Notes under the pieces: generated by a model
What the model was told of the DNA's origin: nothing
Seen by the model: the letters and a program-made list of their open reading frames with translations, nothing else
Databases searched by the model: none
Virus record (IMG/VR): IMGVR_UViG_3300036790_000296
Location: 1 to 63,397 of that record
Length of the DNA: 63,397 nt
Source: a virus
Strand: one strand, 5' to 3'
Made by a program: the position numbers and the translations under genes
Part shown: positions 1 through 63,397 of the stretch, piece by piece
Numbering within the stretch: position 1 is the first letter of the stretch
How the letters are laid out: the number at the start of each line of letters is the position of its first letter

Positions 1-140
1 TGCTTGAACGTAGGTTTCAACCAGCTTGGTTGCATCGTCCTTATCTGGCCCATGTTTGTTAGCGTCCAGGTTGATTTGGGCATGAAATGCTCCTTCTGCC
101 AGCGAAAGCAGAAACTTTATTTGCGTGTCTTTGCCTTTTC
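1..140. repeat. Terminal direct repeat, left copy
   Basis: Identical to 63258..63397 except position 19 (A here, G at 63276). The difference changes GTT to GTC (Val) in the junction-spanning gene, so it is silent. The gene reads through the junction without a break. This shows a circular or circularly permuted molecule; 140 bp is also the scale of an assembly overlap, so a true physical terminal repeat is not shown. Confidence 0.9.
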
Positions 141-222
141 CGGCTTGTTCACCTAGCTCCTTGGCTTTAAGGTCCAACGCGGCGAACGTGTAACCGTTAG
201 TTTGTATTGTGGGGGTATTCAT
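1..222 (-). CDS. Hypothetical phage protein, 5' part (gene crosses the map junction)
   Basis: First 74 codons of a leftward gene that starts with ATG at 222 after a good ribosome site (AAGGAG, 5 nt spacing) and runs off the left edge. Reading continues in frame at 63257 and ends at 62784, giving a 231-residue protein. The first part is hydrophilic and mainly helical in character, with no motif I recognise. The next gene in the transcript, beyond a strong hairpin, is the MoxR-like ATPase, so a role in that module is possible, but that is inference from position only. Confidence 0.85.
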   Translation of the reverse strand, partial: MNTPTIQTNGYTFAALDLKAKELGEQAGKGKDTQIKFLLSLAEGAFHAQINLDANKHGPDKDDATKLVETYVQA

Positions 223-258
223 AGTTTGCTCCTTGCGGTTTGTGGTTTTGCGCGATTT

Positions 259-272
259 TTACCGTGCGGTAA
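259..272. repeat. Dispersed palindrome TTACCG-TG-CGGTAA
   Basis: Exact copy with a 2-nt spacer. It covers the stop codon of the leftward gene 259..594. Confidence 0.85.
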
Positions 273-594
273 TTTCCCGCTTGGCAATCTCACCGCGTCG
301 CGCACACTCGGCGAATTGGAAACTATCGAACTTGCTATTGTCCGTAGCGCACACTATGCCGATTTGCGCAATAACCGTTTCCATAACGGCTTTACGCACC
401 ATCGGATCAGGCACATCCTCACTAATACCAGCTTCAATTAGCTGGCATGCAGTTGCGAACAACTTGTAGTGTTTCTTTGTCATTTTCCCGCCTCTTTCAT
501 CATATGCCCAAGCCCAATACTCTTGGAGGCCACTCCAATCAAGGCCATTTACGTACGCGTTCACCAACCTCGTATGGTCGTCGAGGTTATCCAT
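259..594 (-). CDS. Small hypothetical early protein, possibly two fused modules
   Basis: 111 residues, no recognised function. An N-terminal acidic stretch rich in Trp and Tyr (residues 1-37) is followed by a module starting MTKKHYKLFA. In my recollection of phage small proteins, that wording is usually a protein start, and there is a purine-rich site just before that codon, so an internal start at 483 (74 residues) is possible. The C-terminal codons Thr-Ala-Arg-stop lie inside one of the genome-wide TTACCG palindromes. A 29-bp piece of this gene is repeated at 917..945. Confidence 0.65.
   Translation of the reverse strand: MDNLDDHTRLVNAYVNGLDWSGLQEYWAWAYDERGGKMTKKHYKLFATACQLIEAGISEDVPDPMVRKAVMETVIAQIGIVCATDNSKFDSFQFAECARRGEIAKREITAR
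289..303 (-). repeat. GC-rich 15-mer, degenerate copy
   Basis: Minus strand reads GCGCGACGCGGTGAG, one base different from the three exact copies at 3704..3718, 4459..4473 and 60863..60877. Here it lies inside a coding sequence (Ala-Arg-Arg-Gly-Glu) and abuts the 29-bp repeat 298..326. Confidence 0.6.
298..326. repeat. 29-bp direct repeat, copy 1
   Basis: Identical to 917..945. This copy is internal to the leftward gene 259..594. A second short shared block (592..605 = 947..960) contains that gene's start codon, so the two blocks together look like a residue of gene duplication. Confidence 0.85.
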
Positions 595-618
595 GAAACA
601 ACCACGCTTATAGGGTTG

Positions 619-903
619 TTACCCACAGTCACTATCCGTTGTACGTGGGTGAAGGTAACCCCAATGATCGCCTTCAATAGTTATGTCGAATTCCCGTTTC
701 AATCGCTCAAAAGCTTCATCCGACCATGTTGCCATGACCTGTGCTCTGTATGGCGCAGGTCCTCCTTCGCCAATCGTACCTTGGCAGCTTGCATGAGTGC
801 GAACGCCTGGGATCGTATTTAGGTATTGGACCATTTCAGCAATACCCTCGTCTATATCGGCCCACACTTGGACAGGAACGGTTCTGTGAAAATCATTTGG
901 CAT
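619..903 (-). CDS. Hypothetical early phage protein
   Basis: 94 residues from ATG at 903; an upstream TTG at 906 would add one residue. The central segment VRTHASCQGTIGEGG resembles the core of small hypothetical proteins common in phages of proteobacteria, but no function is known to me. There is one Cys in the conserved-looking core and another near the C-terminus. It lies between the two copies of the 29-bp repeat, so recombination between them would delete this gene together with most of gene 259..594. Confidence 0.75.
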   Translation of the reverse strand: MPNDFHRTVPVQVWADIDEGIAEMVQYLNTIPGVRTHASCQGTIGEGGPAPYRAQVMATWSDEAFERLKREFDITIEGDHWGYLHPRTTDSDCG

Positions 904-916
904 CAACGTCTACCCC

Positions 917-960
917 TCGCGCACACTCGGCGAATTGGAAACTATACATGAAACAACCAC
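917..960. repeat. 29-bp direct repeat copy 2 plus 14-bp block: decayed duplicate of gene 259..594
   Basis: 917..945 equals 298..326 and 947..960 equals 592..605. On the minus strand the order is start-codon region of gene 259..594 joined almost directly to its internal segment, as if codons 2 to about 88 had been deleted from a duplicate. The stop codon of gene 942..1133 now lies in this remnant. Confidence 0.6.
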
Positions 961-1133
961 AGTACAAACGCCAGAAAGGCTATTCCTAGCGTAACGCCTA
1001 GCGCAAACCAGTCCACTTTTGTGAACGCATACAGGTCACGTGGTTGCGCATAAGCATCGTCGTGGTATATGCTATACGTATCAGGCTTCCTGGGCTTGAC
1101 GCGTATAAAGCGCTCTTTCGTGTTGCTCGCCAT
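942..1133 (-). CDS. Small C-tail-anchored membrane protein
   Basis: 63 residues; ATG at 1133 follows AAGGAG. The N-terminal 40 residues are basic and hydrophilic (RVKPRKPDTYS), followed by one hydrophobic segment (about 44-61) at the very C-terminus, so it is probably inserted in the inner membrane facing the cytoplasm. Two more membrane proteins follow upstream (1137..1328 and 1330..1425). The last codons overlap the decayed repeat at 917..960, so the original C-terminus may have been altered. Confidence 0.75.
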   Translation of the reverse strand: MASNTKERFIRVKPRKPDTYSIYHDDAYAQPRDLYAFTKVDWFALGVTLGIAFLAFVLWLFHV

Positions 1134-1136
1134 TGT

Positions 1137-1328
1137 TTACTCCTTGTCTTTAGGAACACGGCAATATTTACATGTCCACGAAATTGCTAGGAGAAGGGCT
1201 ATAACCCATGTTCCCATAACCCATCCGCGCCATTCCGTAAGGTACACCGTGCCGCCAAGTATAGCCAGCGCCCATATAAGCGAGCATACTTCACAAATAG
1301 CAAGTGGAACTGGGCTCCAATTTTTCAT
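1137..1328 (-). CDS. Small two-helix membrane protein
   Basis: 63 residues with two hydrophobic segments (about 9-28 and 36-50) and a C-terminal CKYC pair followed by a basic tail. The start lies right after the stop of 1330..1425. Membrane location is inferred from hydrophobicity. It is one of a run of three tiny membrane proteins in the early operon, a gene class often involved in host takeover or superinfection exclusion; nothing in the sequence proves such a role. Confidence 0.75.
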   Translation of the reverse strand: MKNWSPVPLAICEVCSLIWALAILGGTVYLTEWRGWVMGTWVIALLLAISWTCKYCRVPKDKE

Positions 1329-1329
1329 T

Positions 1330-1425
1330 TTACACTCCCATTCCTAGTATGTAGCCAATAACAAGCCCGAACAGAAACACAGCAACAACCGCATCCCAGC
1401 GAACGTAAGGTGCTGCACGCATCAT
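1330..1425 (-). CDS. 31-residue single-span membrane peptide
   Basis: Short gene starting with a double ATG; the ATGA at 1422..1425 overlaps the stop of 1422..1673. After MMRAAPYVRW comes one strongly hydrophobic helix rich in Val, Phe and Gly up to the end. The tight ATGA overlap upstream and the start of 1137..1328 two bases after its stop support translation as part of the operon. Confidence 0.7.
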   Translation of the reverse strand: MMRAAPYVRWDAVVAVFLFGLVIGYILGMGV

Positions 1426-1673
1426 ACCCTCGCTACGTTCTTATACACGGTAGCGAAATAGGGGGTGTCATCGGCGGTTTCACGCGCTTCACTTTGTGGT
1501 GAAGCATCGTACCCGCCATTGCTGCCGTCTTTAAGCGGCTTGTCCAACCCCATGCGATGGTGCAGCATGCAACGGGCAAACGTGAACGGATCGCTCTTGT
1601 CGGATGCCGCATAGTTCACAATACCGTCAAGCATACGCTTCTCGTTATTGGCTACAGCGTCAACGTTGCTCAT
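1422..1673 (-). CDS. Hypothetical early protein
   Basis: 83 residues, hydrophilic, no motif recognised; residues 28-45 (FTFARCMLHHRMG) form the most distinctive patch. ATG overlaps the stop of 1670..1873 as ATGA, and its own stop overlaps the next start the same way, so it sits in a translationally coupled series. It carries one Cys and a His pair; a metal site is conceivable but unsupported. Confidence 0.75.
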   Translation of the reverse strand: MSNVDAVANNEKRMLDGIVNYAASDKSDPFTFARCMLHHRMGLDKPLKDGSNGGYDASPQSEARETADDTPYFATVYKNVARV

Positions 1674-1873
1674 TTTCCACCTTTTGTTCGGGTATACGGG
1701 TTATGGTGCGCGTTAACACGGGCACTGGCACGTGCAAATGCTGTTGCGCCAGCTTGCAACGCTTTAGCGGTGCCACCATGAAACGTGTAGCTGTATGGCG
1801 GGTTAGCCAAAGCAATTGTTGGCCAAATCACAATTAACGTGGCGAGCCGAAACAACCTGAATTTTTCTTGCAT
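1670..1873 (-). CDS. Small secreted protein with signal peptide
   Basis: 67 residues. Basic N-terminus (MQEKFRLFR), hydrophobic core (ATLIVIWPTIALA), then a likely signal peptidase I site after ALA at about residue 23, leaving a mature peptide of some 44 residues. Predicted to be exported to the periplasm; function unknown. It overlaps the downstream gene by ATGA. A periplasmic early phage peptide suggests envelope modification or exclusion, but this is inference. Confidence 0.7.
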   Translation of the reverse strand: MQEKFRLFRLATLIVIWPTIALANPPYSYTFHGGTAKALQAGATAFARASARVNAHHNPYTRTKGGK

Positions 1874-2052
1874 TGTGCCAGTCTCCTTCGTTGTTCGTAT
1901 TTCACCAGGTCCATGTGTTCGTGTTGCTGTGTATTGGCCGCAAACTCGGCTAACTGTGCCACCGTGAACAAACGCAAACGTATAAGCATTTCTGCTCTAC
2001 AACGAGACTTTGGCGAAAGCATGTCGAATAGGGGTATTGTGTTGTCAAGCAT
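1834..2052 (-). CDS. Hypothetical early protein
   Basis: 72 residues from ATG at 2052 (MLDNTIPLF); a GTG at 2082 would add ten residues. Helical, basic, with residues FTVAQLAEFAANTQQHEH in the middle and a Cys pair in the C-terminal third. The 3' end overlaps the start of the secreted peptide gene by 40 nt, unusually long for this operon, so one of the two starts may need revision. Confidence 0.6.
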   Translation of the reverse strand: MLDNTIPLFDMLSPKSRCRAEMLIRLRLFTVAQLAEFAANTQQHEHMDLVKYEQRRRLAQCKKNSGCFGSPR

Positions 2053-2124
2053 TATACAGCTTTCAGGGTAATTGCACGACACCGTGCCACCACGCTAGAT
2101 ACGCAATGGCACGGTAGCTTGCAA

Positions 2125-2541
2125 TTACTTCCGGCCAAGACCTAGAACTTTACGCCATTGTGGTTTGCCGGTTTTCCACCAATTGTCCATTGCGGCCACG
2201 GCCTGCTTGGGCGTAATACCGGAATAACTCTTACTGATATTCTTAGGGAAAAATAATTCACTGAAAACCCCATTTGTGCCGCCATCGTTCACATAGTATC
2301 TGGCAGCGTCATCCTTGATACCCATAATCAGGGCCATGGTGCCCCCGATACATGACACAGAGCCGCACCCTCTGGTTAAACAACCCCAATTCATGTTAAA
2401 CGTGTGCTTGTTGTTTATGTATTTCGTTCGGGTTGGATCGTGTTCCAACAACCCCATTGCCAGCATATTTCGTGTGGCAACGAACGCACCCATTTCTGCA
2501 AACGTGATGCCACGCCGTTCATGGAAGGATTTCTTAGTCAT
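2125..2541 (-). CDS. Hypothetical phage protein with Cys cluster
   Basis: 138 residues; ATG at 2541 has a strong AAGGAG site. The N-terminal part (TFAEMGAFVATRNML) is helical. Residues 53-66 contain three cysteines (CLTRGCGSVSC), followed by a Gly-rich turn, and could bind metal or form an active-site loop. It ends in a basic tail. No family recognised. It is the largest protein of the small-gene section left of the early promoter. Confidence 0.75.
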   Translation of the reverse strand: MTKKSFHERRGITFAEMGAFVATRNMLAMGLLEHDPTRTKYINNKHTFNMNWGCLTRGCGSVSCIGGTMALIMGIKDDAARYYVNDGGTNGVFSELFFPKNISKSYSGITPKQAVAAMDNWWKTGKPQWRKVLGLGRK

Positions 2542-2717
2542 TGCGATTTCTCCTTGTTGAATAGGGTTTTATGCTATTTTCCACTTCCGCACTTTAGCCA
2601 TATTTTTCAAGTGCGCGACCAACAACAAGCTTTCCTTCCCCAAATCTGTACCCCCACGGGTTTTAGTCCAATGGGCAACAGCTTGGCGAAAGGTAAAATA
2701 ACGGCAGCCGGCGATTA

Positions 2718-3071
2718 TCACTGTATTATTTTTTTGTCTTGTGTGCATATAAACGTGAACCCGTCTGAGCGAGATGCAAATATAGGCGACATGGAAACAC
2801 GCGCATTACCATAAACATGCGCATTACCATAAACATACGCATTACCATAAACATACGCATTACCATAAACATGCGCATTACCGGAAACACACGCATTACC
2901 GGAAACACACGCATTACCGGAAACACACGCATCGCCGGAAACATGCGCATTACTGGAAACACGCGCATCACCATAAACATACGCAGTATTGGCTACCCAT
3001 CCGCCGCCATTTGGGTGCCTATGAGCCGCAACCGGCCCAGCCCCAAAATCGAATGTGGTGGTTTTGGTCAT
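2718..3071 (-). CDS. Hexapeptide-repeat (left-handed beta-helix type) protein
   Basis: 117 residues. Residues about 26-95 are tandem six-residue units of the pattern V-x-G-N-A-x (VYGNAY, VSGNAC), about 11-12 turns, preceded by an N-terminal cap and followed by a 22-residue tail. The pattern matches left-handed parallel beta-helix proteins; each turn carries Ala/Val inside. No acyltransferase catalytic His is placed as in LpxA-type enzymes, so a binding or structural role is as likely. ATGA overlap with 3068..3259. Confidence 0.75.
   Translation of the reverse strand: MTKTTTFDFGAGPVAAHRHPNGGGWVANTAYVYGDARVSSNAHVSGDACVSGNACVSGNACVSGNAHVYGNAYVYGNAYVYGNAHVYGNARVSMSPIFASRSDGFTFICTQDKKIIQ
2803..2994. 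repeat. 18-bp tandem repeat array (coding)
   Basis: About ten units of an 18-bp sequence, four near-identical at the left (GCATTACCATAAACATRC) and a second subtype in the middle (GCATTACCGGAAACACAC). They encode the six-residue turns of the beta-helix protein. Near identity of neighbouring units indicates recent unit duplication. Confidence 0.85.
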
Positions 3072-3259
3072 TGGGTATCTCCTATCTCGGCCATATCCAC
3101 GCCGAGGTTGCGAGAGTACATAACGTGGCTTGCCTTGTCAAAAGCTTCGCGCGTGAAGCTATCGAACTCGGCAAGTATTTCATCCTGGGTCCAATCCTCG
3201 ATAACCGGGTATACGCGATCATCGCTGGTAAGCCCATCCGGGCTATCTACCTCACACAT
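3068..3259 (-). CDS. Hypothetical acidic early protein
   Basis: 63 residues, acidic, beginning MCEVDSPDGL and containing the helix EILAEFDSFTREAFDKASHV. No family recognised. The stop overlaps the start of the beta-helix gene (ATGA). An acidic, small, early protein could be a DNA mimic or anti-host factor, but nothing specific is visible. Confidence 0.7.
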   Translation of the reverse strand: MCEVDSPDGLTSDDRVYPVIEDWTQDEILAEFDSFTREAFDKASHVMYSRNLGVDMAEIGDTQ

Positions 3260-3274
3260 TGGGTTTTTCTCGCG

Positions 3275-3457
3275 CTACCGTTGGTTTGCATCAAGAATTT
3301 GCTGCCAGAACCACCGATCTTCGGCAGTGCGTGCAACCGAACGTTGTTGCAGCGCATGTGCGATACGCTGTACGCGCAGCCACTGTCGATCACCTTTAAG
3401 GAAGGCATCAACCTTTTGCTGCATGGCATCGGCCCAAGTGTTAAGAGAAGATTTCAT
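3275..3457 (-). CDS. Hypothetical early protein
   Basis: 60 residues from ATG at 3457, chosen because GGAG lies 6 nt upstream (a start at 3469 would lack one). Basic, helical, Trp-rich (WADAMQQKVDAFLKG, DRWFWQQILDANQR); plausibly nucleic-acid binding or an antirestriction-type peptide, but no family is recognised. A TTACCG palindrome lies 34 bp upstream. Confidence 0.7.
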   Translation of the reverse strand: MKSSLNTWADAMQQKVDAFLKGDRQWLRVQRIAHALQQRSVARTAEDRWFWQQILDANQR

Positions 3458-3490
3458 GGTATGCTCCATAGGGTTGTGGGTGAAACCGTG

Positions 3491-3505
3491 TTACCGTTGC
3501 GGTAA
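3491..3505. repeat. Dispersed palindrome TTACCG-TTG-CGGTAA
   Basis: Exact copy, 3-nt spacer, extended by G/C to 17 bp. Intergenic: just after the stop of 3508..3657 and before 3275..3457 in the leftward transcript. Confidence 0.9.
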
Positions 3506-3507
3506 CG

Positions 3508-3657
3508 TTACAGTAAGATTACCTTTGAACCGTAGTGAATGAAGCGGCGGCTGTAGCGGGAGCGGGCGAGTTCGCCGAAAAGCAGCGCTTCGGTGCAGAA
3601 CACGACCCATTTAGGGCCGTTCAGGGTTTTGCGGTATAGCGTCCAATGTTGGGGCAT
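3508..3657 (-). CDS. Small basic early protein (49 residues)
   Basis: Begins MPQHWTLYRKTLNG with an AGG-type ribosome site 8 nt upstream. Contains an aromatic/hydrophobic middle (WVVFCTEALLF) and an Arg-rich stretch (LARSRYSRRF). No family recognised. It fills a gap that would otherwise be over 200 bp between two early genes, and its spacing and codon pattern agree with a real gene. Confidence 0.6.
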   Translation of the reverse strand: MPQHWTLYRKTLNGPKWVVFCTEALLFGELARSRYSRRFIHYGSKVILL

Positions 3658-3703
3658 TGCGGCGTCCTTTCGGGTTTTGGAGCGGCGCGCACCGTGCCGC
3701 GCC

Positions 3704-3718
3704 CTCGCCGCGTCGCGC
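3704..3718 (-). repeat. GC-rich 15-mer GCGCGACGCGGCGAG
   Basis: Exact copy on the minus strand, just after the stop codon of 3718..3999. Same 15-mer at 4459..4473 (plus) and 60863..60877 (minus). Confidence 0.8.
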
Positions 3719-3999
3719 TACGTAACGCAATGGCGTCTTAGCATCTGCCGTGCCGCCGCAAGGCCTTTTGCACCCTGAATGGGGTTACGCCACGTACCAT
3801 TGTGCGTAACGGTGTCCTGCCCTTCCCCTGTCAATGTGTAGGCTATATTGTTGTGCATGGCAGCGCCAGTGGCGGCCCATTGGGTTATGAGGTTACTATT
3901 CACGTCATGGGGCAGCAAGGCGAGCAATTCTCTCCATGTCATGTAGGTTGAACTGTCATTCGTTTCAACCTTAACGAGTGTTTTTAGGCTCAGCGGCAT
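3718..3999 (-). CDS. First gene of the leftward early operon, hypothetical
   Basis: 93 residues. ATG at 3999 has CGGAG 5 nt upstream and lies about 28 bp from the predicted start of transcription of the early promoter, so it should be the first product made. Sequence features are Thr/Asn-rich (LVKVETNDSSTYMTWRELLALL) without a known domain. First genes of this type often encode anti-host or antirestriction proteins; that is an expectation, not a finding. Confidence 0.75.
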   Translation of the reverse strand: MPLSLKTLVKVETNDSSTYMTWRELLALLPHDVNSNLITQWAATGAAMHNNIAYTLTGEGQDTVTHNGTWRNPIQGAKGLAAARQMLRRHCVT

Positions 4000-4033
4000 A
4001 AAAATCTCCGTATACCAGTTATAGGGTCGGTTC

Positions 4034-4062
4034 TTTATAAAGCATTAGTGATTGGGTGTCAA
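4034..4062 (-). promoter_or_regulatory. Strong sigma70-type leftward early promoter
   Basis: On the minus strand TTGACA (4062..4057), 17 nt, TATAAA (4039..4034): perfect -35 and a one-off -10 at ideal spacing. It faces the leftward early genes, the first of which starts 35 bp downstream. This is the best promoter match I saw in the genome. Confidence 0.85.
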
Positions 4063-4185
4063 TGGAGGGGTCCGGGAGAATTAGAATTAAAAATAGCGTA
4101 TATGCGGCATGGGCTTACAACCGTTTTACCGTTAATCGAGAAAAAGAAAACATAACTATACTATTCGACTATTAAGTAGTATACT

Positions 4186-4199
4186 TAGTATATATACTA
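4186..4199. repeat. 14-bp AT palindrome
   Basis: TAGTATATATACTA, fully self-complementary, inside the divergent AT-rich region; flanked by further TAGTATAC words. Possible operator or unwinding element. Confidence 0.5.
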
Positions 4200-4458
4200 T
4201 GTATGCCGTAGACCTGTTATCAGCCGTATACAAAGAAAGTATACCACTTAGTTGCCGTACAGGGGTCTCTTGTTTTTAAAACTGCGAATAAGATGCTTCG
4301 TGCCGATTTCACACGTAAAATCATACACTTATTCAAATGCTTATTCTTATTCAGCGTGTTTTAGAACCTTTCACTATGTTACCGATTGTTGCTAATTCAC
4401 TATGATTTCGTTAAAACGTATACCTGCTATGCGTTATTCGCATACTTGCATAGCTGCT

Positions 4459-4473
4459 GCGCGACGCGGCGAG
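4459..4473 (+). repeat. GC-rich 15-mer GCGCGACGCGGCGAG
   Basis: Exact plus-strand copy 43 bp upstream of the gene at 4517; the only copy facing right, and the only one with that gene's transcription direction. Confidence 0.8.
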
Positions 4474-4516
4474 AGTGTAGCCCGGCCAAAACGGCTCGGC
4501 CAAAAGGAGACTGAAA

Positions 4517-4870
4517 ATGACATTCGCACCTAAGACCAAAGTGAATACCGAAGGACAGACCAAAGCGGTATGGTACAAAATGGCCGTATTCGGTGAAAAC
4601 GGTAAAATCGTGCAACCTTGCCTGTTTCCGGCGGCGACTATCGCCAAGCTTGAAGCGGCCCATGCCCTTAAGGTCCAGGCTGCGCAATTGCAGAGCGAGG
4701 CGTTCAAAGACGTGCTCGCCAACGCCCAGCGGTATGCGTTCAATGGTGCACGCATCCTGCATGACGGTGATGCTCTGGTTGTCGGGGACAACTTCGGCGC
4801 TATCAGCGTCATGTCGGCTTCGCCCCGAGCTCGATCCGTCAAGGGCGCGGTGACGATGTTGAAGGGTTAG
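4517..4870 (+). CDS. Hypothetical protein, first rightward gene
   Basis: 117 residues, strong AAAGGAG site. Contains a helical middle (AATIAKLEAAHALKVQAAQLQSE would form an amphipathic helix) and a C-terminal basic end. GC content rises sharply from the AT-rich leader into this gene. No family recognised. Flanked downstream by two perfect hairpins, it is probably transcribed as a short separate unit. Confidence 0.8.
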   Translation: MTFAPKTKVNTEGQTKAVWYKMAVFGENGKIVQPCLFPAATIAKLEAAHALKVQAAQLQSEAFKDVLANAQRYAFNGARILHDGDALVVGDNFGAISVMSASPRARSVKGAVTMLKG

Positions 4871-4880
4871 AGCTCGACCG

Positions 4881-4906
4881 GGGTGCGACGTAGGACCGTC
4901 GCACCC
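4881..4906 (+). promoter_or_regulatory. Perfect 10-bp hairpin
   Basis: Arms 4881..4890 (GGGTGCGACG) and 4897..4906, 6-nt loop. It begins 10 bp after the stop of 4517..4870. No T run follows, so it is not a standard intrinsic terminator; RNA processing or 3' end protection is possible. Confidence 0.75.
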
Positions 4907-4914
4907 TGCTAGTT

Positions 4915-4952
4915 CCAGCCTGGGCGCGGGTATGACCCCCCGCCCAGGCTGG
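4915..4952 (+). promoter_or_regulatory. Perfect 12-bp hairpin
   Basis: Arms 4915..4926 (CCAGCCTGGGCG) and 4941..4952, with 3 further G-C pairs possible inside the loop. It stacks 8 nt after the previous hairpin. No T run follows. Confidence 0.75.
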
Positions 4953-5073
4953 ACAGGCGGCCTTTGTCGGCGCGAAGAAAACCCCCTTTAGGCATATATT
5001 TTGTAAAATTAAGGTTGTTAACTATTTGTTAGTAAATAGGTGGCACGGTAACACAGGTGCCTTCATCACCCTG

Positions 5074-5113
5074 CCTCCCGGCTACACCACCTGCGCGAAG
5101 CAGAGCCGGGAGG
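5074..5113 (+). promoter_or_regulatory. 10-bp hairpin in the leader of gene 5140
   Basis: Arms 5074..5083 (CCTCCCGGCT) and 5104..5113, 20-nt loop. It lies 26 nt before the ATG at 5140, and the right arm contains a GGGAGG purine run, so it could mask or replace ribosome access. Confidence 0.65.
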
Positions 5114-5139
5114 TAACACCCCTTAACCCCGGAGCCCAC

Positions 5140-5463
5140 ATGGCGAATAAAATATCTTTGGCGCTGGCTCTGTTCGTTATATTTGTGGTTGGGGTATTTG
5201 TAGACAAGTGCGCTGCCAATGCGGATGAAATCCTTACACCATTTGAAATTACCGCAACGGTAACGCTGCCGAGTGGGCAAACAAAAACATTTGAATACAC
5301 GCCTACCGGTACACGGCAATTATTCAAGAGCCAGGACGAGTGTATGAAGTTCATTGGCTCGGACGAGTTCGCCCCTATGTTGAAGTCTCTTGCGGATGTT
5401 AACCCCCACACCGCCATACGTGTAAACTGTGTTGCTGTCCCCGTTCCGGGGGATAGCATCTAA
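5140..5463 (+). CDS. Small exported protein
   Basis: 107 residues from ATG at 5140 (GGAG 6 nt upstream); an open frame extends back to 5026 but crosses the hairpin and would hide the signal sequence. The N-terminus MANKISLALALFVIFVVGVF is a signal peptide or anchor. The rest is a beta-rich domain (ITATVTLPSGQTKTFEY) with two Cys that could pair in the periplasm. Role unknown. A TTACCG palindrome encodes the Thr-Ala-Thr of this domain. Confidence 0.75.
   Translation: MANKISLALALFVIFVVGVFVDKCAANADEILTPFEITATVTLPSGQTKTFEYTPTGTRQLFKSQDECMKFIGSDEFAPMLKSLADVNPHTAIRVNCVAVPVPGDSI
5249..5263. repeat. Dispersed palindrome TTACCG-CAA-CGGTAA
   Basis: Exact copy, 3-nt spacer, inside gene 5140..5463. Confidence 0.9.
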
Positions 5464-5498
5464 TCCAGCCGAACGGCAGTATGCCGTGACGCTTGAAC

Positions 5499-5545
5499 GG
5501 GGACCCGGTAGCGTTTAAGCTACTGACAACGAGCGCCGGGTCCCC
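5499..5545 (+). promoter_or_regulatory. 10-bp hairpin with nested stem
   Basis: Outer arms 5499..5508 (GGGGACCCGG) and 5536..5545; inner stem GTAGC/GCTAC at 5508..5512 and 5519..5523. It lies 36 bp after the stop of the exported protein; preceded by a small CGGC/GCCG hairpin at 5473..5486. No T run. Confidence 0.7.
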
Positions 5546-5581
5546 AACCATTCCTTCATAAAATCGTGCTCTAGTATGCCG

Positions 5582-5646
5582 GGGCTCAGTTTGCTCTATT
5601 GCGTACTTGAGGTACGCGTTGTTGGGGGTATGAGCGGACTGAGCCC
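5582..5646 (+). ncRNA. Candidate structured RNA element
   Basis: Nested structure: outer stem GGGCTCAGT (5582..5590) with 5638..5646, a 2x2 internal loop, second stem GCTC (5593..5596) with GAGC (5632..5635), and an apical hairpin GCGTAC/GTACGC (5601..5606, 5612..5617). No open reading frame of note. Could be a small RNA or a 5' leader element of the regulator gene 5713..6336. Only pairing by eye supports it. Confidence 0.5.
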
Positions 5647-5712
5647 TACTTAATTTTCTATTTACTTATCTAAAGCACTCTGTTATGGTATTCCCAACCC
5701 CAGGGGCTTGCC

Positions 5713-6336
5713 ATGAGCGCAATTTTAACGGCCGATGTTGATAGTATCGCTATTCCGGTGTACCTTGCCGAAATTGCAGCACGCCTCGCTAACGAGGGTA
5801 TACCGGTTTCAGCTATCGCAAGGTCATTGGCACTCCCTGCCGAAGATATACGAGAAGCATTAGAAATGTCACTTGGCCAGGGTGTGATTGTGGAAATCCC
5901 TCCCGGTGACTGGCCGCCCACTGGAAAACGTGCTGATCGCCTCCCCCTGCATAATAATAATAATAATAATAAACCCACTGATACGGATACGCTGCTTGCT
6001 TGCCAGCGTGCATTCAAGCTTACCCGGCTTATGGCGGGGTTTCTGGTTGTGTTGTTGAAACGCGATGAAGTTGAAAAGAGCACATTCCATAACGTGATCG
6101 AGAACCAGCGCGCCACGCGCAGTACCCGCCCTAACGACCTTGAGACTACTGACCCCAAGATGGTGGATGTTATTATCTGCAAGCTGCGCGAACGCCTACG
6201 GCCATTCGGGCTTAAAATTGACACCATGTGGGGGCATGGATATTTTATGAGCATGGAGATGCGTATGAAGGCCCACGAAATGCTTAAGTCCACCCCACTT
6301 GGAGAGGAAGCACCGCATGACATCACCGCTCATTAG
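5713..6336 (+). CDS. Two-domain winged-helix transcription regulator
   Basis: 207 residues. The N-terminal part (about 15-65) reads as a helix-turn-helix (ARLANEGIPVSAIARSLAL, then a beta wing GVIVEIPPGDW). A linker of six Asn encoded by an AAT microsatellite follows. The C-terminal part (about 100-185) resembles the OmpR/PhoB winged helix: helix with DVIICKLRERLRPFG, then the wing IDTMWGHGYFM. Having two DNA-binding modules and no receiver domain is unusual. It is the best candidate regulator in the genome, perhaps of the TTACCG sites; that link is inference. Confidence 0.7.
   Translation: MSAILTADVDSIAIPVYLAEIAARLANEGIPVSAIARSLALPAEDIREALEMSLGQGVIVEIPPGDWPPTGKRADRLPLHNNNNNNKPTDTDTLLACQRAFKLTRLMAGFLVVLLKRDEVEKSTFHNVIENQRATRSTRPNDLETTDPKMVDVIICKLRERLRPFGLKIDTMWGHGYFMSMEMRMKAHEMLKSTPLGEEAPHDITAH
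5951..5973. repeat. AAT trinucleotide microsatellite
   Basis: About seven AAT units in frame in the regulator gene, encoding the Asn linker between its two DNA-binding domains. Copy-number change would alter linker length without a frameshift. Confidence 0.9.
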
Positions 6337-6682
6337 AGAGGACGTTATTAAAAATACGCTGTCGTTGCCGGTGGTTACGGAGCATATTGACCAGTTAAAC
6401 ATGGCAAATATGCTAGCTATTCTTGACGGGTACGACCGGAAATTGCTGCGCGACGAGTTTTCTAAAATTCTCAGTACGGGGTTTCAGTTTTTCGACGCAT
6501 CGGCACGGCTCGATCTTATTTTTAGCCTTAAGAAACTGTTTGAAGCTGAAGCGCCACAACAGAAATTATTAGATGAAGCTGCGGTAGGATTAACCCAACG
6601 TGCCGACCATTGGCGTAAACGTCTGTATGAGATCATGGAGGTAGTGTCACAATGTCCGGGGGACCAGGACACTATTAATTAG
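6317..6682 (+). CDS. Hypothetical protein downstream of the regulator
   Basis: 121 residues from ATG at 6317 (GAGG site), overlapping the regulator's end by 20 nt, which suggests coupling. Entirely helical in appearance (IDQLNMANMLAILDGYDRKLL, DHWRKRLYEIMEVV); no recognised domain. It may be a partner or antagonist of the regulator, judged only from the overlap. Confidence 0.7.
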   Translation: MTSPLIREDVIKNTLSLPVVTEHIDQLNMANMLAILDGYDRKLLRDEFSKILSTGFQFFDASARLDLIFSLKKLFEAEAPQQKLLDEAAVGLTQRADHWRKRLYEIMEVVSQCPGDQDTIN

Positions 6683-6783
6683 GGTATACTCATATAAGGT
6701 GACTTGAGTGGCTGCTCGATACTTGACGGTGGACAAGGTAGGGTGGTGGGATTGTGACCACAATAGACTTGAGCAGGGGCGCT

Positions 6784-7203
6784 ATGAACGCGTCTGTAAG
6801 GCCGATGGAAAATAACGGGCTGTCATATTGGGCACAGTATTTTTTTGCTGTAGGTGGTACAATTGGCACCCTTACGGGTATTTTATCCCCAATAATTGGC
6901 TTTTGTGCAGGTGTTTTAATTGTTATTTGGACCCTGGTTCAACTTTCAGAAAGTCGCACCGTACGAAACACAATACAAGCCAGGCGACTGAAAAAACTTG
7001 TAAAGTTGCGCGCCAAAGCTGTTGCGTTGGAGTTGACCATGCGCAATAACAGTACGGGATTGCGTGGTTTGCACCGTGCCAATGCGGTGCATCTTGCGGC
7101 TGAACAGGCTTCAACAGACCTTACAAAGTCTGATTTGGTAGCCGAGGAAGCTGAGAAAACGCGCAGCGCGCTTGAAAAGAGCCTTGCTAATCTAAAAGAT
7201 TAA
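6784..7203 (+). CDS. Membrane protein with cytoplasmic coiled tail
   Basis: 139 residues from ATG at 6784 (purine-rich site); a GTG at 6754 would add ten. Hydrophobic region about 13-50 can form one long or two short membrane spans (VGGTIGTLTGILSPIIGF, AGVLIVIWTLVQL). The remainder is a charged helical tail (AKAVALELTMRNN, AEEAEKTRSALEKSL). It ends 5 bp from the convergent TerL gene. A holin-like or early membrane role is possible; a more typical holin is at 31036. Confidence 0.65.
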   Translation: MNASVRPMENNGLSYWAQYFFAVGGTIGTLTGILSPIIGFCAGVLIVIWTLVQLSESRTVRNTIQARRLKKLVKLRAKAVALELTMRNNSTGLRGLHRANAVHLAAEQASTDLTKSDLVAEEAEKTRSALEKSLANLKD

Positions 7204-7208
7204 AGTAT

Positions 7209-8666
7209 TCAGGTCCAGCCCCCCGCACCCACTTTTGGTTTATTCGTCCGGTTTGGCGCGCGTAAGCGCTTGCCGATGAAATCCATCATCCCACCATGCA
7301 CAATTAGCGCTGCGTATTGGAGACAGTCCGCGACGTGCGAGAAGCCTTCCTTGTCGTTTTTTTCCGGCTTAGGTTTAAGACCGCCTTGCTTGGTTTTAGC
7401 GAAGCGATAACCTCCTGACATAGCGCGGCAGAGCATTGGGCAGCCAGCACGGTTTATAAGGAGAGTAGGTCCACCGTTTGTTTGCCGAGTCAATAAGGCT
7501 TCAACTGCTCTAAGCCTTGGATCAATGTCGTTTGTAGGCGCCGGAAACGCCGGTAGGCCAAGTCGTTTGAGCGCATCAAAGCAGCTTTCTTCAGCAACGC
7601 TGCCTTTTGCCACACCAGCAGGGTCGCCAACGACGGCGATTTTAAATCCGAGGTATTTTTCTGACAGGAGTTTTGGTTTGAGCGATTGCTGGACATGCTT
7701 TTCAAGTCCTGTGTTGGTGCCTGCTACTTCTTCGTGAACCAGTAACCGCCCCATGTGATCGGGTTGGCATATAAGCGACCACGGGTTACGCCCAAAATCC
7801 TGGGCGACGAGTACAGGGTATCCGGGTATAAGGCTTGTTTCGTCTACAATGTGGAAGTTGGAGCGGAATGATTGTTTGAATACAGCCATGCCGGATGGGT
7901 CGTCCCCATATTCGGCTTTGACGTACCGGCGTACCCAATCGCTGTCTTCCCCGTACATTTCGACAAATCGTTCATAATACTTTCTTCCCTGTGCTATCCG
8001 AACCGGGTGGTTCAGCGGAAGTTTCATTGTGGCTTCGGTTTGCACCAAATAGTTCAAGTTTTCGGCGTTCGGCGAGAGCCCTGAAGGTTGGATAAATTTC
8101 TGCCAGTTCGGCGGGAGATTTTCCAGGAATTGGTGCCATGGGGTCATCTCCGTCGGCATATTCGTGTCCGCAATCATACCATGCCATGTTGGCGCACCAC
8201 GCTTCCCACTTGGATATCTCCCTAACCGTCCAGAGATAGGCCCAATCACGTCCAAGTCCATCTCGATACACTCCGACAGCCACGCACCCGTCAATTGCAT
8301 AGATAGTAACCGAGCTTGATCCGCTGCGTCTTCTAACGGGATGAACACCCATTCGGACACCACATTATTGAAGTTAATGTGAAACGTGTTTTCCGATACT
8401 TTCCACTGCCCAAGTCCCGATAGCCACGACTCACAGTCTTTGAGAACCGTGTCTTTAAGTTGCTTCAGTGTTTGCCTTACAATAGCAAAGCGCGTGTAAC
8501 GGAAGCCATCTAGCGCCGATGTCTGCATGAGCGAGCGGCGCAGTAGCTCAATTACAGCGCTTGTGGTTTTCCCCGACCCAACCGGACCGCCTATAATCCG
8601 TCCGAAGGCTTCCGACTTCATAAAGGCGGCGCAGGTTGGCGGTGCTTCGTAGGCTAAGTCAGCCAT
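7209..8666 (-). CDS. terL: Terminase large subunit
   Basis: 485 residues, normal length. Motor domain: Walker A GGPVGSGKT at 26-34, Walker B-like AWLSECIE at 128-135 with the catalytic Glu. C-terminal RNase H-like nuclease: VLVAQDFGRNP gives the first Asp, AVVGDPAG the second and HVADCLQYAAL the last. It drives DNA packaging into the prohead and cuts the concatemer. It is the last gene of the leftward packaging island, opposite in direction to the portal it docks to. Confidence 0.92.
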   Translation of the reverse strand: MADLAYEAPPTCAAFMKSEAFGRIIGGPVGSGKTTSAVIELLRRSLMQTSALDGFRYTRFAIVRQTLKQLKDTVLKDCESWLSGLGQWKVSENTFHINFNNVVSEWVFIPLEDAADQARLLSMQLTGAWLSECIEMDLDVIGPISGRLGRYPSGKRGAPTWHGMIADTNMPTEMTPWHQFLENLPPNWQKFIQPSGLSPNAENLNYLVQTEATMKLPLNHPVRIAQGRKYYERFVEMYGEDSDWVRRYVKAEYGDDPSGMAVFKQSFRSNFHIVDETSLIPGYPVLVAQDFGRNPWSLICQPDHMGRLLVHEEVAGTNTGLEKHVQQSLKPKLLSEKYLGFKIAVVGDPAGVAKGSVAEESCFDALKRLGLPAFPAPTNDIDPRLRAVEALLTRQTNGGPTLLINRAGCPMLCRAMSGGYRFAKTKQGGLKPKPEKNDKEGFSHVADCLQYAALIVHGGMMDFIGKRLRAPNRTNKPKVGAGGWT

Positions 8667-8686
8667 GTTTCACCAAATATCCTTTG

Positions 8687-9793
8687 TTATTCTTGCCACC
8701 CTACCCACACTTTTTCGCCAGGCGCGACTTTTTTCTTTTCGAGGTAGACTTGCCAGTGGGCTGTGATGCCGTGTTCGGGGTGGGAGAACCAGAGCGCTTG
8801 GGAAGGACGGCTGTAGGGGGCACGTAGAGCCAGCCTTGCGAAGTCGTTATACCCAATGAGCGCGTTATTGACGATAACACCTGGGAACGTGAGATATTGG
8901 TGCCAATGTCCCATGATAATCGTATCGAAGTCCCGCCCGATTTGCGCTTCACTACGGCCAACCTTAATGGCTCCCCGCATAATGGGACCCATTGCGCCGA
9001 TGATGCCATCACCACCTTTAACGCCGAGAGCGTCCCCATGGGTGAGAAGATATCTATGTCTAAATACGGAGAAGTAGGCATCGGTTTCTCCCGGAATGAG
9101 GAATTGCACATTACGTGATGCACGAAAGTAGCGCTCTAGGTTGCAGTATATATTCCACTCGTGGGATGTGTAAACCCGTTGTTTCATGCGGGGTTTTTTA
9201 GTGGAGCGTCCGTGGTTTCCGACAACACACGGTACAAACAGTTTACCAAATTTGGTTGCCATCTGGTCCAGTGCTGCGCCTATGATATCAGTTAGGTCGT
9301 TAATGGCTTGTTGCGGTGTTCTGTCATTTGTGGCAACAAGTTCGTCGTGTATATCACCCGTAATCATATCGCCGCCTAAACACACTACGGCACCAGGGTA
9401 TGCTATACGTGAGGACCCCATATGGTTGTACGCCAAATCAATCGTAGAGTTCACTAGCTTCTTGACGCGCGCTTTTGCTATTTTGTGGTTGAACTCGTTC
9501 ACGCCAGCCACTTCGTCAGGGTCAATAACTTCACCATAGTGCCAATCCGACCATATTGTCATTGGGCACCCCCTTTGCCCATTGCTGCCGCCTGCGCCGT
9601 TAAGCCATTTGGGTGGTTCGGGTGTACGCGCCGCTAGCCCATATATGCCGGTTCGGATGGTTTCCGCTGTATCGTTTTCACGGCGTATTTGTTCTACGGT
9701 GCGCTTGTAACTAGTTAACTGAGCATTTTGTTTGCGAATAATTTCTGCGGCGTCAAAAAGTCTGTCGGCATCAGTTTTTAGATGTACGGGCAT
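8687..9793 (-). CDS. Calcineurin-like metallophosphoesterase
   Basis: 368 residues. Metal-binding motifs in the canonical order: SDWHYGE (D-x-H), LGGDMITG (GD), VVGNHGR (GNH), LTHGD and MGHWHQY (GHxH). The N-terminal 50 residues form a coiled region. Related enzymes hydrolyse phosphodiesters or phosphomonoesters. Its place between the putative small and large terminase genes suggests action on DNA ends during packaging, which is inference. ATG at 9793 has GGAG 8 nt upstream, inside the overlapping repeat-peptide gene. Confidence 0.85.
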   Translation of the reverse strand: MPVHLKTDADRLFDAAEIIRKQNAQLTSYKRTVEQIRRENDTAETIRTGIYGLAARTPEPPKWLNGAGGSNGQRGCPMTIWSDWHYGEVIDPDEVAGVNEFNHKIAKARVKKLVNSTIDLAYNHMGSSRIAYPGAVVCLGGDMITGDIHDELVATNDRTPQQAINDLTDIIGAALDQMATKFGKLFVPCVVGNHGRSTKKPRMKQRVYTSHEWNIYCNLERYFRASRNVQFLIPGETDAYFSVFRHRYLLTHGDALGVKGGDGIIGAMGPIMRGAIKVGRSEAQIGRDFDTIIMGHWHQYLTFPGVIVNNALIGYNDFARLALRAPYSRPSQALWFSHPEHGITAHWQVYLEKKKVAPGEKVWVGWQE

Positions 9794-10007
9794 TTGTGTA
9801 TCTCCGTTTTCGTAAAATAGTTTTTATGGAATGGCTGTCGCGCCGCTCGCTTTCTTTTCCAAGCGGCGATTTTTTATACCTACTATTTGCTTGCGCCCGC
9901 GCTAAGGAGTGGTTGTACCGGTATATTCTTTGCTGGTCCTTCGGGGAATGGTCGTATCGGTATTTCCGTTGTTTCCCTTTCGGAGAATGGTTGTATTTCC
10001 ACAGCAC
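9771..10007 (-). CDS. Overlapping basic 13-residue-repeat peptide
   Basis: 78 residues if GTG at 10007 is used. Nearly the whole chain is five or six 13-residue units of the type RYxHSPKGKxRxx (RYDHSPKDQQRIY, RYNHSLARAQANS, RYKKSPLGKESER). Very basic, so nucleic-acid binding is likely. The 3' half fills the 89-bp gap before the phosphoesterase gene and overlaps its start by 23 nt. The 5' half lies in a different frame of the 3' end of gene 9883..10539. The open frame reaches back to 10238, so the exact start is uncertain. Confidence 0.55.
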   Translation of the reverse strand: MLWKYNHSPKGKQRKYRYDHSPKDQQRIYRYNHSLARAQANSRYKKSPLGKESERRDSHSIKTILRKRRYTNARTSKN

Positions 10008-10539
10008 CCTCAATCGTCTTTCCCGAGCCGACAGTTTCGGTAAACTGCTGTTTGTCGGCCCCGAGATTGATTGTGATGGTGAATTTTTCTCCCGGTAATG
10101 CGCTTCTGGTGTCTTCTCCAATGCCCGCAAGCTTGGTGAACATGGTGGCAGCCTGGACGACTGCGGGGAGGGCTTCTTTTTCACTTCGCATCCTTTTTCC
10201 GAGGATAACAAGACTATCTTCCAGAATTGCGGCCGCACCTAGTTTTATGCGTTGCGGTATAGAAAGAGCACTATTCCACTCGATAGTCGAGGCGTCAAGT
10301 GCTTTCTTGAAAAATACATTGGGTAAAACGTGTTCACGGTATTGGTCTTCGGTCATTCCAAACGCGCCTACCACTTCCGCAAGCGGGCGATAGTTACGCG
10401 CAATTTCACCTGCCAGCTTTGCCAGTTCAGAAGCCGTTAAAGAGGCAGGGGCTTTTGTTATGATCGCGGGCGGCGCTACGATTGGGGGTGGCATTACCGT
10501 CGCGGTAACAAGACCGGTTTCAACACGTTCATCGTCCAT
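9883..10539 (-). CDS. Putative terminase small subunit / packaging protein
   Basis: 218 residues; ATG at 10539. Helical core about 30-130 (LTASELAKLAGEIARNYRPL, AEVVGAFGMTEDQYREHVLP) reads as a helix-turn-helix followed by an oligomerisation region, as in small terminases. The C-terminal 38 residues are made of 13-residue units (EIQPFSERETTE, IPIRPFPEGPAKN) that share their DNA with the overlapping basic repeat peptide. Assignment rests on position upstream of TerL and on the fold impression, so moderate confidence. Confidence 0.6.
   Translation of the reverse strand: MDDERVETGLVTATVMPPPIVAPPAIITKAPASLTASELAKLAGEIARNYRPLAEVVGAFGMTEDQYREHVLPNVFFKKALDASTIEWNSALSIPQRIKLGAAAILEDSLVILGKRMRSEKEALPAVVQAATMFTKLAGIGEDTRSALPGEKFTITINLGADKQQFTETVGSGKTIEGAVEIQPFSERETTEIPIRPFPEGPAKNIPVQPLLSAGASK
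9890..10003. repeat. 39-bp imperfect tandem repeats read in two frames
   Basis: About three units of 39 bp. In one frame they give 13-residue Pro/Glu-rich units at the end of the putative small terminase; in the other they give 13-residue basic units. Units continue in the basic frame alone down to about 9795. Confidence 0.65.
10494..10508. repeat. Dispersed palindrome TTACCG-TCG-CGGTAA
   Basis: Exact copy, 3-nt spacer, in codons 11-15 of gene 9883..10539. Confidence 0.9.
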
Positions 10540-10635
10540 GGAAAATCCTTATCACAGGTTGCATTGCATTGCAAGCGTTAATGTATTGCTAATTGGTAGC
10601 CGGTATCGTGTGGGTTTCATGGGCGGATTACCAGA

Positions 10636-12942
10636 ATGAGCGATATGGGTCTTGGCCAGAGTGGGGTGATGCAAGTTATTCCCCCAGCGCAACTGGAGGC
10701 GCAGCTATCTCAGGCCGCTACCGATAAAGCAACTGCGGCCCAAGCCCCCCAACAAGATGTACAACAGCTTTCATCTTATATCCGGGGCCAATTTGAAATT
10801 TTTCGGAACCATCGTAACACGCAGGCCGGATGGTCCGACAGACTTCTTATAGCGCTTCGCTCGTTCAACGGGCAGTATCCCGCCGATAAACTCCAAGAAA
10901 TACGTAAATTTGGCGGCAGTGAAGTATATGCACGCCTTAGTGCTCAAAAATGTCGCGCCGCCAGTTCTCTCCTGCGCGACATCTATCTAGGCCAGGACCG
11001 GCCTTGGGCTATTCGGGCTTCCACAAACCCGACTATTCCGCCCGAAATATTGAACAGCATCAAGCAGTTGATGCAGCAGGAAACGCAGCAAGTTACGCAA
11101 CATAAGGGTACGCCCCCGAACCCTAATGACGTACAAACACGGCAAACGGCGCTTATGGAGTCCGCGTCCGATGCCGCCAAAAAGAAAGCCGCCCAACAGG
11201 CACGCGACAGCGAAGATAAAATTGAAGATATGCTACGGGAAGGGGGGTTCTACCATGCAGTGGCTGAGTTTCTTGTTGATCTTCCTGTTTTCCCCTTCGC
11301 CATCATTAAGGGACCGGTTGTCAAAGTCATGCCGGAAGTCACGTGGCCACCGGGCGGCGGCCAGCCGGTAATTAAACAGGTGCCGAAACTTACTTGGTGC
11401 CGCGTATCGCCATTTGATTTGTGGTTTACTCCCGGCGTGGCGGATATTGAAAATGCCAATGTTATAGAAAAATTGCGCATTACGCGGGCTGAATTGAACG
11501 ATTTGCTTGATTTACCTGGATATGACCAGGATGAAATACGGGCTGTGCTTGACGAATTCGGCCGGGGCGGCTTGTACGACAATTGGGACACTACCGACGC
11601 CGAGCGCGCCGTCTTGGAGAGCCGGGAAAATCCGGCTTGGAACCGTTCGGCGATGATTTCGATGATGGAGTTTAACGGAAATGTCCAGGGCAGGGTGCTC
11701 CAGGACTATGGGTTAGCGGTTCCAGATGAACTTCGCGATTATAACGTCCAGGTTTGGTGCATTGGAAGCCACGTTATCAAAGCGCACCTTTCGCCGTCGC
11801 CCCGGCAGCGCCATCCATATTTCATTACGTCTTTCGAAAAGGTGCCAGGAACACCCGTTGGTAATGGGTTGACTGATCTGCTGGCTGATTTGCAAGAAGT
11901 TTCTAACGCCACTTTGCGTAGTCTTGTCAATAACTTAAGCATATCATCCGGCCCACAGGTGGTTGTGAACGATGATCGTCTATCCCCCGAGGAAACCGGA
12001 GAGGACTTGTACCCGTGGAAACGATGGCACGTACGGAACGACCCGGTATCGAACAATGCGCAAGAGCCTGTCAGTTTCTTCATGCCTACCTCCAATTCTC
12101 AGGCTCTAATTGCGGTCTTCCAGCAATTTGTTTCTATCGCGGACGACGTATCAGCGATCCCCAAATACGTTGGTGGGCAAGCTGGGGCCGGGGGTGCTGG
12201 GCGCACTGCCAGCGGGCTCGCTATGCTGATGGGCAACGCCTCGAAAATCTTGCAAACCGTCTCGGCAAATATCGACCGTGACGTATTCGAGCCAGCCCTT
12301 TTGCAGCTTGCAGACTTGATTATGCTTACGGACACGACCGGACTGCTTACTGGCGAGGAAAAAATAAGTGTGCAGGGCGTCGATGTGGCAATCCAGCGCG
12401 AGACTTTGCGCCAGCGCCAGATTGAGTTCTTGCAAGCCACTATGAACCCCACCGATCAGAAGATTATCGGGCTCAAGGGGCGTGCTGCTATGCTTCGTTC
12501 TGTGTCAACCACTATCGGTATGACCGGTGAGGAAATTGTGCCGCCCGAGGATCAGATTGACCAGATGGTGGCACAGGAAAAACAACAGCAGGCCAGCGGT
12601 GGCCCGGCTATACAGCAAAGAGTGGAAACAGGTGTACAAAAAGGCGTAGAAGCCGGTGTTCAGCGTATTGCTACGGAGTTGACAGCGGGCGTGCTTGCTG
12701 CTAGGGGTGGGATGCCTGAAGGACCGCCTGTGCACATTGGAACACCGGAAAGCGGCCAGCCAACTACGAATAACCCTGCTATGGACCTAGGACCACAAGG
12801 TGATCCCGCCCGCGCCGCGCGAATAGGCCAGGGTACTAAACAGGGTCCTCTTGTGGGGGGCGGTATGGCCCCTAATTCTGCAAACCTTGTAGGCCCAACC
12901 CCGGGGCCGGGTGCGCACCCTATCTCGCCGGGTGTCGGATAG
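10636..12942 (+). CDS. Portal protein
   Basis: 768 residues, a large podovirus-type portal. N-terminal tail (1-60) of Gln/Ala-rich sequence; core with WSDRLLIALRSFNGQYP, then a stem region; residues about 440-560 carry YPWKRWHVRNDP and FVSIADDVSAIPKYVGG, typical of large portals; C-terminal barrel of coiled helix (EKQQQASGGPAIQQRV) and a Gly/Pro-rich end. It forms the dodecameric DNA channel at one vertex. First gene of the rightward late region and opposite in strand to its terminase partner. Confidence 0.85.
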   Translation: MSDMGLGQSGVMQVIPPAQLEAQLSQAATDKATAAQAPQQDVQQLSSYIRGQFEIFRNHRNTQAGWSDRLLIALRSFNGQYPADKLQEIRKFGGSEVYARLSAQKCRAASSLLRDIYLGQDRPWAIRASTNPTIPPEILNSIKQLMQQETQQVTQHKGTPPNPNDVQTRQTALMESASDAAKKKAAQQARDSEDKIEDMLREGGFYHAVAEFLVDLPVFPFAIIKGPVVKVMPEVTWPPGGGQPVIKQVPKLTWCRVSPFDLWFTPGVADIENANVIEKLRITRAELNDLLDLPGYDQDEIRAVLDEFGRGGLYDNWDTTDAERAVLESRENPAWNRSAMISMMEFNGNVQGRVLQDYGLAVPDELRDYNVQVWCIGSHVIKAHLSPSPRQRHPYFITSFEKVPGTPVGNGLTDLLADLQEVSNATLRSLVNNLSISSGPQVVVNDDRLSPEETGEDLYPWKRWHVRNDPVSNNAQEPVSFFMPTSNSQALIAVFQQFVSIADDVSAIPKYVGGQAGAGGAGRTASGLAMLMGNASKILQTVSANIDRDVFEPALLQLADLIMLTDTTGLLTGEEKISVQGVDVAIQRETLRQRQIEFLQATMNPTDQKIIGLKGRAAMLRSVSTTIGMTGEEIVPPEDQIDQMVAQEKQQQASGGPAIQQRVETGVQKGVEAGVQRIATELTAGVLAARGGMPEGPPVHIGTPESGQPTTNNPAMDLGPQGDPARAARIGQGTKQGPLVGGGMAPNSANLVGPTPGPGAHPISPGVG

Positions 12943-12945
12943 TTC

Positions 12946-13749
12946 ATGCTTGATTTTCACTTTATTTCCGGCCTGCCAAGGTCAGGGTCTACATTGCTTG
13001 CGTCTATTTTGCGCCAAAATCCTGCCTATACGGCGTCTATTCAAACTCCTATTGCGGCCATTATTGTGGCCTTACTGCCTGAATTGTCACGCACAAACGA
13101 GAGCGCGATATTTTTTACAGACGAACAACGTTTGCGGATATTAAGAGGCTTATTCTCTGCATATTACGCGGAGAATACGGTTGATGTAGTGTTCGATAAC
13201 AACCGCAAATGGTGCGCACATATTGCGCTGTTAGCAGATTTATTTCCGCAGTCCAAAGTTATATGCTGTGTCCGCCCCGCGTCTGGAATTGTGGATAGTA
13301 TAGAGCGGCTAGTCCGAAACAATCCGACAAGAATTAGCCCCATATATGGATCACAGTCCAATACTACGGTCTATAACCGGGTGCAAACCTATATGGCTCC
13401 TGATGGTGTGGTGGGGTATTCCTGGAATGCATTGCGTGATGCGTTTTACGGGGAGCACAAAGACCGCCTTGTTATTGTGCGCTACGATGATTTAGCAAGA
13501 TTTCCAGGAAAAGTCATTGAGACAGTTTCCAAAGAACTCGGATTGGCCCCGTTTCCGTATAAATTTAACGCCATAGAACCCATCCCTGGTACGGACGCTT
13601 TTGACGCCGCCCTTGACCTGCCTGGATTGCATGATTTGAAGCCTGAAGTGAAATACGAACCGCGCACTACCATACTGCCCCCTGATATTTTTAATAGCCT
13701 GCCGAAACCATTTTGGAACGTTAATAGAGCCGCAACTAATCCAAGGTAG
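12946..13749 (+). CDS. Sulfotransferase
   Basis: 267 residues. The PAPS-binding 5' loop GLPRSGSTLL is at 9-18; the 3' phosphate region is CCVRPASGIVDSIERLV; later IVRYDDLARFPGKVIETV matches the conserved sulfotransferase helix. Such enzymes move sulfate from PAPS to a hydroxyl of sugar, Tyr or small molecule. Placed 3 bp after the portal gene and before collagen-like and glycosyltransferase genes, it probably sulfates a virion glycan or fibre residue (inference). Confidence 0.85.
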   Translation: MLDFHFISGLPRSGSTLLASILRQNPAYTASIQTPIAAIIVALLPELSRTNESAIFFTDEQRLRILRGLFSAYYAENTVDVVFDNNRKWCAHIALLADLFPQSKVICCVRPASGIVDSIERLVRNNPTRISPIYGSQSNTTVYNRVQTYMAPDGVVGYSWNALRDAFYGEHKDRLVIVRYDDLARFPGKVIETVSKELGLAPFPYKFNAIEPIPGTDAFDAALDLPGLHDLKPEVKYEPRTTILPPDIFNSLPKPFWNVNRAATNPR

Positions 13750-13782
13750 GGTCATTTGAACACTTTTTAAGGGCTAATCCTC

Positions 13783-14418
13783 ATGGCTGGCGCTACTGGC
13801 ATTTTGTCCGCACCGCAGGGCGATTACGACCGAAATATTGTTGGGTTTGTTCTTGAACAAGTTGTCGCCTCTGTAAACGCAGGTATTTTACTTGGTGGTA
13901 CTGGTCCTACCGGTGCAAATATTGGCGGGAATACTGGACCTACTGGGCCTACCGGTTCTACCGGTACTGGTCCTGCTGGTCCTGCTGGCCCCGCCGCGCC
14001 ACAAGGTCCTACTGGTCCCGTAGGCTCGAATACCGGCCCGCAAGGCGGACCTGGTTATCGAGGCGCAACCGGTCCCGCTGGTCTAACGGGAAATACAGGT
14101 ATTACTGGAAACCAAGGCCCGGCTGGTGCTGCTGGCGCGATTGGCCCGGCTGGTGGTGGCACTGGACAAACTGGTGCTACTGGTAGCGTTACAGGCCCGG
14201 CTGGTGCTGTAGGCGCAACTGGTCCTACCGGAGCTACGGGCGCAACTGGTCCTACCGGGCATACTGGATACGGCGGGTTGAAGGGACCTTCGGGCGCGAC
14301 TGGGCCTACCGGAAACTTTAATACATTGTTTATTGCGCCGCTCTCTAGCCCGGGTGTAACCGGACAGGTGTGGAACAAGAACGGCGTGCTCACGATTTCA
14401 GCGGGACCAAACACATGA
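13783..14418 (+). CDS. Collagen-like virion protein 1
   Basis: 211 residues. Unique N-terminal 35 residues ([22 protein letters not shown], helical, likely attachment or trimer seed). Then about 135 residues of Gly-X-Y with frequent GPTG and GATG triplets, then a C-terminal beta cap ([18 protein letters not shown]). Expected to be a trimeric rod. The caps of proteins 1 and 2 are clearly related. Thr in Y positions offers many hydroxyls for glycosylation by the neighbouring enzymes. Confidence 0.85.
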
Positions 14419-15017
14419 CCGTTTCGCGCGATCAAGATGTGGACGCAAATCGGGTTGGGCCGATTTTGAAAGAACTTGTTGACGCTGTTAATGCTGGCGG
14501 CATTGGCGGCGCTACAGGTACGACTGGACCTACGGGTATTGGTGGCGGTAAGACCGGCCCTACTGGCCCTACTGGTACAATTACTGGTCCTACTGGGTAT
14601 ACAGGTGGCGCTGCTGGGCCTATTGGTCCTACAGGATTAACAGGCGCATCTGGCGCGGGTGGTGTTAATGGCCCGCAAGGTGCTCCTGGTTTGACTGGTC
14701 CTGTTGGGCCTACTGGTGGTATTGGCCCAACGCCCCCTGGTGGCGCTGCAAGCGGCGCGACCGGTCCTACTGGTCCTGTAGGCGGCACGACGGGGAAAAC
14801 CGGTTACGCTGGCGCAACTGGAGTTACGGGGCCAACCGGTATAGGAACAGTTGCTGGTTCTACGGGCGCAACCGGTTCTACGGGCGCAACCGGTGGTAAT
14901 GGTCCGACTGGAGTTAGCTTTACGGTTTTTGCACCGCCCACGGTTAGCCCCGGCGTAACTGGCCAAGTTTGGAGCAATGGCGGCATTTTGACAGTTTCAC
15001 ACGGACCGGGGACGTAA
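14415..15017 (+). CDS. Collagen-like virion protein 2
   Basis: 200 residues; ATG overlaps the stop of protein 1 (ATGA). Same three-part plan: helical N-terminus with [15 protein letters not shown], about 130 residues of Gly-X-Y, and a C-terminal cap [18 protein letters not shown] nearly matching protein 1. Clearly a tandem duplicate that has diverged in the repeat. Probably a second rod of the same fibre or decoration. Confidence 0.85.
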
Positions 15018-15027
15018 AGGCATCGCT

Positions 15028-15639
15028 ATGGCAATCGCTCCTTCTCCTAATGTTTCCCCGAGCACGTATGACGACAACCTTATTCCGTCGATCATCTCGC
15101 AGGTTGCGAATGTCATTAATCAGAATGCCGTAACGGGGCCGACTGGAAAAGCTGGCCCTGCCGGGTCTACTGGCGTGACTGGTTCTACTGGTCCTACTGG
15201 TGTGGGCGTTAGCGGCCCTTACGGCGGCCCCACTGGATTTACTGGGCCAACTGGCCCTGTAGGTTATATGGGCAATTCCGGTGCGACGGGTTACACTGGC
15301 CCGACTGGTATCACTGGAAACACAGGCGGCACTGGTCTTGTTGGTCCATCTACGTTTACGGGTCCTACTGGACCAACTAACGTTACGGGGTCTACGGGAC
15401 CAACAGGTACGCAAGGTTTGACTGGTCCGGCTGGTTCTGCTGGTCCCACTGGTCCCACTGGACAGCAAGGTGCAACCGGTTCTGCGGGCGCTCTTGGGGC
15501 AATTGGCCCTATTCGCAATAGCATTCTTCAGCTGCCTATAGTTGATCCTAAGCAGCCTGGTGCTTTGTGGTGGAATGTGCCGCTTGGTTTTACCGGCCCG
15601 GCAATTGCTGTTTCCCCGGGTACGCCGTACGGCGGATAA
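15028..15639 (+). CDS. Collagen-like virion protein 3
   Basis: 203 residues. N-terminus [20 protein letters not shown] is helical, parallel to proteins 1 and 2; Gly-X-Y region about 38-165; C-terminal cap is more divergent ([20 protein letters not shown]) but keeps the W and the final SPG turn. Third member of the tandem set. Confidence 0.85.
15590..15604. repeat. TTACCG palindrome, one mismatch (TTACCG-GCC-CGGCAA)
   Basis: One base off in the right arm, 3-nt spacer, near the 3' end of collagen-like gene 3. Confidence 0.55.
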
Positions 15640-15643
15640 TCGC

Positions 15644-15673
15644 TTGACTTTATAATCGCGTTTGTGCTATCTA
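15644..15673 (+). promoter_or_regulatory. Possible promoter of the glycosylation operon
   Basis: TTGACT (15644..15649), 18 nt, TATCTA (15668..15673), with an extended -10 TG one base before. In a 58-bp intergenic gap before the GT2 fusion gene. The -10 is weak. Confidence 0.4.
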
Positions 15674-15697
15674 GCATAGACCGCTAGGAGCACCCCC

Positions 15698-17674
15698 ATG
15701 GCGCGCATTTGCCTAAATATGATAGTCCGCAATGAGAGCGCGAGAATTGTTCGTGCTATTCAAAGTGTTGCGCCATATATTTCGTGCTACGCCATTACGG
15801 ATACAGGTAGCACGGACAACACGGTTGAAATTATCCAAAAGTATTTTGCGGACTTGGAAATTCCCGGGGAAATATCTTCCTGTGAATTTGTGGACTGGTC
15901 CCAGGCACGTAATTTTGCACTGGCGAGAGCCCGCTTTTTGCCTATTCAATATGACTACATTCTGCTTATGGACGCAGACATGGAGTTGAAAGTCTTGAAT
16001 AAGGGGTTTAATAACGGTTTGATTGGGCGCTCCTATGATATGTTTCAACAGGGCGGCTCGTTAAAGTACATCAATCGCCGCCTCGTGCGCCGGGACCAGA
16101 CTGGCGTGTATATGGGCGTTACGCACGAGTATTTGGATGTGGTGGGGGATGCGTGTGTTCCAGCCGAGCATGCTTATTTTCTGGACCACGCAGATGGCGC
16201 AAACCGGCCGGAAAAATTCAAGCGGGATATTAGGCTTCTTGAGAAAGCGTTGATAGCGGAGCCTAATAACGGCAGGTATTTTTACTACCTCGCCCAATCA
16301 TACCGCGATGCAGGGAAACCTGCTAACGCTGCGAAATGGTATAAGAAGCGGGTTGACCTTGGCGGCTGGGACGAGGAAACGTGGAGCGCGCAGCAGAACT
16401 ACGCCCAATGCCTATTAGAGCTTAAAGACGAGGCGGGTTTTGTACTCAATATGCAATTAGCGTATAACATGCGCCCCTCCCGCGCTGAAACGTTATATGA
16501 TCTTGCCCATTTTTACCGAGAAAAGGGAATGAACGCGGCTTCGGTATTATTTTCGGAAGCTGGATTGCAGATACCCTATTCCCAGGACGCCTTGTTTGTG
16601 AGCGATTTTGTTTATACGTCTGGCCTTATGGAGGAATTTTCCATATGCGCTTTCTATTTGCCAGACAAGCGGGCACGTGGGTTTGACTTGACTAACAAAT
16701 TAGCACTTAAAAAAGGGCCGTATGGGCACCAGCGCGAAACCGCACGCAATAACCTGTACCACTATCTTCCGGTTTTAAAAGATATTGTGTCTACATTTGA
16801 ATGGCAGAAAATAGATTTTACGGCTCCAACAGGTTATACCGCTATGAACCCTTCTGTAGCGGCGCACCGCAATCGTTTGTATACGATTGTGCGAACGGTA
16901 AATTACAAGATTGTGGATGGGCGCTACGAAATTTTGGGGACGGATGGGACTGCAAATGACAGTAACCCTATTCGTACTCGTAATTTTCTTTTGGGTATTG
17001 ACGCCCATTTGAAAACTACAGATGCGCGTGAGTTGTTACCGCCCGGTAATATGCCTGAGCCGCTGTTTAAAGCTGTTCTTGGGTTTGAAGATATGCGGTT
17101 GTTTTCGTCTGGCTACGATTTAAATATATCAGCGTGCGTTCGCGAAATGAACGCGGATGGGTATTGCGAGCAGGTATACGCTCGTATTGACGGGCACTTT
17201 CTTACAAACGTAACCCGTATGCTGCGTACACCCCGGGAATATGAAAAGAACTGGATGCCGATTGTTAACGGTCCGGACGCGCGGTATATGTATCGTTTAG
17301 GCGAGGTAGTTGACCATACAGGCAAGACTGTTGAAAAGACGGAACCAGAACAAGATTGCCGACATATGAGTGGTGGTTCGCAGCTTATACCACACCAAGG
17401 CGGCTGGCTCTGCCTTGTGCACGAGGCACGGTTTATCCCCGGTACGCAGTTAAGGTATTACCAGCACCGGTTTGTGACGTTTGACTCATATTTTGCTGTG
17501 CGGCGTATCACCAAGCCGTTTGTTCTCCACGAAAAACAAATCGAGTTTGTGGCTGGCGCGGTGTGGCATCCGGTGTATCCAAAGCTAGTGATTTCATATG
17601 GCTATCAGGATAAAGAAGCGCGCCTTGCAACAATTGATATGGATCAACTAGAGAGGTTTTTATGGCAAAGCTAA
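15698..17674 (+). CDS. GT2 glycosyltransferase fused to TPR and beta-propeller domains
   Basis: 658 residues. Residues 1-110 are a GT-A (family 2) domain with the NMIVRNES start, DTGSTDNT at 35-42 and the metal-binding DADME at 92-96. Residues about 180-300 read as TPR helices (FYYLAQSYRDAGKPANAAKWY). The C-terminal 300 residues have the repeating beta pattern seen in GH43/GH130-like five-bladed propellers (GGSQLIPHQGGWLCLVHEA, KQIEFVAGAVWHP). The GT half should transfer a sugar to a virion or glycan acceptor. A functional propeller enzyme is uncertain. Confidence 0.8.
   Translation: MARICLNMIVRNESARIVRAIQSVAPYISCYAITDTGSTDNTVEIIQKYFADLEIPGEISSCEFVDWSQARNFALARARFLPIQYDYILLMDADMELKVLNKGFNNGLIGRSYDMFQQGGSLKYINRRLVRRDQTGVYMGVTHEYLDVVGDACVPAEHAYFLDHADGANRPEKFKRDIRLLEKALIAEPNNGRYFYYLAQSYRDAGKPANAAKWYKKRVDLGGWDEETWSAQQNYAQCLLELKDEAGFVLNMQLAYNMRPSRAETLYDLAHFYREKGMNAASVLFSEAGLQIPYSQDALFVSDFVYTSGLMEEFSICAFYLPDKRARGFDLTNKLALKKGPYGHQRETARNNLYHYLPVLKDIVSTFEWQKIDFTAPTGYTAMNPSVAAHRNRLYTIVRTVNYKIVDGRYEILGTDGTANDSNPIRTRNFLLGIDAHLKTTDARELLPPGNMPEPLFKAVLGFEDMRLFSSGYDLNISACVREMNADGYCEQVYARIDGHFLTNVTRMLRTPREYEKNWMPIVNGPDARYMYRLGEVVDHTGKTVEKTEPEQDCRHMSGGSQLIPHQGGWLCLVHEARFIPGTQLRYYQHRFVTFDSYFAVRRITKPFVLHEKQIEFVAGAVWHPVYPKLVISYGYQDKEARLATIDMDQLERFLWQS
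17036..17049. repeat. Dispersed palindrome TTACCG-CC-CGGTAA
   Basis: Exact copy, 2-nt spacer, inside the GT2 fusion gene (Leu-Pro-Pro-Gly codons). Confidence 0.9.
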
Positions 17675-18312
17675 AGATAGTTACGGGATACGTGCCTATT
17701 GCTAACCATCCACGGTCGGCGCAAGAGTACGGTAGACTGGGAGAAAAGCTCCAAGAGCTTAAAGCCCCGGTGCAACCATTTTATGAGTTGTTGGGTACGT
17801 GTTGGTTGACTAGGTTAGTAGACCAGCTTCCGTTCGAGCCTACTTGGTCTAAGGGGGATAACCCACAAAAAAACACACTTGCGTATCAGTGTGCGACGCA
17901 TCAAAAGTTTGAATGGCTTTACCGATCTTCGCAGATGGACGATAAATCCGATGTGTTCATATGGGTGGATTACGGTTTGGCGCATATCCCAGGCTGGTCG
18001 GCAGCCGGTATGAACGAGTTTTTAAGCCGTGTGAAGAAAAACGATTTTGCTGTTCCCGGGTGCTGGGGCAAACAAGATGTACACGACAGTACACCTAATT
18101 GGCGCTTTTGCGGCGGCCTTATGGTTGTGCCGCGAAAGTACGTGCAAGATTTAAAGAACGGTATCCAAGCTATCACCATGATTAACGTGATGCAGACTAA
18201 ACATATAACGTGGGATGTGAACAGTATGGCGCACCTAGAAGCGCAAAACAAACTTCCCATTAGGTGGTATAAAGCGGACCACGATAAATCCATGTTCGAA
18301 AACTATAGGTAG
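17662..18312 (+). CDS. HtrL/YibB-like protein, probable glycan enzyme, copy 1
   Basis: 216 residues; ATG follows AGAGAGG and overlaps the GT2 gene by 13 nt. Resembles HtrL_YibB proteins of polysaccharide loci: KIVTGYVPI start, DVFIWVDYGLAHI (the W-[IV]-D-[YF]-G signature) and NWRFCGGLMVVPR. The family is thought to hold GT-A-like transferases, but function is poorly known. Paralogous to 21044..21727. Confidence 0.7.
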   Translation: MAKLKIVTGYVPIANHPRSAQEYGRLGEKLQELKAPVQPFYELLGTCWLTRLVDQLPFEPTWSKGDNPQKNTLAYQCATHQKFEWLYRSSQMDDKSDVFIWVDYGLAHIPGWSAAGMNEFLSRVKKNDFAVPGCWGKQDVHDSTPNWRFCGGLMVVPRKYVQDLKNGIQAITMINVMQTKHITWDVNSMAHLEAQNKLPIRWYKADHDKSMFENYR

Positions 18313-18316
18313 CCCA

Positions 18317-19336
18317 ATGAAAAAGACAGCGCTTATCACCGGTATTGGCGGCTCTATAGGCTGCCATGTTATGGTACACCTGCTCCACAATACAGATTGG
18401 GATATTGTGGGGATTGACAGCTTTCGCCACAAAGGTTTGATGGATCGGGTGCATGTGATGCTGGATGGCCACCCGGAATATTATGCACGCATGCGAATGC
18501 ATACGCACGATTTGCGCGCACCCTTGTCTCAAATCCTTATGGATCGCATTGGCAAGATTGACTATATACTTAATCTTGCAGCGCTTCCGGATGTTTTTGA
18601 TAGTATTGAAAATCCTGTGCCGTTTGTAATATCCAATACGCAAATGGTTTTGAATGTGCTGGAGTTTGCGCGGTACACAAGGCCGGACGCTTTCTTGCAC
18701 GTATCAACAGACGAGGTATACGGCCCAACGGACGGAAAAACATTCCATAAAGAATGGGACCCCATTCTGCCGTCTAACCCGTATTCGGCTTCCAAAGTGG
18801 CGCAAGAAGCAATTGCTATATCATACTGGCGTGCCTACAATTTGCCGCTTATAATTGTGAACCTTATGAATAATTTTGGCGAAATGCAGGCTCCTGACAA
18901 GTTTCCGTCTATTATTCAGCGGAAGCTGGCGCGTGGAGAAAAAATAACCATCCACGGTAGCCCCGATGCAATCGGGACGCGGTTCTATATTCACTCTCGT
19001 AATTCTGCCGATGCTTTTTTGTTTCTACTGAAAAACATAGAACCACACCTGCATATAGACGGTAGTATGGATAAGCCAGATAGGTATAATATTGTGGGCG
19101 ACAGGCAGGTGGGAAACGAAGAACTAGTGAATTTTATTGCGGGCGTTCTTGGGGTAAAGGCGCATTACGAATTTGAAGATTTCAAAGTTACACGTCCGGG
19201 TCATGATAGGCATTATGGGCTTGACGGGGCGAAATTATTTTCTCTTGGGTGGAAGTCTCCTGTGTCGTTTGAAGACTCTATGCGAAACACAGTGAATTGG
19301 GTTCGCGATCATCCTGAATGGTTGGAGCCAAAGTAA
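18317..19336 (+). CDS. NAD-dependent sugar epimerase/dehydratase
   Basis: 339 residues, an extended short-chain dehydrogenase. Rossmann loop GIGGSIG at 10-16, ID at the end of beta 2, STDEVYG with the catalytic Thr/Asp/Glu-type residues, and YSASKVAQE carrying the Tyr-x3-Lys pair. Closest in feel to dTDP-glucose 4,6-dehydratases and UDP-sugar epimerases; substrate cannot be told. It prepares a nucleotide sugar for the phage transferases. The gene after it starts within its stop codon. Confidence 0.85.
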   Translation: MKKTALITGIGGSIGCHVMVHLLHNTDWDIVGIDSFRHKGLMDRVHVMLDGHPEYYARMRMHTHDLRAPLSQILMDRIGKIDYILNLAALPDVFDSIENPVPFVISNTQMVLNVLEFARYTRPDAFLHVSTDEVYGPTDGKTFHKEWDPILPSNPYSASKVAQEAIAISYWRAYNLPLIIVNLMNNFGEMQAPDKFPSIIQRKLARGEKITIHGSPDAIGTRFYIHSRNSADAFLFLLKNIEPHLHIDGSMDKPDRYNIVGDRQVGNEELVNFIAGVLGVKAHYEFEDFKVTRPGHDRHYGLDGAKLFSLGWKSPVSFEDSMRNTVNWVRDHPEWLEPK

Positions 19337-20430
19337 TGCGCATAGCAGTAGTAGGTGCGGGGTTTGCTGGGGCTACGATTGCGGAGAGACTTGGCCGACT
19401 CCATTCGGTATATGTGTTTGAAGCGCGCCACCATGTAGGGGGTAATGCATATACCGAGCGCGACTATAGAACTGGTGTTATGAAGCATGTGTATGGGCCA
19501 CATATATTTCATACGGCGGACGAAGATGTGCGGGCTTACGTAGGGCGATTTGATTTTTTTAAGCCGTTTGAATTGCGTATGAAGTCCATACACGATGGGC
19601 ACGTGTACTCATTTCCTATAAACCTCCATACAATTAACCAGTTTTGGAAGGACTGTATGACGCCTGTTGCTGCTGCGGATGTACTTAAGCGGCACGGTTA
19701 CCGCGCTTGTCCTGGTGAGCCGTACAATTTTAAAGACGCGGCTTGTAAAAAAGTGGGGGAAGAATTGTATGAAGCATTTTTGGAGGGGTACACCAGGAAG
19801 CAATGGGGGGTAGAACCCGATCAATTGCCTGCTTCTTTGGCGGATCGTCTTCCGGTTCGGTTTGATTACGAGGACAATAAGTATCCACCTACTGAATTTC
19901 AGGGTATTCCAATTGAGGGGTATACGCGCGTAATAGAGAGAATGTTGCAGGATATTCCAGTGCACTTAGGTACAAAATTCATAAGGGACCATGCTACAGA
20001 GTATGACCACGTATTTTATAGCGGCCCGCTTGATGCGTGGTTTGGCTATCAGTATGGGCGGCTTCGTTACCGTACGGTAAAATTCATTGACGAAGTTACT
20101 GACGGCGATGCCCAAGGATGCGCTGTTATTGCTTGCCCTGATATGGAGCAACCGTGGACACGTATGACGGAGCATAAGCACCTTGCTCCATGGGAGGCAC
20201 ACGATAAAACAATCCTTTCGTTTGAGTACAGTTCTGATTGCCATGAAGGCGATGAACCTATGTACCCTATGCGCCTTGAAAAAGACAAGCTTATGCTAGA
20301 CCAGTATAAAGAGCTTGCTGCTGGCGAAAAAAGGGTTACGTTTATAGGCCGTCTTGGTACTTATCGGTATATTGATATGGACCAGACGATTGCCGAGTCT
20401 TTAAAAGTTGCTGCGGAGTTCTTGCGATGA
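19336..20430 (+). CDS. glf: UDP-galactopyranose mutase
   Basis: 364 residues from ATG at 19336 (TAATG overlap). FAD-binding GAGFAGATIAERL at 7-19, GGNAY, and the family block VYGPHIFHT; later KQWGVEPDQLP and the C-terminal GRLGTYRYIDMDQTI that closes the FAD site. Length is normal for the family. Converts UDP-galactopyranose to UDP-galactofuranose, so the virion or host glycan built here probably contains galactofuranose. Confidence 0.92.
   Translation: MRIAVVGAGFAGATIAERLGRLHSVYVFEARHHVGGNAYTERDYRTGVMKHVYGPHIFHTADEDVRAYVGRFDFFKPFELRMKSIHDGHVYSFPINLHTINQFWKDCMTPVAAADVLKRHGYRACPGEPYNFKDAACKKVGEELYEAFLEGYTRKQWGVEPDQLPASLADRLPVRFDYEDNKYPPTEFQGIPIEGYTRVIERMLQDIPVHLGTKFIRDHATEYDHVFYSGPLDAWFGYQYGRLRYRTVKFIDEVTDGDAQGCAVIACPDMEQPWTRMTEHKHLAPWEAHDKTILSFEYSSDCHEGDEPMYPMRLEKDKLMLDQYKELAAGEKRVTFIGRLGTYRYIDMDQTIAESLKVAAEFLR
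20067..20080. repeat. Dispersed palindrome TTACCG-TA-CGGTAA
   Basis: Exact and fully symmetrical 14-mer inside the UDP-galactopyranose mutase gene. Confidence 0.9.
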
Positions 20431-21053
20431 AAACGCTTGTCGCTACTATAACATGTTGGCGGGATGAAGATAATGGCCGTAATGACGGTATAAGGGATAC
20501 GTGGCTTAGGTGGGGTTATCTTATAGATCACGTATTTTTCCTCGGATATGAAGAACGACATGTCCCTCAAGGAGCTATTATGTTCAGTGGAGGCTCTAGT
20601 AGAATTTCCGATGACTATGATGCTATCCCATTCAAGGTACATAGAATTTGCCAATATGCGGCTTTTTACGGGTACGATGATTTATTTATTAGCGATGTAG
20701 ACACATACGTAGCGGTGCCCCTTCTTCTAAATTCTCGTGTGGGGGATTATGCAGGATGGCGCTGTGACGAAGGCCACGCTGCGGGCGGTAATGGATATTG
20801 GTTAAGCCGAAAGGCCATGTTAGCACTTAGCAATTCCGCCCCTTACCCAGGATACCAAGATATATGGGTTGGCGAAGCCCTTAAGGAGGCTGGTATTCCC
20901 CTCGTGCATGATCCTCGCTTTATAGGTGGCGTTCCAGAGAAATATGTACCCGGCACCATTTCCGCCCATCTCGGCCGCGCTACTGGGACATTTGACCCGC
21001 AATGGATGCGAGACTACCACAAGACGTGTCTGGAGGTTTTGCCATGCGGGTAA
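20427..21053 (+). CDS. Fringe/GT31-like galactosyltransferase
   Basis: 208 residues, ATGA overlap with the mutase gene. Pattern of beta-1,3-glycosyltransferases: RDTWLRWG near the N-terminus, DDLFISDVDTYVAV with the DxD metal site, GGNGYWLSRKAM (GGAGYxLS-type acceptor loop) and DIWVGEALKEAG (ED-VG helix). Fringe-like enzymes are rare in phages. Probably adds hexose or N-acetylhexosamine to the growing glycan. Confidence 0.75.
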   Translation: MKTLVATITCWRDEDNGRNDGIRDTWLRWGYLIDHVFFLGYEERHVPQGAIMFSGGSSRISDDYDAIPFKVHRICQYAAFYGYDDLFISDVDTYVAVPLLLNSRVGDYAGWRCDEGHAAGGNGYWLSRKAMLALSNSAPYPGYQDIWVGEALKEAGIPLVHDPRFIGGVPEKYVPGTISAHLGRATGTFDPQWMRDYHKTCLEVLPCG

Positions 21054-21727
21054 AAGTTGTTTCGGGGTATATACCACTTCCCCTTCTTAACATAACGGAA
21101 GAACGGTTTCGCGCTTTAGGGGATGAACTAGCGTGCGCATTGCCATGTCCGTATCGTTTTTTTGAAGACGACACTATACAGGATTGTTGGGTCCACAGGT
21201 TTTTGAACTTCTTGCCATTTAGCGTTAGCCCTTCAGACCCAAACCCGGCTAAAGACAGGTTTGCTACCTCTAATATTATGTTGATGTCAAATATTGTTAT
21301 GCACCAGAAGTATGAGTGGCTTGTCCACACTGCCATAGAAGACCAAGCCCCAGATGTTTTTGTGTGGATTGACTATGGTGTAATGAAACAGCCCAATATG
21401 AAACCAGAGGTTATTACTGATTTTATTAAGAAATTGGAAGAAAAAGATAGTTGCCCTTGCGTATACGCCCCCGGAATTCGAGGTATTGAACCAATAGATG
21501 ACACTCAATCTTGGGATCGTTTCTGTGGTTCTGTTGTGATTGTACCCCGCAATCATTTGGTTAATCTGTGTAGCGCTATGAAAATGCACCAAATGCAGCA
21601 TATTATGGAGCACCATACTGTAACTATTGAGTCTAACACGCTTGCGCATATTGAGCAAAAAAAATTCTTTCCAATTTGCTGGTATAAGGCGTGGTGGGGC
21701 GCGGAAATGTTCATGAATTTACCTTAA
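21044..21727 (+). CDS. HtrL/YibB-like protein, copy 2
   Basis: 227 residues from ATG at 21044, preceded by GGAGG and overlapping the previous gene. Shares with 17662..18312 the start KVVSGYIPL, the DVFVWIDYGVM signature, DRFCGSVVIVPR and the C-terminal IxWYKA. The two copies flank the three sugar enzymes, so they may add different sugars with the same fold. Confidence 0.7.
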   Translation: MRVKVVSGYIPLPLLNITEERFRALGDELACALPCPYRFFEDDTIQDCWVHRFLNFLPFSVSPSDPNPAKDRFATSNIMLMSNIVMHQKYEWLVHTAIEDQAPDVFVWIDYGVMKQPNMKPEVITDFIKKLEEKDSCPCVYAPGIRGIEPIDDTQSWDRFCGSVVIVPRNHLVNLCSAMKMHQMQHIMEHHTVTIESNTLAHIEQKKFFPICWYKAWWGAEMFMNLP

Positions 21728-21741
21728 TCTATTAGTTACTC

Positions 21742-21771
21742 TTGAAGCCGATTATCCTCGCAGGTTTTAAT
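21742..21771 (+). promoter_or_regulatory. Possible promoter before the head gene block
   Basis: TTGAAG (21742..21747), 18 nt, TTTAAT (21766..21771; 5 of 6 matches), 18 bp before the ATG at 21790 in a 62-bp gap after the glycan cassette. Confidence 0.4.
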
Positions 21772-21789
21772 CCATGCGGGGAGTTACCT

Positions 21790-22047
21790 ATGGCCGACAA
21801 GAGCAAGAGTTTTAAGGGCGGCGACGCTGGCGCGGAAGCTACTGAGAAATCGCATAACGTAGAGTTCGCCAAAGGCGGCGATACTCATATGTTTGGCGAG
21901 CAGGCGGCTGGCCCGCAGAAGCCCGGTTACACCGAAAAACAGCCTACATCTGCTCCTGGTGAGAAGTTCGCCGAAGGCGGCAAGGGTAAGATGTTTGGGT
22001 TTTCAGGTGCCCTCCCCGCCCGCGATGGTATTACAAGCGCTCGATAA
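21790..22047 (+). CDS. Small Gly/Lys-rich virion-associated protein
   Basis: 85 residues from ATG at 21790 (GGGGAG site). Two imperfect units of the FAKGGDTHMFG type, first at 28-38 and again as FAEGGKGKMFG. This wording is common in small proteins located between portal and capsid genes in short-tailed phages. Low complexity, unstructured; role unknown, perhaps packaged with the head. Confidence 0.75.
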   Translation: MADKSKSFKGGDAGAEATEKSHNVEFAKGGDTHMFGEQAAGPQKPGYTEKQPTSAPGEKFAEGGKGKMFGFSGALPARDGITSAR

Positions 22048-22059
22048 AGGAGCGTCTGA

Positions 22060-22272
22060 ATGACCCTTCGTATTAATTCTGGCAAAAGTGGACCGAAAGC
22101 CGCGCCTACGCCGCCTGACCGCGCGTCGTTTGTGCTTGGTTCTAGGCCGCCCGATCTTCGGGCTCCCCGCATTAAGCCAATGGCCGCGAGCACCACACAG
22201 TATGGCAAAACCCAAACTGGTAACCCGGCTGGAGCTAGCTACGGTAATACCGGCGATACGGGGTATTCGTGA
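22060..22272 (+). CDS. Small basic head-region protein
   Basis: 70 residues, Pro/Arg/Gly-rich and probably disordered (KSGPKAAPTPPDR, RPPDLRAPRIKP). AAGGAG site 9 nt before ATG. Its stop overlaps the next start (TGATG). No known domain; head-cluster position suggests a minor virion or assembly component. Confidence 0.7.
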   Translation: MTLRINSGKSGPKAAPTPPDRASFVLGSRPPDLRAPRIKPMAASTTQYGKTQTGNPAGASYGNTGDTGYS

Positions 22273-22496
22273 TGTTTAAAAAGGATATGGCTGCTGCGCC
22301 TGGTGCGCAGAAAATTAAACACGCTGGAAAAGGGTCGGCTGTAGCCACCATGCCGAACAGAAAATCCATTACGCAAGTTACGCATAATCCTGCGGCTACT
22401 ATGAACGATTACGCGAAAGCTACCCCGATGGCGCAGCCCCAACCTGCAACGCCGGATGGTCTTGGCAGTGGGAGTTGGCCTGGCATCGGCCGGTAG
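22272..22496 (+). CDS. Small Ala/Pro-rich head-region protein
   Basis: 74 residues starting MFKKDMAAAPGAQK. Basic, low complexity, no known domain. Coupled to the gene before it. One of three consecutive tiny genes ahead of the scaffold. Confidence 0.7.
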   Translation: MFKKDMAAAPGAQKIKHAGKGSAVATMPNRKSITQVTHNPAATMNDYAKATPMAQPQPATPDGLGSGSWPGIGR

Positions 22497-22498
22497 AT

Positions 22499-22735
22499 AT
22501 GCCACACGCTACCCCCCTTAGTATTTCTGCTTTACGCCTTAAAAACCTTGATCCACGCGCATTTGATGCTTTTGTGGCCGATGCCGAGGCTCATTCTGCG
22601 ACTGTTACCTTAGCGGTAACGGAAGCCCCGCAACATGAAATACTTGTAGCACAGGGGCGTGCGCAAGCATGGCGTTCGCTAGTACGAACTCTTAAGGAAT
22701 GCCATTTACCACATAATTCTAAGCCCGCACCGTAA
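22499..22735 (+). CDS. Small helical head-region protein
   Basis: 78 residues from ATG at 22499, three bases after the preceding stop. Contains a single helical domain (LRLKNLDPRAFDAFVADAEAH, ILVAQGRAQAWRSLVRTL). No family recognised. It may help head assembly. A one-mismatch TTACCG palindrome lies in its middle. Confidence 0.7.
   Translation: MPHATPLSISALRLKNLDPRAFDAFVADAEAHSATVTLAVTEAPQHEILVAQGRAQAWRSLVRTLKECHLPHNSKPAP
22605..22619. repeat. TTACCG palindrome, one mismatch (TTACCT-TAG-CGGTAA)
   Basis: Flanked by G and C; 3-nt spacer; in gene 22499..22735. Confidence 0.65.
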
Positions 22736-22766
22736 ATAGTTGCCGTGCGCGCCCCAGGAGGTTGCT

Positions 22767-23765
22767 ATGCCGATTACAGAGACAGTTGTTAACCAAACCC
22801 CATTGCCCCTTGCTCCCGTCGATGATAGTGTGCATATCCCGGAGTCGGTGAAGCGAGCAGCGGCACTTGCTGAAAGTTTTTACCCTAAAGCAGCAGAAGT
22901 TGCCCCCCCTGCCGCGCCCGTTACAGCCGAAGCGCCCGCCCCACCTGTAACGCCGCCCCAGTCTCCCCCCACTGAAGGTCAATGGGAACATCGCTATCTT
23001 TCGATGAAAGGGCGGTATGAGTCGTCCCAGCAGACGAATGGGGTGTTGCAGGAGCAGCTTCAAGAACTAGGAAATGAGTTAATTCGCACCCAACAGCTAC
23101 TTTCGCCTAATACACAAAGCAATTCCCCCCAGCCAACAGCCCCCCTCTTGACAGACGAGGACCGGTCAAATTACGGCCCGGACCTTCTAGATGTAGTGCA
23201 AAGGGCTGCTTTGGAGGCTGTTGCCCCCAAAATCAGCGCGCTGGAAGCTGAAAATGCCAAGTTACGCCAGTCTACTGTTAAGACCGATAGGCAACGAATT
23301 TATCAGTTTTTAGCGCAATCTTTGCCTAACTGGGAGGCCATAAACACCAGCCCACGGTTTTTGCAATGGCTGGCTTTACGAGATGTTTACTCTGGTGGTA
23401 TACGAAGTCAAATGTTGAAAACGGCATTCCAAGCGGCAGATGCCCCTCGGGTTCTTGCTTTCTTCAACGGCTTCCTAGCGGAGGAAGCAGCCACGGGTAA
23501 CGATAGCACAGGCTCGCAGCCACAGCCGCAGGAAACTGCGCCTCGTCAAGCAGCGGTCGCTCTGGAAACGCTAGCGGCTCCTGGTAGGGCAAGACCGGCA
23601 ACTGGAGACTCCCAGGTGCCCGTTGACAAGCCGACTTTCACACGCAAACAAATAGCTGACTTTTATATTGATGTGCGCAGGGGCGTTTATGCCGGGCGCG
23701 ATCAAGATAAGGCCAGAGACGAGCAACGAATTTTCGCCGCACAACGCGACGGACGAGTTAGATAA
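22767..23765 (+). CDS. Scaffolding protein (probable)
   Basis: 332 residues from ATG at 22767 (AGGAGG). Pro/Ala-rich N-terminus, central coiled coil (LQEQLQELGNELIRTQQLL, ISALEAENAKLRQS) and a basic C-terminal helix (YIDVRRGVYAGRDQDKARDEQR), the usual scaffold arrangement in which the C-terminus contacts the coat protein. It lies directly before the coat gene, separated by a hairpin. Confidence 0.75.
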   Translation: MPITETVVNQTPLPLAPVDDSVHIPESVKRAAALAESFYPKAAEVAPPAAPVTAEAPAPPVTPPQSPPTEGQWEHRYLSMKGRYESSQQTNGVLQEQLQELGNELIRTQQLLSPNTQSNSPQPTAPLLTDEDRSNYGPDLLDVVQRAALEAVAPKISALEAENAKLRQSTVKTDRQRIYQFLAQSLPNWEAINTSPRFLQWLALRDVYSGGIRSQMLKTAFQAADAPRVLAFFNGFLAEEAATGNDSTGSQPQPQETAPRQAAVALETLAAPGRARPATGDSQVPVDKPTFTRKQIADFYIDVRRGVYAGRDQDKARDEQRIFAAQRDGRVR

Positions 23766-23766
23766 C

Positions 23767-23781
23767 GGGGGCTTCGCCCCC
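23767..23781 (+). promoter_or_regulatory. Small G/C hairpin between scaffold and coat genes
   Basis: GGGGG-CTTCG-CCCCC, immediately after the scaffold stop. Likely an RNA processing or partial attenuation element that lets coat mRNA be regulated apart; no T run. Confidence 0.6.
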
Positions 23782-23797
23782 AACATAGGGGGTTTAG

Positions 23798-24808
23798 ATG
23801 CCTATTCCGACTTCAGGTTTTCCCGGCGCAACTGCTGGTTCCACGCCTGCAATTTATCCGGTTGGTAGTTCGGGTAACAGCCTGCAAGCTACTGGCTTTA
23901 TTCCGGAAATTTGGTCCGGGAAGCTGGTTGAAAAGTTTTACGCCAGCACGGTCCTTGCTGCTATCAGCAACACGGATTACGAGGGCGAAATCAAAAACAA
24001 GGGTGACCGGGTGAAAATCCGCACTAAGCCCACTATTACCATCCATAACTATGACTCGGACGGTTTGCTTGGCCTTGATCGGCCGACTGGCGGCACCGTT
24101 GAGTTGTATATCGGGAACGGCAAGTATTTCTCGCTGATCCTTGACGACGTTATGGAAATTCAGTCGGACCTGAATATTCTTTCGATGTGGTCCGACGACG
24201 CCGCGCAGCAGCTTAAGATTACGGTTGACCAGGACGTGCTTACGGGTCTGGTTGGCTCAATGGCTGCGCAGAACCAGGGCACCGCTGCGGGTGTTATCAC
24301 CGGTTCGCTTAATCTAGGCGTTCAGGGTACACCGCTCACTGTTGTGGGTCGTAACCCGGGTGCGGGCCAAGTTGAGCTTTTGGACGTGCTAATGCGCATG
24401 GGCCAAGTGCTGGACGAGCAGAATATCCCGGAAGTTGGCCGGTGGGTCGTCATGCCCGCGTGGGCCGGGCGTCAGATTAAGCAGTCTGAGCTTCGGCAAG
24501 CCTATTTGTCGGGCGACAGTGTGTCTATGTTGCGTAATGGGCGTCTTGGGATGATAGACCGGTTTACGATCTATATTTCCAACTTGCTTCCGAATAACAG
24601 TTCGGATAGCGCCCAATTCAATTCTGGCGAATGGCCGATCTTTGCGGGCCATGCGCATGGTCTGACTTTTGCGAGCCAGATTAGCAAGGTTGAGACGCTT
24701 CGTTCCGAGCTTACCTTCGGCCAAATCCTTCGTGGTCTTCAGGTTTACGGATACCAGGTGGTTGACGGCAAGGCGCTTGTGCAGGCTCAAGTCACGCCTG
24801 GCTCCTAA
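23798..24808 (+). CDS. Major capsid (coat) protein
   Basis: 336 residues. Pattern of coat proteins of short-tailed phages: FIPEIWSGKLVEKFYASTVLAAISN near residue 30, DYEGEIKNKGDRVKIR, then the long central beta region, and a C-terminal segment ending LRGLQVYGYQVVDGKALVQAQV. HK97-type fold expected. It sits between scaffold and a good terminator, so it can be made in excess. Codon use is more GC-ended than in the early genes, as expected for the most abundant protein. Confidence 0.88.
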   Translation: MPIPTSGFPGATAGSTPAIYPVGSSGNSLQATGFIPEIWSGKLVEKFYASTVLAAISNTDYEGEIKNKGDRVKIRTKPTITIHNYDSDGLLGLDRPTGGTVELYIGNGKYFSLILDDVMEIQSDLNILSMWSDDAAQQLKITVDQDVLTGLVGSMAAQNQGTAAGVITGSLNLGVQGTPLTVVGRNPGAGQVELLDVLMRMGQVLDEQNIPEVGRWVVMPAWAGRQIKQSELRQAYLSGDSVSMLRNGRLGMIDRFTIYISNLLPNNSSDSAQFNSGEWPIFAGHAHGLTFASQISKVETLRSELTFGQILRGLQVYGYQVVDGKALVQAQVTPGS

Positions 24809-24843
24809 TCAGGCGAAAACCTGATCTAGCGAACAAGAAAACA

Positions 24844-24877
24844 GACCCGAGTGGGGCGTATCCCTCCCGGGTTTTTA
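24844..24877 (+). terminator. Intrinsic terminator after the coat gene
   Basis: Stem ACCCG/CGGGT with an inner GGG/CCC extension, followed by a run of five T (24872..24876). 36 bp after the coat stop. Confidence 0.75.
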
Positions 24878-24934
24878 TTATCCAGTCCTTAATGCCTATC
24901 CAGTAGTTTTTGCGGAGCACCTTTAGGGGTTTCC

Positions 24935-25336
24935 ATGTCCGAACGCTTGTCCACAGTTCAAGATTACATTACCGATGTGCGAACAATGCTGTTGGACACG
25001 CTTGCACCGTATCGGTATACGGACATAGAATTGATTGCAGGGTTTAACACGGCGCTTCTTGAAGGACGCCGTTTGCGGCCAGATTTATTTGTTTACCGTC
25101 ACGGTAACCGCGTCCCATATTTTACCGCAGTGAGCGGTGAAGAAGTGCCTATGGAGCCGCAATTTCGGCTGGCTTTTGTGTACGGCATTGGCGCGCATGC
25201 GCTAGCACGCGATGACGAAGACGTACAAGACGAACGCGCAAACGCCTTTATGAGTATCTTTCACGATCTTCTTGTGGGTATTAGGCCATCCCCGCTTAAA
25301 GGTGGTACTCCTGGACCGGGGAGTGCGCAGAAATGA
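24935..25336 (+). CDS. Head-tail adaptor-like protein (DUF6682 type)
   Basis: 133 residues. N-terminal helices VQDYITDVRTMLLDTLAPYRYTD and IELIAGFNTALLEGRRLRPDL recall the adaptor-type family DUF6682 found after coat genes. Expected to dock below the portal as a ring. Ends four bases into the next gene (ATGA). Confidence 0.7.
   Translation: MSERLSTVQDYITDVRTMLLDTLAPYRYTDIELIAGFNTALLEGRRLRPDLFVYRHGNRVPYFTAVSGEEVPMEPQFRLAFVYGIGAHALARDDEDVQDERANAFMSIFHDLLVGIRPSPLKGGTPGPGSAQK
25093..25107. repeat. Dispersed palindrome TTACCG-TCA-CGGTAA
   Basis: Exact copy, 3-nt spacer, in the adaptor gene (Tyr-Arg-His-Gly-Asn codons). Confidence 0.9.
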
Positions 25337-25971
25337 CCCTTAGACGGGATGATTTCGACAGGCTTATGAACCAGGCGCGGGTTAAGCTACCCGGTAGTTC
25401 CGATGCTGGGATCAAAGGGGAACTATTTGATGTTCTTACGGAGTTCTTTGATAGTTCAAGTTCGTGGCTGGAGCAGCTTACTATTCCTATCCTTGCTGGT
25501 ACTACAAATTATTCTTTGGTGCCTGCTAAAGGCGGCCAGATTATACGACTTGTGGGCGTATTCGACCCAAATCAAGTGGCGCAGCCTGCGTTTATGGCGG
25601 ATTTTAGCACGCTCCAGCTTATAAACCCCCCCAATCTGCCGCAGAATTATACTGTTACGGTAGTGAAAAATGTTGTTTTGCCGACTAGTCGCGATGCTAT
25701 ACCCGATGCCCCCGAATGGGTTTTGCGTGTTTACGAGCGCTATATTCTTGCCGGGTTACTCGGTGCGATGATGGGGCAGATGGCTAAATCGTATTCCAAC
25801 CCGCAACAGAGTTTGTATAATTTAAAGCGCTTTAGGGATGGTATGGCGATGGCTCGCGTTGCCACTATTCGGCAAAACACTGTAGGCGCGCAAGCGTGGT
25901 CGTTCCCCCGCCAGTATAGGTCAGGCGGCCAGCGCGGCGGCGTTTCAATCGGCAACCCTACGGAGTTCTAA
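25333..25971 (+). CDS. Second head-tail adaptor / tail-gatekeeper-like protein
   Basis: 212 residues. Helix at the N-terminus, a beta sandwich (LTIPILAGTTNYSLVPAKG, IIRLVGVFD), then two long helices (VLRVYERYILAGLLGAMMGQMA and YNLKRFRDGMAMARVAT) as in gatekeeper proteins that link adaptor and nozzle in short-tailed phages. Ends in a Gly/Arg-rich tail. Coupled to the previous gene. Confidence 0.65.
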   Translation: MTLRRDDFDRLMNQARVKLPGSSDAGIKGELFDVLTEFFDSSSSWLEQLTIPILAGTTNYSLVPAKGGQIIRLVGVFDPNQVAQPAFMADFSTLQLINPPNLPQNYTVTVVKNVVLPTSRDAIPDAPEWVLRVYERYILAGLLGAMMGQMAKSYSNPQQSLYNLKRFRDGMAMARVATIRQNTVGAQAWSFPRQYRSGGQRGGVSIGNPTEF

Positions 25972-25990
25972 GGTGTGGAGTAATTAAAAG

Positions 25991-26371
25991 ATGTACGGAC
26001 CTGGGCCACAAACAAGTGCTTATGTGGATATTGCAACTTCCACCAATGTAACGTGGGAGGACGCATTTCAATTCGGCACGCCGGGTGACACATCATGGTC
26101 GTTTAACGGGCAGAACTTTAGACTGGATATTAAGGGCAACAAAATACAAACGAGCCCGCTTCTTTCGATTTCGTCCGGTGCGGGTCAAATAGTGGTGGAT
26201 GATCCGGTTCAGCGCGTTTTGCATACTCTTGTGCCGGAAACGGTGATAGGAATTCTAGTGCCTGGAGAATATGAGTATGATTTAATCATGTTCGATAATT
26301 TATCTCCACCCACTCGTATAGCGCTTATGCATGGAAAATTTCGACTCCAAGAAGGTATAACGGGGGGCTAA
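25991..26371 (+). CDS. Beta-rich tail or fibre-associated protein
   Basis: 126 residues. Mostly beta strands ([35 protein letters not shown]), two-part sandwich in appearance. Directly precedes the collagen-like fibre gene, so it may anchor or cap that fibre. Family not recognised. Confidence 0.65.
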
Positions 26372-26372
26372 T

Positions 26373-27326
26373 ATGGCTGTTGAAGTTCAAGGCCCCGCAT
26401 TAGTAATGGCACAACCGGTTGTTGTGTCAAATGGATTTACAGGCCCTACTGGTCCAAGCGGCGGCCCTACTGGTCCAACCGGGATTGTTGGCAGCGTAGG
26501 CGTAACCGGTCCTCTAGGTCTTACTGGTCCAACGGGGTCAATTGGTACTATTGGACGAACTGGGCCTACTGGAATAACCGGCGCAATTGGGCCTCCAGGA
26601 AATTCAATCACTGGCCCTACGGGCCAACAAGGTGCAACTGGTTCGCTTACTGGACCTACTGGAGTTACCGGGCCTGATGGAGCCGCTGCCAATACAGGGT
26701 CAACAGGGCCAGCGGGTCCACTTGGAACGGGTCCTACGGGTCCGGCTGGTGTTGCTTCTAGCACCGGGGCAACTGGGTCTACCGGCTATACAGGCCCTAC
26801 TGGTCCTACGGGAATAACCGGCCCTACGGGTGCACAGGGGCAATCTACAAATACTGGCGCAACCGGCCCCCAAGGTATTGCCGGGGTTGCCGCGAATACT
26901 GGCGCAACTGGATATACTGGACCTACTGGCACTGTTGGCACAACTGGACCTACTGGCACAGCGGGTAGCACAGGTGTAACAGGAGCAACAGGGTTTCTGT
27001 CTGTAAACGCGGGTGTTTCTACTAAATCGGGTAATTACACACTTGTTCTTTCTGATGCTAACACGATAATAAATATGGCGGCCCCAGCACCTGGGGGGAG
27101 TAGTACGCTAACTATTCCGGCTAATGTCACAGTTCCTTTTACGCCAGGAACGTATATACTGTTGCAGTGCACCAATAACGGTAGTGGTGGAACTGTGGTA
27201 TTGGTTGAGACTGCGGGCGTTTCTTTGTATGGTTGGAGAAACTCGTCCAATATGGCAGCCGGTGCTGGGCAAATAGGTGGCCTTCTATTGTTGTATGTTG
27301 GGTCTAATATATGGTTCGCATCATAA
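26373..27326 (+). CDS. Collagen-like fibre protein 4 with beta head
   Basis: 317 residues. N-terminal 20 residues of unique sequence, about 185 residues of Gly-X-Y (GPTGPTG, GATGSTG), then a C-terminal domain of about 110 residues ([33 protein letters not shown], ending [14 protein letters not shown]) that resembles phage fibre head domains. Likely a trimeric tail or head fibre. Confidence 0.85.
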
Positions 27327-27342
27327 GGATAGGGGTATCTGT

Positions 27343-27483
27343 ATGGAGTTTTCAGTGCCCAAGAAACTGGACGAATTTGATGTTCCTATTACAACCATGC
27401 GCACTCAAATTGTGCCGCCTGTGGATAAGATTGAGCGGTTGAGCGATAATGAAATAGCTGTGCGCCCCACAAAAAGAGACTGA
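27343..27483 (+). CDS. Small hypothetical fibre-region protein
   Basis: 46 residues from ATG at 27343. Acidic/basic mixed (KKLDEFDVPITTMRTQIV), with no clear ribosome site except GGGG 10 nt upstream. It sits between two collagen-like fibre genes with tight spacing, suggesting a linker or assembly peptide. Confidence 0.6.
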   Translation: MEFSVPKKLDEFDVPITTMRTQIVPPVDKIERLSDNEIAVRPTKRD

Positions 27484-27497
27484 TAGGGGAACCTTAG

Positions 27498-28865
27498 ATG
27501 CTGCTGGGGAGGGTTTTACAAAACGTTGGCGACAGTATTCAGCATACTGTTGACTACAGCGAATGGTTGGAGAAAGGGGAGGTTCTTCAGTCAGTTTCGT
27601 ATACTGTAGACTATGGCACCGCAACTGTTTCTAACGGTATATACTCACTCGATTTGAAAAAAGCCAAGTTTCTTTTGAATGGTGGAACGCTAGATGACCA
27701 GTTTAACATTATTGTTACTGCTATTACGTCATTTGGGCAAACACGCATCGACACTATTGGGGTAGCAGTTGAAACGAATGGTGGCCCTGTATTTCAATCT
27801 TCTAATCAGTCTCTCATGCTTTCTATTATGGGAGCTACTGGCGTTACTGGCAGCACTGGCGCAACTGGCCCATTTGGATCAGGGTCTACAGGTTCTACGG
27901 GGGTAACTGGCCCTGTCGGCATAACTGGGCCTACTGGAATAACCGGTCCTACTGGCGTAACTGGTGCTCAAGGTATTCAGGGTGTAACCGGTCCTACTGG
28001 CGTAACTGGTGCCCAAGGGACGGCAGGGAGTGCCACAAATACAGGTGCAACTGGCCCTACCGGTTCTACTGGTGTGGCGGGGATTGCATCTAATACCGGT
28101 GCAACCGGTCCAACTGGTGTTGCAGGTGCAGGTGGCGCGATTGGCGCAACCGGTCCTACTGGTGCAGCAGGTGGCGGCGGTGCGATTGGCGCAACCGGTC
28201 CTACTGGTGTTGCAGGTGCAGGTGGCGCGATTGGCGCAACCGGTCCTACTGGTGTTGCAGGTGTAGGTGGCGCGATTGGCGCAACCGGCCCTACAGGTGC
28301 TGTGGGTAGCGGCGGCGCGGTAGGTGCAACCGGGGCAACCGGACATACGGGGGCTACTGGCGCAACCGGAGCTACCGGTGCAGCAGGTGCTGCTAGTACG
28401 GTAACTGGACCAACAGGTAGCGGCGGCGCTGGCGGTGCCACTGGCCCAACTGGATCGTCTGCTTCTATAACTGGGGGGACTGGAGCAACAGCTACGGGTA
28501 ACTCACTTAGCGTTCAATCGCCCGCGCTTCTTAGGTATATATCCAGTACCCTTTTGGTTGGGTACACGTTTACACCATATAACGGGGGGACAGTTTCCTC
28601 TGGAACATACACGCCCGCCGCCGCAAACGGCAATTATCAATATTACACAAATAATGGCGCGCACACTTTGGCCAATCCTACGGCTGATTGCGCTATAGAT
28701 ATTTTGGTTACAAACGGGGCGAGCGCCGGAACTATCACCTTTTCTACTTTTACAGTTGGGTCTAATACGGGCGATACGCTTACGACAACAAACACGAATG
28801 TCTTTATTATTTCTATTCGTAGAATAAATGGCGTTTCCACGTATGTTGTAAAAGCGCTCCAATGA
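27498..28865 (+). CDS. Collagen-like fibre protein 5 with N-terminal beta module
   Basis: 455 residues. Residues 1-110 are a beta module ([35 protein letters not shown]) that recurs alone as gene 30576..30860. Residues about 112-335 are Gly-X-Y including five near-identical 15-residue units ([15 protein letters not shown]). Residues 340-455 form a C-terminal head. Probably a receptor fibre. Confidence 0.85.
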
Positions 28866-30574
28866 CGCAAATATTTATCACGGCGACAGGAGCCGGTAAG
28901 TGGATTGTCCCATCCAATTGGAATAATTCATCCAACTCTATTGAGATTTTAGCAGGCGGTGGCGGTGGTTCTACTACGGGTGCTGGTGGTGGCAGTTCTT
29001 ATGCTAAAGCGACAAATGTAACGCTTGCACCTGGTGCGCCTATAAGTTTCAATGTGGGTGCTACCGCCACAGATAGTTGGTTTAATGGTTCCGCCGTTAG
29101 CGGTTCTACTTGTGGCGCGAAAGCCGGGGTAAACGGGTCAGCGGGAACTGGCGGCGCAGGTGGTGCCGCTTCCGGGTGTGTTGGCGGCGCAGGCGGCGGC
29201 ACAACTAACCCCGGTGCCCCATACGCATATAACGGTGGTGGCGGCGGCAATGTTTCGACGGATGGCGGCGGCGGCGGCGGTGCTGCAGGTCCGAATGGTG
29301 TAGGCGCAGCAGGGGTAAACGGTAGCGTTGGGGGCGGCGGCGCAGGTGGCACAGCCGATAATGGCTTTGGCGGTACAGGCGGCTCGGGTGGCGCGGCTGG
29401 TGGAAATGGCACTGAATGGACTACTTCTGGAAATAACGGTGGCGCGGCTGGTTCTGGCGGCGGCGGCTCGGGTGGTTTTACATCTGGCGCTGGTAATGGC
29501 GGTTTGTATGGTGGCGGTGGCGGTGGTGTTACAGCAGGTTCGGCTGCGGGCGCTCAAGGTATTATAGTTATCACCTATTCGCCAATATCCCCCACGGCAA
29601 TTTATTATCTAACTGCGGGTTCTGTTTTTCCAATTCCGTCCGATTGGAATGCTGCAAATAACAAAATTGAAGGGCTTGGCGGCGGCGGCCAGGGCGGCGG
29701 TGCAACAAGTGCTTCATCGCGTGGCGGCGGCGGCGGCGGCGGTGCTGAATATAGAAAAGCTACGGATGTATCTTTTACGCCTGGTCAACAAATTGCTTAC
29801 GCAATCGGGGCTGGTGGTTCAACGTCCGGCGCTGCTGCAAATGGGCAAGCGGGCGGTAACACCGCTTTTAATACGAATACTATTATAGCGGTTGGCGGTA
29901 GCGGCGGCGGCGATCTAGGGGCATCGGGCGCAGGTGGCACCGGAGGTACAGGAGCTATTGGTTTTGCAGGCGGCGCAGGTGGCATAGCCACCGGAAGTAG
30001 CACTACTAATGGTGGCGGTGGCGGTGGCGGTGCAGGTGGCTTTACAGGTATAGGAAACGCAGGCGGCGCCAACCCCGGTGCAAACGGCGGTGGCGGTGGC
30101 GGTGGCGGCGCAAATGCTGGAAGTTCAACTGCTGGTTCTAATTCGTCTGGCGTTAACCCGAGCGCGGGCGGCGCAGGCGGTACTGGTACATCTGGAACAG
30201 CGGGTGGCGCAGGTGGTACGACGGGAGGTACAGCCGCGCAGAGTGGGTCCAATGGCTCAGGTGGCGGCGGTGCAGTCTTTTCAACTACGGTTTCTGCTTC
30301 TGTAGGCGGCCCCGGCGGTGCAGGAATTGATTGGACTTCATCTGGTAATGACGGTGGAGCAGCGGGTTCTGGTGGCGGAGGCGGTGGCGGTGGCCATGGT
30401 TCCAATGGTGCTACGGCGGGCGGTGCCGCAGCGTTGTACGGTGCTGGCGGGGGCGGTGGTGGCGAAGGTGGCGGCGCGCAATCTGCTGGCGGTGTGGGGG
30501 CACAAGGTATTATAGTGGTCACCTATTCTTTTGTGCCTATAACTGGCTTTAATATGCCGATGTTAGGAATGTAA
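28862..30574 (+). CDS. Glycine-rich fibre tip / adhesin
   Basis: 570 residues, about two fifths Gly. Two similar modules: residues 1-240 and 245-570, each starting with a short domain ([32 protein letters not shown]), then [12 protein letters not shown] / [14 protein letters not shown], then GG-rich strings. Pattern fits polyglycine-II-type tips of phage adhesins, where loops between glycine helices bind receptors. ATGA overlap with the fibre gene supports a shared complex. Confidence 0.75.
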
Positions 30575-30575
30575 A

Positions 30576-30860
30576 ATGCTGTTATCAACGCGAAATATCA
30601 CACTTGGCGATACACGTCGATATGTGGTTGATTATCGCGATTTTTTGGATAAAGGGGTAAAGCTTGCTACCGTGGCGGTAACAACCAATGGCCCTACGTC
30701 CACGGTTCAAAACGCGTCCATATCCGAAGACGAAACGGAAGTGTATTTTTATGCTACGGCAGGTGTGCTTAACGAAGTTTTCACTGTCAACCTTCAGGTT
30801 ACAGATACCAATCTTGAGACAGTGAACGACACCCTCGATTTCACTGTTGTGGCCCCATAA
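30576..30860 (+). CDS. Stand-alone copy of the fibre N-terminal module
   Basis: 94 residues. Parallel to residues 1-110 of the fibre 27498..28865: MLLSTRNITLGDTRRYVVDY, DFLDKGVKLATVAV, and TAGVLNEVFTVNLQVTD match [26 protein letters not shown] and [13 protein letters not shown]. It probably binds the same virion site and may cap or seat a fibre. One-mismatch TTACCG palindrome inside. Confidence 0.7.
   Translation: MLLSTRNITLGDTRRYVVDYRDFLDKGVKLATVAVTTNGPTSTVQNASISEDETEVYFYATAGVLNEVFTVNLQVTDTNLETVNDTLDFTVVAP
30667..30681. repeat. TTACCG palindrome, one mismatch (CTACCG-TGG-CGGTAA)
   Basis: 3-nt spacer, in gene 30576..30860. Confidence 0.6.
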
Positions 30861-30873
30861 ACAGGAGTTCAAA

Positions 30874-31023
30874 ATGTCTATTATGCAAGAAATCGAGTAT
30901 GAGTTGAAGGTTCTTTTGGCCGAAATTGATGCCTTGTTTCATAAGGCTAAAGTTGCGGCGGTTAAAGATGCCAGCGTAACTGGTGCTACCGGTGTTTCAG
31001 GCGCAACTGGCCCCAAAGCCTAG
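30874..31023 (+). CDS. Small helical protein with short Gly-X-Y tail
   Basis: 49 residues. AGGAG 6 nt before ATG. A helix of about 33 residues (IEYELKVLLAEIDALFHKAK) followed by VTGATGVSGATGPK, a few collagen-like triplets. Looks like a miniature trimerising fibre piece or a truncated member of the collagen-like set. Confidence 0.6.
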   Translation: MSIMQEIEYELKVLLAEIDALFHKAKVAAVKDASVTGATGVSGATGPKA

Positions 31024-31035
31024 TATGGAGTTTTC

Positions 31036-31284
31036 ATGGCAGCCCCCGCGCCTGAAACACCGGTAGCGAGCTTCCTAGACCGAAACGCTACCCCCGAATG
31101 GAGGCAAGCGCATAAACTGTGGAGCGTGCAGCTATCTGTATTTTGGGCAGTTGTGGGTGGTTTATGGGTGGCTGTTCCGGTGTTTCAAGGTATGGTGACT
31201 CCCTTTGTGTTCGTTTGTCTGTGTGTCGGTATGTCGCTTTTGATCCTGTTTGCGCGTCTTACTAATCAGCCGGGTTTACCATAA
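31036..31284 (+). CDS. Holin (probable)
   Basis: 82 residues, two membrane segments (about 28-48 LSVFWAVVGGLWVAVPVF and 52-73 VTPFVFVCLCVGMSLLILFA) after a hydrophilic N-terminus TPEWRQAHKLWSVQ, and a short tail. This wording fits class II phage holins next to endolysins. It makes inner-membrane lesions that time lysis. Stop and the endolysin start share one base. Confidence 0.75.
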   Translation: MAAPAPETPVASFLDRNATPEWRQAHKLWSVQLSVFWAVVGGLWVAVPVFQGMVTPFVFVCLCVGMSLLILFARLTNQPGLP

Positions 31285-31787
31285 TGAGCGATACGCCAAG
31301 CCCTGCTATACAAAAACGCTCTTTTGTAAACCGCGCCATCCGCCAACCTGCGGGTTGGGTTGGGATCGCGGTGACAATTATATGTGGGTTCGAAGGGCTT
31401 TACACGTACGCCTATCGTGACGTGGTGGGGGTGAAAACAATATGCTATGGCGCTACGGCTGCCGATCATGTTGATTTCAACCGAAAATACACCAAAGAGG
31501 AATGTCAGGCGCTACTTGCGAAAGACCTGCAAAAATATGAAGACTCAGTAGAAAAATGCGTACACGTTGCCATGCCGCCACACCGTCATGCTGCGATTGT
31601 GAGTTTCACGTATAATGTGGGCGGCGGTGCCCTCTGCAAGTCTAGCGTAGCGCGCGAGTTGAACGCCGGGCATGTTCAAGCCGGATGTAACGATTTAATG
31701 CTATATAATCGTGCAGGCGGGAGGGTCATAAAAGGGCTTACTACCCGCCGTGCCGCCGAGCGAAAGTTGTGTCTAAGAAACGACTAA
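31284..31787 (+). CDS. Endolysin, GH24 lysozyme with SAR-type N-terminus
   Basis: 167 residues. Signal-anchor-release-like hydrophobic stretch (GWVGIAVTIICGF) leads straight into the catalytic Glu of FEGLYTYAYRD; the GVKTICYGAT segment gives the Asp/Thr partners and a Cys that can regulate SAR lysozymes. Typical GH24 length. Cleaves peptidoglycan beta-1,4 bonds after release from the membrane. Followed by likely spanin genes. Confidence 0.88.
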   Translation: MSDTPSPAIQKRSFVNRAIRQPAGWVGIAVTIICGFEGLYTYAYRDVVGVKTICYGATAADHVDFNRKYTKEECQALLAKDLQKYEDSVEKCVHVAMPPHRHAAIVSFTYNVGGGALCKSSVARELNAGHVQAGCNDLMLYNRAGGRVIKGLTTRRAAERKLCLRND

Positions 31788-31805
31788 AAAGGGGTATTTT
31801 TCGCC

Positions 31806-32117
31806 ATGACATTTTTAGTGGAGCATGCGTTTGCGGGTATATGGTCCCTGGTGTGGCAGTGGGGGATTGGCATAGGGCTTATTATCCTGTGTTTCGCTGG
31901 TGCATGGTTTCTTCCTTTGTGGCGGAAGGATTTTATTTATGCTGCCGCGCTAGTGTTTGTGGCGCTTTTTTTCATGGGGGTTGGTATAAACCAGTGGAAA
32001 AAGCACGTCGTAGCCCAGCAAGAAGCGCTTGACACGCAGGTGAATAAAGTGGTAAATGGCACCACTACGGAGAAGTCTAAAGCTGCTAAGGACCGCTACG
32101 ATAACAAGAATTATTAA
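31806..32117 (+). CDS. Lysis-associated membrane protein (i-spanin candidate)
   Basis: 103 residues with hydrophobic segments at about 18-38 and 45-62, then a hydrophilic helical tail (VVAQQEALDTQVNKVVNG) rich in charged residues. Position between endolysin and a lipoprotein gene fits an inner-membrane spanin, though classical i-spanins have one span and a longer periplasmic coil. Could instead be an antiholin. Confidence 0.55.
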   Translation: MTFLVEHAFAGIWSLVWQWGIGIGLIILCFAGAWFLPLWRKDFIYAAALVFVALFFMGVGINQWKKHVVAQQEALDTQVNKVVNGTTTEKSKAAKDRYDNKNY

Positions 32118-32130
32118 GAGGGTTACCCAT

Positions 32131-32358
32131 ATGAAGTTCATCATCCCCATCTGTCTTGCTCTCCCGCTTGCTGGCTGCCTTACTGATGGCACGCTACCAT
32201 CCAGTACCTTACAGCCAATTTGCGAGGCGCTAATTGGGCCGATCCGGTACAACACGTATTCTAAGGAGAGTAAGCGGTACGCCGCAGCCGTGCTGGCGAT
32301 GGACTTGAAAACCCGAAACCAGGTGGGGCAACGCCTGCATTGCCCACAATACAGGTAA
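32131..32358 (+). CDS. Small outer-membrane lipoprotein (o-spanin candidate)
   Basis: 75 residues from ATG at 32131 (GAGG site). Signal peptide with lipobox LAGC (Cys 16), leaving about 60 residues of mature protein. Follows the membrane protein 31806, the usual i-spanin/o-spanin order. Mature part is not Pro-rich as many o-spanins are, so the role is probable rather than sure. Confidence 0.65.
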   Translation: MKFIIPICLALPLAGCLTDGTLPSSTLQPICEALIGPIRYNTYSKESKRYAAAVLAMDLKTRNQVGQRLHCPQYR

Positions 32359-32392
32359 CCCTCAAGAGGCTAACGAGGTTAAAGAGGCTAAG

Positions 32393-32566
32393 ATGGCAAA
32401 GAAATTCAATCCAGGTGGTCATAAAGGCAAGTTGCACCGTGAACTAGGTGTACCGGTTGATAAGCCCATAGGAAAAAGCCGTATTGCGGCTGCCACGCGC
32501 TCCAGCAACCCCGAAATTGCCCGGGACGCTAAACGCGCTGTTACCATGGGTAAGTGGAAGCATTAG
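32393..32566 (+). CDS. Small basic phage protein
   Basis: 57 residues beginning MAKKFNPGGHKGKLHRELGV and ending TMGKWKH. This wording is common to a small conserved phage protein of unknown role found near lysis and internal virion genes. Very basic; may coat nucleic acid or be packaged. Good GAGG site upstream. Confidence 0.75.
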   Translation: MAKKFNPGGHKGKLHRELGVPVDKPIGKSRIAAATRSSNPEIARDAKRAVTMGKWKH

Positions 32567-32672
32567 CAGTTAACGATGCCTAAAGAACCGTCTAGTAGGG
32601 TAAGACCGAAAAAGACTGGTACGCGCCAAGCGTTTATTGGTTCAACAAACCCACGATTTGCAGGAGACACGA

Positions 32673-33128
32673 ATGCCCGAGAACCATCAGGAAGGGCTAG
32701 TAGCGGACGAGCTAGTGGAAACGGGCTTGACCGCGCTAACGGAATTGCCTCCATCCGAGCCGGTGACAAAGAAAGAGGCAATTCCTGACGAGCCTGCGCC
32801 CCTAGTGCAAATTGAGGAACCGGTTCGGCCCGAAACCCATAGTGAGCGTGTAAAGCGTGAGTTTACAGAAAAAATTCTAGCCTCGCGTATCCAGCCGCCT
32901 GCTTTCGTCGCACAACCACCTATCCCCCGAATGCTTGACCAGACTAAGTTGGAAATGGCGGAAGGCAAGCGCATGAACGCGCATCACGACGCGCTACGCG
33001 CTAATCGACCGATTATCAAGCCTGACCTTTCAACCGGTTCCATGACCCCCGTGTTTCGGCCAGCGGATTACGTTCCTGATCCGAAGAAGCCAGTAAGCAA
33101 TGGGGCACGCACAGTTTCGCGTGAATAG
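32673..33128 (+). CDS. Hypothetical virion-region protein
   Basis: 151 residues from ATG at 32673 (AGGAG). Acidic Pro/Glu-rich N-terminal half, basic C-terminal half ending PDPKKPVSNGARTVSRE. Likely extended or disordered. It lies just upstream of the nozzle gene; a chaperone or scaffold for tail assembly would fit. Confidence 0.7.
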   Translation: MPENHQEGLVADELVETGLTALTELPPSEPVTKKEAIPDEPAPLVQIEEPVRPETHSERVKREFTEKILASRIQPPAFVAQPPIPRMLDQTKLEMAEGKRMNAHHDALRANRPIIKPDLSTGSMTPVFRPADYVPDPKKPVSNGARTVSRE

Positions 33129-33169
33129 GTGGTGCCATCCCCGCTGAAAAGATTGAACAGTTTGGTGGG

Positions 33170-35875
33170 ATGCTGCCTGCCTGGGACCCGCACTTACTGC
33201 CCAAGGGCCAAGCCGCTAATTCCGTAAATGGCTATTTGTTTTCAGGCGCGCTAGAGGGGTGGCGTCAACCTAAACTGTTGCGCGCCTTATTAAACTCGGC
33301 TGCGAAATACGTGTATCGTATTCCTACTGTGGCGCAATCCACGGCTACGGCCTATCTTATTTTCCTTCTTAACTCCAGTTTGAACGATCAAATTTCTATC
33401 GGCGGTGTCACGTATACATTCGTGAATATCGTCAAGAGCCCGTACGATGTGCTCATAGGAGCCACATCTGCCATTACGGCTGCTAACCTTTTTGCTGCGG
33501 TTACTACAGACAGTGGAACGTCTGTTAATATGGGCACGCTTTATGGTCCAAACACCGTTGCCAATATCAATGTTTCTTCCTCGGACGGCACCCAAGGGAC
33601 TGTGAATTTGGGCCTTGGTGTAATGCCATTCTTGTTCCTCCCAGCCCCCGCTGCCGGGGTAGCCTACAATACAACTGTTGTGACGGAAACAACCGGCACC
33701 GTTCGCACTATTTGGCTGTTCAATCTTTTAAGTTTGGCTAATACTACGGCTACTTTCCAGGGCGGCACGAACCCATCGTTCTCCAACCTTATAACAGCCC
33801 CCGCCACATGGCTGGAGTTCAACGATCCAGATACAAATGTTGTAAAATCACAAGTGGTTGACGACCAGTTCGGTAGATTTTATTTTGCCAGCCCCAGCTT
33901 GCCGCCGCAATACAACACGGCGGCACGAATTTCCGCAGGGTCGCCCCCGTGGCTTCTTGGCATAAATCCGCCTAGTATCGCCCCAACTGTGTCCGTAGCA
34001 GGCGGTGGAAATGGCGCTACCCTCCCTATAGCGGATGTAACATCTAGCGGAGGTCTTGCTTTTATAAATGGAAACACGGTGTATCTGGTGCCTATTGTGC
34101 CGCCAGGCGCGATGCAGATACAAGACGTGCAATTTATGCCGGTTTCCACCGATTCCAGTGTGCAATATGCAGCGGTTATCTACGAAGACGCTGGTAACGG
34201 CTCTTTGCCTGCAACTAGGCCAGGCAATCTTCTTAATACTGGTGTCGTGGGTACTGGGATAATCGGGGCTACTGCTTCAAGTAGCCAGTTTTTGAACCCC
34301 TCTAGTTTATTGGCTAATACGCCATATTGGATTGGGATAGCTATAAACACGTCAGAGACATTGGCAACTGGCGGCGGCGCTTCTTCCAGTTACAGTTTTC
34401 CGAATACGTTTTCAAATGGTGCACCTGGTGTTGCACCTATAGGCACATCCGGCCTTGTCGATTTTCAAATGTGGGCGGTTTTGCAAACGTCGGATGTTAT
34501 AGAAGCGCGGGCATACGTCTATACTTGGGTTAGCGCATATGACGAGGAAAGCGCGCCAAGCCCGCCTACGCTTATAAATGGATGGTCTAATGGCACATGG
34601 ACCATAGGGGTACAGCCCCCGCTTGCTTCGGACGTGGGGGTAAACCGCAATCTAACATCACTAAACCTTTACCGCACGGTAACAGGGACTGGCGGTTCCA
34701 CGGTATTTTATTTTGTAGCTAACCTGCCTGTTGCTTCAACTACGTACCAGGATATAGTGTTAGACAATGTGATCGCTCTCAATATACAGCTTCCAAGTAC
34801 AAACTGGTTCCCCCCTCCGGAGAATTTGCAGGGGCTTCTGAACATGCCGAACGGCATGGTGGCAGGGTTTGTGGGCAACGAGCTATGGTTTTGTGAACCA
34901 TATTTCCCCCATGCGTGGCCGCCGGGCTACGTTTTGACCACTGATTTCCCCATAGTGGGGATAGGGCTTACAAGCGGTGTTGTGGTGGCTTGTACGGAAG
35001 CCAACTCGTATGTGGCTAACGGTTCAAGCCCCGGCGCTATGAGCTTGCTTAAGTGCGCACCGCCCGATCCATGTTTGTCGCGCGGTAGTATAGTGGGAAT
35101 GGATATTGGCGTTTTCTACATGTCCCCTAACGGTCTTATCCAAGTTACAAACGTGGGGGTGTCCTCAAATGTAACCGAGTTATGGATAACGAGGGAAAAA
35201 TGGGCACAACTCACGCCACAGAAATATGGGCGATCTATACCGTTGGCGTCTTGTTATTTTTGCTTTGGTGCAACATCCGGGACCGGGGCCACTGAAGACA
35301 CCAGTGTGGCGCAGACCGGCTTTAATATCGAGATGAACCAGGATAATACCAGCTTTACAATATGGCCGCAGCCTGGCGGTCATAGGGTGGGCTTTAACAA
35401 CATGACAGCCCCCAACGGTTTCAACATTGACAATGTAGAGATTGACCCGTGGACCGGTATAGGGATGCTGGTGCAAAACGGCGGTGTGTACTATTACGAT
35501 TTTACCGATCCAGCACCCGTTATGGTGCCATATACGTACAGAACCAAGACATACCAGCAAAACAACAAGAAAAGCTATGAGGCAATGAAAGTGTTCTTTT
35601 CAGTGCCTGCTGGCACGCCTACGCAAAATACTACACGTAATACGGCTCCATTTGCGGACCCAAGCTGGAATACACTCGGGCCTAATCAGTATGGCATTGT
35701 AAGGGTATTTGCTGATAATGTGCTTGTGACGACGAGGGAGATTTGGGCTAATGGCGAGCTATTGCGTATAGCTTCCGGCTTTAAAGCCGAAGAATGGATA
35801 TGGGAGTTTACCGGTCGCGTTATAATATCCAATGTGCAAGTGGCTACAACAGCTAAAGAATTGGCGAACGTGTAA
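33170..35875 (+). CDS. Tail nozzle-type protein (T7 gp12-like)
   Basis: 901 residues. FGGMLPAWDPHLLPKGQAANS at the start and LEGWRQPKLLR are typical of large nozzle proteins; the body is almost all beta with propeller-like blades (LQGLLNMPNGMVAGF, NELWFCEPYFPHAWP, GLTSGVVVACTEANSYVANG). It forms the distal tail tube. Sequence upstream of ATG 33170 stays in frame and encodes AIPAEKIEQFGG, which looks like conserved N-terminus, so initiation may be at an earlier non-ATG codon (for example ATC at 33137 after AGGTGGT). Confidence 0.8.
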   Translation: MLPAWDPHLLPKGQAANSVNGYLFSGALEGWRQPKLLRALLNSAAKYVYRIPTVAQSTATAYLIFLLNSSLNDQISIGGVTYTFVNIVKSPYDVLIGATSAITAANLFAAVTTDSGTSVNMGTLYGPNTVANINVSSSDGTQGTVNLGLGVMPFLFLPAPAAGVAYNTTVVTETTGTVRTIWLFNLLSLANTTATFQGGTNPSFSNLITAPATWLEFNDPDTNVVKSQVVDDQFGRFYFASPSLPPQYNTAARISAGSPPWLLGINPPSIAPTVSVAGGGNGATLPIADVTSSGGLAFINGNTVYLVPIVPPGAMQIQDVQFMPVSTDSSVQYAAVIYEDAGNGSLPATRPGNLLNTGVVGTGIIGATASSSQFLNPSSLLANTPYWIGIAINTSETLATGGGASSSYSFPNTFSNGAPGVAPIGTSGLVDFQMWAVLQTSDVIEARAYVYTWVSAYDEESAPSPPTLINGWSNGTWTIGVQPPLASDVGVNRNLTSLNLYRTVTGTGGSTVFYFVANLPVASTTYQDIVLDNVIALNIQLPSTNWFPPPENLQGLLNMPNGMVAGFVGNELWFCEPYFPHAWPPGYVLTTDFPIVGIGLTSGVVVACTEANSYVANGSSPGAMSLLKCAPPDPCLSRGSIVGMDIGVFYMSPNGLIQVTNVGVSSNVTELWITREKWAQLTPQKYGRSIPLASCYFCFGATSGTGATEDTSVAQTGFNIEMNQDNTSFTIWPQPGGHRVGFNNMTAPNGFNIDNVEIDPWTGIGMLVQNGGVYYYDFTDPAPVMVPYTYRTKTYQQNNKKSYEAMKVFFSVPAGTPTQNTTRNTAPFADPSWNTLGPNQYGIVRVFADNVLVTTREIWANGELLRIASGFKAEEWIWEFTGRVIISNVQVATTAKELANV
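34669..34682. repeat. Dispersed palindrome TTACCG-CA-CGGTAA
   Basis: Exact copy, 2-nt spacer, in the nozzle gene. Confidence 0.9.
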
Positions 35876-35877
35876 AA

Positions 35878-36048
35878 ATGTCAGCAATTATAAATGTAAG
35901 CACCCCGGCCCCTGGGGCTCCGCAAAAACGTCTTGTGCCCTCAATTCCGCTTGCCAAGGACCTTGCAAGTGCTATAGTGGCTATTAATGCTATACGGCAG
36001 TTCTTAATCGTAACAACCGGAGCAGTCCCCCCTAATAACACCGATTAG
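35878..36048 (+). CDS. Small hypothetical tail-region protein
   Basis: 56 residues, starting two bases after the nozzle stop. Pro-rich N-terminus (VSTPAPGAPQKRLVP) and a helix LAKDLASAIVAINAIRQFLI. May form a small bundle between nozzle and internal proteins; no family recognised. Confidence 0.65.
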   Translation: MSAIINVSTPAPGAPQKRLVPSIPLAKDLASAIVAINAIRQFLIVTTGAVPPNNTD

Positions 36049-36060
36049 CAAGTTATCCTG

Positions 36061-36088
36061 TTGGATTAATACGTTAATCTACTATAAA
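36061..36088 (+). promoter_or_regulatory. Sigma70-type promoter before the internal virion genes
   Basis: TTGGAT (36061..36066), 16 nt, TATAAA (36083..36088), in an 89-bp gap 50 bp ahead of the ATG at 36138. Spacing is slightly short; both boxes are good. Confidence 0.55.
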
Positions 36089-36137
36089 CGGCTCTCTTGT
36101 AGCCTGTTTTCTGGCCTATTTGGGCAGGGGTTTTTCT

Positions 36138-37889
36138 ATGGCCGTTACAAGTACGTCTGCTGCTAATGGCGCAAACTCCGCAATACCGGGCAATTTGGCA
36201 AATACCAGCGCCCTTACGGGTTTACAGGGTGCGCAAGGTACTTCCCAGTCCCAAAGCATCTCGAACTCCCAGTCGTCTAGCACGCCGGAAGTTCTTCAAA
36301 CCCCTCAAAGTGATCTTTCTGACCAGATTGCTGCCGCTGCTGAAGCACTTGGGCAACAACAATATACGTGGGCGCAACAGCAATATGCAAATACTTCCGA
36401 TGTAACCAATAAAACAGTTGATGATTACCTAACCGCTGGTGCATCTGCTACTAATTTAGCGGATAACCAGATGGAGCAATACGATAACACGTATGTTCCA
36501 GAAAACCAGCAATTAGCCCAAGAAGCCGGTACTTACTCTAGTAACGCGCGTGTCGCTCAAAATATGGGTGAAGCCGAGTCCGCTACCGGGCAGGCGATGA
36601 ACCAGGGGCGTATTAACGCCGAGCAAACCCTTCAGCAATACGGCATTGATCCGTCTAGCGGGCGATATCAGGAGCTAGAGAACGCTCAACGGGCGCAAGC
36701 TGCCGCTGCGCAAGCGGGCGCAGGTCAGGAAGCACAACTGGCAACGGAAGCTACCGGCCGGTCATTACTGGGCCAGTCTATTGCGGTTGGCGAGCAATTC
36801 CCTGGTAATACCGTAAACGCGCTTAACCAGGCAGCGCAAGACTACTCGGGTGCTGAAAATTCCACACTGGCAAATGTGAACACCGAAACGGCGGCAGTGG
36901 GGGGTGCCAACTCATTGCTGAATACTGCTACGGGTGTAAAGCTTCCATCTGTTGCTAACGCAACTACATCTGGTAGCTACAGTACATCCGGATCATACGC
37001 ACAGCATACGGGCAATACGACTGGTACTACCTCTGGTACTACACCTGGAACTGCCACAAACCCACTTGGATCGTTAGGTACGGGCAATAATAACACATCC
37101 ACCACATCCACGGTTGGGGGTTCGAACACCGGGACTGGTACTGGTTCAACCAATTCTGACGGTTCATCCGTGCCAGGTACTGTGACGACTGATCCGGGTA
37201 ATGGTACTACTTTGTCACAAGGCCAGACCATAAATGGGGATGGCACCGTAACGGGCGGTTCTACTGGAAATAGCGCGAGCAGCACCGGTTCTGGTAGCGG
37301 GGATGTGTTTAATACTGGTACAACCCCCATATCTGGCGGCCTCGATCCTGTATCAACTGCGGGGGCAACCGCTGGCGGCGGTATACCGACTGGGCTTGAC
37401 CCTATTTCAACCGAAGGCGCTGGTCTTGATCCAGCTTCTTCTATAGACATTGGTACGCCTCCTAGCGACGTTTCGTCACCGCCCCCGTTCATAACAGACA
37501 GTGGTGGCTCGTCCTATAACCCTTCCGATTTTGGTGGTGGCGGATACGGCGGTTATGCTGCTGGCGGTGCTATTCCTTCTCCAGGAGGGGGATTTGACGC
37601 TAGGGGCGGTGGTCGGGTGCCCCCCGGTGCCAGCCCAAGCCAGGGACAGCAAACAGATGATGTGCGCGCTAACCTTAACGCCAATGAATTCGTTATCCCG
37701 CGTGATGTGGCCGCATGGAAAGGGCAGGAGTTTTTTCAGAAGCTCATTGCGCAATCGCGAAAAGCGCGCATTATGGCACCGGCCCACGGTAAACCCGAGC
37801 AACCTGCACCGGGCATGCGACAACCTATGCGACAACCTATGCGCCAACCTATGCGCCAACCACGACCTATGCAAGCGGGGCAACGATGA
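36138..37889 (+). CDS. Internal virion protein 1
   Basis: 583 residues from ATG at 36138. Long Gln/Ala-rich helical region (about 50-270: QEAGTYSSNARVAQNMGE, ENAQRAQAAAAQAGAGQE), then Ser/Thr/Gly low complexity, then a conserved C-terminal motif TDDVRANLNANEFVIPRDV and WKGQEFFQKLIAQ seen in ejected core proteins. Ends with four MRQP units. Likely ejected into the host with the DNA. Confidence 0.75.
   Translation: MAVTSTSAANGANSAIPGNLANTSALTGLQGAQGTSQSQSISNSQSSSTPEVLQTPQSDLSDQIAAAAEALGQQQYTWAQQQYANTSDVTNKTVDDYLTAGASATNLADNQMEQYDNTYVPENQQLAQEAGTYSSNARVAQNMGEAESATGQAMNQGRINAEQTLQQYGIDPSSGRYQELENAQRAQAAAAQAGAGQEAQLATEATGRSLLGQSIAVGEQFPGNTVNALNQAAQDYSGAENSTLANVNTETAAVGGANSLLNTATGVKLPSVANATTSGSYSTSGSYAQHTGNTTGTTSGTTPGTATNPLGSLGTGNNNTSTTSTVGGSNTGTGTGSTNSDGSSVPGTVTTDPGNGTTLSQGQTINGDGTVTGGSTGNSASSTGSGSGDVFNTGTTPISGGLDPVSTAGATAGGGIPTGLDPISTEGAGLDPASSIDIGTPPSDVSSPPPFITDSGGSSYNPSDFGGGGYGGYAAGGAIPSPGGGFDARGGGRVPPGASPSQGQQTDDVRANLNANEFVIPRDVAAWKGQEFFQKLIAQSRKARIMAPAHGKPEQPAPGMRQPMRQPMRQPMRQPRPMQAGQR
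37818..37865. repeat. 12-bp tandem repeat encoding MRQP units
   Basis: Four units of ATGCGMCAACCT near the 3' end of gene 36138..37889; recent slippage-type expansion in the C-terminal tail. Confidence 0.75.
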
Positions 37890-40474
37890 ATAAGCGGCCG
37901 TCCAAATTTGGGATGAAGGGCGCAGCGCCGCATGCTCGCAAAGGACGTGCTGCTATTGCGCCGCAGGGGGATGCCTCGTCTTCGGACGACGGCGGCACGC
38001 TTGCCCAAACACCACAAGTACAACCCATGCCGCCGCCTTCTTTGCAAACGGCACCGCCTAGCGCTGGTATACCTATGGCTAGTACGCCCGGCGCGATGCC
38101 TTCAAGTCAGCCGTCAATGCAAGGGTATGCAGAAGGGGGTAGCGTAGAAGAAGCTGGGAAAAATGCGCTGCGCCAAGCGTATATGGATAAAACGCTTGAT
38201 AAAACAGGGCCATTTACCGGTGGCTACGATGACTCGCCCACCTTAAGCCAAAGGGAACGAACCAGAGCTAACGGCAATTGGGGGTCGGACCTTCCACGCT
38301 ATAGCCAGCAAATGGAGAAAAATCTAGATAACTCAGAAGCTGATCTTCCAATAGCCACGAGTGCCACTACAGGTCCTGTGCACCCGAGTGTAGGAAGTTA
38401 CGACCAAGGTGGCGCTATTCCCGATCCTAATTCTGATCCTAGCGAAGACGGCGGCCCATCTGGTGATACAAACCAATACAGCGATGCGCTTTCTACTGTT
38501 ATGGATACACTTGCGTATGGACGCCAGAAAAACGGTTTAGGACAGCAATCGCAAGGGTCCCAAGGTGCTCAAGGGGCAGAAAGCGCAGATGACGACCAGC
38601 AAACGCAAGGGTTTGACGACGGCGGTAGCGTAGATGACCCGGTGGCGCAAATGCAAGACAGCGCCAACGACGAAAGTAAAGCATTTGATAGCGCGCCTAC
38701 TCCCCCCGCCGCTACTGATACCCCGCCGCCAGCGGCCTCAGCGCCCCCTGCGCAAGGTGCTGTGCCAAGCCCCGAAACTGAGCCATCGTTTGATCCGGGT
38801 TCGACTACACCCGATACCGGCAAGGGCGCTGCAAGCATTGTGGGTTACCTGAAAGGAGCCGAAGCCGCGCCGCCTCAAGTAGCCGCGCAATCGGAACAGC
38901 AGGTTGACCCCCAAGGCCAGATGCCAGAAGACTTACGAAAACTCATGGCTATTGCCAACGCTCCAGATGATGACAGCAAATGGGGCATCATGCAGTCGTT
39001 CCGTCAGAAGTACGATCACTTTAAGGCGTTTGCGGCGGCTGCTGCTACTGGTATTCAAGGTAAAGCCGCGAACCTTGCGGCTGCTGCTAAAGCTGCCACA
39101 CAGGCGTATGCTAACGTTCCGGATGGCAATACTATCGCGTTTGAGCAATCGCCAACAGGCGTTACCGCTACGGTAACACAAGGTGGCACGCCTAAAGCGT
39201 CGCCTATCCCCCTTTCAACCCAGCAATTCGTGCAGTTCCTTCGCGGCGTACCAGGGCAGTTTGACACGCTTATGGACTCGGACGTTGTAAAAGTGCTAAA
39301 AAGTGTTGCGGGGAGTGCGGCCACATCGGCTGCTGGCCAAGCGCAAACCGGTAATCCATTGCAAAACGGCACCCCCGCTGCGCCCCAATGGGCTACGGAT
39401 TCTCAAAGAACTGGCGGCGGCCCTAGTGTGGGAAGTACCGCCAATGCAACTGTAAACCCCCCCGGTGGCATCCCCACCACACCAGCACCGGCTCCCGATG
39501 CGGGTTCGCCCCCTGCGTATTGGGGTAGCGCCCAAAAGCGCACCCCCCCACCGCCTGTTGCTAAGACAACACCGCCTACCGCGCCCCAATGGGCTACTGC
39601 TACCCAAGGGGTTGGGCCGGGGCCAAGCGTCACAAGTACAGGGGAAGCAACCGTAAATCCTCCTGGTGGCATTCCAACAACACCTGAACCAGGTGCATTT
39701 TGGGGCAACCCCCCACCAGTTCACCTTCCTCCAGGCTATACTCGCGCGCCGAATGTTATGCCTTCGCCGCAAACTCGCGCGCCGATAACTGCCGCGCCCG
39801 CTGCTAGCGCTGCGCCGCCCGCACCTGGACGCGCTCTTGCTGCACCCACTCCACCGCCTCCCCCCGTTCAACTGCCACGCGGCTACACACGTGGCACCGC
39901 TAATCCCGGTTTTGCGCCTGGTGCTCCACCGGCTGCGGCTAACCCGCAAGCCCCTAAATCGCCCATTACAAATTATGTGGATAATTTCTCCAATCCAAGC
40001 CAGCACCCGCGCCCCGCTGCACCCGCACAAGCGCCTACTCGTGCCACGCCCCAAACCCCGTTCGATCAGGATATTGTTGATCGCGCTAACTATATTTATG
40101 GTGCTTGGCGCTCTAACCCGAAACAGTCTCAGGCGCGCGCTGCGTACATTATGCGGCAACAGGATATACGGGATGGCGTTGCCAATACACCGCAAAGAGC
40201 ACCCCGTACTAGCGTTACAACTAGCCCCGAGTATAACCAGTCCTATATGGAGCGTAAATATGATAATTTAGCCGCGCAGCTAAACGCAGATGGCACGCCG
40301 AAATACTCGCCGCAGCAATTATCGGTTGTGCGGCAACGGTTCCACCTACCGCCTGACGCAGGCGCAACGCCTGCAACATCCGATGAACCTCCGGTTCCGG
40401 GCGCACGAAAATTTAAGGGTCAGTGGTATACAAGGGGTCCAAACGGGGAAGCTGTACCCTATTCCGCGCAGTAA
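37886..40474 (+). CDS. Internal virion protein 2, Pro/Ala-rich
   Basis: 862 residues, ATGA overlap. Largely disordered; contains YAEGGSVEEAGKNALRQ near 75, a helical core about 350-480 (LMAIANAPDDDSKWGIMQSF, AAAATGIQGKAANLAAAAK), then a tandem duplication around 510-620 (TVNPPGGIPTTP twice, APQWAT twice, LPPGYTR/LPRGYTR). The C-terminus (FKGQWYTRGPNGEAVPY) is a folded tail. Part of the ejected core or a packaged protein; no enzyme motif seen. Confidence 0.65.
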   Translation: MNKRPSKFGMKGAAPHARKGRAAIAPQGDASSSDDGGTLAQTPQVQPMPPPSLQTAPPSAGIPMASTPGAMPSSQPSMQGYAEGGSVEEAGKNALRQAYMDKTLDKTGPFTGGYDDSPTLSQRERTRANGNWGSDLPRYSQQMEKNLDNSEADLPIATSATTGPVHPSVGSYDQGGAIPDPNSDPSEDGGPSGDTNQYSDALSTVMDTLAYGRQKNGLGQQSQGSQGAQGAESADDDQQTQGFDDGGSVDDPVAQMQDSANDESKAFDSAPTPPAATDTPPPAASAPPAQGAVPSPETEPSFDPGSTTPDTGKGAASIVGYLKGAEAAPPQVAAQSEQQVDPQGQMPEDLRKLMAIANAPDDDSKWGIMQSFRQKYDHFKAFAAAAATGIQGKAANLAAAAKAATQAYANVPDGNTIAFEQSPTGVTATVTQGGTPKASPIPLSTQQFVQFLRGVPGQFDTLMDSDVVKVLKSVAGSAATSAAGQAQTGNPLQNGTPAAPQWATDSQRTGGGPSVGSTANATVNPPGGIPTTPAPAPDAGSPPAYWGSAQKRTPPPPVAKTTPPTAPQWATATQGVGPGPSVTSTGEATVNPPGGIPTTPEPGAFWGNPPPVHLPPGYTRAPNVMPSPQTRAPITAAPAASAAPPAPGRALAAPTPPPPPVQLPRGYTRGTANPGFAPGAPPAAANPQAPKSPITNYVDNFSNPSQHPRPAAPAQAPTRATPQTPFDQDIVDRANYIYGAWRSNPKQSQARAAYIMRQQDIRDGVANTPQRAPRTSVTTSPEYNQSYMERKYDNLAAQLNADGTPKYSPQQLSVVRQRFHLPPDAGATPATSDEPPVPGARKFKGQWYTRGPNGEAVPYSAQ
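39162..39176. repeat. Dispersed palindrome TTACCG-CTA-CGGTAA
   Basis: Exact copy, 3-nt spacer, extended by G/C to 17 bp, in gene 37886..40474. Confidence 0.9.
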
Positions 40475-40486
40475 CGGGGACTTATC

Positions 40487-43400
40487 GTGGCGTTGATGTT
40501 TGACGATATACCCACTTTCGACGCCATGCCGGAACCAGCGCAACAGCAAGCGTCGCCGCAAACACCACAACAGGGCGCTCCGGTAAAGTTTGACGATATA
40601 CCCGCTTTCGACGCCATGCCTGACGCAAATGCCCCTACATCCTCTCCAGCCGGAACAGCGGCGCGTGCTTTCGTGCAAGGCGTGCCTGCGGCCATAGGTG
40701 CAGGTGCGGGTGCTGCATTGGGCGCTGGCGCTGGCGGAATTGTGGGCAACGTGCCGGGCGCTATTATAGGCGGCCTAGGGGGTGCCCTAGTTGGCGGTTA
40801 TGCATCTGAAGAAACTAAAAACTGGCTGCTTCAAAAACTTGGTTTTGATAAAGGGAACGGGTTTTTTAGCAAAGCTCAACAGCAAGTCGATACCGAGCAA
40901 CACCCAATTGCGCAGGATGTTGGCGGTACGGCTGCGGCCCTTACTGCGTTTGCTACCGGTGGGGGCGAGGCGTCTATTGCGGCGCGTGTGCTTGGCGGCG
41001 GCGTTGTGGGCGCAATGGAGACCGGCCAAGAAATGGCCAACAATGGCTCCGTTGATCCATCCAAACTCGATCCGGTAAAAATTGGTCTAGCTGCCGGTAC
41101 TGGCGCTGTATTACCTAGCATGCGGGAATACCTTGCCCCGGCTGAAAAATTAGGTCAGCGTATCGGTAGCGCTGTACGCCCCAGTAGAGCAACGGGCGAA
41201 GCTGCACCACGAACACCTGACCAGAAAACGGTGGATAACGCCCAGGACATAACTACAACTGCCCCCGGCGTTGCCGCTGAAAACCCCCCCGTGTCTGAAA
41301 ACACAGGCGCGCAAATGGGGGCGAATACCTCCGTTCGTAGCGACCGCGAATACCCCAAGGAAGCAAACGCAACAGCTAAAGAAGGAACGCCCGGTGCAGA
41401 GTCGTCCCCCGGTCTAAGTACCGCGCCCATTCCGGATGATATTGCGGCCGCTATGGCGCAAAAGGGTGCTTCGTTGCTCCCGGAAGAACCGGCTCCGGTC
41501 CAAACCGGCCTCGCGGAGCAAGCACCTGCGCAACCAGCCCCAGTTGCGGCTAAACCTCCCGTGCCAGCACCAGCCGATGACATACCACAACCGGAATGGC
41601 AGTCGTGGTATAAACCGCCCCAAAAGACCGCCGCTACCGAGTTACCTGCCGATACAGCTGGTTTACAAGCGCCCGCCCCAACTGCCAATCCGGTTGCGGC
41701 GTCTGGCGACTATGAGCACCCTACGCTCCCCAATGTTACGGTAAGCCAGCGCTACAAAATACCGTATCTTGCGGGTTCCAGTGTTGACGGTAAAACGGTT
41801 TACATTGACCCCCGCGTACCCGATACAATGGACGTGAACGGTACAAAAATTGATCCACGCAACTCGCTTGTGGTGCGTGAGATATATGAACGAAACGCGA
41901 TTGATAAAATGACGGCCGCAAGGGATGCAGGCGACCCCAAGTTTAAAGACAAAACCGATGCGCAAATATACGCCGACGCGCATAAAACCGAAGGGACCGG
42001 AGCAGAGCGTAAATTTCTGCGCCAGCAATACGGTTTTGGAACAAAAGATTGGGCGCGATACCAACAACTTATGAAAGATATCGTGCCAAAAACCGAGCAC
42101 GAAACCGTAGAGGCTGGACAAGCCCCCCCGGATTTGTACACGTTTATGTACCCGCATGAAGAAGCGCTTCATTTACACCAGGAAGGCTCTGCTGCGCCCA
42201 CTGCCAAAGAGGCACCTGCGGCGGAAACTGCGCCAGCGGAAGCTGCTGCCCCACCGGCTAAACCAGTAGAAGATAATTCGCTTTTAGAAGTTGGCGCACA
42301 TAAAAAAGAGCTACCGGCCGATACTACAGGACTTGAAGCCCCTGATGAAGCCGATATACGCCGTAGATTGGCTGCGGGCGGCCACAACCAAGTCCTTGCC
42401 GCATTAGACAATGTGAACTATGGAGACAAAGGCCCTGTACTTGTTCGAACCAAAGCTGCGTTAGATGAGCTTGACGCGCTACAGGCCAAGAAACCTGCGC
42501 GTGAAGTTGTTAAAGAAGGCGGCCCTCAAACAGGCGGCGGCAAGCGGGATGTTCGTAAAACAAGTGCTGCTGCGGCAGTAAAAAAGGCGTTTGACGACCA
42601 CCCGCCAAAGCAAAACGAAAGCGATGGTGATATTTTACAGCGCGCCAAAGCCGCTGTAGAAACCGCACGCAACGCAAATAATGGCGCGGACCCATTACGC
42701 GGCAAAGACGGATACGCGCCTCGCGTTAAACCTGCTGAATGGCAATTTGTAGACCAAGCACAAAAGCTTCTTAAAAAACCTACGCCAGGCATGTTGGCTA
42801 AATTTAAAACATCCGAATTATCCCTTCGAGGAACGGGTGAAGAAGCGGAAGATGTAGCTGCCGAGCACGCTAAAGAAGTGCAAAATACAGCACGCATAGA
42901 AGCCGATATAGCGAAAAAACCCGACTTGCCTGATGCGGCGGCAGAAGCCCAGCTAGCTAAAGCAAACGAGGGCGCAACGCGCGCACGTGAAGATTTGCCG
43001 CCGTTTGATAATTCAGACCAAGGTGAGTCCAAGGTATTTGAAAACCAACAGAACGACCTGCGGGATTGGGTTAACGGGCTTTCTGACGAGGACTATAAAC
43101 TGCTTGCTTCGCACTATGAGAATGGTGTGGCGCACGAAGCCGATCTAACGAGCGACCCCAAAAGGCTTAAACTCCAAATGGAAGCCAATCTTGAGGGTGC
43201 GCAAATGGAAGCGGCATCTTCCGGTAAACCGGCTTCGCTCGCTGCCGCTGCGTCTGAACCACCCGAGCCTGTTCCCGCTAAACCATCATTAGGGCCAACC
43301 AAGCCGGGTGCAGCAGCTTCGGATGAAAAATTATCACCGGAAGCCAAGGCCAAATTGATCGAGGAATACAATGCGAAGCTGTCGGGGGAAAAACCGCCCC

Positions 43401-45685
43401 CCAGTACCCCGGTTGAACCCGGTAAGGTGCTTGCGTCAATTTCTCCCACACCGGAAAAAACCAAGCAGCTTATACACATCAGCAAGCAGCGTAGCAGTGG
43501 AGCGGCCGCATGGTTGCAAAACAACCCGTTGCGAAAAATCTTCAGCCCTACCACCATTTCACCTTCAGCGCTGGCAGCGAAAACTACTATTCGTGAGGAA
43601 ACTGGCGTAACGGCACGCAATATAGCGCAAGCCAGTGCTCGCCTGGAGCCTATGCGGGCGACTATCAATGCCCTCCCCGAAAAAGAGCGCATTGATTTCC
43701 AGAAAGCTATGGAAACGGAACAAACGCCGCAAACATTCCCCGAGAAGCTGCAACCACTAGCGGCAGCAATTCGACAAGCGTTGGACTTTACAAAAGCAAA
43801 AATATTGGAAGTTGGAGCGCTGGATGTTGATGATTTTGTAAAAAACTTTTTCCCGCATATGTGGGAAAACCAAAAAGAAGCAAATGAATTCGTGCAGTCG
43901 TTCTACACCAAGCAAGGCTCTACGGCTAGCTTGCACAAGCGCACGGTGCCCACCATTCAAGATGGCCTGGATGCGAAACTTAAACTCGCATCGACCGATC
44001 CCATAGATGTGACCATGCGATATCTTAGCAGCATGCACAATTTTATAACGCAGCAGAAAATTCTTCAGGCGGGTATTGACCAAGAGTACGTTAAAACTTT
44101 CGACCAGAAAACAATAGGGGCATCGGGTCATCCTGATGGAAGCACTATCCCGTTGGGGTATGTGGAACTTAAGGGGCGTGGCATGAACGGACGTGCCATG
44201 TATGCCCCCGAGGGATGGGCGGAAGTGTACAATAATTTTTATAGCCCTGGTTTCCACTCCAGCGAAGCGGGCGGCAGACTTTTTGACGCGGCTCAAAAGA
44301 CCAGTAATGCCGTTACACAGATAGAATTGGGCCTCTCTGCGTATCATGCGGGCACCATGGCGCGTGAAGCTATGCTAAGTGAAATGGCGCGCGGCCTGTC
44401 TAATATTGTAAGCGGGGACCTGAAAGGTGGGGTTAAAGCGCTAGCTCGCGTTCCTATAGCTTCTTACCGCCTTGCGGTTATTGGTAAACAGGTAAAAGAA
44501 GCATATCTTGATCCCGATAGTGCGTCACCCGAGTTGCGGAAGATTGTTGATCTTATGAAGCGTTCTGGGGGCCGCATGGTTGGGTTTAGCCAAGACCCTA
44601 CCTATAAATTTTCTGCCATGGAGTCGTATTTTACCGCGTGGCAACGTGGCGCTTTGGGAAACCAGCTTAGGGAAATCCGTGAACACGTGGAAAGCGCCTA
44701 TCGGGGTGGCGCTAATACTGCGGAAGGTGCTGCTTCCGCTGTCGGGCAGATAGGCAAAGAGCTATTCAGGGTAGTGGGGCGCACAATGCAAACCGTCGCC
44801 CAGCCTTTGTTTGAGCATTATATCCCGGCGCTTAAGAACGGTGCGTTTAAAGAGACACTTGCGGACTGGCTAGCCAAAAACCCCACCGCAACTGATACCG
44901 AGCAATTGCATGCCGCTGCGCGTATTGGCGACTCCATTGATAACAGATTTGGCGAAATGGTGCAGGATAACATTTTCTGGAACAAGTTTATGAAGCAATC
45001 CGCGCAGGTGATGATGCGTTCTTACTCCTGGAACGTGGGCACCGTGCGCGAAATTGCAGGTGGTGCTATAGGCGCGGCGCTGCACCCTAACCGGTTAAGC
45101 ATGGCATCCAAGGACTATGACCCGCGTGCGGCCTACGCCTTGTCGTTGCCCGTTATAGTTGCTGCCACTTCTGCGGTCTATCAGTACCTAAAAACCGGAG
45201 AATACCCGCAGGATATGTCTGATCTTGTAGCGGGTAGAACGGGTGGCAAAACGCAATCCGGAACGCCCGAGCGCGCCATCTTGCCGGGTTATGAGAAGGA
45301 CGTGTACGGGTGGTTTAACAATCCCAAGCAAGAGGCATTTGATAAGATTGCCACGGCACCGCGCCTTGTGTACGAGACGCTTACAAACCGAGATTTTAAA
45401 GATGACCCTATTTATAATCCTGCTGATCCACTAGGGGCGAAACTACAGCAATATCTAGAGCATGTAAAAAATAGCATTGGGCCTATTTCTATTAAGCAGA
45501 TGATGCAAGGAGAGAAAAAGGGGTCTAATATAAGTGCTGCGGAGCGCGCTGTAGCTATACGTCCAGCGCCTACGTGGATTTCTGAACCGGCGCGTATTGG
45601 CGCTGGTATCGCAAAATCAGAAAATATGAAGTGGAAGATAAAACTTTCGCACGATAGGAGCGCGGCTTCGCATTACAACCCATAA
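40487..45685 (+). CDS. Giant internal virion / ejection protein
   Basis: 1732 residues; GTG at 40487 (GGGGAC site) or ATG at 40496. Begins with two copies of FDDIPxFDAMP (residues about 5-15 and 35-45). A glycine-zipper-like membrane segment follows (AAIGAGAGAALGAGAGGIVG, 65-100). The middle is long and disordered, with a folded domain about 405-565. The C-terminal 650 residues are helical (ETGVTARNIAQASARLEP, FWNKFMKQSAQVMMRSYSW). Resembles giant polyvalent or ejection proteins that make the trans-envelope channel. I saw no transglycosylase motif. Confidence 0.65.
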   Translation: MALMFDDIPTFDAMPEPAQQQASPQTPQQGAPVKFDDIPAFDAMPDANAPTSSPAGTAARAFVQGVPAAIGAGAGAALGAGAGGIVGNVPGAIIGGLGGALVGGYASEETKNWLLQKLGFDKGNGFFSKAQQQVDTEQHPIAQDVGGTAAALTAFATGGGEASIAARVLGGGVVGAMETGQEMANNGSVDPSKLDPVKIGLAAGTGAVLPSMREYLAPAEKLGQRIGSAVRPSRATGEAAPRTPDQKTVDNAQDITTTAPGVAAENPPVSENTGAQMGANTSVRSDREYPKEANATAKEGTPGAESSPGLSTAPIPDDIAAAMAQKGASLLPEEPAPVQTGLAEQAPAQPAPVAAKPPVPAPADDIPQPEWQSWYKPPQKTAATELPADTAGLQAPAPTANPVAASGDYEHPTLPNVTVSQRYKIPYLAGSSVDGKTVYIDPRVPDTMDVNGTKIDPRNSLVVREIYERNAIDKMTAARDAGDPKFKDKTDAQIYADAHKTEGTGAERKFLRQQYGFGTKDWARYQQLMKDIVPKTEHETVEAGQAPPDLYTFMYPHEEALHLHQEGSAAPTAKEAPAAETAPAEAAAPPAKPVEDNSLLEVGAHKKELPADTTGLEAPDEADIRRRLAAGGHNQVLAALDNVNYGDKGPVLVRTKAALDELDALQAKKPAREVVKEGGPQTGGGKRDVRKTSAAAAVKKAFDDHPPKQNESDGDILQRAKAAVETARNANNGADPLRGKDGYAPRVKPAEWQFVDQAQKLLKKPTPGMLAKFKTSELSLRGTGEEAEDVAAEHAKEVQNTARIEADIAKKPDLPDAAAEAQLAKANEGATRAREDLPPFDNSDQGESKVFENQQNDLRDWVNGLSDEDYKLLASHYENGVAHEADLTSDPKRLKLQMEANLEGAQMEAASSGKPASLAAAASEPPEPVPAKPSLGPTKPGAAASDEKLSPEAKAKLIEEYNAKLSGEKPPPSTPVEPGKVLASISPTPEKTKQLIHISKQRSSGAAAWLQNNPLRKIFSPTTISPSALAAKTTIREETGVTARNIAQASARLEPMRATINALPEKERIDFQKAMETEQTPQTFPEKLQPLAAAIRQALDFTKAKILEVGALDVDDFVKNFFPHMWENQKEANEFVQSFYTKQGSTASLHKRTVPTIQDGLDAKLKLASTDPIDVTMRYLSSMHNFITQQKILQAGIDQEYVKTFDQKTIGASGHPDGSTIPLGYVELKGRGMNGRAMYAPEGWAEVYNNFYSPGFHSSEAGGRLFDAAQKTSNAVTQIELGLSAYHAGTMAREAMLSEMARGLSNIVSGDLKGGVKALARVPIASYRLAVIGKQVKEAYLDPDSASPELRKIVDLMKRSGGRMVGFSQDPTYKFSAMESYFTAWQRGALGNQLREIREHVESAYRGGANTAEGAASAVGQIGKELFRVVGRTMQTVAQPLFEHYIPALKNGAFKETLADWLAKNPTATDTEQLHAAARIGDSIDNRFGEMVQDNIFWNKFMKQSAQVMMRSYSWNVGTVREIAGGAIGAALHPNRLSMASKDYDPRAAYALSLPVIVAATSAVYQYLKTGEYPQDMSDLVAGRTGGKTQSGTPERAILPGYEKDVYGWFNNPKQEAFDKIATAPRLVYETLTNRDFKDDPIYNPADPLGAKLQQYLEHVKNSIGPISIKQMMQGEKKGSNISAAERAVAIRPAPTWISEPARIGAGIAKSENMKWKIKLSHDRSAASHYNP

Positions 45686-45706
45686 GGGGTTTTTAACTTG
45701 GCACGG

Positions 45707-45720
45707 TTACTGTACGGTAA
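45707..45720. repeat. TTACCG palindrome, one mismatch (TTACTG-TA-CGGTAA)
   Basis: Intergenic, between the giant ejection gene and 45745..45960; 2-nt spacer. Confidence 0.7.
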
Positions 45721-45744
45721 CATTCCTAAACAGTGGAGACGACC

Positions 45745-45960
45745 ATGGCATTCGCAAAAGGGTCAACGCCAAAAAACACCGACTACGCTAAAGGCGGGGG
45801 CGTGCTTGGACGCTCTACGGACTTTCTTAAAACAGCAAATCGCTTTACGGGCGGCAAACTCCCCACACCGGAGCCGACTGAGGACGATTTTGAAAAAGGG
45901 TCCAGTAAAGCGAACCCGAAAGCGGCGGATAAGTCGTTAAAACCCGTTAAGCCGAAATAG
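45745..45960 (+). CDS. Small conserved phage protein, end of late region
   Basis: 71 residues from ATG at 45745 (GGAG site). Starts MAFAKGSTPKNTDYAKGGGV and contains LGRSTDFLKT, wording known from small proteins of related phages, role unknown. Lys-rich and probably disordered at the C-terminus. Confidence 0.7.
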   Translation: MAFAKGSTPKNTDYAKGGGVLGRSTDFLKTANRFTGGKLPTPEPTEDDFEKGSSKANPKAADKSLKPVKPK

Positions 45961-46136
45961 CAGTTTACCGTGTCGGGTTTGACCGCCATACAGCTAACTA
46001 TGATATGGATATTGCTGGCTATTTTGGGCGCGAATACTATTATGGTTCATCCAGAATGGTTCGGTAACTAGTTGATTTTACACAGGTACTTTTCTGTAAT
46101 CTATTGAACGATATGCTCCCGGAGCAGGAGCTTCAA

Positions 46137-46250
46137 ATGAAAACCCGCCGTAAACACAGCATAAACCGCCTTCACAAACGCGTGCGCCATGCGATAGGCG
46201 ATGAAGAATTTTTGGAAGAATGGATGTGCACCCTACCGGATAATAAGTAA
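46137..46250 (+). CDS. 37-residue basic/acidic peptide
   Basis: ATG preceded by GGAGCAGGAG. N-terminal half basic (MKTRRKHSINRLHKRVRH), C-terminal half acidic (GDEEFLEEWMC). Last rightward gene, ending 14 bp from the convergent primase-helicase gene. A good ribosome site favours a real peptide; role unknown. Confidence 0.6.
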   Translation: MKTRRKHSINRLHKRVRHAIGDEEFLEEWMCTLPDNK

Positions 46251-46264
46251 CGAGGCGGTGTGCA

Positions 46265-49200
46265 TTACGGCGCAACCCTGATCCCAGTTACAACCGGTGT
46301 GTTAACCGGTAAAACCGGGCGCTGGTCCAACGGGGTATGCTTGAACAATTCTTCCTCCAGCGGCGACCCAGGTGGAACTGGTATTTCGAACACTGTTTCG
46401 GCACCGCCCTGTATATTGGTGCCAGACGCTATATTCATCGTTTTCTTGGGAATATGCATATTATAGTGATCCTTTAATCCCTCGATAGACGGCCCTGCTG
46501 CCCTTTTTTGAGCCATCATGTACCCCACAAAATTATCCTTGGATATGCGAAGCAAGCGATCATTTATAATCCATCGCATGTGTATAGCTTTCGGGTAATT
46601 GCCGTTTGGGCAGTTAATGAGTGCGACGACAGGCGGCTTACCACGCCCCGTATGCATCGTGTCTGTCCATGCCGTATTGGCAACGCTAGCCTTGAAGAAC
46701 CCTGTTAGCGAATTCTCAGTGTGCCCTGCTGATCCGCCTATAATGTTTGCGTCATTCACACGTTGACGCATTGTGTGGAATGTTTTTACAAGACAAAGCA
46801 TAAGCGTGTCTATATTGAAGTATGGCCCCTCGGGATTAACCTCCCGGATGCATTCATTGGCAAGGTCGGCACCAACTAAAATTGCAGCACTAATAGCAAT
46901 CCAAAATCGCTCGGGGCCGATATCCTTTACCAGTTTGCTAATTGCAGTCATTGTACCGCGCATACGAGAGGCTACAAGCGCAGGATTGCGTCCTAATTTG
47001 GCTGCGTATATCTGCCCCATCCTGCCAAAATTTTCCTCCAAATGCTGGGTGATAAGCGTGGCTTCGTGGCTTGCCATACGCCCCACCGGGGACATGGGGA
47101 CCGGGATATTAAACTCAAACGTGCGATACGGCGCGGCGGCGTTGTTCTGGTTTTTCTTCATCATGTGCTCAAGCGCACTACTATTGGATGTAATGGTAAG
47201 CAACGATTGCCATTCACCCGTATCCAGTTCAGTGCGGTCGGTTCTAAGCTTGATTGCGCCAACTCCCGGCGATAGCTCCATCGTTGTAGTCACCACCTTA
47301 TCTAGTTCATCATCCTGCACGTCATCCCAAAACGCCCCAAGATTGCGAATTTCCCCAACGCGTTTGAGGACACCTTTTGCAGAAGACCCCGGTGGCATTT
47401 TAGTTCGTTTGGGGTGCCCCCATACCGATGTTGCCACCAGCACTGCGGTAGTTTTGTTTCCACCGGCTTGGCCATATGCGCTCACGGTGCCATTGTCGTA
47501 CCCGGTCATCCGCATTAACGGTGCGCCGAACGAAATAGCCACAATAGCCTCCAACTCGGGACGGTTTTGGCTTGTAACAAGTCTAAACGCGTCAAACCAC
47601 GGCTGCAATCCTCCTAGCGGCGCAAATTCGTTTCGCAGTTTTTGGTCGCCGCCACCACACGGATCAACAGTGCCATCGTCGCGAATGATTTGTCCGTCGT
47701 ACGCAAAGCCATGTGGCGTACCGGATTTGGGCCACCAGCCATAAGGCACGGAAGTTTTAGCTTCTTCGGCTTGGTGCATCTTTGTAAGAAGGTCCATGTG
47801 AAATTCTCCAAGTCTTTCTCTGGCGTGCGGTTTGAATTTTACACCTTGTTTAGATAATGTCAAGGTTAGAGATTGCGTTGAAGCAAAATGCTCCTGCTTG
47901 ACTGTTATATCGCGAGTATGTCCTTTGCTCATAGACGCTGTGTAGTGCAAAGCGTCAGGATTTTGTTCGGCCCACACCCGGGATATATCGCACAGAAATA
48001 GCGGTGCCACCTGTGTTACGGAATTCCCTTGGCCTATAGGTTTTTCATACAAAAATCCTATCCACCCTGTTTTCTTATCGTAGTCATAGCCGGGAGGCAT
48101 AGGAAAGGCAGGAACCGTTATCCCATTCACCACTTGCGTAGTTGGAAAAGGGGGCAGCACCGGCACCGCCTGAGCCGCTACCGCAAGGTTTAGTGGTGAT
48201 TTAATTTTGCCGAAGTGCTCACATGAAGCGCATAAGTCGCAGCCATTTGACTGCACAGCCTTGCAAGAAGGCCACCCAAGACCAGCCTGCCGCTCTTTGT
48301 CCTTACGGCTCCACATAGCATCAGTAGACGCAACGTCGTAACCAGGATACTTATTTCCCATCGCATGCGCCAAGGTGTGCCCATTTTCCATGAAGGTTGT
48401 GCCCAATACAACCAAGTTCCATAGCGGCTGGTCATGGTTTTTACCTCCTGTAATAAGGGCCTCCTTATAAAAAGGGCACCCTTTTATAATGGGGGCCGGG
48501 TCTAATGGTATGAATTCACGAACTAGACCGGCTGAAAGGCTCTCCATGCCTTCAGGCGGCAATGCGCGCTTGGGGAATTTAGATGGATCGAAGCAATCGC
48601 TTACTGTGGCGGTAACTGGCAGGTGCCCTACAGGGCCTGTATACGCCGGTAAATCACTCTTGAAAGCATAATCCGTAGGCTGTAACGCTAACAGCTTAAC
48701 CGGTTTGGGCGGCGAAGTCTTGTAGTTAAACGTCCCGGGTATACGTAGAACACGTACCAAATCTGTTGTGCACCCTGCATCAGCACGGAGGCCGTGTTTA
48801 AGAATAGCAGCTTTAAGCCCTTCTGCGTATGGCATCCATTCTTCCGGTGTCAACGCTATATCGCTTACCCAATACAAATGAAGACCACCACCGGATGCAA
48901 CCATGGCGCTAGGGCGTGGGTATCCCGATGCTTTCAAGAACTCGCCTATTGCGGTGATTGCTTCCTCTATGGTGGCGTACCCTTTGGGGGGCGGCTTTAC
49001 ATCCACGTCTGCCCATATGGCCTTAAACGATATGGCGTTTTGGGCAAGTCGCTTGGCTCGCGCTTTGTTGTTTACAACTGCCCCGACTTCGGATTGCTGT
49101 GATAGGCAAAAATACAAGTCGTTTATGTAGCCAGGATGCGCCACCGCCCACCGGATGAAGCCACAAAAATCAGCCAGCTTGATAAAAGGCCGCCCCGGCA

Positions 49201-49309
49201 TGCCTTTTACTTTACCCGTAGCTGTAAAATAATGCACGTTAATAAATCCCACGGCCTCCGGTGAAGGCCATGGGACTATTCGCGCCATAAAATCTTCAAG
49301 ACTGGCCAA
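46265..49309 (-). CDS. Primase-helicase (AEP primase plus D5/DUF927-like ATPase)
   Basis: 1014 residues from TTG at 49309, which has a good GGGGG site; ATG at 49288 is the alternative. N-terminal archaeo-eukaryotic-type primase: IWADVDVKPP (catalytic Asp 101 and 103), SGGGLHLYWVSD, and the RVLRIPGTFNYK tail. C-terminal ATPase: GQAGGNKTT Walker A, AFWDDVQDDELD Walker B and LLTITSNSSALEHM sensor. Expected to unwind the fork and prime synthesis for the polymerase. Last gene of the leftward arm. Confidence 0.85.
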   Translation of the reverse strand: MASLEDFMARIVPWPSPEAVGFINVHYFTATGKVKGMPGRPFIKLADFCGFIRWAVAHPGYINDLYFCLSQQSEVGAVVNNKARAKRLAQNAISFKAIWADVDVKPPPKGYATIEEAITAIGEFLKASGYPRPSAMVASGGGLHLYWVSDIALTPEEWMPYAEGLKAAILKHGLRADAGCTTDLVRVLRIPGTFNYKTSPPKPVKLLALQPTDYAFKSDLPAYTGPVGHLPVTATVSDCFDPSKFPKRALPPEGMESLSAGLVREFIPLDPAPIIKGCPFYKEALITGGKNHDQPLWNLVVLGTTFMENGHTLAHAMGNKYPGYDVASTDAMWSRKDKERQAGLGWPSCKAVQSNGCDLCASCEHFGKIKSPLNLAVAAQAVPVLPPFPTTQVVNGITVPAFPMPPGYDYDKKTGWIGFLYEKPIGQGNSVTQVAPLFLCDISRVWAEQNPDALHYTASMSKGHTRDITVKQEHFASTQSLTLTLSKQGVKFKPHARERLGEFHMDLLTKMHQAEEAKTSVPYGWWPKSGTPHGFAYDGQIIRDDGTVDPCGGGDQKLRNEFAPLGGLQPWFDAFRLVTSQNRPELEAIVAISFGAPLMRMTGYDNGTVSAYGQAGGNKTTAVLVATSVWGHPKRTKMPPGSSAKGVLKRVGEIRNLGAFWDDVQDDELDKVVTTTMELSPGVGAIKLRTDRTELDTGEWQSLLTITSNSSALEHMMKKNQNNAAAPYRTFEFNIPVPMSPVGRMASHEATLITQHLEENFGRMGQIYAAKLGRNPALVASRMRGTMTAISKLVKDIGPERFWIAISAAILVGADLANECIREVNPEGPYFNIDTLMLCLVKTFHTMRQRVNDANIIGGSAGHTENSLTGFFKASVANTAWTDTMHTGRGKPPVVALINCPNGNYPKAIHMRWIINDRLLRISKDNFVGYMMAQKRAAGPSIEGLKDHYNMHIPKKTMNIASGTNIQGGAETVFEIPVPPGSPLEEELFKHTPLDQRPVLPVNTPVVTGIRVAP
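48601..48615. repeat. TTACCG palindrome, one mismatch (TTACTG-TGG-CGGTAA)
   Basis: 3-nt spacer, inside the primase part of the primase-helicase gene. Confidence 0.6.
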
Positions 49310-49329
49310 GTTGCCCCCTTATGAAGCGC

Positions 49330-50376
49330 CTACGCCTTCATCAGGGCAGCAATACGCGCGTCCAGATCAGAGTCGGCCGCCGTGGCCTCGCCAACATCTT
49401 CCGCTGTTTGTGTAACAGCTTGCGGCGGTATAACTTCGCCGTTTAACACTGAGCTAGTAGGGGTTGCAAGCGCTACACCACCAAGTCCAGTATCCAGAGA
49501 CGCTAGATCGGCGGCGTTTTGTGTTACATTGGAAACTGTAGCAGCAGGGGCAGATGTCACGGCTAGCGAGCCCAAAACCGGCGATGCCCCACCGCCTTGA
49601 GTAGGGTTTGCCAGGGCACTCACAGGTTTACGTAGTTGGTCCTCGCCTGTAATCCGCAATGCCTGCGGATCATTGCGCAGCGGCAGCACAACCGGCCCCT
49701 CGGCATCCGTTAACGGTTGTAACGCGCGGAACACCATTTTAGGGTGCGCCTCGTTAGGGTCGAAACTTATACGCGTGATAAACGTAGAAAAGTGGAACCC
49801 CTGATTGGCCATGGTGTCACCCATAACCGAAAGATTACTTAGCGATGCGGGGGGTATCCGCAGGAACACCGGCTCCATAAGCGCCGTACCAAACATTTTT
49901 GTGGTTTGACTAGGCAACAACAAAACCGCAAGGCGCTTGTAGTCCGTGCATTCACGAGTCTTGCGGCCATCCTCGTTAGTTTTCCACACGTTACGAGCGC
50001 ACAATGCACACGTTTCAGACTGCTTCTGCGCCACGTCGTTATCAGGCACAATGCCGTCAATGGAGGCGCAGATAGGCCGCTTGCCGTCATTGTCGCTGCC
50101 CGGGTCGAACTTTTCATAGAATGACTTGGATTTTACCTGCGCCTGTCGCAGGATAATCACATCTATATATCCGGCCGGGGTGCCATCGTCAGGGCGCACG
50201 AATGTGTGCTTTTCGCCCTGTGAACGAAGCGACCAAACTTTACCCTTATACCCTACCACCGCGTAACTACTGCCGATGCCATCAGACAGGCTTTCAGCCG
50301 CTGGGTCGAGAGCCGCAAACGCCTGAGAGGGCTTTGCATTTTTGAAGGCTTCGCTTGCAACTATTTCATTAGCCAT
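49330..50376 (-). CDS. Putative single-stranded DNA-binding protein
   Basis: 348 residues, strong site (TAGGAG). Beta-rich N-terminal half (SSYAVVGYKGKVWSLRSQGE, AGYIDVIILRQAQ), a Cys cluster CALCARNVWK plus another Cys later that may bind zinc, and a low-complexity Ala/Thr/Val linker before the C-terminus. Position next to the primase-helicase and the general look fit a phage SSB of the gp32 or gp2.5 kind, but the final tail is not strongly acidic. Moderate confidence. Confidence 0.55.
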   Translation of the reverse strand: MANEIVASEAFKNAKPSQAFAALDPAAESLSDGIGSSYAVVGYKGKVWSLRSQGEKHTFVRPDDGTPAGYIDVIILRQAQVKSKSFYEKFDPGSDNDGKRPICASIDGIVPDNDVAQKQSETCALCARNVWKTNEDGRKTRECTDYKRLAVLLLPSQTTKMFGTALMEPVFLRIPPASLSNLSVMGDTMANQGFHFSTFITRISFDPNEAHPKMVFRALQPLTDAEGPVVLPLRNDPQALRITGEDQLRKPVSALANPTQGGGASPVLGSLAVTSAPAATVSNVTQNAADLASLDTGLGGVALATPTSSVLNGEVIPPQAVTQTAEDVGEATAADSDLDARIAALMKA

Positions 50377-50395
50377 TGTAGTCTCCTAGGGGTTG

Positions 50396-50410
50396 TTACC
50401 GGCACGGTAA
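50396..50410. repeat. Dispersed palindrome TTACCG-GCA-CGGTAA
   Basis: Exact copy, 3-nt spacer, in the 34-bp gap between 50411..50836 and the SSB-like gene, right before its ribosome site. Confidence 0.92.
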
Positions 50411-50836
50411 TTACTCGGCGTCAGGCTCGCCCTTTTTAGTTGGGCGGCGAACGCCCACAGTTTTCATGGCATTCAAATTGCACCCGGGAGGGAGCGTTCC
50501 GTTGGCTTTTACGAACTCTTGAACACCGGTCGCGTTTGCACGGCGGTCCATCAGACCCCAATTTTGTGTTTGTTTAACATAGTTCATAAACGCTTCCGGG
50601 TCAGCGAGCGAAGCCGTGTATCTTGTGGAGGCGATACACGTTCCATGTTGGGTTCTTATACTCGTTGCACCGGCTTTGTCAATAGCTGATTGCAGCCACC
50701 CTAAAACCGCTTCCTGAAGATCAGCTAAAGGCTTGCGTTCGGCTGCATGCCGATCATCCAGTTTCTTAAGCGCATCACGTATATCTATCGCTTGCTTCAC
50801 ACGCTTGTCAACAGTTGTTTCTGGTTGGTCAGCCAT
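50411..50836 (-). CDS. Conserved phage replication-region protein
   Basis: 141 residues. Helical N-terminus (VKQAIDIRDALKKLDDRHAAE, then AVLGWLQSAIDKAG), followed by THGTxxASTRYTASLADPEAF-type sequence and NGTLPPGCNLNAMKTVGVRR, wording common to a phage family of unknown function near SSB-type genes. May act in replication or recombination. GGAAAGGAAG site. Confidence 0.7.
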   Translation of the reverse strand: MADQPETTVDKRVKQAIDIRDALKKLDDRHAAERKPLADLQEAVLGWLQSAIDKAGATSIRTQHGTCIASTRYTASLADPEAFMNYVKQTQNWGLMDRRANATGVQEFVKANGTLPPGCNLNAMKTVGVRRPTKKGEPDAE

Positions 50837-51068
50837 TTTTCTTCCTTTCCTTTACTGGTATATAAGCATGCGCCCTATGCCGGCGCATCATTGCGGTAGA
50901 CCGATTTGCGCGCGACGCCCTATACGTTATTTTTCCTTTTCGTACCCTAAATTCATAATGATGTACAAGGCCGCAGTCACAACAAGCCCAATATTGGTGG
51001 GCGTGTTTCATAGTTCTGCGTTCGCCATTGTACATAGTTGGCCATTTTTTGCCGTTTCCGCGTTTCAT
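50829..51068 (-). CDS. Small Cys/His protein, CCDCGLVH type, copy 1
   Basis: 79 residues. Residues CCDCGLVHHYEFRV form a C-x-x-C-type patch that could bind zinc, followed by a basic Arg-rich C-terminal half. Similar small proteins with CDCGLVHD are known in phages without assigned role. Overlaps the next gene start by 8 nt and is paralogous to 51214..51447. Confidence 0.7.
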   Translation of the reverse strand: MKRGNGKKWPTMYNGERRTMKHAHQYWACCDCGLVHHYEFRVRKGKITYRASRANRSTAMMRRHRAHAYIPVKERKKNG

Positions 51069-51217
51069 GGCAATCCCGCCGCTTTACACAATACAAAAAC
51101 GCACGTTTCCAATACACCAGAAAGTAGCATGGCAACCAATAAAGAGCCACCAGCTTCAGCCGTTAGACTTCCCGAAAATAAACCAACTGGTATTGCTAGT
51201 ACAAGTCCTGTGTTCAT
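51065..51217 (-). CDS. 50-residue membrane protein between the two CCDCGLVH genes
   Basis: AGGAGG site 5 nt before ATG; ATGA overlap at both ends. Hydrophobic throughout (TGLVLAIPVGLFSGSLTA, SLLVAMLLSGVLETCVFVLC), two short spans. Function unknown. Confidence 0.7.
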   Translation of the reverse strand: MNTGLVLAIPVGLFSGSLTAEAGGSLLVAMLLSGVLETCVFVLCKAAGLP

Positions 51218-51447
51218 TTACGCCTCCTAATATATCTGTGTTTCCGATTGCGCCGGTTACGTTGTGTTTCAAGGATATCTCGAAAACCTTGGTTTTCCAA
51301 ATACCATCCCTTTCCACTAGGAAATGGAGTAACCCTAAAATTATACAAATGAACAAGCCCACAGTCGCAGCACGCAATTCGAAAATCTTTACTGACTATC
51401 CCGCGCCACACCCCTTCGGATATGCTTAAATATTTTTTAGTTTTCAT
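51214..51447 (-). CDS. Small Cys/His protein, CCDCGLVH type, copy 2
   Basis: 77 residues; shares CCDCGLVHLYNFRV with copy 1 but differs on both sides (N-terminal KKYLSISEGVWRGIV, basic tail NRRNRKHRYIRRRK). The pair flank a tiny membrane protein gene. A zinc-bound nucleic-acid-binding peptide is a reasonable guess. Confidence 0.7.
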   Translation of the reverse strand: MKTKKYLSISEGVWRGIVSKDFRIACCDCGLVHLYNFRVTPFPSGKGWYLENQGFRDILETQRNRRNRKHRYIRRRK

Positions 51448-53000
51448 AGCTCGCCTCGTTTCGCTGTTGCTTCCTCGAACATATCCAATAGTTGATTTTG
51501 TATTTTCTGTTTACTACGTAGTAACGCATATATCTTCTTCTCCACTGCGGTAGCCTGTAAATGCAGTAATTGCTGTTTATGTTGCTGCCCAATACGGCGA
51601 ATACGCGCATTTGCTTGATCGTATACTTCCAGCGAAGTAATAGGCATGTACCAAATGCATGTATCGGCAGCAGTTAGCGTTAGACCGTGATGGATGCAAC
51701 CAGGGTGCGCCAGCATCACCTTGTATTTGTCGGTATTCTGGAAAAGGTTAAAAACTTGCTCCCTATTGGTCGTATCACCGTGCACCATGCAAAAATCAAA
51801 TTTCATCGTGAGGCGGTCAAATACATCGCCTATGCCTTCTATCATATGCCGGTACGGGATAAATACGATCACCTTTTGCTCGGCGGACTCTATAAGGTCC
51901 ACAAGCGTTGCAATTCTTGGACTGGCATCCAGCCGCACGAACTCAGGGGCTTTAGTATAAACCCATCCCCCCGCTATTTGTAGCAGTTTATTCATAGCTG
52001 CGCCAGCATTCAGGGCTGTAATTTGCTTGTCTGCCACCATGGCCACAAGCTCTTTTTTAACCTTGTCATACAGCTTGGATTGCTGCGGGCTCATATCCAC
52101 ATCGATAAGACGAGGGATCATAGGTGGTAGCTCTACCACATCGTCCAACGCGTACCGCACGGAAGGCTGTAACATCCGGAACGCCGTGTCAATAGCATTC
52201 GGTTTTGGCTTCCATATATAATTGCTTATCCGGGTCATCAGGAGCATTTGCGCATCCCGTTTGCTTCCAGGAGCCGTACCGGGCGTAACGATTTTAGCTT
52301 GCGCCCATACGTCAGGCGGCTCATTAGGCATGGGGGCACCAGTCATCCCCCACACTATCTGGAAATGCTGCGCGAACTTACGCATCATCTTGGAGCGGTC
52401 GGAATTATTTCTGTACACCGCCAACTCGTCGATTATCAAACACGTAATATCCGGCCGCGTCATCAGTTCGTCATATACCACTCTAAGGCCATCGTGATTT
52501 ATCACGTATATATCCGCATCTTCGGCAAGCGCATCCAACCGGTTTTGTCTGCTACCGTGAACGATTGCTACCTTGCGCCCCGGCAGCGTACGAAACGCTT
52601 CCGCGCGCCACACGAATTTCAGGGTGCTAAGGGGAGCCACCACAAGCACCTTTTTGGTCATGCTAGCTTTGTTAAGGCAATCCCACGCCCACAGGGCTGA
52701 TTTTGTCTTGCCGGTCCCCATGGCGTTCAGCACGTAGGCGCGGGGGTTCTCGGTAAGGAGTGCCACTGTAGCTCGCTGTACAGCGTAAGGCGGCTTGGTG
52801 CCCGTGATCCAGTCATAGTAAAGTAAAAACGGGTTTGGCACTTGGTAGCCCAAATGCCTGCACAGCAGCGTCTCGGCAATGCCGTGCTTAATTATCAAAT
52901 TACCGTCCGGTAATTTTAACGCATCTGGAAAAAGGCTTACTGCTCCCGGTGTATTGGGGACAACAAGCTTTTGGTGTTTGTGTGAAACGATTACGGGCAC
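51444..53000 (-). CDS. SNF2/DEAD-type helicase
   Basis: 518 residues from GTG at 53000, overlapping the nuclease stop; a longer frame to 53024 starts with TTG. Motif I MGTGKT at 94-99, motif II CLIIDELA, motif III WGMTGAPMP, motifs V-VI HHGLTLTAADTCIW and QANARIRRIGQ. SNF2-like helicases of this size occur in many phages and are thought to act in replication, recombination or transcription-replication conflict. Next to the VRR-NUC nuclease, they may act together. Confidence 0.85.
   Translation of the reverse strand: MPVIVSHKHQKLVVPNTPGAVSLFPDALKLPDGNLIIKHGIAETLLCRHLGYQVPNPFLLYYDWITGTKPPYAVQRATVALLTENPRAYVLNAMGTGKTKSALWAWDCLNKASMTKKVLVVAPLSTLKFVWRAEAFRTLPGRKVAIVHGSRQNRLDALAEDADIYVINHDGLRVVYDELMTRPDITCLIIDELAVYRNNSDRSKMMRKFAQHFQIVWGMTGAPMPNEPPDVWAQAKIVTPGTAPGSKRDAQMLLMTRISNYIWKPKPNAIDTAFRMLQPSVRYALDDVVELPPMIPRLIDVDMSPQQSKLYDKVKKELVAMVADKQITALNAGAAMNKLLQIAGGWVYTKAPEFVRLDASPRIATLVDLIESAEQKVIVFIPYRHMIEGIGDVFDRLTMKFDFCMVHGDTTNREQVFNLFQNTDKYKVMLAHPGCIHHGLTLTAADTCIWYMPITSLEVYDQANARIRRIGQQHKQQLLHLQATAVEKKIYALLRSKQKIQNQLLDMFEEATAKRGEL
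52900..52913. repeat. Dispersed palindrome TTACCG-TC-CGGTAA
   Basis: Exact copy, 2-nt spacer; symmetry extends to AAATTACCG/CGGTAATTT. Inside the 5' part of the helicase gene. Confidence 0.92.
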
Positions 53001-53308
53001 CGTATTTCCTCGGCTAGTTTGCAACAGGCACCTATTACGCCCAGCGCCTTGAGCAGCGAAATATCGTCATCTACAACGAACACAAGTCCGTGGGCGTTAG
53101 TTATGGCGGCTATAGTATGTTCTTGGCGCGGTGTGGGCTTCTTGCCTTTTGCTTTTGTTTCTATCGCTATGAACCACCCGCCAGCGCATATCAGGCAGTC
53201 GAGCGTGGTAGCTCCTATACCCATTTGTACTGGCCAAAAATTATACTGGCGCGCCAGTTTCGCTAGCTCACGTTTTAGTTTTGCTTTTATCCGGCCTTCC
53301 GGGGTCAT
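52991..53308 (-). CDS. VRR-NUC type nuclease
   Basis: 105 residues from ATG at 53308. Small PD-(D/E)xK domain: EGRIKAKLKRELAKLA start, GATTLDCLICAGGWFIAIETKAKG gives the Asp and the E-x-K, followed by PTPRQEHTIAAI. Single-domain VRR-NUC proteins are found beside SNF2 helicases in phages and probably cleave branched or flap DNA. Confidence 0.8.
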   Translation of the reverse strand: MTPEGRIKAKLKRELAKLARQYNFWPVQMGIGATTLDCLICAGGWFIAIETKAKGKKPTPRQEHTIAAITNAHGLVFVVDDDISLLKALGVIGACCKLAEEIRCP

Positions 53309-53483
53309 ATTCGTTCCACTCGTTTCGCCAAGCACATACTTTTTCAGCAACTGTCTCGCCGTAATATATTTCGTGACCGGGCCAAGCTGCGACCGTTCCT
53401 ATTTTCCACAATACCCACACTTTTGCTCCGCTAAGTTTTGTTAGCGTGTGTAACACAAACATTTCCCGGCTAGCGTGGGTCAT
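53268..53483 (-). CDS. Tandem-duplicated small protein, copy B
   Basis: 71 residues from ATG at 53483. Shares with copy A the arrangement K-VW-xWxxxxxxAAWP and the end AEKVCAWRNEWNEYDP; it then has nine extra Lys-rich residues. Overlaps copy A by 14 nt and the nuclease gene by 41 nt. Trp-rich, about 70 residues, no known fold. Confidence 0.6.
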   Translation of the reverse strand: MTHASREMFVLHTLTKLSGAKVWVLWKIGTVAAWPGHEIYYGETVAEKVCAWRNEWNEYDPGRPDKSKTKT

Positions 53484-53670
53484 ATTTGCCCCACTCGTTT
53501 CGCCAATCACATACTTTTTCAGCAATCGCCTTAGTGCGATATTGGTTTTGATTGGGCCAAATTATGGCTGCGTTCGTTGCTGTCCATATTTTCCACACTT
53601 TTTCTCCGCTAGTATTTATTGCTTCATATATCACAAATAACTTTTGGCTAGCGCGTGGTGCATGGCTCAC
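53470..53670 (-). CDS. Tandem-duplicated small protein, copy A
   Basis: 66 residues; GTG start overlaps the previous stop (GTGA). Contains EKVWKIWTATNAAIIWPNQ and ends AEKVCDWRNEWGKYDPR, matching copy B next door. The repeated 3' DNA has created new overlapping reading frames in the neighbours, a sign of recent tandem duplication. Function unknown. Confidence 0.65.
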   Translation of the reverse strand: MSHAPRASQKLFVIYEAINTSGEKVWKIWTATNAAIIWPNQNQYRTKAIAEKVCDWRNEWGKYDPR

Positions 53671-53924
53671 AGCTTTACCGCAATATACTCGCACACCCCC
53701 GCAATAACGCGGCGTTGAACGAGCGCACATGTTTTATCGCCGGTATCACGCCATTGCCCATGCAATTCGTCCCACCGCATACCAGCAGCTTTCCACGCTG
53801 CGTTTGCGGTTTCGCGCGCAACCGCATTGAATTGGCGGTCAAACATCAATAGACCGCGATGGTACATTATTTCTGTACCGCATTTAGCTACGGAAATTGC
53901 TTTGAGAAATACTGATCGTTCCAT
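53667..53924 (-). CDS. Hypothetical phage protein
   Basis: 85 residues; CAGGAG 6 nt before ATG. Helical (FDRQFNAVARETANAAWKAAGM, VQRRVIAGVCEYIA) with a central WDELHGQWRDTGDKT. No family recognised. First of a coupled set leading to the nuclease and helicase genes. Confidence 0.7.
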   Translation of the reverse strand: MERSVFLKAISVAKCGTEIMYHRGLLMFDRQFNAVARETANAAWKAAGMRWDELHGQWRDTGDKTCALVQRRVIAGVCEYIAVKL

Positions 53925-53990
53925 GGGAACTCCTGTGTTTGTAAACGCAGTATACCATGGAATAGCGTAAAAAGTACAGTAACTTATATG

Positions 53991-54659
53991 TTATCGGTGA
54001 GATTTACCGTGAAACGGGCACGACATAACCGGGCACCATTTATAGCAGAGCTTGCCCGGTTTAGGCGGATACGTCATTGTAACAGCCGCGTTTTCTAGCT
54101 CTTTGATACGCGGCAACAGCCCCACCCACCCCCCAGCTACATCGGCGCGTGTATAAATTTCAGGCGTCGAGCAGTCATCTTTCAACCACACGTATTCAGA
54201 ACGCACCACTTTGACGTTGGGAAAATGTGCGAATATACATTGTGCCATCAACATCAATTGCACGCTATCGACCAGAACTTTTCCAGTTTTCCAATCGAGA
54301 ATAAGCGCCACAGGGCCGTCGATACGCACCACATCCCCAATACCGCGATACCACGCATTATCGGCGAACCAGCTAGTAGGCTGAAAATCTTTTGTTATAG
54401 CATATTTCTTCTCTACCTGTAGCTCTCCTGGTCCGTCCAATACCCTATCCACCCATTTCTGGTAATCCCTCATAGTATCGGGGAGGGGGGTTTTGTTTTT
54501 TATGGCAGCAGCAAGCGCACCATGCACTTCGTTACCCCACACCAGCGCTTCGCCGCCTTCGTCCGAATAGTTCTTAGCTAAGTCTACTTCATAGTGCCGC
54601 TTTGGGCATGTGTCGTAGTTTTTTAGCTTAGAAAATGACCACGACCATGATTTGGTCAT
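53991..54659 (-). CDS. Cas4/RecB-like PD-(D/E)xK nuclease with Fe-S cysteines
   Basis: 222 residues. SWSFSKLKNYDTCPKRHYE with Cys 18, WGNEVHGAL helix, GIGDVV and LILDWKTGK (catalytic Asp and Lys), QLMLMAQ, and three C-terminal cysteines in CYKWCPVMSC. Four Cys in this layout indicate an iron-sulfur cluster as in Cas4 and AddB. Likely a 5'-3' or recombination exonuclease in phage DNA processing. Confidence 0.85.
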   Translation of the reverse strand: MTKSWSWSFSKLKNYDTCPKRHYEVDLAKNYSDEGGEALVWGNEVHGALAAAIKNKTPLPDTMRDYQKWVDRVLDGPGELQVEKKYAITKDFQPTSWFADNAWYRGIGDVVRIDGPVALILDWKTGKVLVDSVQLMLMAQCIFAHFPNVKVVRSEYVWLKDDCSTPEIYTRADVAGGWVGLLPRIKELENAAVTMTYPPKPGKLCYKWCPVMSCPFHGKSHR

Positions 54660-54687
54660 ATGAAAATACCCCCTACATTGTGTTCAG

Positions 54688-55014
54688 TTATACTCGCTCC
54701 GCTTGACGCGCCAACAGTTCCTCGGCTTCCAGTTCTTCTTCCAGCAGCGCAAATGAACGCCACACCAGTTTACCCGAATGCCGTTGCCCATCGCTGTCCC
54801 GGGTCCCATGTTCCAGCAGGTGCCGCGCTATACAATCCGCATGGTCGGTTGATTTTTCTCGTGCCCAATGCAACGGTTGCCCGGGGTTATGCTGGTCGTT
54901 CCCAGCTTTGGATACCCGAGCGACTTCCGCCATAGCACGTGGGAAGTATTTCATAACACCAGAATATATGGGGGTAGCTTTCCGCTCCGCAGCGTCATCG
55001 GGAAGTATGCTCAT
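54688..55014 (-). CDS. DUF5664-like protein (dATP/dGTP diphosphohydrolase N-terminal type)
   Basis: 108 residues. Block TPIYSGVMKYFPRAMAEVARVSK, AGNDQHNPGQPLHW and HADCIARHLLEHGTRDSDGQRHSGK is characteristic of DUF5664, a family annotated with dATP/dGTP diphosphohydrolases. It may trim purine dNTP pools. It is followed downstream by two deoxyribosyltransferase-like genes on its upstream side, a nucleotide-metabolism group. Confidence 0.8.
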   Translation of the reverse strand: MSILPDDAAERKATPIYSGVMKYFPRAMAEVARVSKAGNDQHNPGQPLHWAREKSTDHADCIARHLLEHGTRDSDGQRHSGKLVWRSFALLEEELEAEELLARQAERV

Positions 55015-55016
55015 AG

Positions 55017-55361
55017 CTATATCTCCTTTAGGCCCAATGCGCGCGCCAGTGCACGCTCTGCGGCTGCGCCCTTGCTACCTTCCCATCCGGGCAATAACAC
55101 TATGGCTTCGGCTTTTAGGGCGATCCACCGCATATTATCAGCTAGGGCCTCGCGCAAATTAAACCCATGCTGTTCAGTAGCCAGCGCTTCATCGCCAGTC
55201 AGATTGTCCTTGGATATATCAGTGCCGTGGTCCTCGTTATCGCGTTCTGCGGGACTGAATACCTCATGCCCCTCTGCACGCAATTTAGCCGCAACAGCAG
55301 CAAATGCCGGGAAGTTAAAATTCTTGCACCCACGCATCGGTCCTGCGATATATATTTTCAT
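55017..55361 (-). CDS. DUF4406 deoxyribosyltransferase-like protein
   Basis: 114 residues. MKIYIAGPMRG start, FPAFAAVAAKLRAEGHEVFSPAE and ALADNMRWIALKAEAIVLLPGWEGSKGAAAE follow DUF4406, related to nucleoside 2-deoxyribosyltransferases. Might exchange or degrade bases in deoxynucleosides. ATGA overlap with the gene upstream. Confidence 0.85.
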   Translation of the reverse strand: MKIYIAGPMRGCKNFNFPAFAAVAAKLRAEGHEVFSPAERDNEDHGTDISKDNLTGDEALATEQHGFNLREALADNMRWIALKAEAIVLLPGWEGSKGAAAERALARALGLKEI

Positions 55362-55795
55362 TTGAGTTTCTCCATCAGGTCTTCGGGGTTAAAGAACACA
55401 CGGTCTGCGAATTGATACATTACATCCCACCGTGTTTCGGGGTCATCGCATGGATGGTCAAACAAAACATACCCTATTTTATCCTTCCCAAGCGCCCAGC
55501 CAAACTCTAGGTGGCCGGATTTACCGGCCGGTAACACCAAAATCACCGTATCACATCGCTCCAAATGGTGCAAGTCAAACTCAAATACATGCCGTGCTGC
55601 GTACCCTTCTAGCGCCTGTTGGTAGTTGTTACCGCGCTCCTGCTCGTACCGTTTCCACTCGTCATCCGCATGAGGCCCGGCTGCGTGCCAGTCGTCAAAA
55701 ACTTCGCATCCAATTTCCCGTAGCCTGGCAGCCAGAGCAGGTACAGCGGCGTTTCTGAGCGACCCAATTAGATAAACAACCGGATTATTTTTCAT
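55358..55795 (-). CDS. Nucleoside 2-deoxyribosyltransferase-like protein
   Basis: 145 residues from ATG at 55795 (ATGA overlap with the membrane gene). VYLIGSLRN start, EIGCEVFDDWHAAGP, DLHHLERCDTVILVLPAGKSGHLEFGWALG carries the conserved Gly-Lys-Ser and Glu of the active site. Second such protein in tandem with DUF4406; substrate may be a modified nucleotide but no partner enzyme shows this. Confidence 0.8.
   Translation of the reverse strand: MKNNPVVYLIGSLRNAAVPALAARLREIGCEVFDDWHAAGPHADDEWKRYEQERGNNYQQALEGYAARHVFEFDLHHLERCDTVILVLPAGKSGHLEFGWALGKDKIGYVLFDHPCDDPETRWDVMYQFADRVFFNPEDLMEKLK
55521..55534. repeat. Dispersed palindrome TTACCG-GC-CGGTAA
   Basis: Exact, fully symmetrical 14-mer in gene 55358..55795 (Leu-Pro-Ala-Gly-Lys codons). 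Confidence 0.9.
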
Positions 55796-55941
55796 GACGC
55801 AAACAGGAACGCAAGTGCGCCGTATCCTATTGCCCACGCTAAAAACGCGACGCCTGCGGCTCCATTGTTTTGGCTAAACCAACATAGCGACGATGCCACA
55901 CATAGAATGCCAATCATTGACATGAAAATTGACTGTATCAT
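55792..55941 (-). CDS. 49-residue two-span membrane protein
   Basis: Starts MIQSIFMSMIGILCVASSLC; second span GVAFLAWAIGYGALAFLFA. ATGA overlaps on both sides with 55938..56414 and 55358..55795. Unknown role; another of the tiny membrane proteins scattered in the leftward arm. Confidence 0.75.
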   Translation of the reverse strand: MIQSIFMSMIGILCVASSLCWFSQNNGAAGVAFLAWAIGYGALAFLFAS

Positions 55942-56414
55942 TTACTGTTCTCCGGTGGTTTATCATAAAGCGACCGGGCGTAGGCCAGCGGCGGGCTTAC
56001 CCACTTGTTGGTGCGTGCGTCCCATCTCTGCCCGAGATGCTTGGCTTCGGTTGCAGCCGCTTTGGCTTTAGCCTTCGCTTCACGCGATACCTTAAGTGCG
56101 TTCGCCTTGTCCTCTTTGCCTGTTGTTAGCTCGGCTATAACCCGAATATCATTTTCGGTGAGCGGGTACATTCGGCGGCACGAAGGCACTGGGGGCAAAA
56201 CCGGCTCACGCACGGTTTCATGCTCACCTGAATGAGGCATTGCCATCACCCCAGCGTCCTCGCGCCACTCGTTTTCGCCGATATCACGGCGAAGAAATTC
56301 CGGAATATCCTCGAATGGTTCTGGCATTACCGGCGCGGTAATTTCCGGCGCGGCGTCGCCGTCACACTTATCCTGCGCGCCCGCGCACGCGTTTATGGTT
56401 TCATCTTCTGTCAT
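55938..56414 (-). CDS. Hypothetical protein with basic helical C-terminus
   Basis: 158 residues from ATG at 56414, overlapping the polymerase stop (ATGA). Acidic N-terminal half (Pro/Glu-rich) and a basic helix ALKVSREAKAKAKAAATEAKH in the C-terminal half. It may assist the polymerase, judged only by coupling. A longer frame to 56477 would lie inside the polymerase gene and is rejected. Confidence 0.7.
   Translation of the reverse strand: MTEDETINACAGAQDKCDGDAAPEITAPVMPEPFEDIPEFLRRDIGENEWREDAGVMAMPHSGEHETVREPVLPPVPSCRRMYPLTENDIRVIAELTTGKEDKANALKVSREAKAKAKAAATEAKHLGQRWDARTNKWVSPPLAYARSLYDKPPENSK
56327..56341. repeat. Dispersed palindrome TTACCG-GCG-CGGTAA
   Basis: Exact copy, 3-nt spacer, flanked by A/T, in gene 55938..56414. 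Confidence 0.9.
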
Positions 56415-58294
56415 TTCGCGTCTCCATATGTTTGACCGGAACCCACATCTGCTTTTAGCGGTAAAGAAGGCGCCCATGAGGGACGACGCGTCATTTCAGT
56501 ATGGATTATTTGCTTGGCGTTGTCAACATCCTCGTCGGGTACGATGAACGCCAACTCGTCATGGGATTGTAGAGCAAACCTGTAGCCTCGATCAGATAAC
56601 CTTAGAGCCACGTTCATCACAACTATACGGGCAAGAAACTGCACTATGTTTTCCAAGAACTTGCTGCCGTACATAGTGTGTTTCCGCCCTCCATACGTGT
56701 AGGTAAGACCGCCATCGTTTTCACGTTTAGGCTCGGCATACTGCATCATTAGTCCGTTGGGGCCGCGTACGAACCCATGCCCTATAACACATGGGCCGCA
56801 AGTTACCGGCGCGGAAAGCCCCAACCATGCGGTATCGAGTACATTCTCTAACTTCCTCCACGTGTGCACAATAGGATAATTAACATTGCGGTACACGCTA
56901 ACTGATTTCTTGGCCAAATCCAGCGTCCACACTTTCTTAAGCTCGCGCACGTCCATCCCAAGCGCACGTGCCATACGTATAACCATGATATAAAACTTGG
57001 GGGGACCAGCCCCGTACCCTAGACCAAGCACACCCGATTTACCTATAAACCGCTGTAAACTGCTAACGCGTTCCAGCAGCACCCCAAATATAGCCATTGC
57101 GAGCAATTTGTATGGGTCTTCGTTATTGGTGAACGCTCGCAGTAACACATCCGCGCCGCAAATAAGCGCCGATATACGCGCTTCAATTTGCCCAAGGTCC
57201 GCAACAATTACCTTATGGCCTGGAGGCGCGCGTAGGCTATTTCGCAATTTAGACTTTTGCGGACCACGCCCCGATGGCATGTTTTGCATATTCATTTTCC
57301 AGTCGCCGCTTAGTCTATGCGTATGGGTTCCACCGAACCGTATGGGAATAGGCATGGAAAATGGGGTTAAATTGCGCCACCTTAACGATGCAACGCGTAG
57401 CAGCGTCATGCCGCGCGTTTCTTCAATGGTGCTTTTGTGGCCTAGTCTCGCAGCCGCCAATGCTTGCACGCGGCTATCTTCATGCTCAGATAACTCAGCC
57501 ATGAACTCGTCTGTCTTGGCAAACGCCGGAAGTAGTTTCCCTGTTATGGGGGATGTTTTCATTTCCACGTCTACGCCAAAATCCTCTAGGGCTTTCTGGA
57601 ATTGCGAATTGGACATTACCAAGTTGCGGTCGCTAAGGCCCGCATCCGTAAGTAGTTTAGCTTTTTCCAGCTTCAATTCTTCCAAATGTGAAACCAGCAT
57701 AGGCCGGTCTATAATGAACTTAGGCTCTACGGCGCACCGTAGCACCAAGTCCATCACACGGCGTTCCGCAGGGGGGAAATTCTGGCCTAGTATCCTAAAC
57801 ACACCTTCGCATAGTCTATTATCCTGAAGACAGTAATCACTGAAGGCTCCCCACAAAACCGGGTCATTACGTATTTGGTCGCGCCGCATGCCCTTCACGT
57901 TGGCAATAGCGTGCCCTTTATGGCCTATTTTCAGATACTCTGCCACCTTGGCGAGGCTCAATCTTGGGAGTTTATGCGCCAGCATTGTGCGGGCAATTCC
58001 CAGCGCATCAACCATGCGAACCGGGACAAAATCGTATATGTAAGACAAAATACAGTTGTCGAAAAGTGCGTTGAATGTTACCGTGGTGGTAACAGCCGGG
58101 TCAATTTTTGACAGGTACGCTGGAATATCGGGGCCGTCTATAATTTCATGCGGGCCGTCATCCAGCTTGGCCGCCATCATGGAAACTTCAAACCTGTGGT
58201 CTAAAATGTATTCAGCCGGGGTCATCTTGCGGAGCGAGTACACATCATCGTAATACGACTCAAAATCAAGTATAAGTAAATGCTGTTGCGTCAT
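56411..58294 (-). CDS. DNA polymerase, family A
   Basis: 627 residues from ATG at 58294; GTG at 58306 is possible. 3'-5' exonuclease: DFES (Asp 10, Glu 12), TFNALFDNCIL, SDYCLQDNRLCE. Polymerase motif A VVADLGQIEARISALI, motif B region RVSSLQRFIGKSGVLGLGYG, motif C SHDELAF. No 5' nuclease domain. Replicative enzyme of the phage, located in the middle of the leftward arm and coupled to neighbours on both sides. Confidence 0.92.
   Translation of the reverse strand: MTQQHLLILDFESYYDDVYSLRKMTPAEYILDHRFEVSMMAAKLDDGPHEIIDGPDIPAYLSKIDPAVTTTVTFNALFDNCILSYIYDFVPVRMVDALGIARTMLAHKLPRLSLAKVAEYLKIGHKGHAIANVKGMRRDQIRNDPVLWGAFSDYCLQDNRLCEGVFRILGQNFPPAERRVMDLVLRCAVEPKFIIDRPMLVSHLEELKLEKAKLLTDAGLSDRNLVMSNSQFQKALEDFGVDVEMKTSPITGKLLPAFAKTDEFMAELSEHEDSRVQALAAARLGHKSTIEETRGMTLLRVASLRWRNLTPFSMPIPIRFGGTHTHRLSGDWKMNMQNMPSGRGPQKSKLRNSLRAPPGHKVIVADLGQIEARISALICGADVLLRAFTNNEDPYKLLAMAIFGVLLERVSSLQRFIGKSGVLGLGYGAGPPKFYIMVIRMARALGMDVRELKKVWTLDLAKKSVSVYRNVNYPIVHTWRKLENVLDTAWLGLSAPVTCGPCVIGHGFVRGPNGLMMQYAEPKRENDGGLTYTYGGRKHTMYGSKFLENIVQFLARIVVMNVALRLSDRGYRFALQSHDELAFIVPDEDVDNAKQIIHTEMTRRPSWAPSLPLKADVGSGQTYGDAK
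56803..56817. repeat. TTACCG palindrome, one mismatch (TTACCG-GCG-CGGAAA)
   Basis: 3-nt spacer, inside the polymerase gene. Confidence 0.55.
58078..58092. repeat. TTACCG palindrome, one mismatch (TTACCG-TGG-TGGTAA)
   Basis: 3-nt spacer, inside the exonuclease part of the polymerase gene (Val-Thr-Thr-Thr codons). Confidence 0.65.
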
Positions 58295-58302
58295 TACGGT
58301 AA

Positions 58303-58632
58303 TCACCGCTTATCAACACTATTAGCCACAGCGGCTATCTGGTTGTAAATAGTGCGCGCTTGCAACGTAGCTTGCCAAGCATCCTCTAGCTCGTTGCCTT
58401 GTTGGAACGTTCGCGCGCGCTCTATAACGTATCGTTCGGCAAAAGACCGGAAGCGGCTGTGTGGTATATCGCCCGTTTGTCCTGCTATGGGGACGGGGAT
58501 GCTAAAACCGCCACTACCGCCGCCACCGCCGCCACCATGCGCCGCGAAACCGCCGCCGCCACCATGCGCCGTGACACCGCCGTAAACGCTCGGGGGTACA
58601 AATTGTTGTGCAGCGGCGGTTGTCTTTGGCAT
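58303..58632 (-). CDS. Small protein with Gly-rich linker
   Basis: 109 residues from ATG at 58632. N-terminal Ala/Gln/Pro stretch, a Gly/His-rich linker (AHGGGGGFAAHGGGGGGG) and a helical C-terminal half (FRSFAERYVIERARTFQQGN, ATLQARTIYNQIAAVAN). Glycine-rich coupling protein next to the polymerase; unknown role. Overlaps the polymerase frame. Confidence 0.65.
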   Translation of the reverse strand: MPKTTAAAQQFVPPSVYGGVTAHGGGGGFAAHGGGGGGGSGGFSIPVPIAGQTGDIPHSRFRSFAERYVIERARTFQQGNELEDAWQATLQARTIYNQIAAVANSVDKR

Positions 58633-58685
58633 CAATTCACCGTGAGTTGGTGCTTTTGGTTAAACTACCCCGTAGTTTAACCAAG

Positions 58686-59405
58686 TTATTGCACGATGTC
58701 AAGCTTTTTATCAGGGAACAAATCGAAAGTGTTAGAGTCGAATTCCCCAGAGAATGAAACTATCACCGGAGAACCGATTGCGTTTTTGTTTTCTGGCGTC
58801 ATCAAAGCTGATGCAATTGTGCCGGAAGTATCTCGAATACGCGTTAACCATTCAGATATCCCAACTGGCTCCTTATTACACCTTTTGCCGTTTTCTTGGT
58901 GTAGCTTCACATCAGAGCACAAACTTAGCGCTGTGGGCCAATAATATCGCATTGCCCCAGCAGTTGCATTACTGGCGAGCCAATTCAGCACTGCGCGAAC
59001 ATCGTTAAACTTTTGGCACACTTCCATCATTGAACAGAACGTACGTAGTATAGGGGTAGAAAGTGTACCTTGTTGCAGAACGTTACTTGCAGGGGGTAGA
59101 ATCTCTAGTTCATTAAATATTATTTCAATACTCACTTTGTGCGTAATATCTATGTTAAACACATATCTACCCTGGCTTGGTTCGTCATACACTATCCCAT
59201 ATGCGGCGCTACATCGGGATATAATATCTGGCGCAAACATGCATTCAACCAAATCCCGCATGGTGAAACCACACTCCAAGGTGGCCTCCATCACGCGTTT
59301 TTCTAGCTTATCAATCATTTTCTTCGCCGCGTATAAACTGTTGCTATCTAGTGCGGATGCCATGGGAATGGCCGTAACAAGTCTATTTCGGGTTCGTCGT
59401 TTCAT
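58686..59405 (-). CDS. Hypothetical replication-region protein
   Basis: 239 residues, ATGA overlap with the VWA/metallopeptidase gene. Mixed helical and beta sequence (NSLYAAKKMIDKLEKRVMEA, HKVSIEIIFNELEILPP, MRYYWPTALSLCSDVKLH). No family recognised. Coupling to the MoxR/VWA set suggests it is a client or cofactor of that complex, which is inference. Confidence 0.7.
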   Translation of the reverse strand: MKRRTRNRLVTAIPMASALDSNSLYAAKKMIDKLEKRVMEATLECGFTMRDLVECMFAPDIISRCSAAYGIVYDEPSQGRYVFNIDITHKVSIEIIFNELEILPPASNVLQQGTLSTPILRTFCSMMEVCQKFNDVRAVLNWLASNATAGAMRYYWPTALSLCSDVKLHQENGKRCNKEPVGISEWLTRIRDTSGTIASALMTPENKNAIGSPVIVSFSGEFDSNTFDLFPDKKLDIVQ

Positions 59406-60655
59406 TTCCGTATCCTCACTACATCCCCAAAGGGATATTTTGTATCAGCTACGCTGCACCATATTACGGGATAAGGCGGGGGTGTGGGCGGGAACGTAAC
59501 ATACCCATCCGTGAACCCCACGAACATATCAGGGGGCTCGTGTGCATGAGCGGCTATCCAGTCTATAACCGGAATAACCGCAGTCCCGCCGCGCCCGCCC
59601 ACACCCGCATGCTTGATACGTTGCAAGTCACTGGCTTCCTCAATTTCGTCAATGCGGTGTATCTTACTGTCACACCACAATACAGTAAGGCGCTTAGGGC
59701 GCACATCTTCCACTATGCCTCCCAACTCTGCAAGATACGAACAAAGCTCTCCCTGCCCGATAGAACCGCTCGTATCTCCCCACACCACAACCCATCCCGC
59801 ACCGTGGCCACTACAACTGGGCAGATACAGGTCCCGAACAATAAATCGTCTATCTGGACGACGCCAGTTATATGAGCCACTTCCCACCCGTCTGTTGAAT
59901 ATACCCCGGATATGTTCGGACCATGGGATTTCGGGCTGTAGGATTTCTTGAAACATACGTTGCAGGGCACCTGCCAGCTTGCCCTGCGCTCTTATCTGTT
60001 CAATTGTTTGTGCGGCAGCTACTTCCACAGCCCATTGCTGTTGATTGCGCTGCGCGGCTGCATTCCCTGGCTGTTGCCCGGTTGATTTACCGGGCGGTAA
60101 CAGCGTGTCAAAATCGCCACCCGGCAACTCACCATCGTCTTGCTTTTTCTCGTAAACCTTCTTGTACACATCCAACAAGCTATCGTTAGCACCAGCTATC
60201 TTGCGATCCAACAAACAGTCTTTAGGCGGTTTACCTATTTTGCTGTCCGCAAGTAGTGGGTTAATCCGGTAGTCCATAGATTTTTGCATTACCTCCATAT
60301 CAAAAGGCAATGTTGTACCGTCGTGCATCGGCACGCTGCCGCTTCGCATACACCTATGCAATAGCTCTACATCACCGTACACGTTGTGCACGATTTCATG
60401 TGCGGCAATAAACGTGCGTTCTTGTAACGGGTATTCAAAATACGCATCGGGATTAACGATAACGTTTTTCCCGTCCGTAGCCGCCACAGGTACTTCCCTT
60501 GACATAATGGCAATATGCTTGCCTTCGTTATTGGCAAGCAGCCTATACCATATAGACCGGAACCCTGGTGCGGTCCATGCCATCATGGAGGTAGTATCCC
60601 CCCATTTTTGTATTTGAGCGGGGGTTAGCTCCATACTTTCCATTGGCTCACTCAT
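59402..60655 (-). CDS. VWA-like metallopeptidase (DUF2201 type)
   Basis: 417 residues from ATG at 60655 (AAGGAG inside the upstream overlap). N-terminal metallopeptidase-like domain with HEIVH at 86-90 in AAHEIVHNVYGD. Linker Gln-rich around 200. C-terminal VWA-like domain: WGDTSGSIGQGEL with a D-x-S-x-S metal site, ending DMFVGFTDGYVTFPP. Pairs with the MoxR ATPase five genes upstream, as in cellular MoxR-VWA chaperone pairs that insert metals or remodel complexes. Confidence 0.85.
   Translation of the reverse strand: MSEPMESMELTPAQIQKWGDTTSMMAWTAPGFRSIWYRLLANNEGKHIAIMSREVPVAATDGKNVIVNPDAYFEYPLQERTFIAAHEIVHNVYGDVELLHRCMRSGSVPMHDGTTLPFDMEVMQKSMDYRINPLLADSKIGKPPKDCLLDRKIAGANDSLLDVYKKVYEKKQDDGELPGGDFDTLLPPGKSTGQQPGNAAAQRNQQQWAVEVAAAQTIEQIRAQGKLAGALQRMFQEILQPEIPWSEHIRGIFNRRVGSGSYNWRRPDRRFIVRDLYLPSCSGHGAGWVVVWGDTSGSIGQGELCSYLAELGGIVEDVRPKRLTVLWCDSKIHRIDEIEEASDLQRIKHAGVGGRGGTAVIPVIDWIAAHAHEPPDMFVGFTDGYVTFPPTPPPYPVIWCSVADTKYPFGDVVRIRK
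60087..60100. repeat. Dispersed palindrome TTACCG-GG-CGGTAA
   Basis: Exact copy, 2-nt spacer, in the VWA/metallopeptidase gene (Leu-Pro-Pro-Gly-Lys codons). Confidence 0.9.
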
Positions 60656-60656
60656 T

Positions 60657-60896
60657 TCATTTTGCTCCTTCATATCGCTGGTAGCGTTTTATAGTCTTAA
60701 GCCAGTCCGCAACCCATGCATCAAAACTTATTATGTCTTGGCATGTTGACGAGCGAGAATGCGCTACTATACTACACGCCGCTAAACCCATTCGTAATTT
60801 GTAGGCACGTGCCATCCTGATGCACAACTTGCGGCGTGTCGCCACATGAGGGCGGTTATAGCCTCGCCGCGTCGCGCGTACTTTTGATTTACTCAC
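60657..60896 (-). CDS. Small basic hypothetical protein
   Basis: 79 residues; GTG at 60896 overlaps the stop of the previous gene and has a GAGGG site. Very basic N-terminus (MSKSKVRATRRGYNRPHV) and helical end (FDAWVADWLKTIKRYQRY). No known family; possibly DNA-binding. Contains the GC-rich 15-mer in its first codons. Confidence 0.65.
   Translation of the reverse strand: MSKSKVRATRRGYNRPHVATRRKLCIRMARAYKLRMGLAACSIVAHSRSSTCQDIISFDAWVADWLKTIKRYQRYEGAK
60863..60877 (-). repeat. GC-rich 15-mer GCGCGACGCGGCGAG
   Basis: Exact copy in the first codons (Ala-Thr-Arg-Arg-Gly) of gene 60657..60896, in the direction of transcription. Confidence 0.8.
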
Positions 60897-61101
60897 GCAT
60901 TTGCCCTCGTATGTATAGGTGCCACTCTTGCACCCATTTCATATACGCGCCGCGTTGCTGCCAATCATGAGCAACGCATAACAACGGCAGAGACAAAGCC
61001 GGGTTAGATTGCCACCTATATTTGCCATGAACACTGTGCCTATCTCTGTATGCGGCAAGCAACGCATTGCCGCGTTTTTTGCGGCGTTGCTTCTCGTTCA
61101 T
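60889..61101 (-). CDS. Small basic hypothetical protein
   Basis: 70 residues; ATG overlaps the preceding stop (ATGA). Lys/Arg-rich N-terminus (MNEKQRRKKRGNALLAAYRD) and Trp-rich end (YMKWVQEWHLYIRGQ) which faintly resembles the end of the next gene (DAWVADWLKTI), so the two may be old duplicates. Confidence 0.65.
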   Translation of the reverse strand: MNEKQRRKKRGNALLAAYRDRHSVHGKYRWQSNPALSLPLLCVAHDWQQRGAYMKWVQEWHLYIRGQMRE

Positions 61102-61550
61102 AGCTTATCCTGTTTATCCTGCGCCATTTCGCGCATTGCCGCCGCCATTTCATCGCTTACGCTATCGGATGATTGGCTTTCACCTTCCTTCGGGGCAAAC
61201 TTGTCTTCCAGAATAGCGATATCGGTATGCCCCGAAAAGAAATCATCGCTGAATACCACAGCTTGCGGCTTCACGCCATCCGCCAGTAAGGCCGCAGTAG
61301 CCAGCACGCGGCGAGCCGCATACGTGACTGTCTCGCGCATAGCTTCGTTCTTGCCTTCATCCGCGTAGTCAACTCGCACTTCAATGGTGAATTGTCTTTG
61401 CATTTTACACTCCTTTAAGGGGGCATTACCTAACCTTGGGTCATTCATACGCCATACAATCAGCGCGTTAAGTACACTATCATAACCAAGGGTAGGGTAT
61501 AGCCCGCCCTTGATTGCCATTTTCATAGTTTGCATATCTATCATGCTCAC
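61098..61550 (-). CDS. Hypothetical protein with possible internal start
   Basis: 150 residues if GTG at 61550 (overlapping the MoxR stop as GTGA) is used. A strong ribosome site AAAGGAG precedes an internal ATG at 61403, giving a 101-residue form that begins MQRQFTIEVRVDYADEGKN. That part has a beta-helix-beta look (REVTVTYAARRVLATAALL-like region) and a Ser/Glu-rich tail. Both a long and a short product from one frame are possible. Family unknown. Confidence 0.6.
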   Translation of the reverse strand: MSMIDMQTMKMAIKGGLYPTLGYDSVLNALIVWRMNDPRLGNAPLKECKMQRQFTIEVRVDYADEGKNEAMRETVTYAARRVLATAALLADGVKPQAVVFSDDFFSGHTDIAILEDKFAPKEGESQSSDSVSDEMAAAMREMAQDKQDKL

Positions 61551-62677
61551 GCCAAAGCCGAATTGAGAAGGCTAACCAGACTGGCGTTCTTATTTATCCA
61601 CGCTTGCATTGCGGGCAGGTTGATAAAACTCTTGTAATCCCGCCGCAGCAGCGCCAGCATGAAAGTGATCGCCATATCCTTCGGAAAGCGCGAAATATAC
61701 TTCACACACTCCGCAGCATGTTGCGCCTTGGCGTGGCCAGCTAACTCGTATGCCATTAGCATAAGCAGGTCCGCCTTTGTGGGTACGGGGCAGTTATCGG
61801 GATCGGACACCACATTGTCATAGCTCGGCAGGTCTAGCTGAAACTGCACGTGGCCCATCAGCGACGTAGCCGCACCCTGCCCGATAGTACCCGCCACACT
61901 CTCCATTGTGACAGTATCGGTTGGAATAACACCGCCATTGCGCGCCGCCTTCACCTGCAAATACCTATCGGCAGAACAGAGCGTACGCGGGTTGCACCAT
62001 GGACCTTGTTCTACAGGTTCTTTCTCGAACAGGCTTTCAGGGTTGGTCGATGCCCATGCCTTGGTGATCGCTTGCACCTGCCACGCCTTACCCTGATACG
62101 AGTAAGGCTTGTCAGCCCACATCAACCACGATTCTGTATCGGGCGACACGTGAATAACCGTGCGGCGGGCGATACAGAAATCGAAGTCCTTTGTCACACC
62201 GTAACGCGAGCCTTCGTTGGACATTGCCACCCGTACGCTACCCTCTGGCAGATACCATGGGGACGTGCCACCATGGAGAAGTATTTCAGCTAACGCCTTC
62301 TTAACATCGGCTTCGCCTTGGCCATACTCGTCAATCATAAGCCAGAACCGATCATACATGAACGCTGGCTTGCCTTCTGTCGAAATCATCCACAACGGTA
62401 CGCTAGGGTCCGTCACCGTGATTTTACGGGTTTCACCGTTGCCAAGATCGAACGTGCGTTCGCCCTTGTATTGAAACCCTATAAGATCAGGAGGGGTTTG
62501 GGTAGCGGCGAATATCTGGCCGAAGCCGCATCTAAGCGCAGGCATGGAGGCTTCCCATTTCTTGAAAGCCCCATACCCCATCATGCTTTTGCCCATACCC
62601 GAACCCGACACCACAAGCGTAGCGTTACCGGCTTCGGCATTGGCGAGAATTTCATCTTGCGCTTGGTTGATATTCAT
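61547..62677 (-). CDS. MoxR/CbbQ-type AAA+ ATPase
   Basis: 376 residues from ATG at 62677 (AAGGAG); a longer frame to 62755 crosses the upstream hairpin and is rejected. Walker A GSGMGKS at 25-31, Walker B FWLMIDEYGQGE with the catalytic Glu, sensor 1 region VRVAMSNEGSRYG. MoxR-type ATPases work with VWA proteins to remodel or activate target enzymes; the phage VWA/metallopeptidase partner lies downstream in the same transcript. Confidence 0.85.
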   Translation of the reverse strand: MNINQAQDEILANAEAGNATLVVSGSGMGKSMMGYGAFKKWEASMPALRCGFGQIFAATQTPPDLIGFQYKGERTFDLGNGETRKITVTDPSVPLWMISTEGKPAFMYDRFWLMIDEYGQGEADVKKALAEILLHGGTSPWYLPEGSVRVAMSNEGSRYGVTKDFDFCIARRTVIHVSPDTESWLMWADKPYSYQGKAWQVQAITKAWASTNPESLFEKEPVEQGPWCNPRTLCSADRYLQVKAARNGGVIPTDTVTMESVAGTIGQGAATSLMGHVQFQLDLPSYDNVVSDPDNCPVPTKADLLMLMAYELAGHAKAQHAAECVKYISRFPKDMAITFMLALLRRDYKSFINLPAMQAWINKNASLVSLLNSALA

Positions 62678-62716
62678 AATGGATTGCTCCTTAAGCAACG
62701 CTCCTTTATGGGGAAA

Positions 62717-62754
62717 TGCCCCTGCGGGTAAAGGAGCTAAACCCCGCAGGGGCA
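62717..62754 (-). promoter_or_regulatory. 12-bp hairpin between the junction gene and MoxR gene
   Basis: Perfect arms 62717..62728 and 62743..62754 (TGCCCCTGCGGG on the minus strand), 14-nt loop. It lies 40 nt upstream of the MoxR ATG. No T run, so an RNA processing or translation-control element is more likely than a terminator. Confidence 0.75.
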
Positions 62755-62783
62755 CCTAGTGCGACTTATGCCACTGGCGCGCA

Positions 62784-63397
62784 CTATGGGATATTCTTCG
62801 CACCTTTGGCCTTGGCAATTTCAGTGAGCCGTTTCGTGCACGCGGCGATAATCTCCGTTATCTCCGGTGCCTGGTCGCTCACTGTCTTATACGCGGCTTT
62901 GCCAGCTTTTACACTAGTGGCGATGCCACGCATCTGCACGTAGAAATCTTCAAGCGTATTCAACGATGGCACGGGTTTGAAGCAGAACTGCCGCAACTCG
63001 GCATCGCTTAACAGTTGGTCGCGCTTGATTTGCGTGCGCGCCATGCGGAGAAACGCATTTGCGGCGTCATCCAGTTTCTTGGCATTGGCAGGATCAGCGC
63101 GCAGTTTTTGCCGAATGGTCATAAAGTCGCCGATCATGCCCAGCGGCTGCCCCGTCCCGCCCTTCGTCCAACTGCCCAGTTTAATGCTCGTCCTTGCGCA
63201 CGAGATAGCTTTACGCTGATTGGGAGCTTTAGCATCGAACACAACCGCGCTGGACTGTGCTTGAACGTAGGTTTCGACCAGCTTGGTTGCATCGTCCTTA
63301 TCTGGCCCATGTTTGTTAGCGTCCAGGTTGATTTGGGCATGAAATGCTCCTTCTGCCAGCGAAAGCAGAAACTTTATTTGCGTGTCTTTGCCTTTTC
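62784..63397 (-). CDS. Hypothetical phage protein, 3' part (gene crosses the map junction)
   Basis: The frame enters from the right edge and ends at 62784. With the first part at 1..222 the protein has 231 residues. This part is helical and Lys/Arg-rich (AISCARTSIKLGSWTKGG, ANAKKLDDAANAFLRMART, ITEIIAACTKRLTEIAKAKG) and could bind nucleic acid. A start placed at 63242 (GTG) would be an artefact of the cut map. No family recognised. Confidence 0.85.
   Translation of the reverse strand, partial: KGKDTQIKFLLSLAEGAFHAQINLDANKHGPDKDDATKLVETYVQAQSSAVVFDAKAPNQRKAISCARTSIKLGSWTKGGTGQPLGMIGDFMTIRQKLRADPANAKKLDDAANAFLRMARTQIKRDQLLSDAELRQFCFKPVPSLNTLEDFYVQMRGIATSVKAGKAAYKTVSDQAPEITEIIAACTKRLTEIAKAKGAKNIP
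63258..63397. repeat. Terminal direct repeat, right copy
   Basis: 139 of 140 positions equal 1..140; the difference is G at 63276 for A at 19, silent in the junction-spanning gene. Confidence 0.9.

Follow-up and report, generated by a model that had tools for sequence, protein, structure and literature searches.

A conserved basic-repeat gene read out of frame between a presumed small-terminase gene and a metallophosphoesterase gene in uncultured phages

Introduction

Viral overlapping genes, or overprinting (PMC8227390), use two frames of one stretch of DNA, with one of the two under stronger selection. Repeated basic S-P-K motifs are known from the SPK(K/R) repeats of sperm-specific histone H2B (PMC9903204), and basic-repeat proteins also occur among Endonuclease VII (PF02945) and HNH-like proteins, one of which, on the viral stretch L075, carries the same 13-residue units that are the subject of this report. 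Phage metallophosphoesterases annotated as exonucleases fall into phrog_284, phrog_7339, and phrog_704, and these families supply the partner gene of the locus described here. Here, we describe a 13-residue-repeat gene, REP, in the window, the whole 63,397-nucleotide stretch of viral DNA that was analyzed, which derives from an uncultured phage family. We found no literature on the repeat array or on its overlap with terS, and the gene is apparently undescribed so far. REP is liable to be missed at terminase loci because gene callers normally retain one frame, and the terS/REP overlap constitutes a natural test of which frame selection retains.

Results

The locus comprises the following features, given in coordinates of the window.

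7209 to 8666, minus strand: large terminase (TerL); phrog_2, E=1.8e-24
8687 to 9793, minus strand: metallophosphoesterase of exonuclease type by profile (PE); motifs DWH, GDMI, GNHGR, HGD, and GHWH; phrog_284 exonuclease, E=4.9e-43
9771 to 9793, minus strand: 23 bp shared by the end of REP and the beginning of PE
9771 to 10238, minus strand: open frame of REP, the 13-residue-repeat protein; longest form 155 aa from the first GTG; +1 relative to TerS
9804 to 9998, minus strand: five 13-residue units, KYNHSPKGKQRKY RYDHSPKDQQRIY RYNHSLARAQANS RYKKSPLGKESER RDSHSIKTILRKR
9883 to 9998, minus strand: portion of the array doubling as the TerS tail, 113 nt before the TerS stop
9883 to 10539, minus strand: TerS-like ORF, 218 aa; core conserved up to an INLG motif; 58-codon tail entering the array; phrog_36773, E=7.5e-11
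10182 to 10195, minus strand: best candidate for the REP start, GTG 10184-10182 with Shine-Dalgarno-like AAGGA 10195-10191; predicted product 137 aa
10636 to 12942, plus strand: portal, SU10-like, divergent from TerS; PF23899, E=3.9e-9; phrog_332

The 218-aa ORF had been called a small terminase in the first-pass annotation, and its proximity to TerL and its size (about 150 to 220 aa expected) fit that label; its sole match is phrog_36773, whose function is unknown; Pfam and NCBIfam gave no match and PDB no significant one, and we keep the label as one presumed from gene position only. PE can be assigned to the exonuclease-type metallophosphoesterases by its profile and metal-site motifs, exonuclease activity being the PHROG annotation. 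Its metal-site residues (G140, G141, D142, G192, N193, H194, H252, H296, and H298) are invariant across 25 sequences, its fold matches are metallophosphoesterases, including an Mre11-DNA complex (4tug, E=1.7e-5), and its predicted structure has a mean pLDDT of 79.4.

Elsewhere in the window, a sulfotransferase-like gene (12946-13749, plus strand; PF13469, E=1.6e-14) directly follows the portal gene, and glycan genes lie within the structural region (15698-21727, plus strand), among them a glycosyltransferase (PF00535) and an NAD-epimerase/GDP-mannose dehydratase (PF16363, E=5e-39). Several proteins with collagen-like Gly-x-Thr/Pro repeats are encoded at 13783-15639 and 26373-28865 (plus strand), and an 18-bp repeat array of about 10 copies is found at 2793-2985 inside an ORF with NIRITI/NTRITG units.

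As the first-pass annotation had proposed, the array is read in two frames, the second of which, +1 to TerS, holds regular basic units (five copies of 13 residues in the window, consensus RYDHSPKGRERRR) and continues beyond TerS into the first 23 bp of PE. Stops in this frame of relatives had been named as evidence that would refute the gene, and between codons -40 and +70 around the TerS INLG motif the 20 REP genomes hold 0, against about 34 expected from codon-shuffled TerS, a contrast weaker than 20 independent cases would give, as the genomes share ancestry. A comparable deficit is absent from 19 array-less TerS relatives, and partial stop depletion reaches further upstream too (-100 to -60). 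Within the closest group, changes at TerS position 3 dominate upstream of the INLG motif and switch, 5 to 10 codons past it, to TerS position 1, where the wobble base of REP codons falls; in the stretch of the array that codes for REP only, codon position 3 varies most (757 versus 527 and 469). Pairwise identities are 0.46-0.63 for TerS and 0.63-0.79 for REP, and in simulations of divergence they fit a model that constrains REP alone. The overlapping frame is thus stop-free beyond prediction and under selection at the amino acid level, and REP is a real, conserved, selected gene. The claim of regular units in both frames stands insofar as the TerS frame contains Pro/Glu units over the array (EIQPFSERETTE / IPIRPFPEGPAKN / IPVQPLLSAGASK), but because substitutions gather at the REP wobble position, what selection maintains in the overlap in relatives is mainly the repeat protein rather than the TerS tail. 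In most lineages TerS terminates inside the array, so its tail is for the most part REP DNA read a second time.

The phase of the two frames is itself conserved. Among relatives (53 found by TerL, with L002 added by a REP search), most of those with the order TerS-PE-TerL carry the array frame in +1 phase, from in or after the TerS tail to near the PE start. The frame is +1 to TerS in 43 of the 47 distinct loci holding TerS and at least three units, several of which are closely related, so that 47 is not a number of independent events. In the other four (L037, L070, L076, and L110) the array follows the TerS stop in another phase, with an ATG at that stop serving REP in L037, L070, and L076; L023 and L036 have degenerate versions of the array. 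The REP/PE overlap is short in nearly all relatives, and TerS tails span 28-71 codons in REP genomes versus 19-35 in non-REP genomes. Mapped onto the TerL tree, the REP label takes 5 changes, whereas shuffled labels take 12.8; this tree places the window and L003 next to the array-less L018 and L020.

The genomic company of the array was assessed with a DNA pattern of two consecutive units, searched in viral contigs without using PE or TerS, which returned 27 viral stretches where rough arithmetic gives a chance expectation well under one; the 27 include near-copies and stretches on contigs already in the relative set. PE lies directly downstream of the array in 22 of the 25 assessable stretches, the stretches lacking it there being L056, L065, and L075. 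About ten array-PE stretches have no TerS upstream, namely L057, L059, L068, L069, L078, L079, L080, and L081, along with L061 and L074, in which the array is followed by PEs of another PHROG (7339). A PE-based search found the array in 57 of 75 PE loci. For PE loci without a detected TerS the array is present in 3 of 18 and absent in 15 of 18; PE does not need REP everywhere.

Arrays also occur in other settings. The same 13-residue units are fused in front of Endonuclease VII in L075 (PF02945, E=6.4e-17), and two bacterial MAG contigs bear arrays as well. L065 encodes at 917-1411 (minus strand) a further array protein, Cys-rich toward its N terminus, on the same contig as the L078 array-PE pair; on a Planctomycetota MAG contig (L083 4414-5190) a zinc-ribbon-like region, array units, and an HNH-like end can be seen by eye in one frame; and a second, stand-alone array gene lies between PE and TerL of the same phages at L004 5640-6008 and L027 2345-2641.

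These neighborhoods bear on the role that the first-pass annotation had suggested, in which the basic peptide holds DNA during packaging. A packaging peptide acting with the terminase, for example by holding or bridging DNA for TerS/TerL, would fit the position of REP between TerS and TerL in most relatives found, and PE and REP could together form a packaging module, given that nucleases near terminases can be packaging parts, as PMC5304195 states for HNH endonucleases. We nevertheless consider it unlikely, as arrays go with PE in those stretches that lack an upstream TerS, and the examined TerS-TerL pairs without PE have no array. Because PE is the recurrent neighbor, also where no TerS is adjacent, we read REP as a putative helper of PE rather than as a packaging protein.

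It is improbable that REP is instead a DNA-binding arm remaining from a former HNH/Endonuclease VII gene, or some other mobile array, retained for an unrelated role. Such an origin would agree with the presence of these units in the Endonuclease VII of L075 and in the zinc/HNH-like proteins of L065 and L083, and with the additional array genes of L004 and L027, but array-only genes adjoining PE are the commonest form found, and purifying selection would be unexpected for a mere remnant.

The array and PE are missing together at the terminase locus in PE-less relatives. L018 and L020, which form the closest array-less lineage to the window, carry in place of PE an RNase_H_2-type exonuclease that has a zinc ribbon of its own (this type is recognized by Pfam in L018 and L040, with L020 and L031 alike by sequence), and loci of the L045-L053 type have nothing sizeable between TerS and TerL. 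L034 and L039 have an unrelated PE, of phrog_704, with an N-terminal extension and no array; Pfam finds HTH_8 in this extension in L039 (E=4.6e-5) and no HTH in that of L034. Two further nucleases were observed at such loci: an Endonuclease VII (PF02945, E=2.4e-16) between the phrog_704-type PE and TerL at L034 5658-5999, and a LAGLIDADG endonuclease (PF00961, E=3.8e-5) directly after TerS and ahead of an exonuclease gene at L051 2297-2734.

Position 10007, where the first-pass annotation had begun the gene, is an in-frame GTG; a start that looks more convincing is the GTG at 10184, preceded at a distance of 6 nt by AAGGA (10191-10195). No REP start codon or ribosome-binding site is conserved across relatives, and candidates vary in position and codon. 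Every locus offers at least one ATG, GTG, or TTG, in some only far upstream or within the first units. In nine loci the REP frame opens only about 40-42 codons before the INLG motif, and in a few others it opens later, so that initiation in these loci lies downstream of the opening. In TerS-less contexts, e.g., L059 and L068, REP has its own ATG at the end of the upstream gene. We infer that REP initiates at a nonconserved codon inside terS, probably by internal initiation, and would run through the 3' end of terS in the +1 frame to stop just inside PE, with its translation probably coupled to that of PE. A conserved phase to TerS together with a nonconserved start codon could also be expected if REP were made only as a TerS-REP fusion through a programmed +1 (or -2) frameshift, a reading we regard as distinctly improbable: no slippery sequence common to the loci was seen by eye, each locus has a possible start codon, even if at times a distant one or one within the first units, and in four array loci the phase differs, an ATG being present at the TerS stop in three of these.

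At the DNA level, the 39-bp repeat of the first-pass annotation survives as a regular 13-residue unit in the protein, but the array as DNA comprises a single 39-nt copy pair with 72% identity, and Tandem Repeats Finder called no repeat on it. The periodicity resides at the protein level, with DNA repetition weak. It is not due to chance, because synonymous codon shuffling with the TerS protein held fixed never recreated the units (0 of 1000 shuffles reached the observed unit score in each of seven genomes, by a scoring matrix that had been trained on these same array units) and because a six-frame scan of the window and the loci gathered by that stage confined clusters of at least three units to the TerS/PE array and two additional array genes adjoining TerL. 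Several well-studied phages have their pac sites within or next to terS, and the repeat spacing here is regular, but that the array is a cis-acting DNA element (e.g., a pac site of repeated TerS boxes) with the open frame as a by-product is barely credible given how dissimilar its DNA copies are, the concentration of variation at the REP wobble position, and the maintenance of the frame in TerS-less contexts too.

Discussion

REP is strongly basic (23 K+R versus 5 D+E in 78 aa; pI 10.9), and a model built from 20 sequences has six helices, about one short helix per unit (mean pLDDT 95.6, pTM 0.62), with no PDB fold match. Searches against Pfam, PHROG, NCBIfam, PDB sequences, and PDB folds returned nothing notable, the weak viral fold matches being mostly of unknown function; Pfam and PHROG searches found no nuclease domain, and tblastn of REP in a phage collection gave no match. 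The predicted REP product is a string of short basic helices in which each 13-residue unit forms one helix; nucleic acid (DNA or RNA) is its most likely ligand, though the basic repeats could bind protein instead.

We propose that REP serves the adjacent phosphoesterase-type exonuclease, either as a detached substrate-binding part or as a delivery factor. Taken as a whole, the reading of REP as a real gene with an internal start in terS, coupled to PE and acting as its nucleic-acid-binding helper, has in our judgment an even chance of being correct. More tentatively, REP may represent a new class of nucleic-acid-binding solenoid made of single-helix 13-residue units, a separable exonuclease module (stand-alone or fused) that is lodged out of frame in the small-terminase gene of one large phage group, where a second gene shapes the end of terS. 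If REP binds nucleic acid, it would be an undescribed repeat module that is cheaply testable in vitro, and the terminase locus would be a slot for swapping cassettes of a nuclease and its binding part.

Compared with described cases of overprinting (PMC8227390), here it is the conserved upstream gene whose tail seems secondary, a further reading of an array gene found on its own elsewhere, and the same +1 phase recurs across nearly all distinct loci. In contrast to Endonuclease VII and HNH-like proteins, REP stands alone before a metallophosphoesterase and has no nuclease domain, and whereas the phrog_704 PEs found here bear an N-terminal extension, with an HTH in L039, REP phages would have the proposed binding part as a protein of its own. 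The likeness to the SPK(K/R) repeats of histone H2B (PMC9903204), for which we claim no homology, extends to repeated basic S-P-K motifs, while the REP unit has SPKG, a 13-residue period, and a predicted helical structure.
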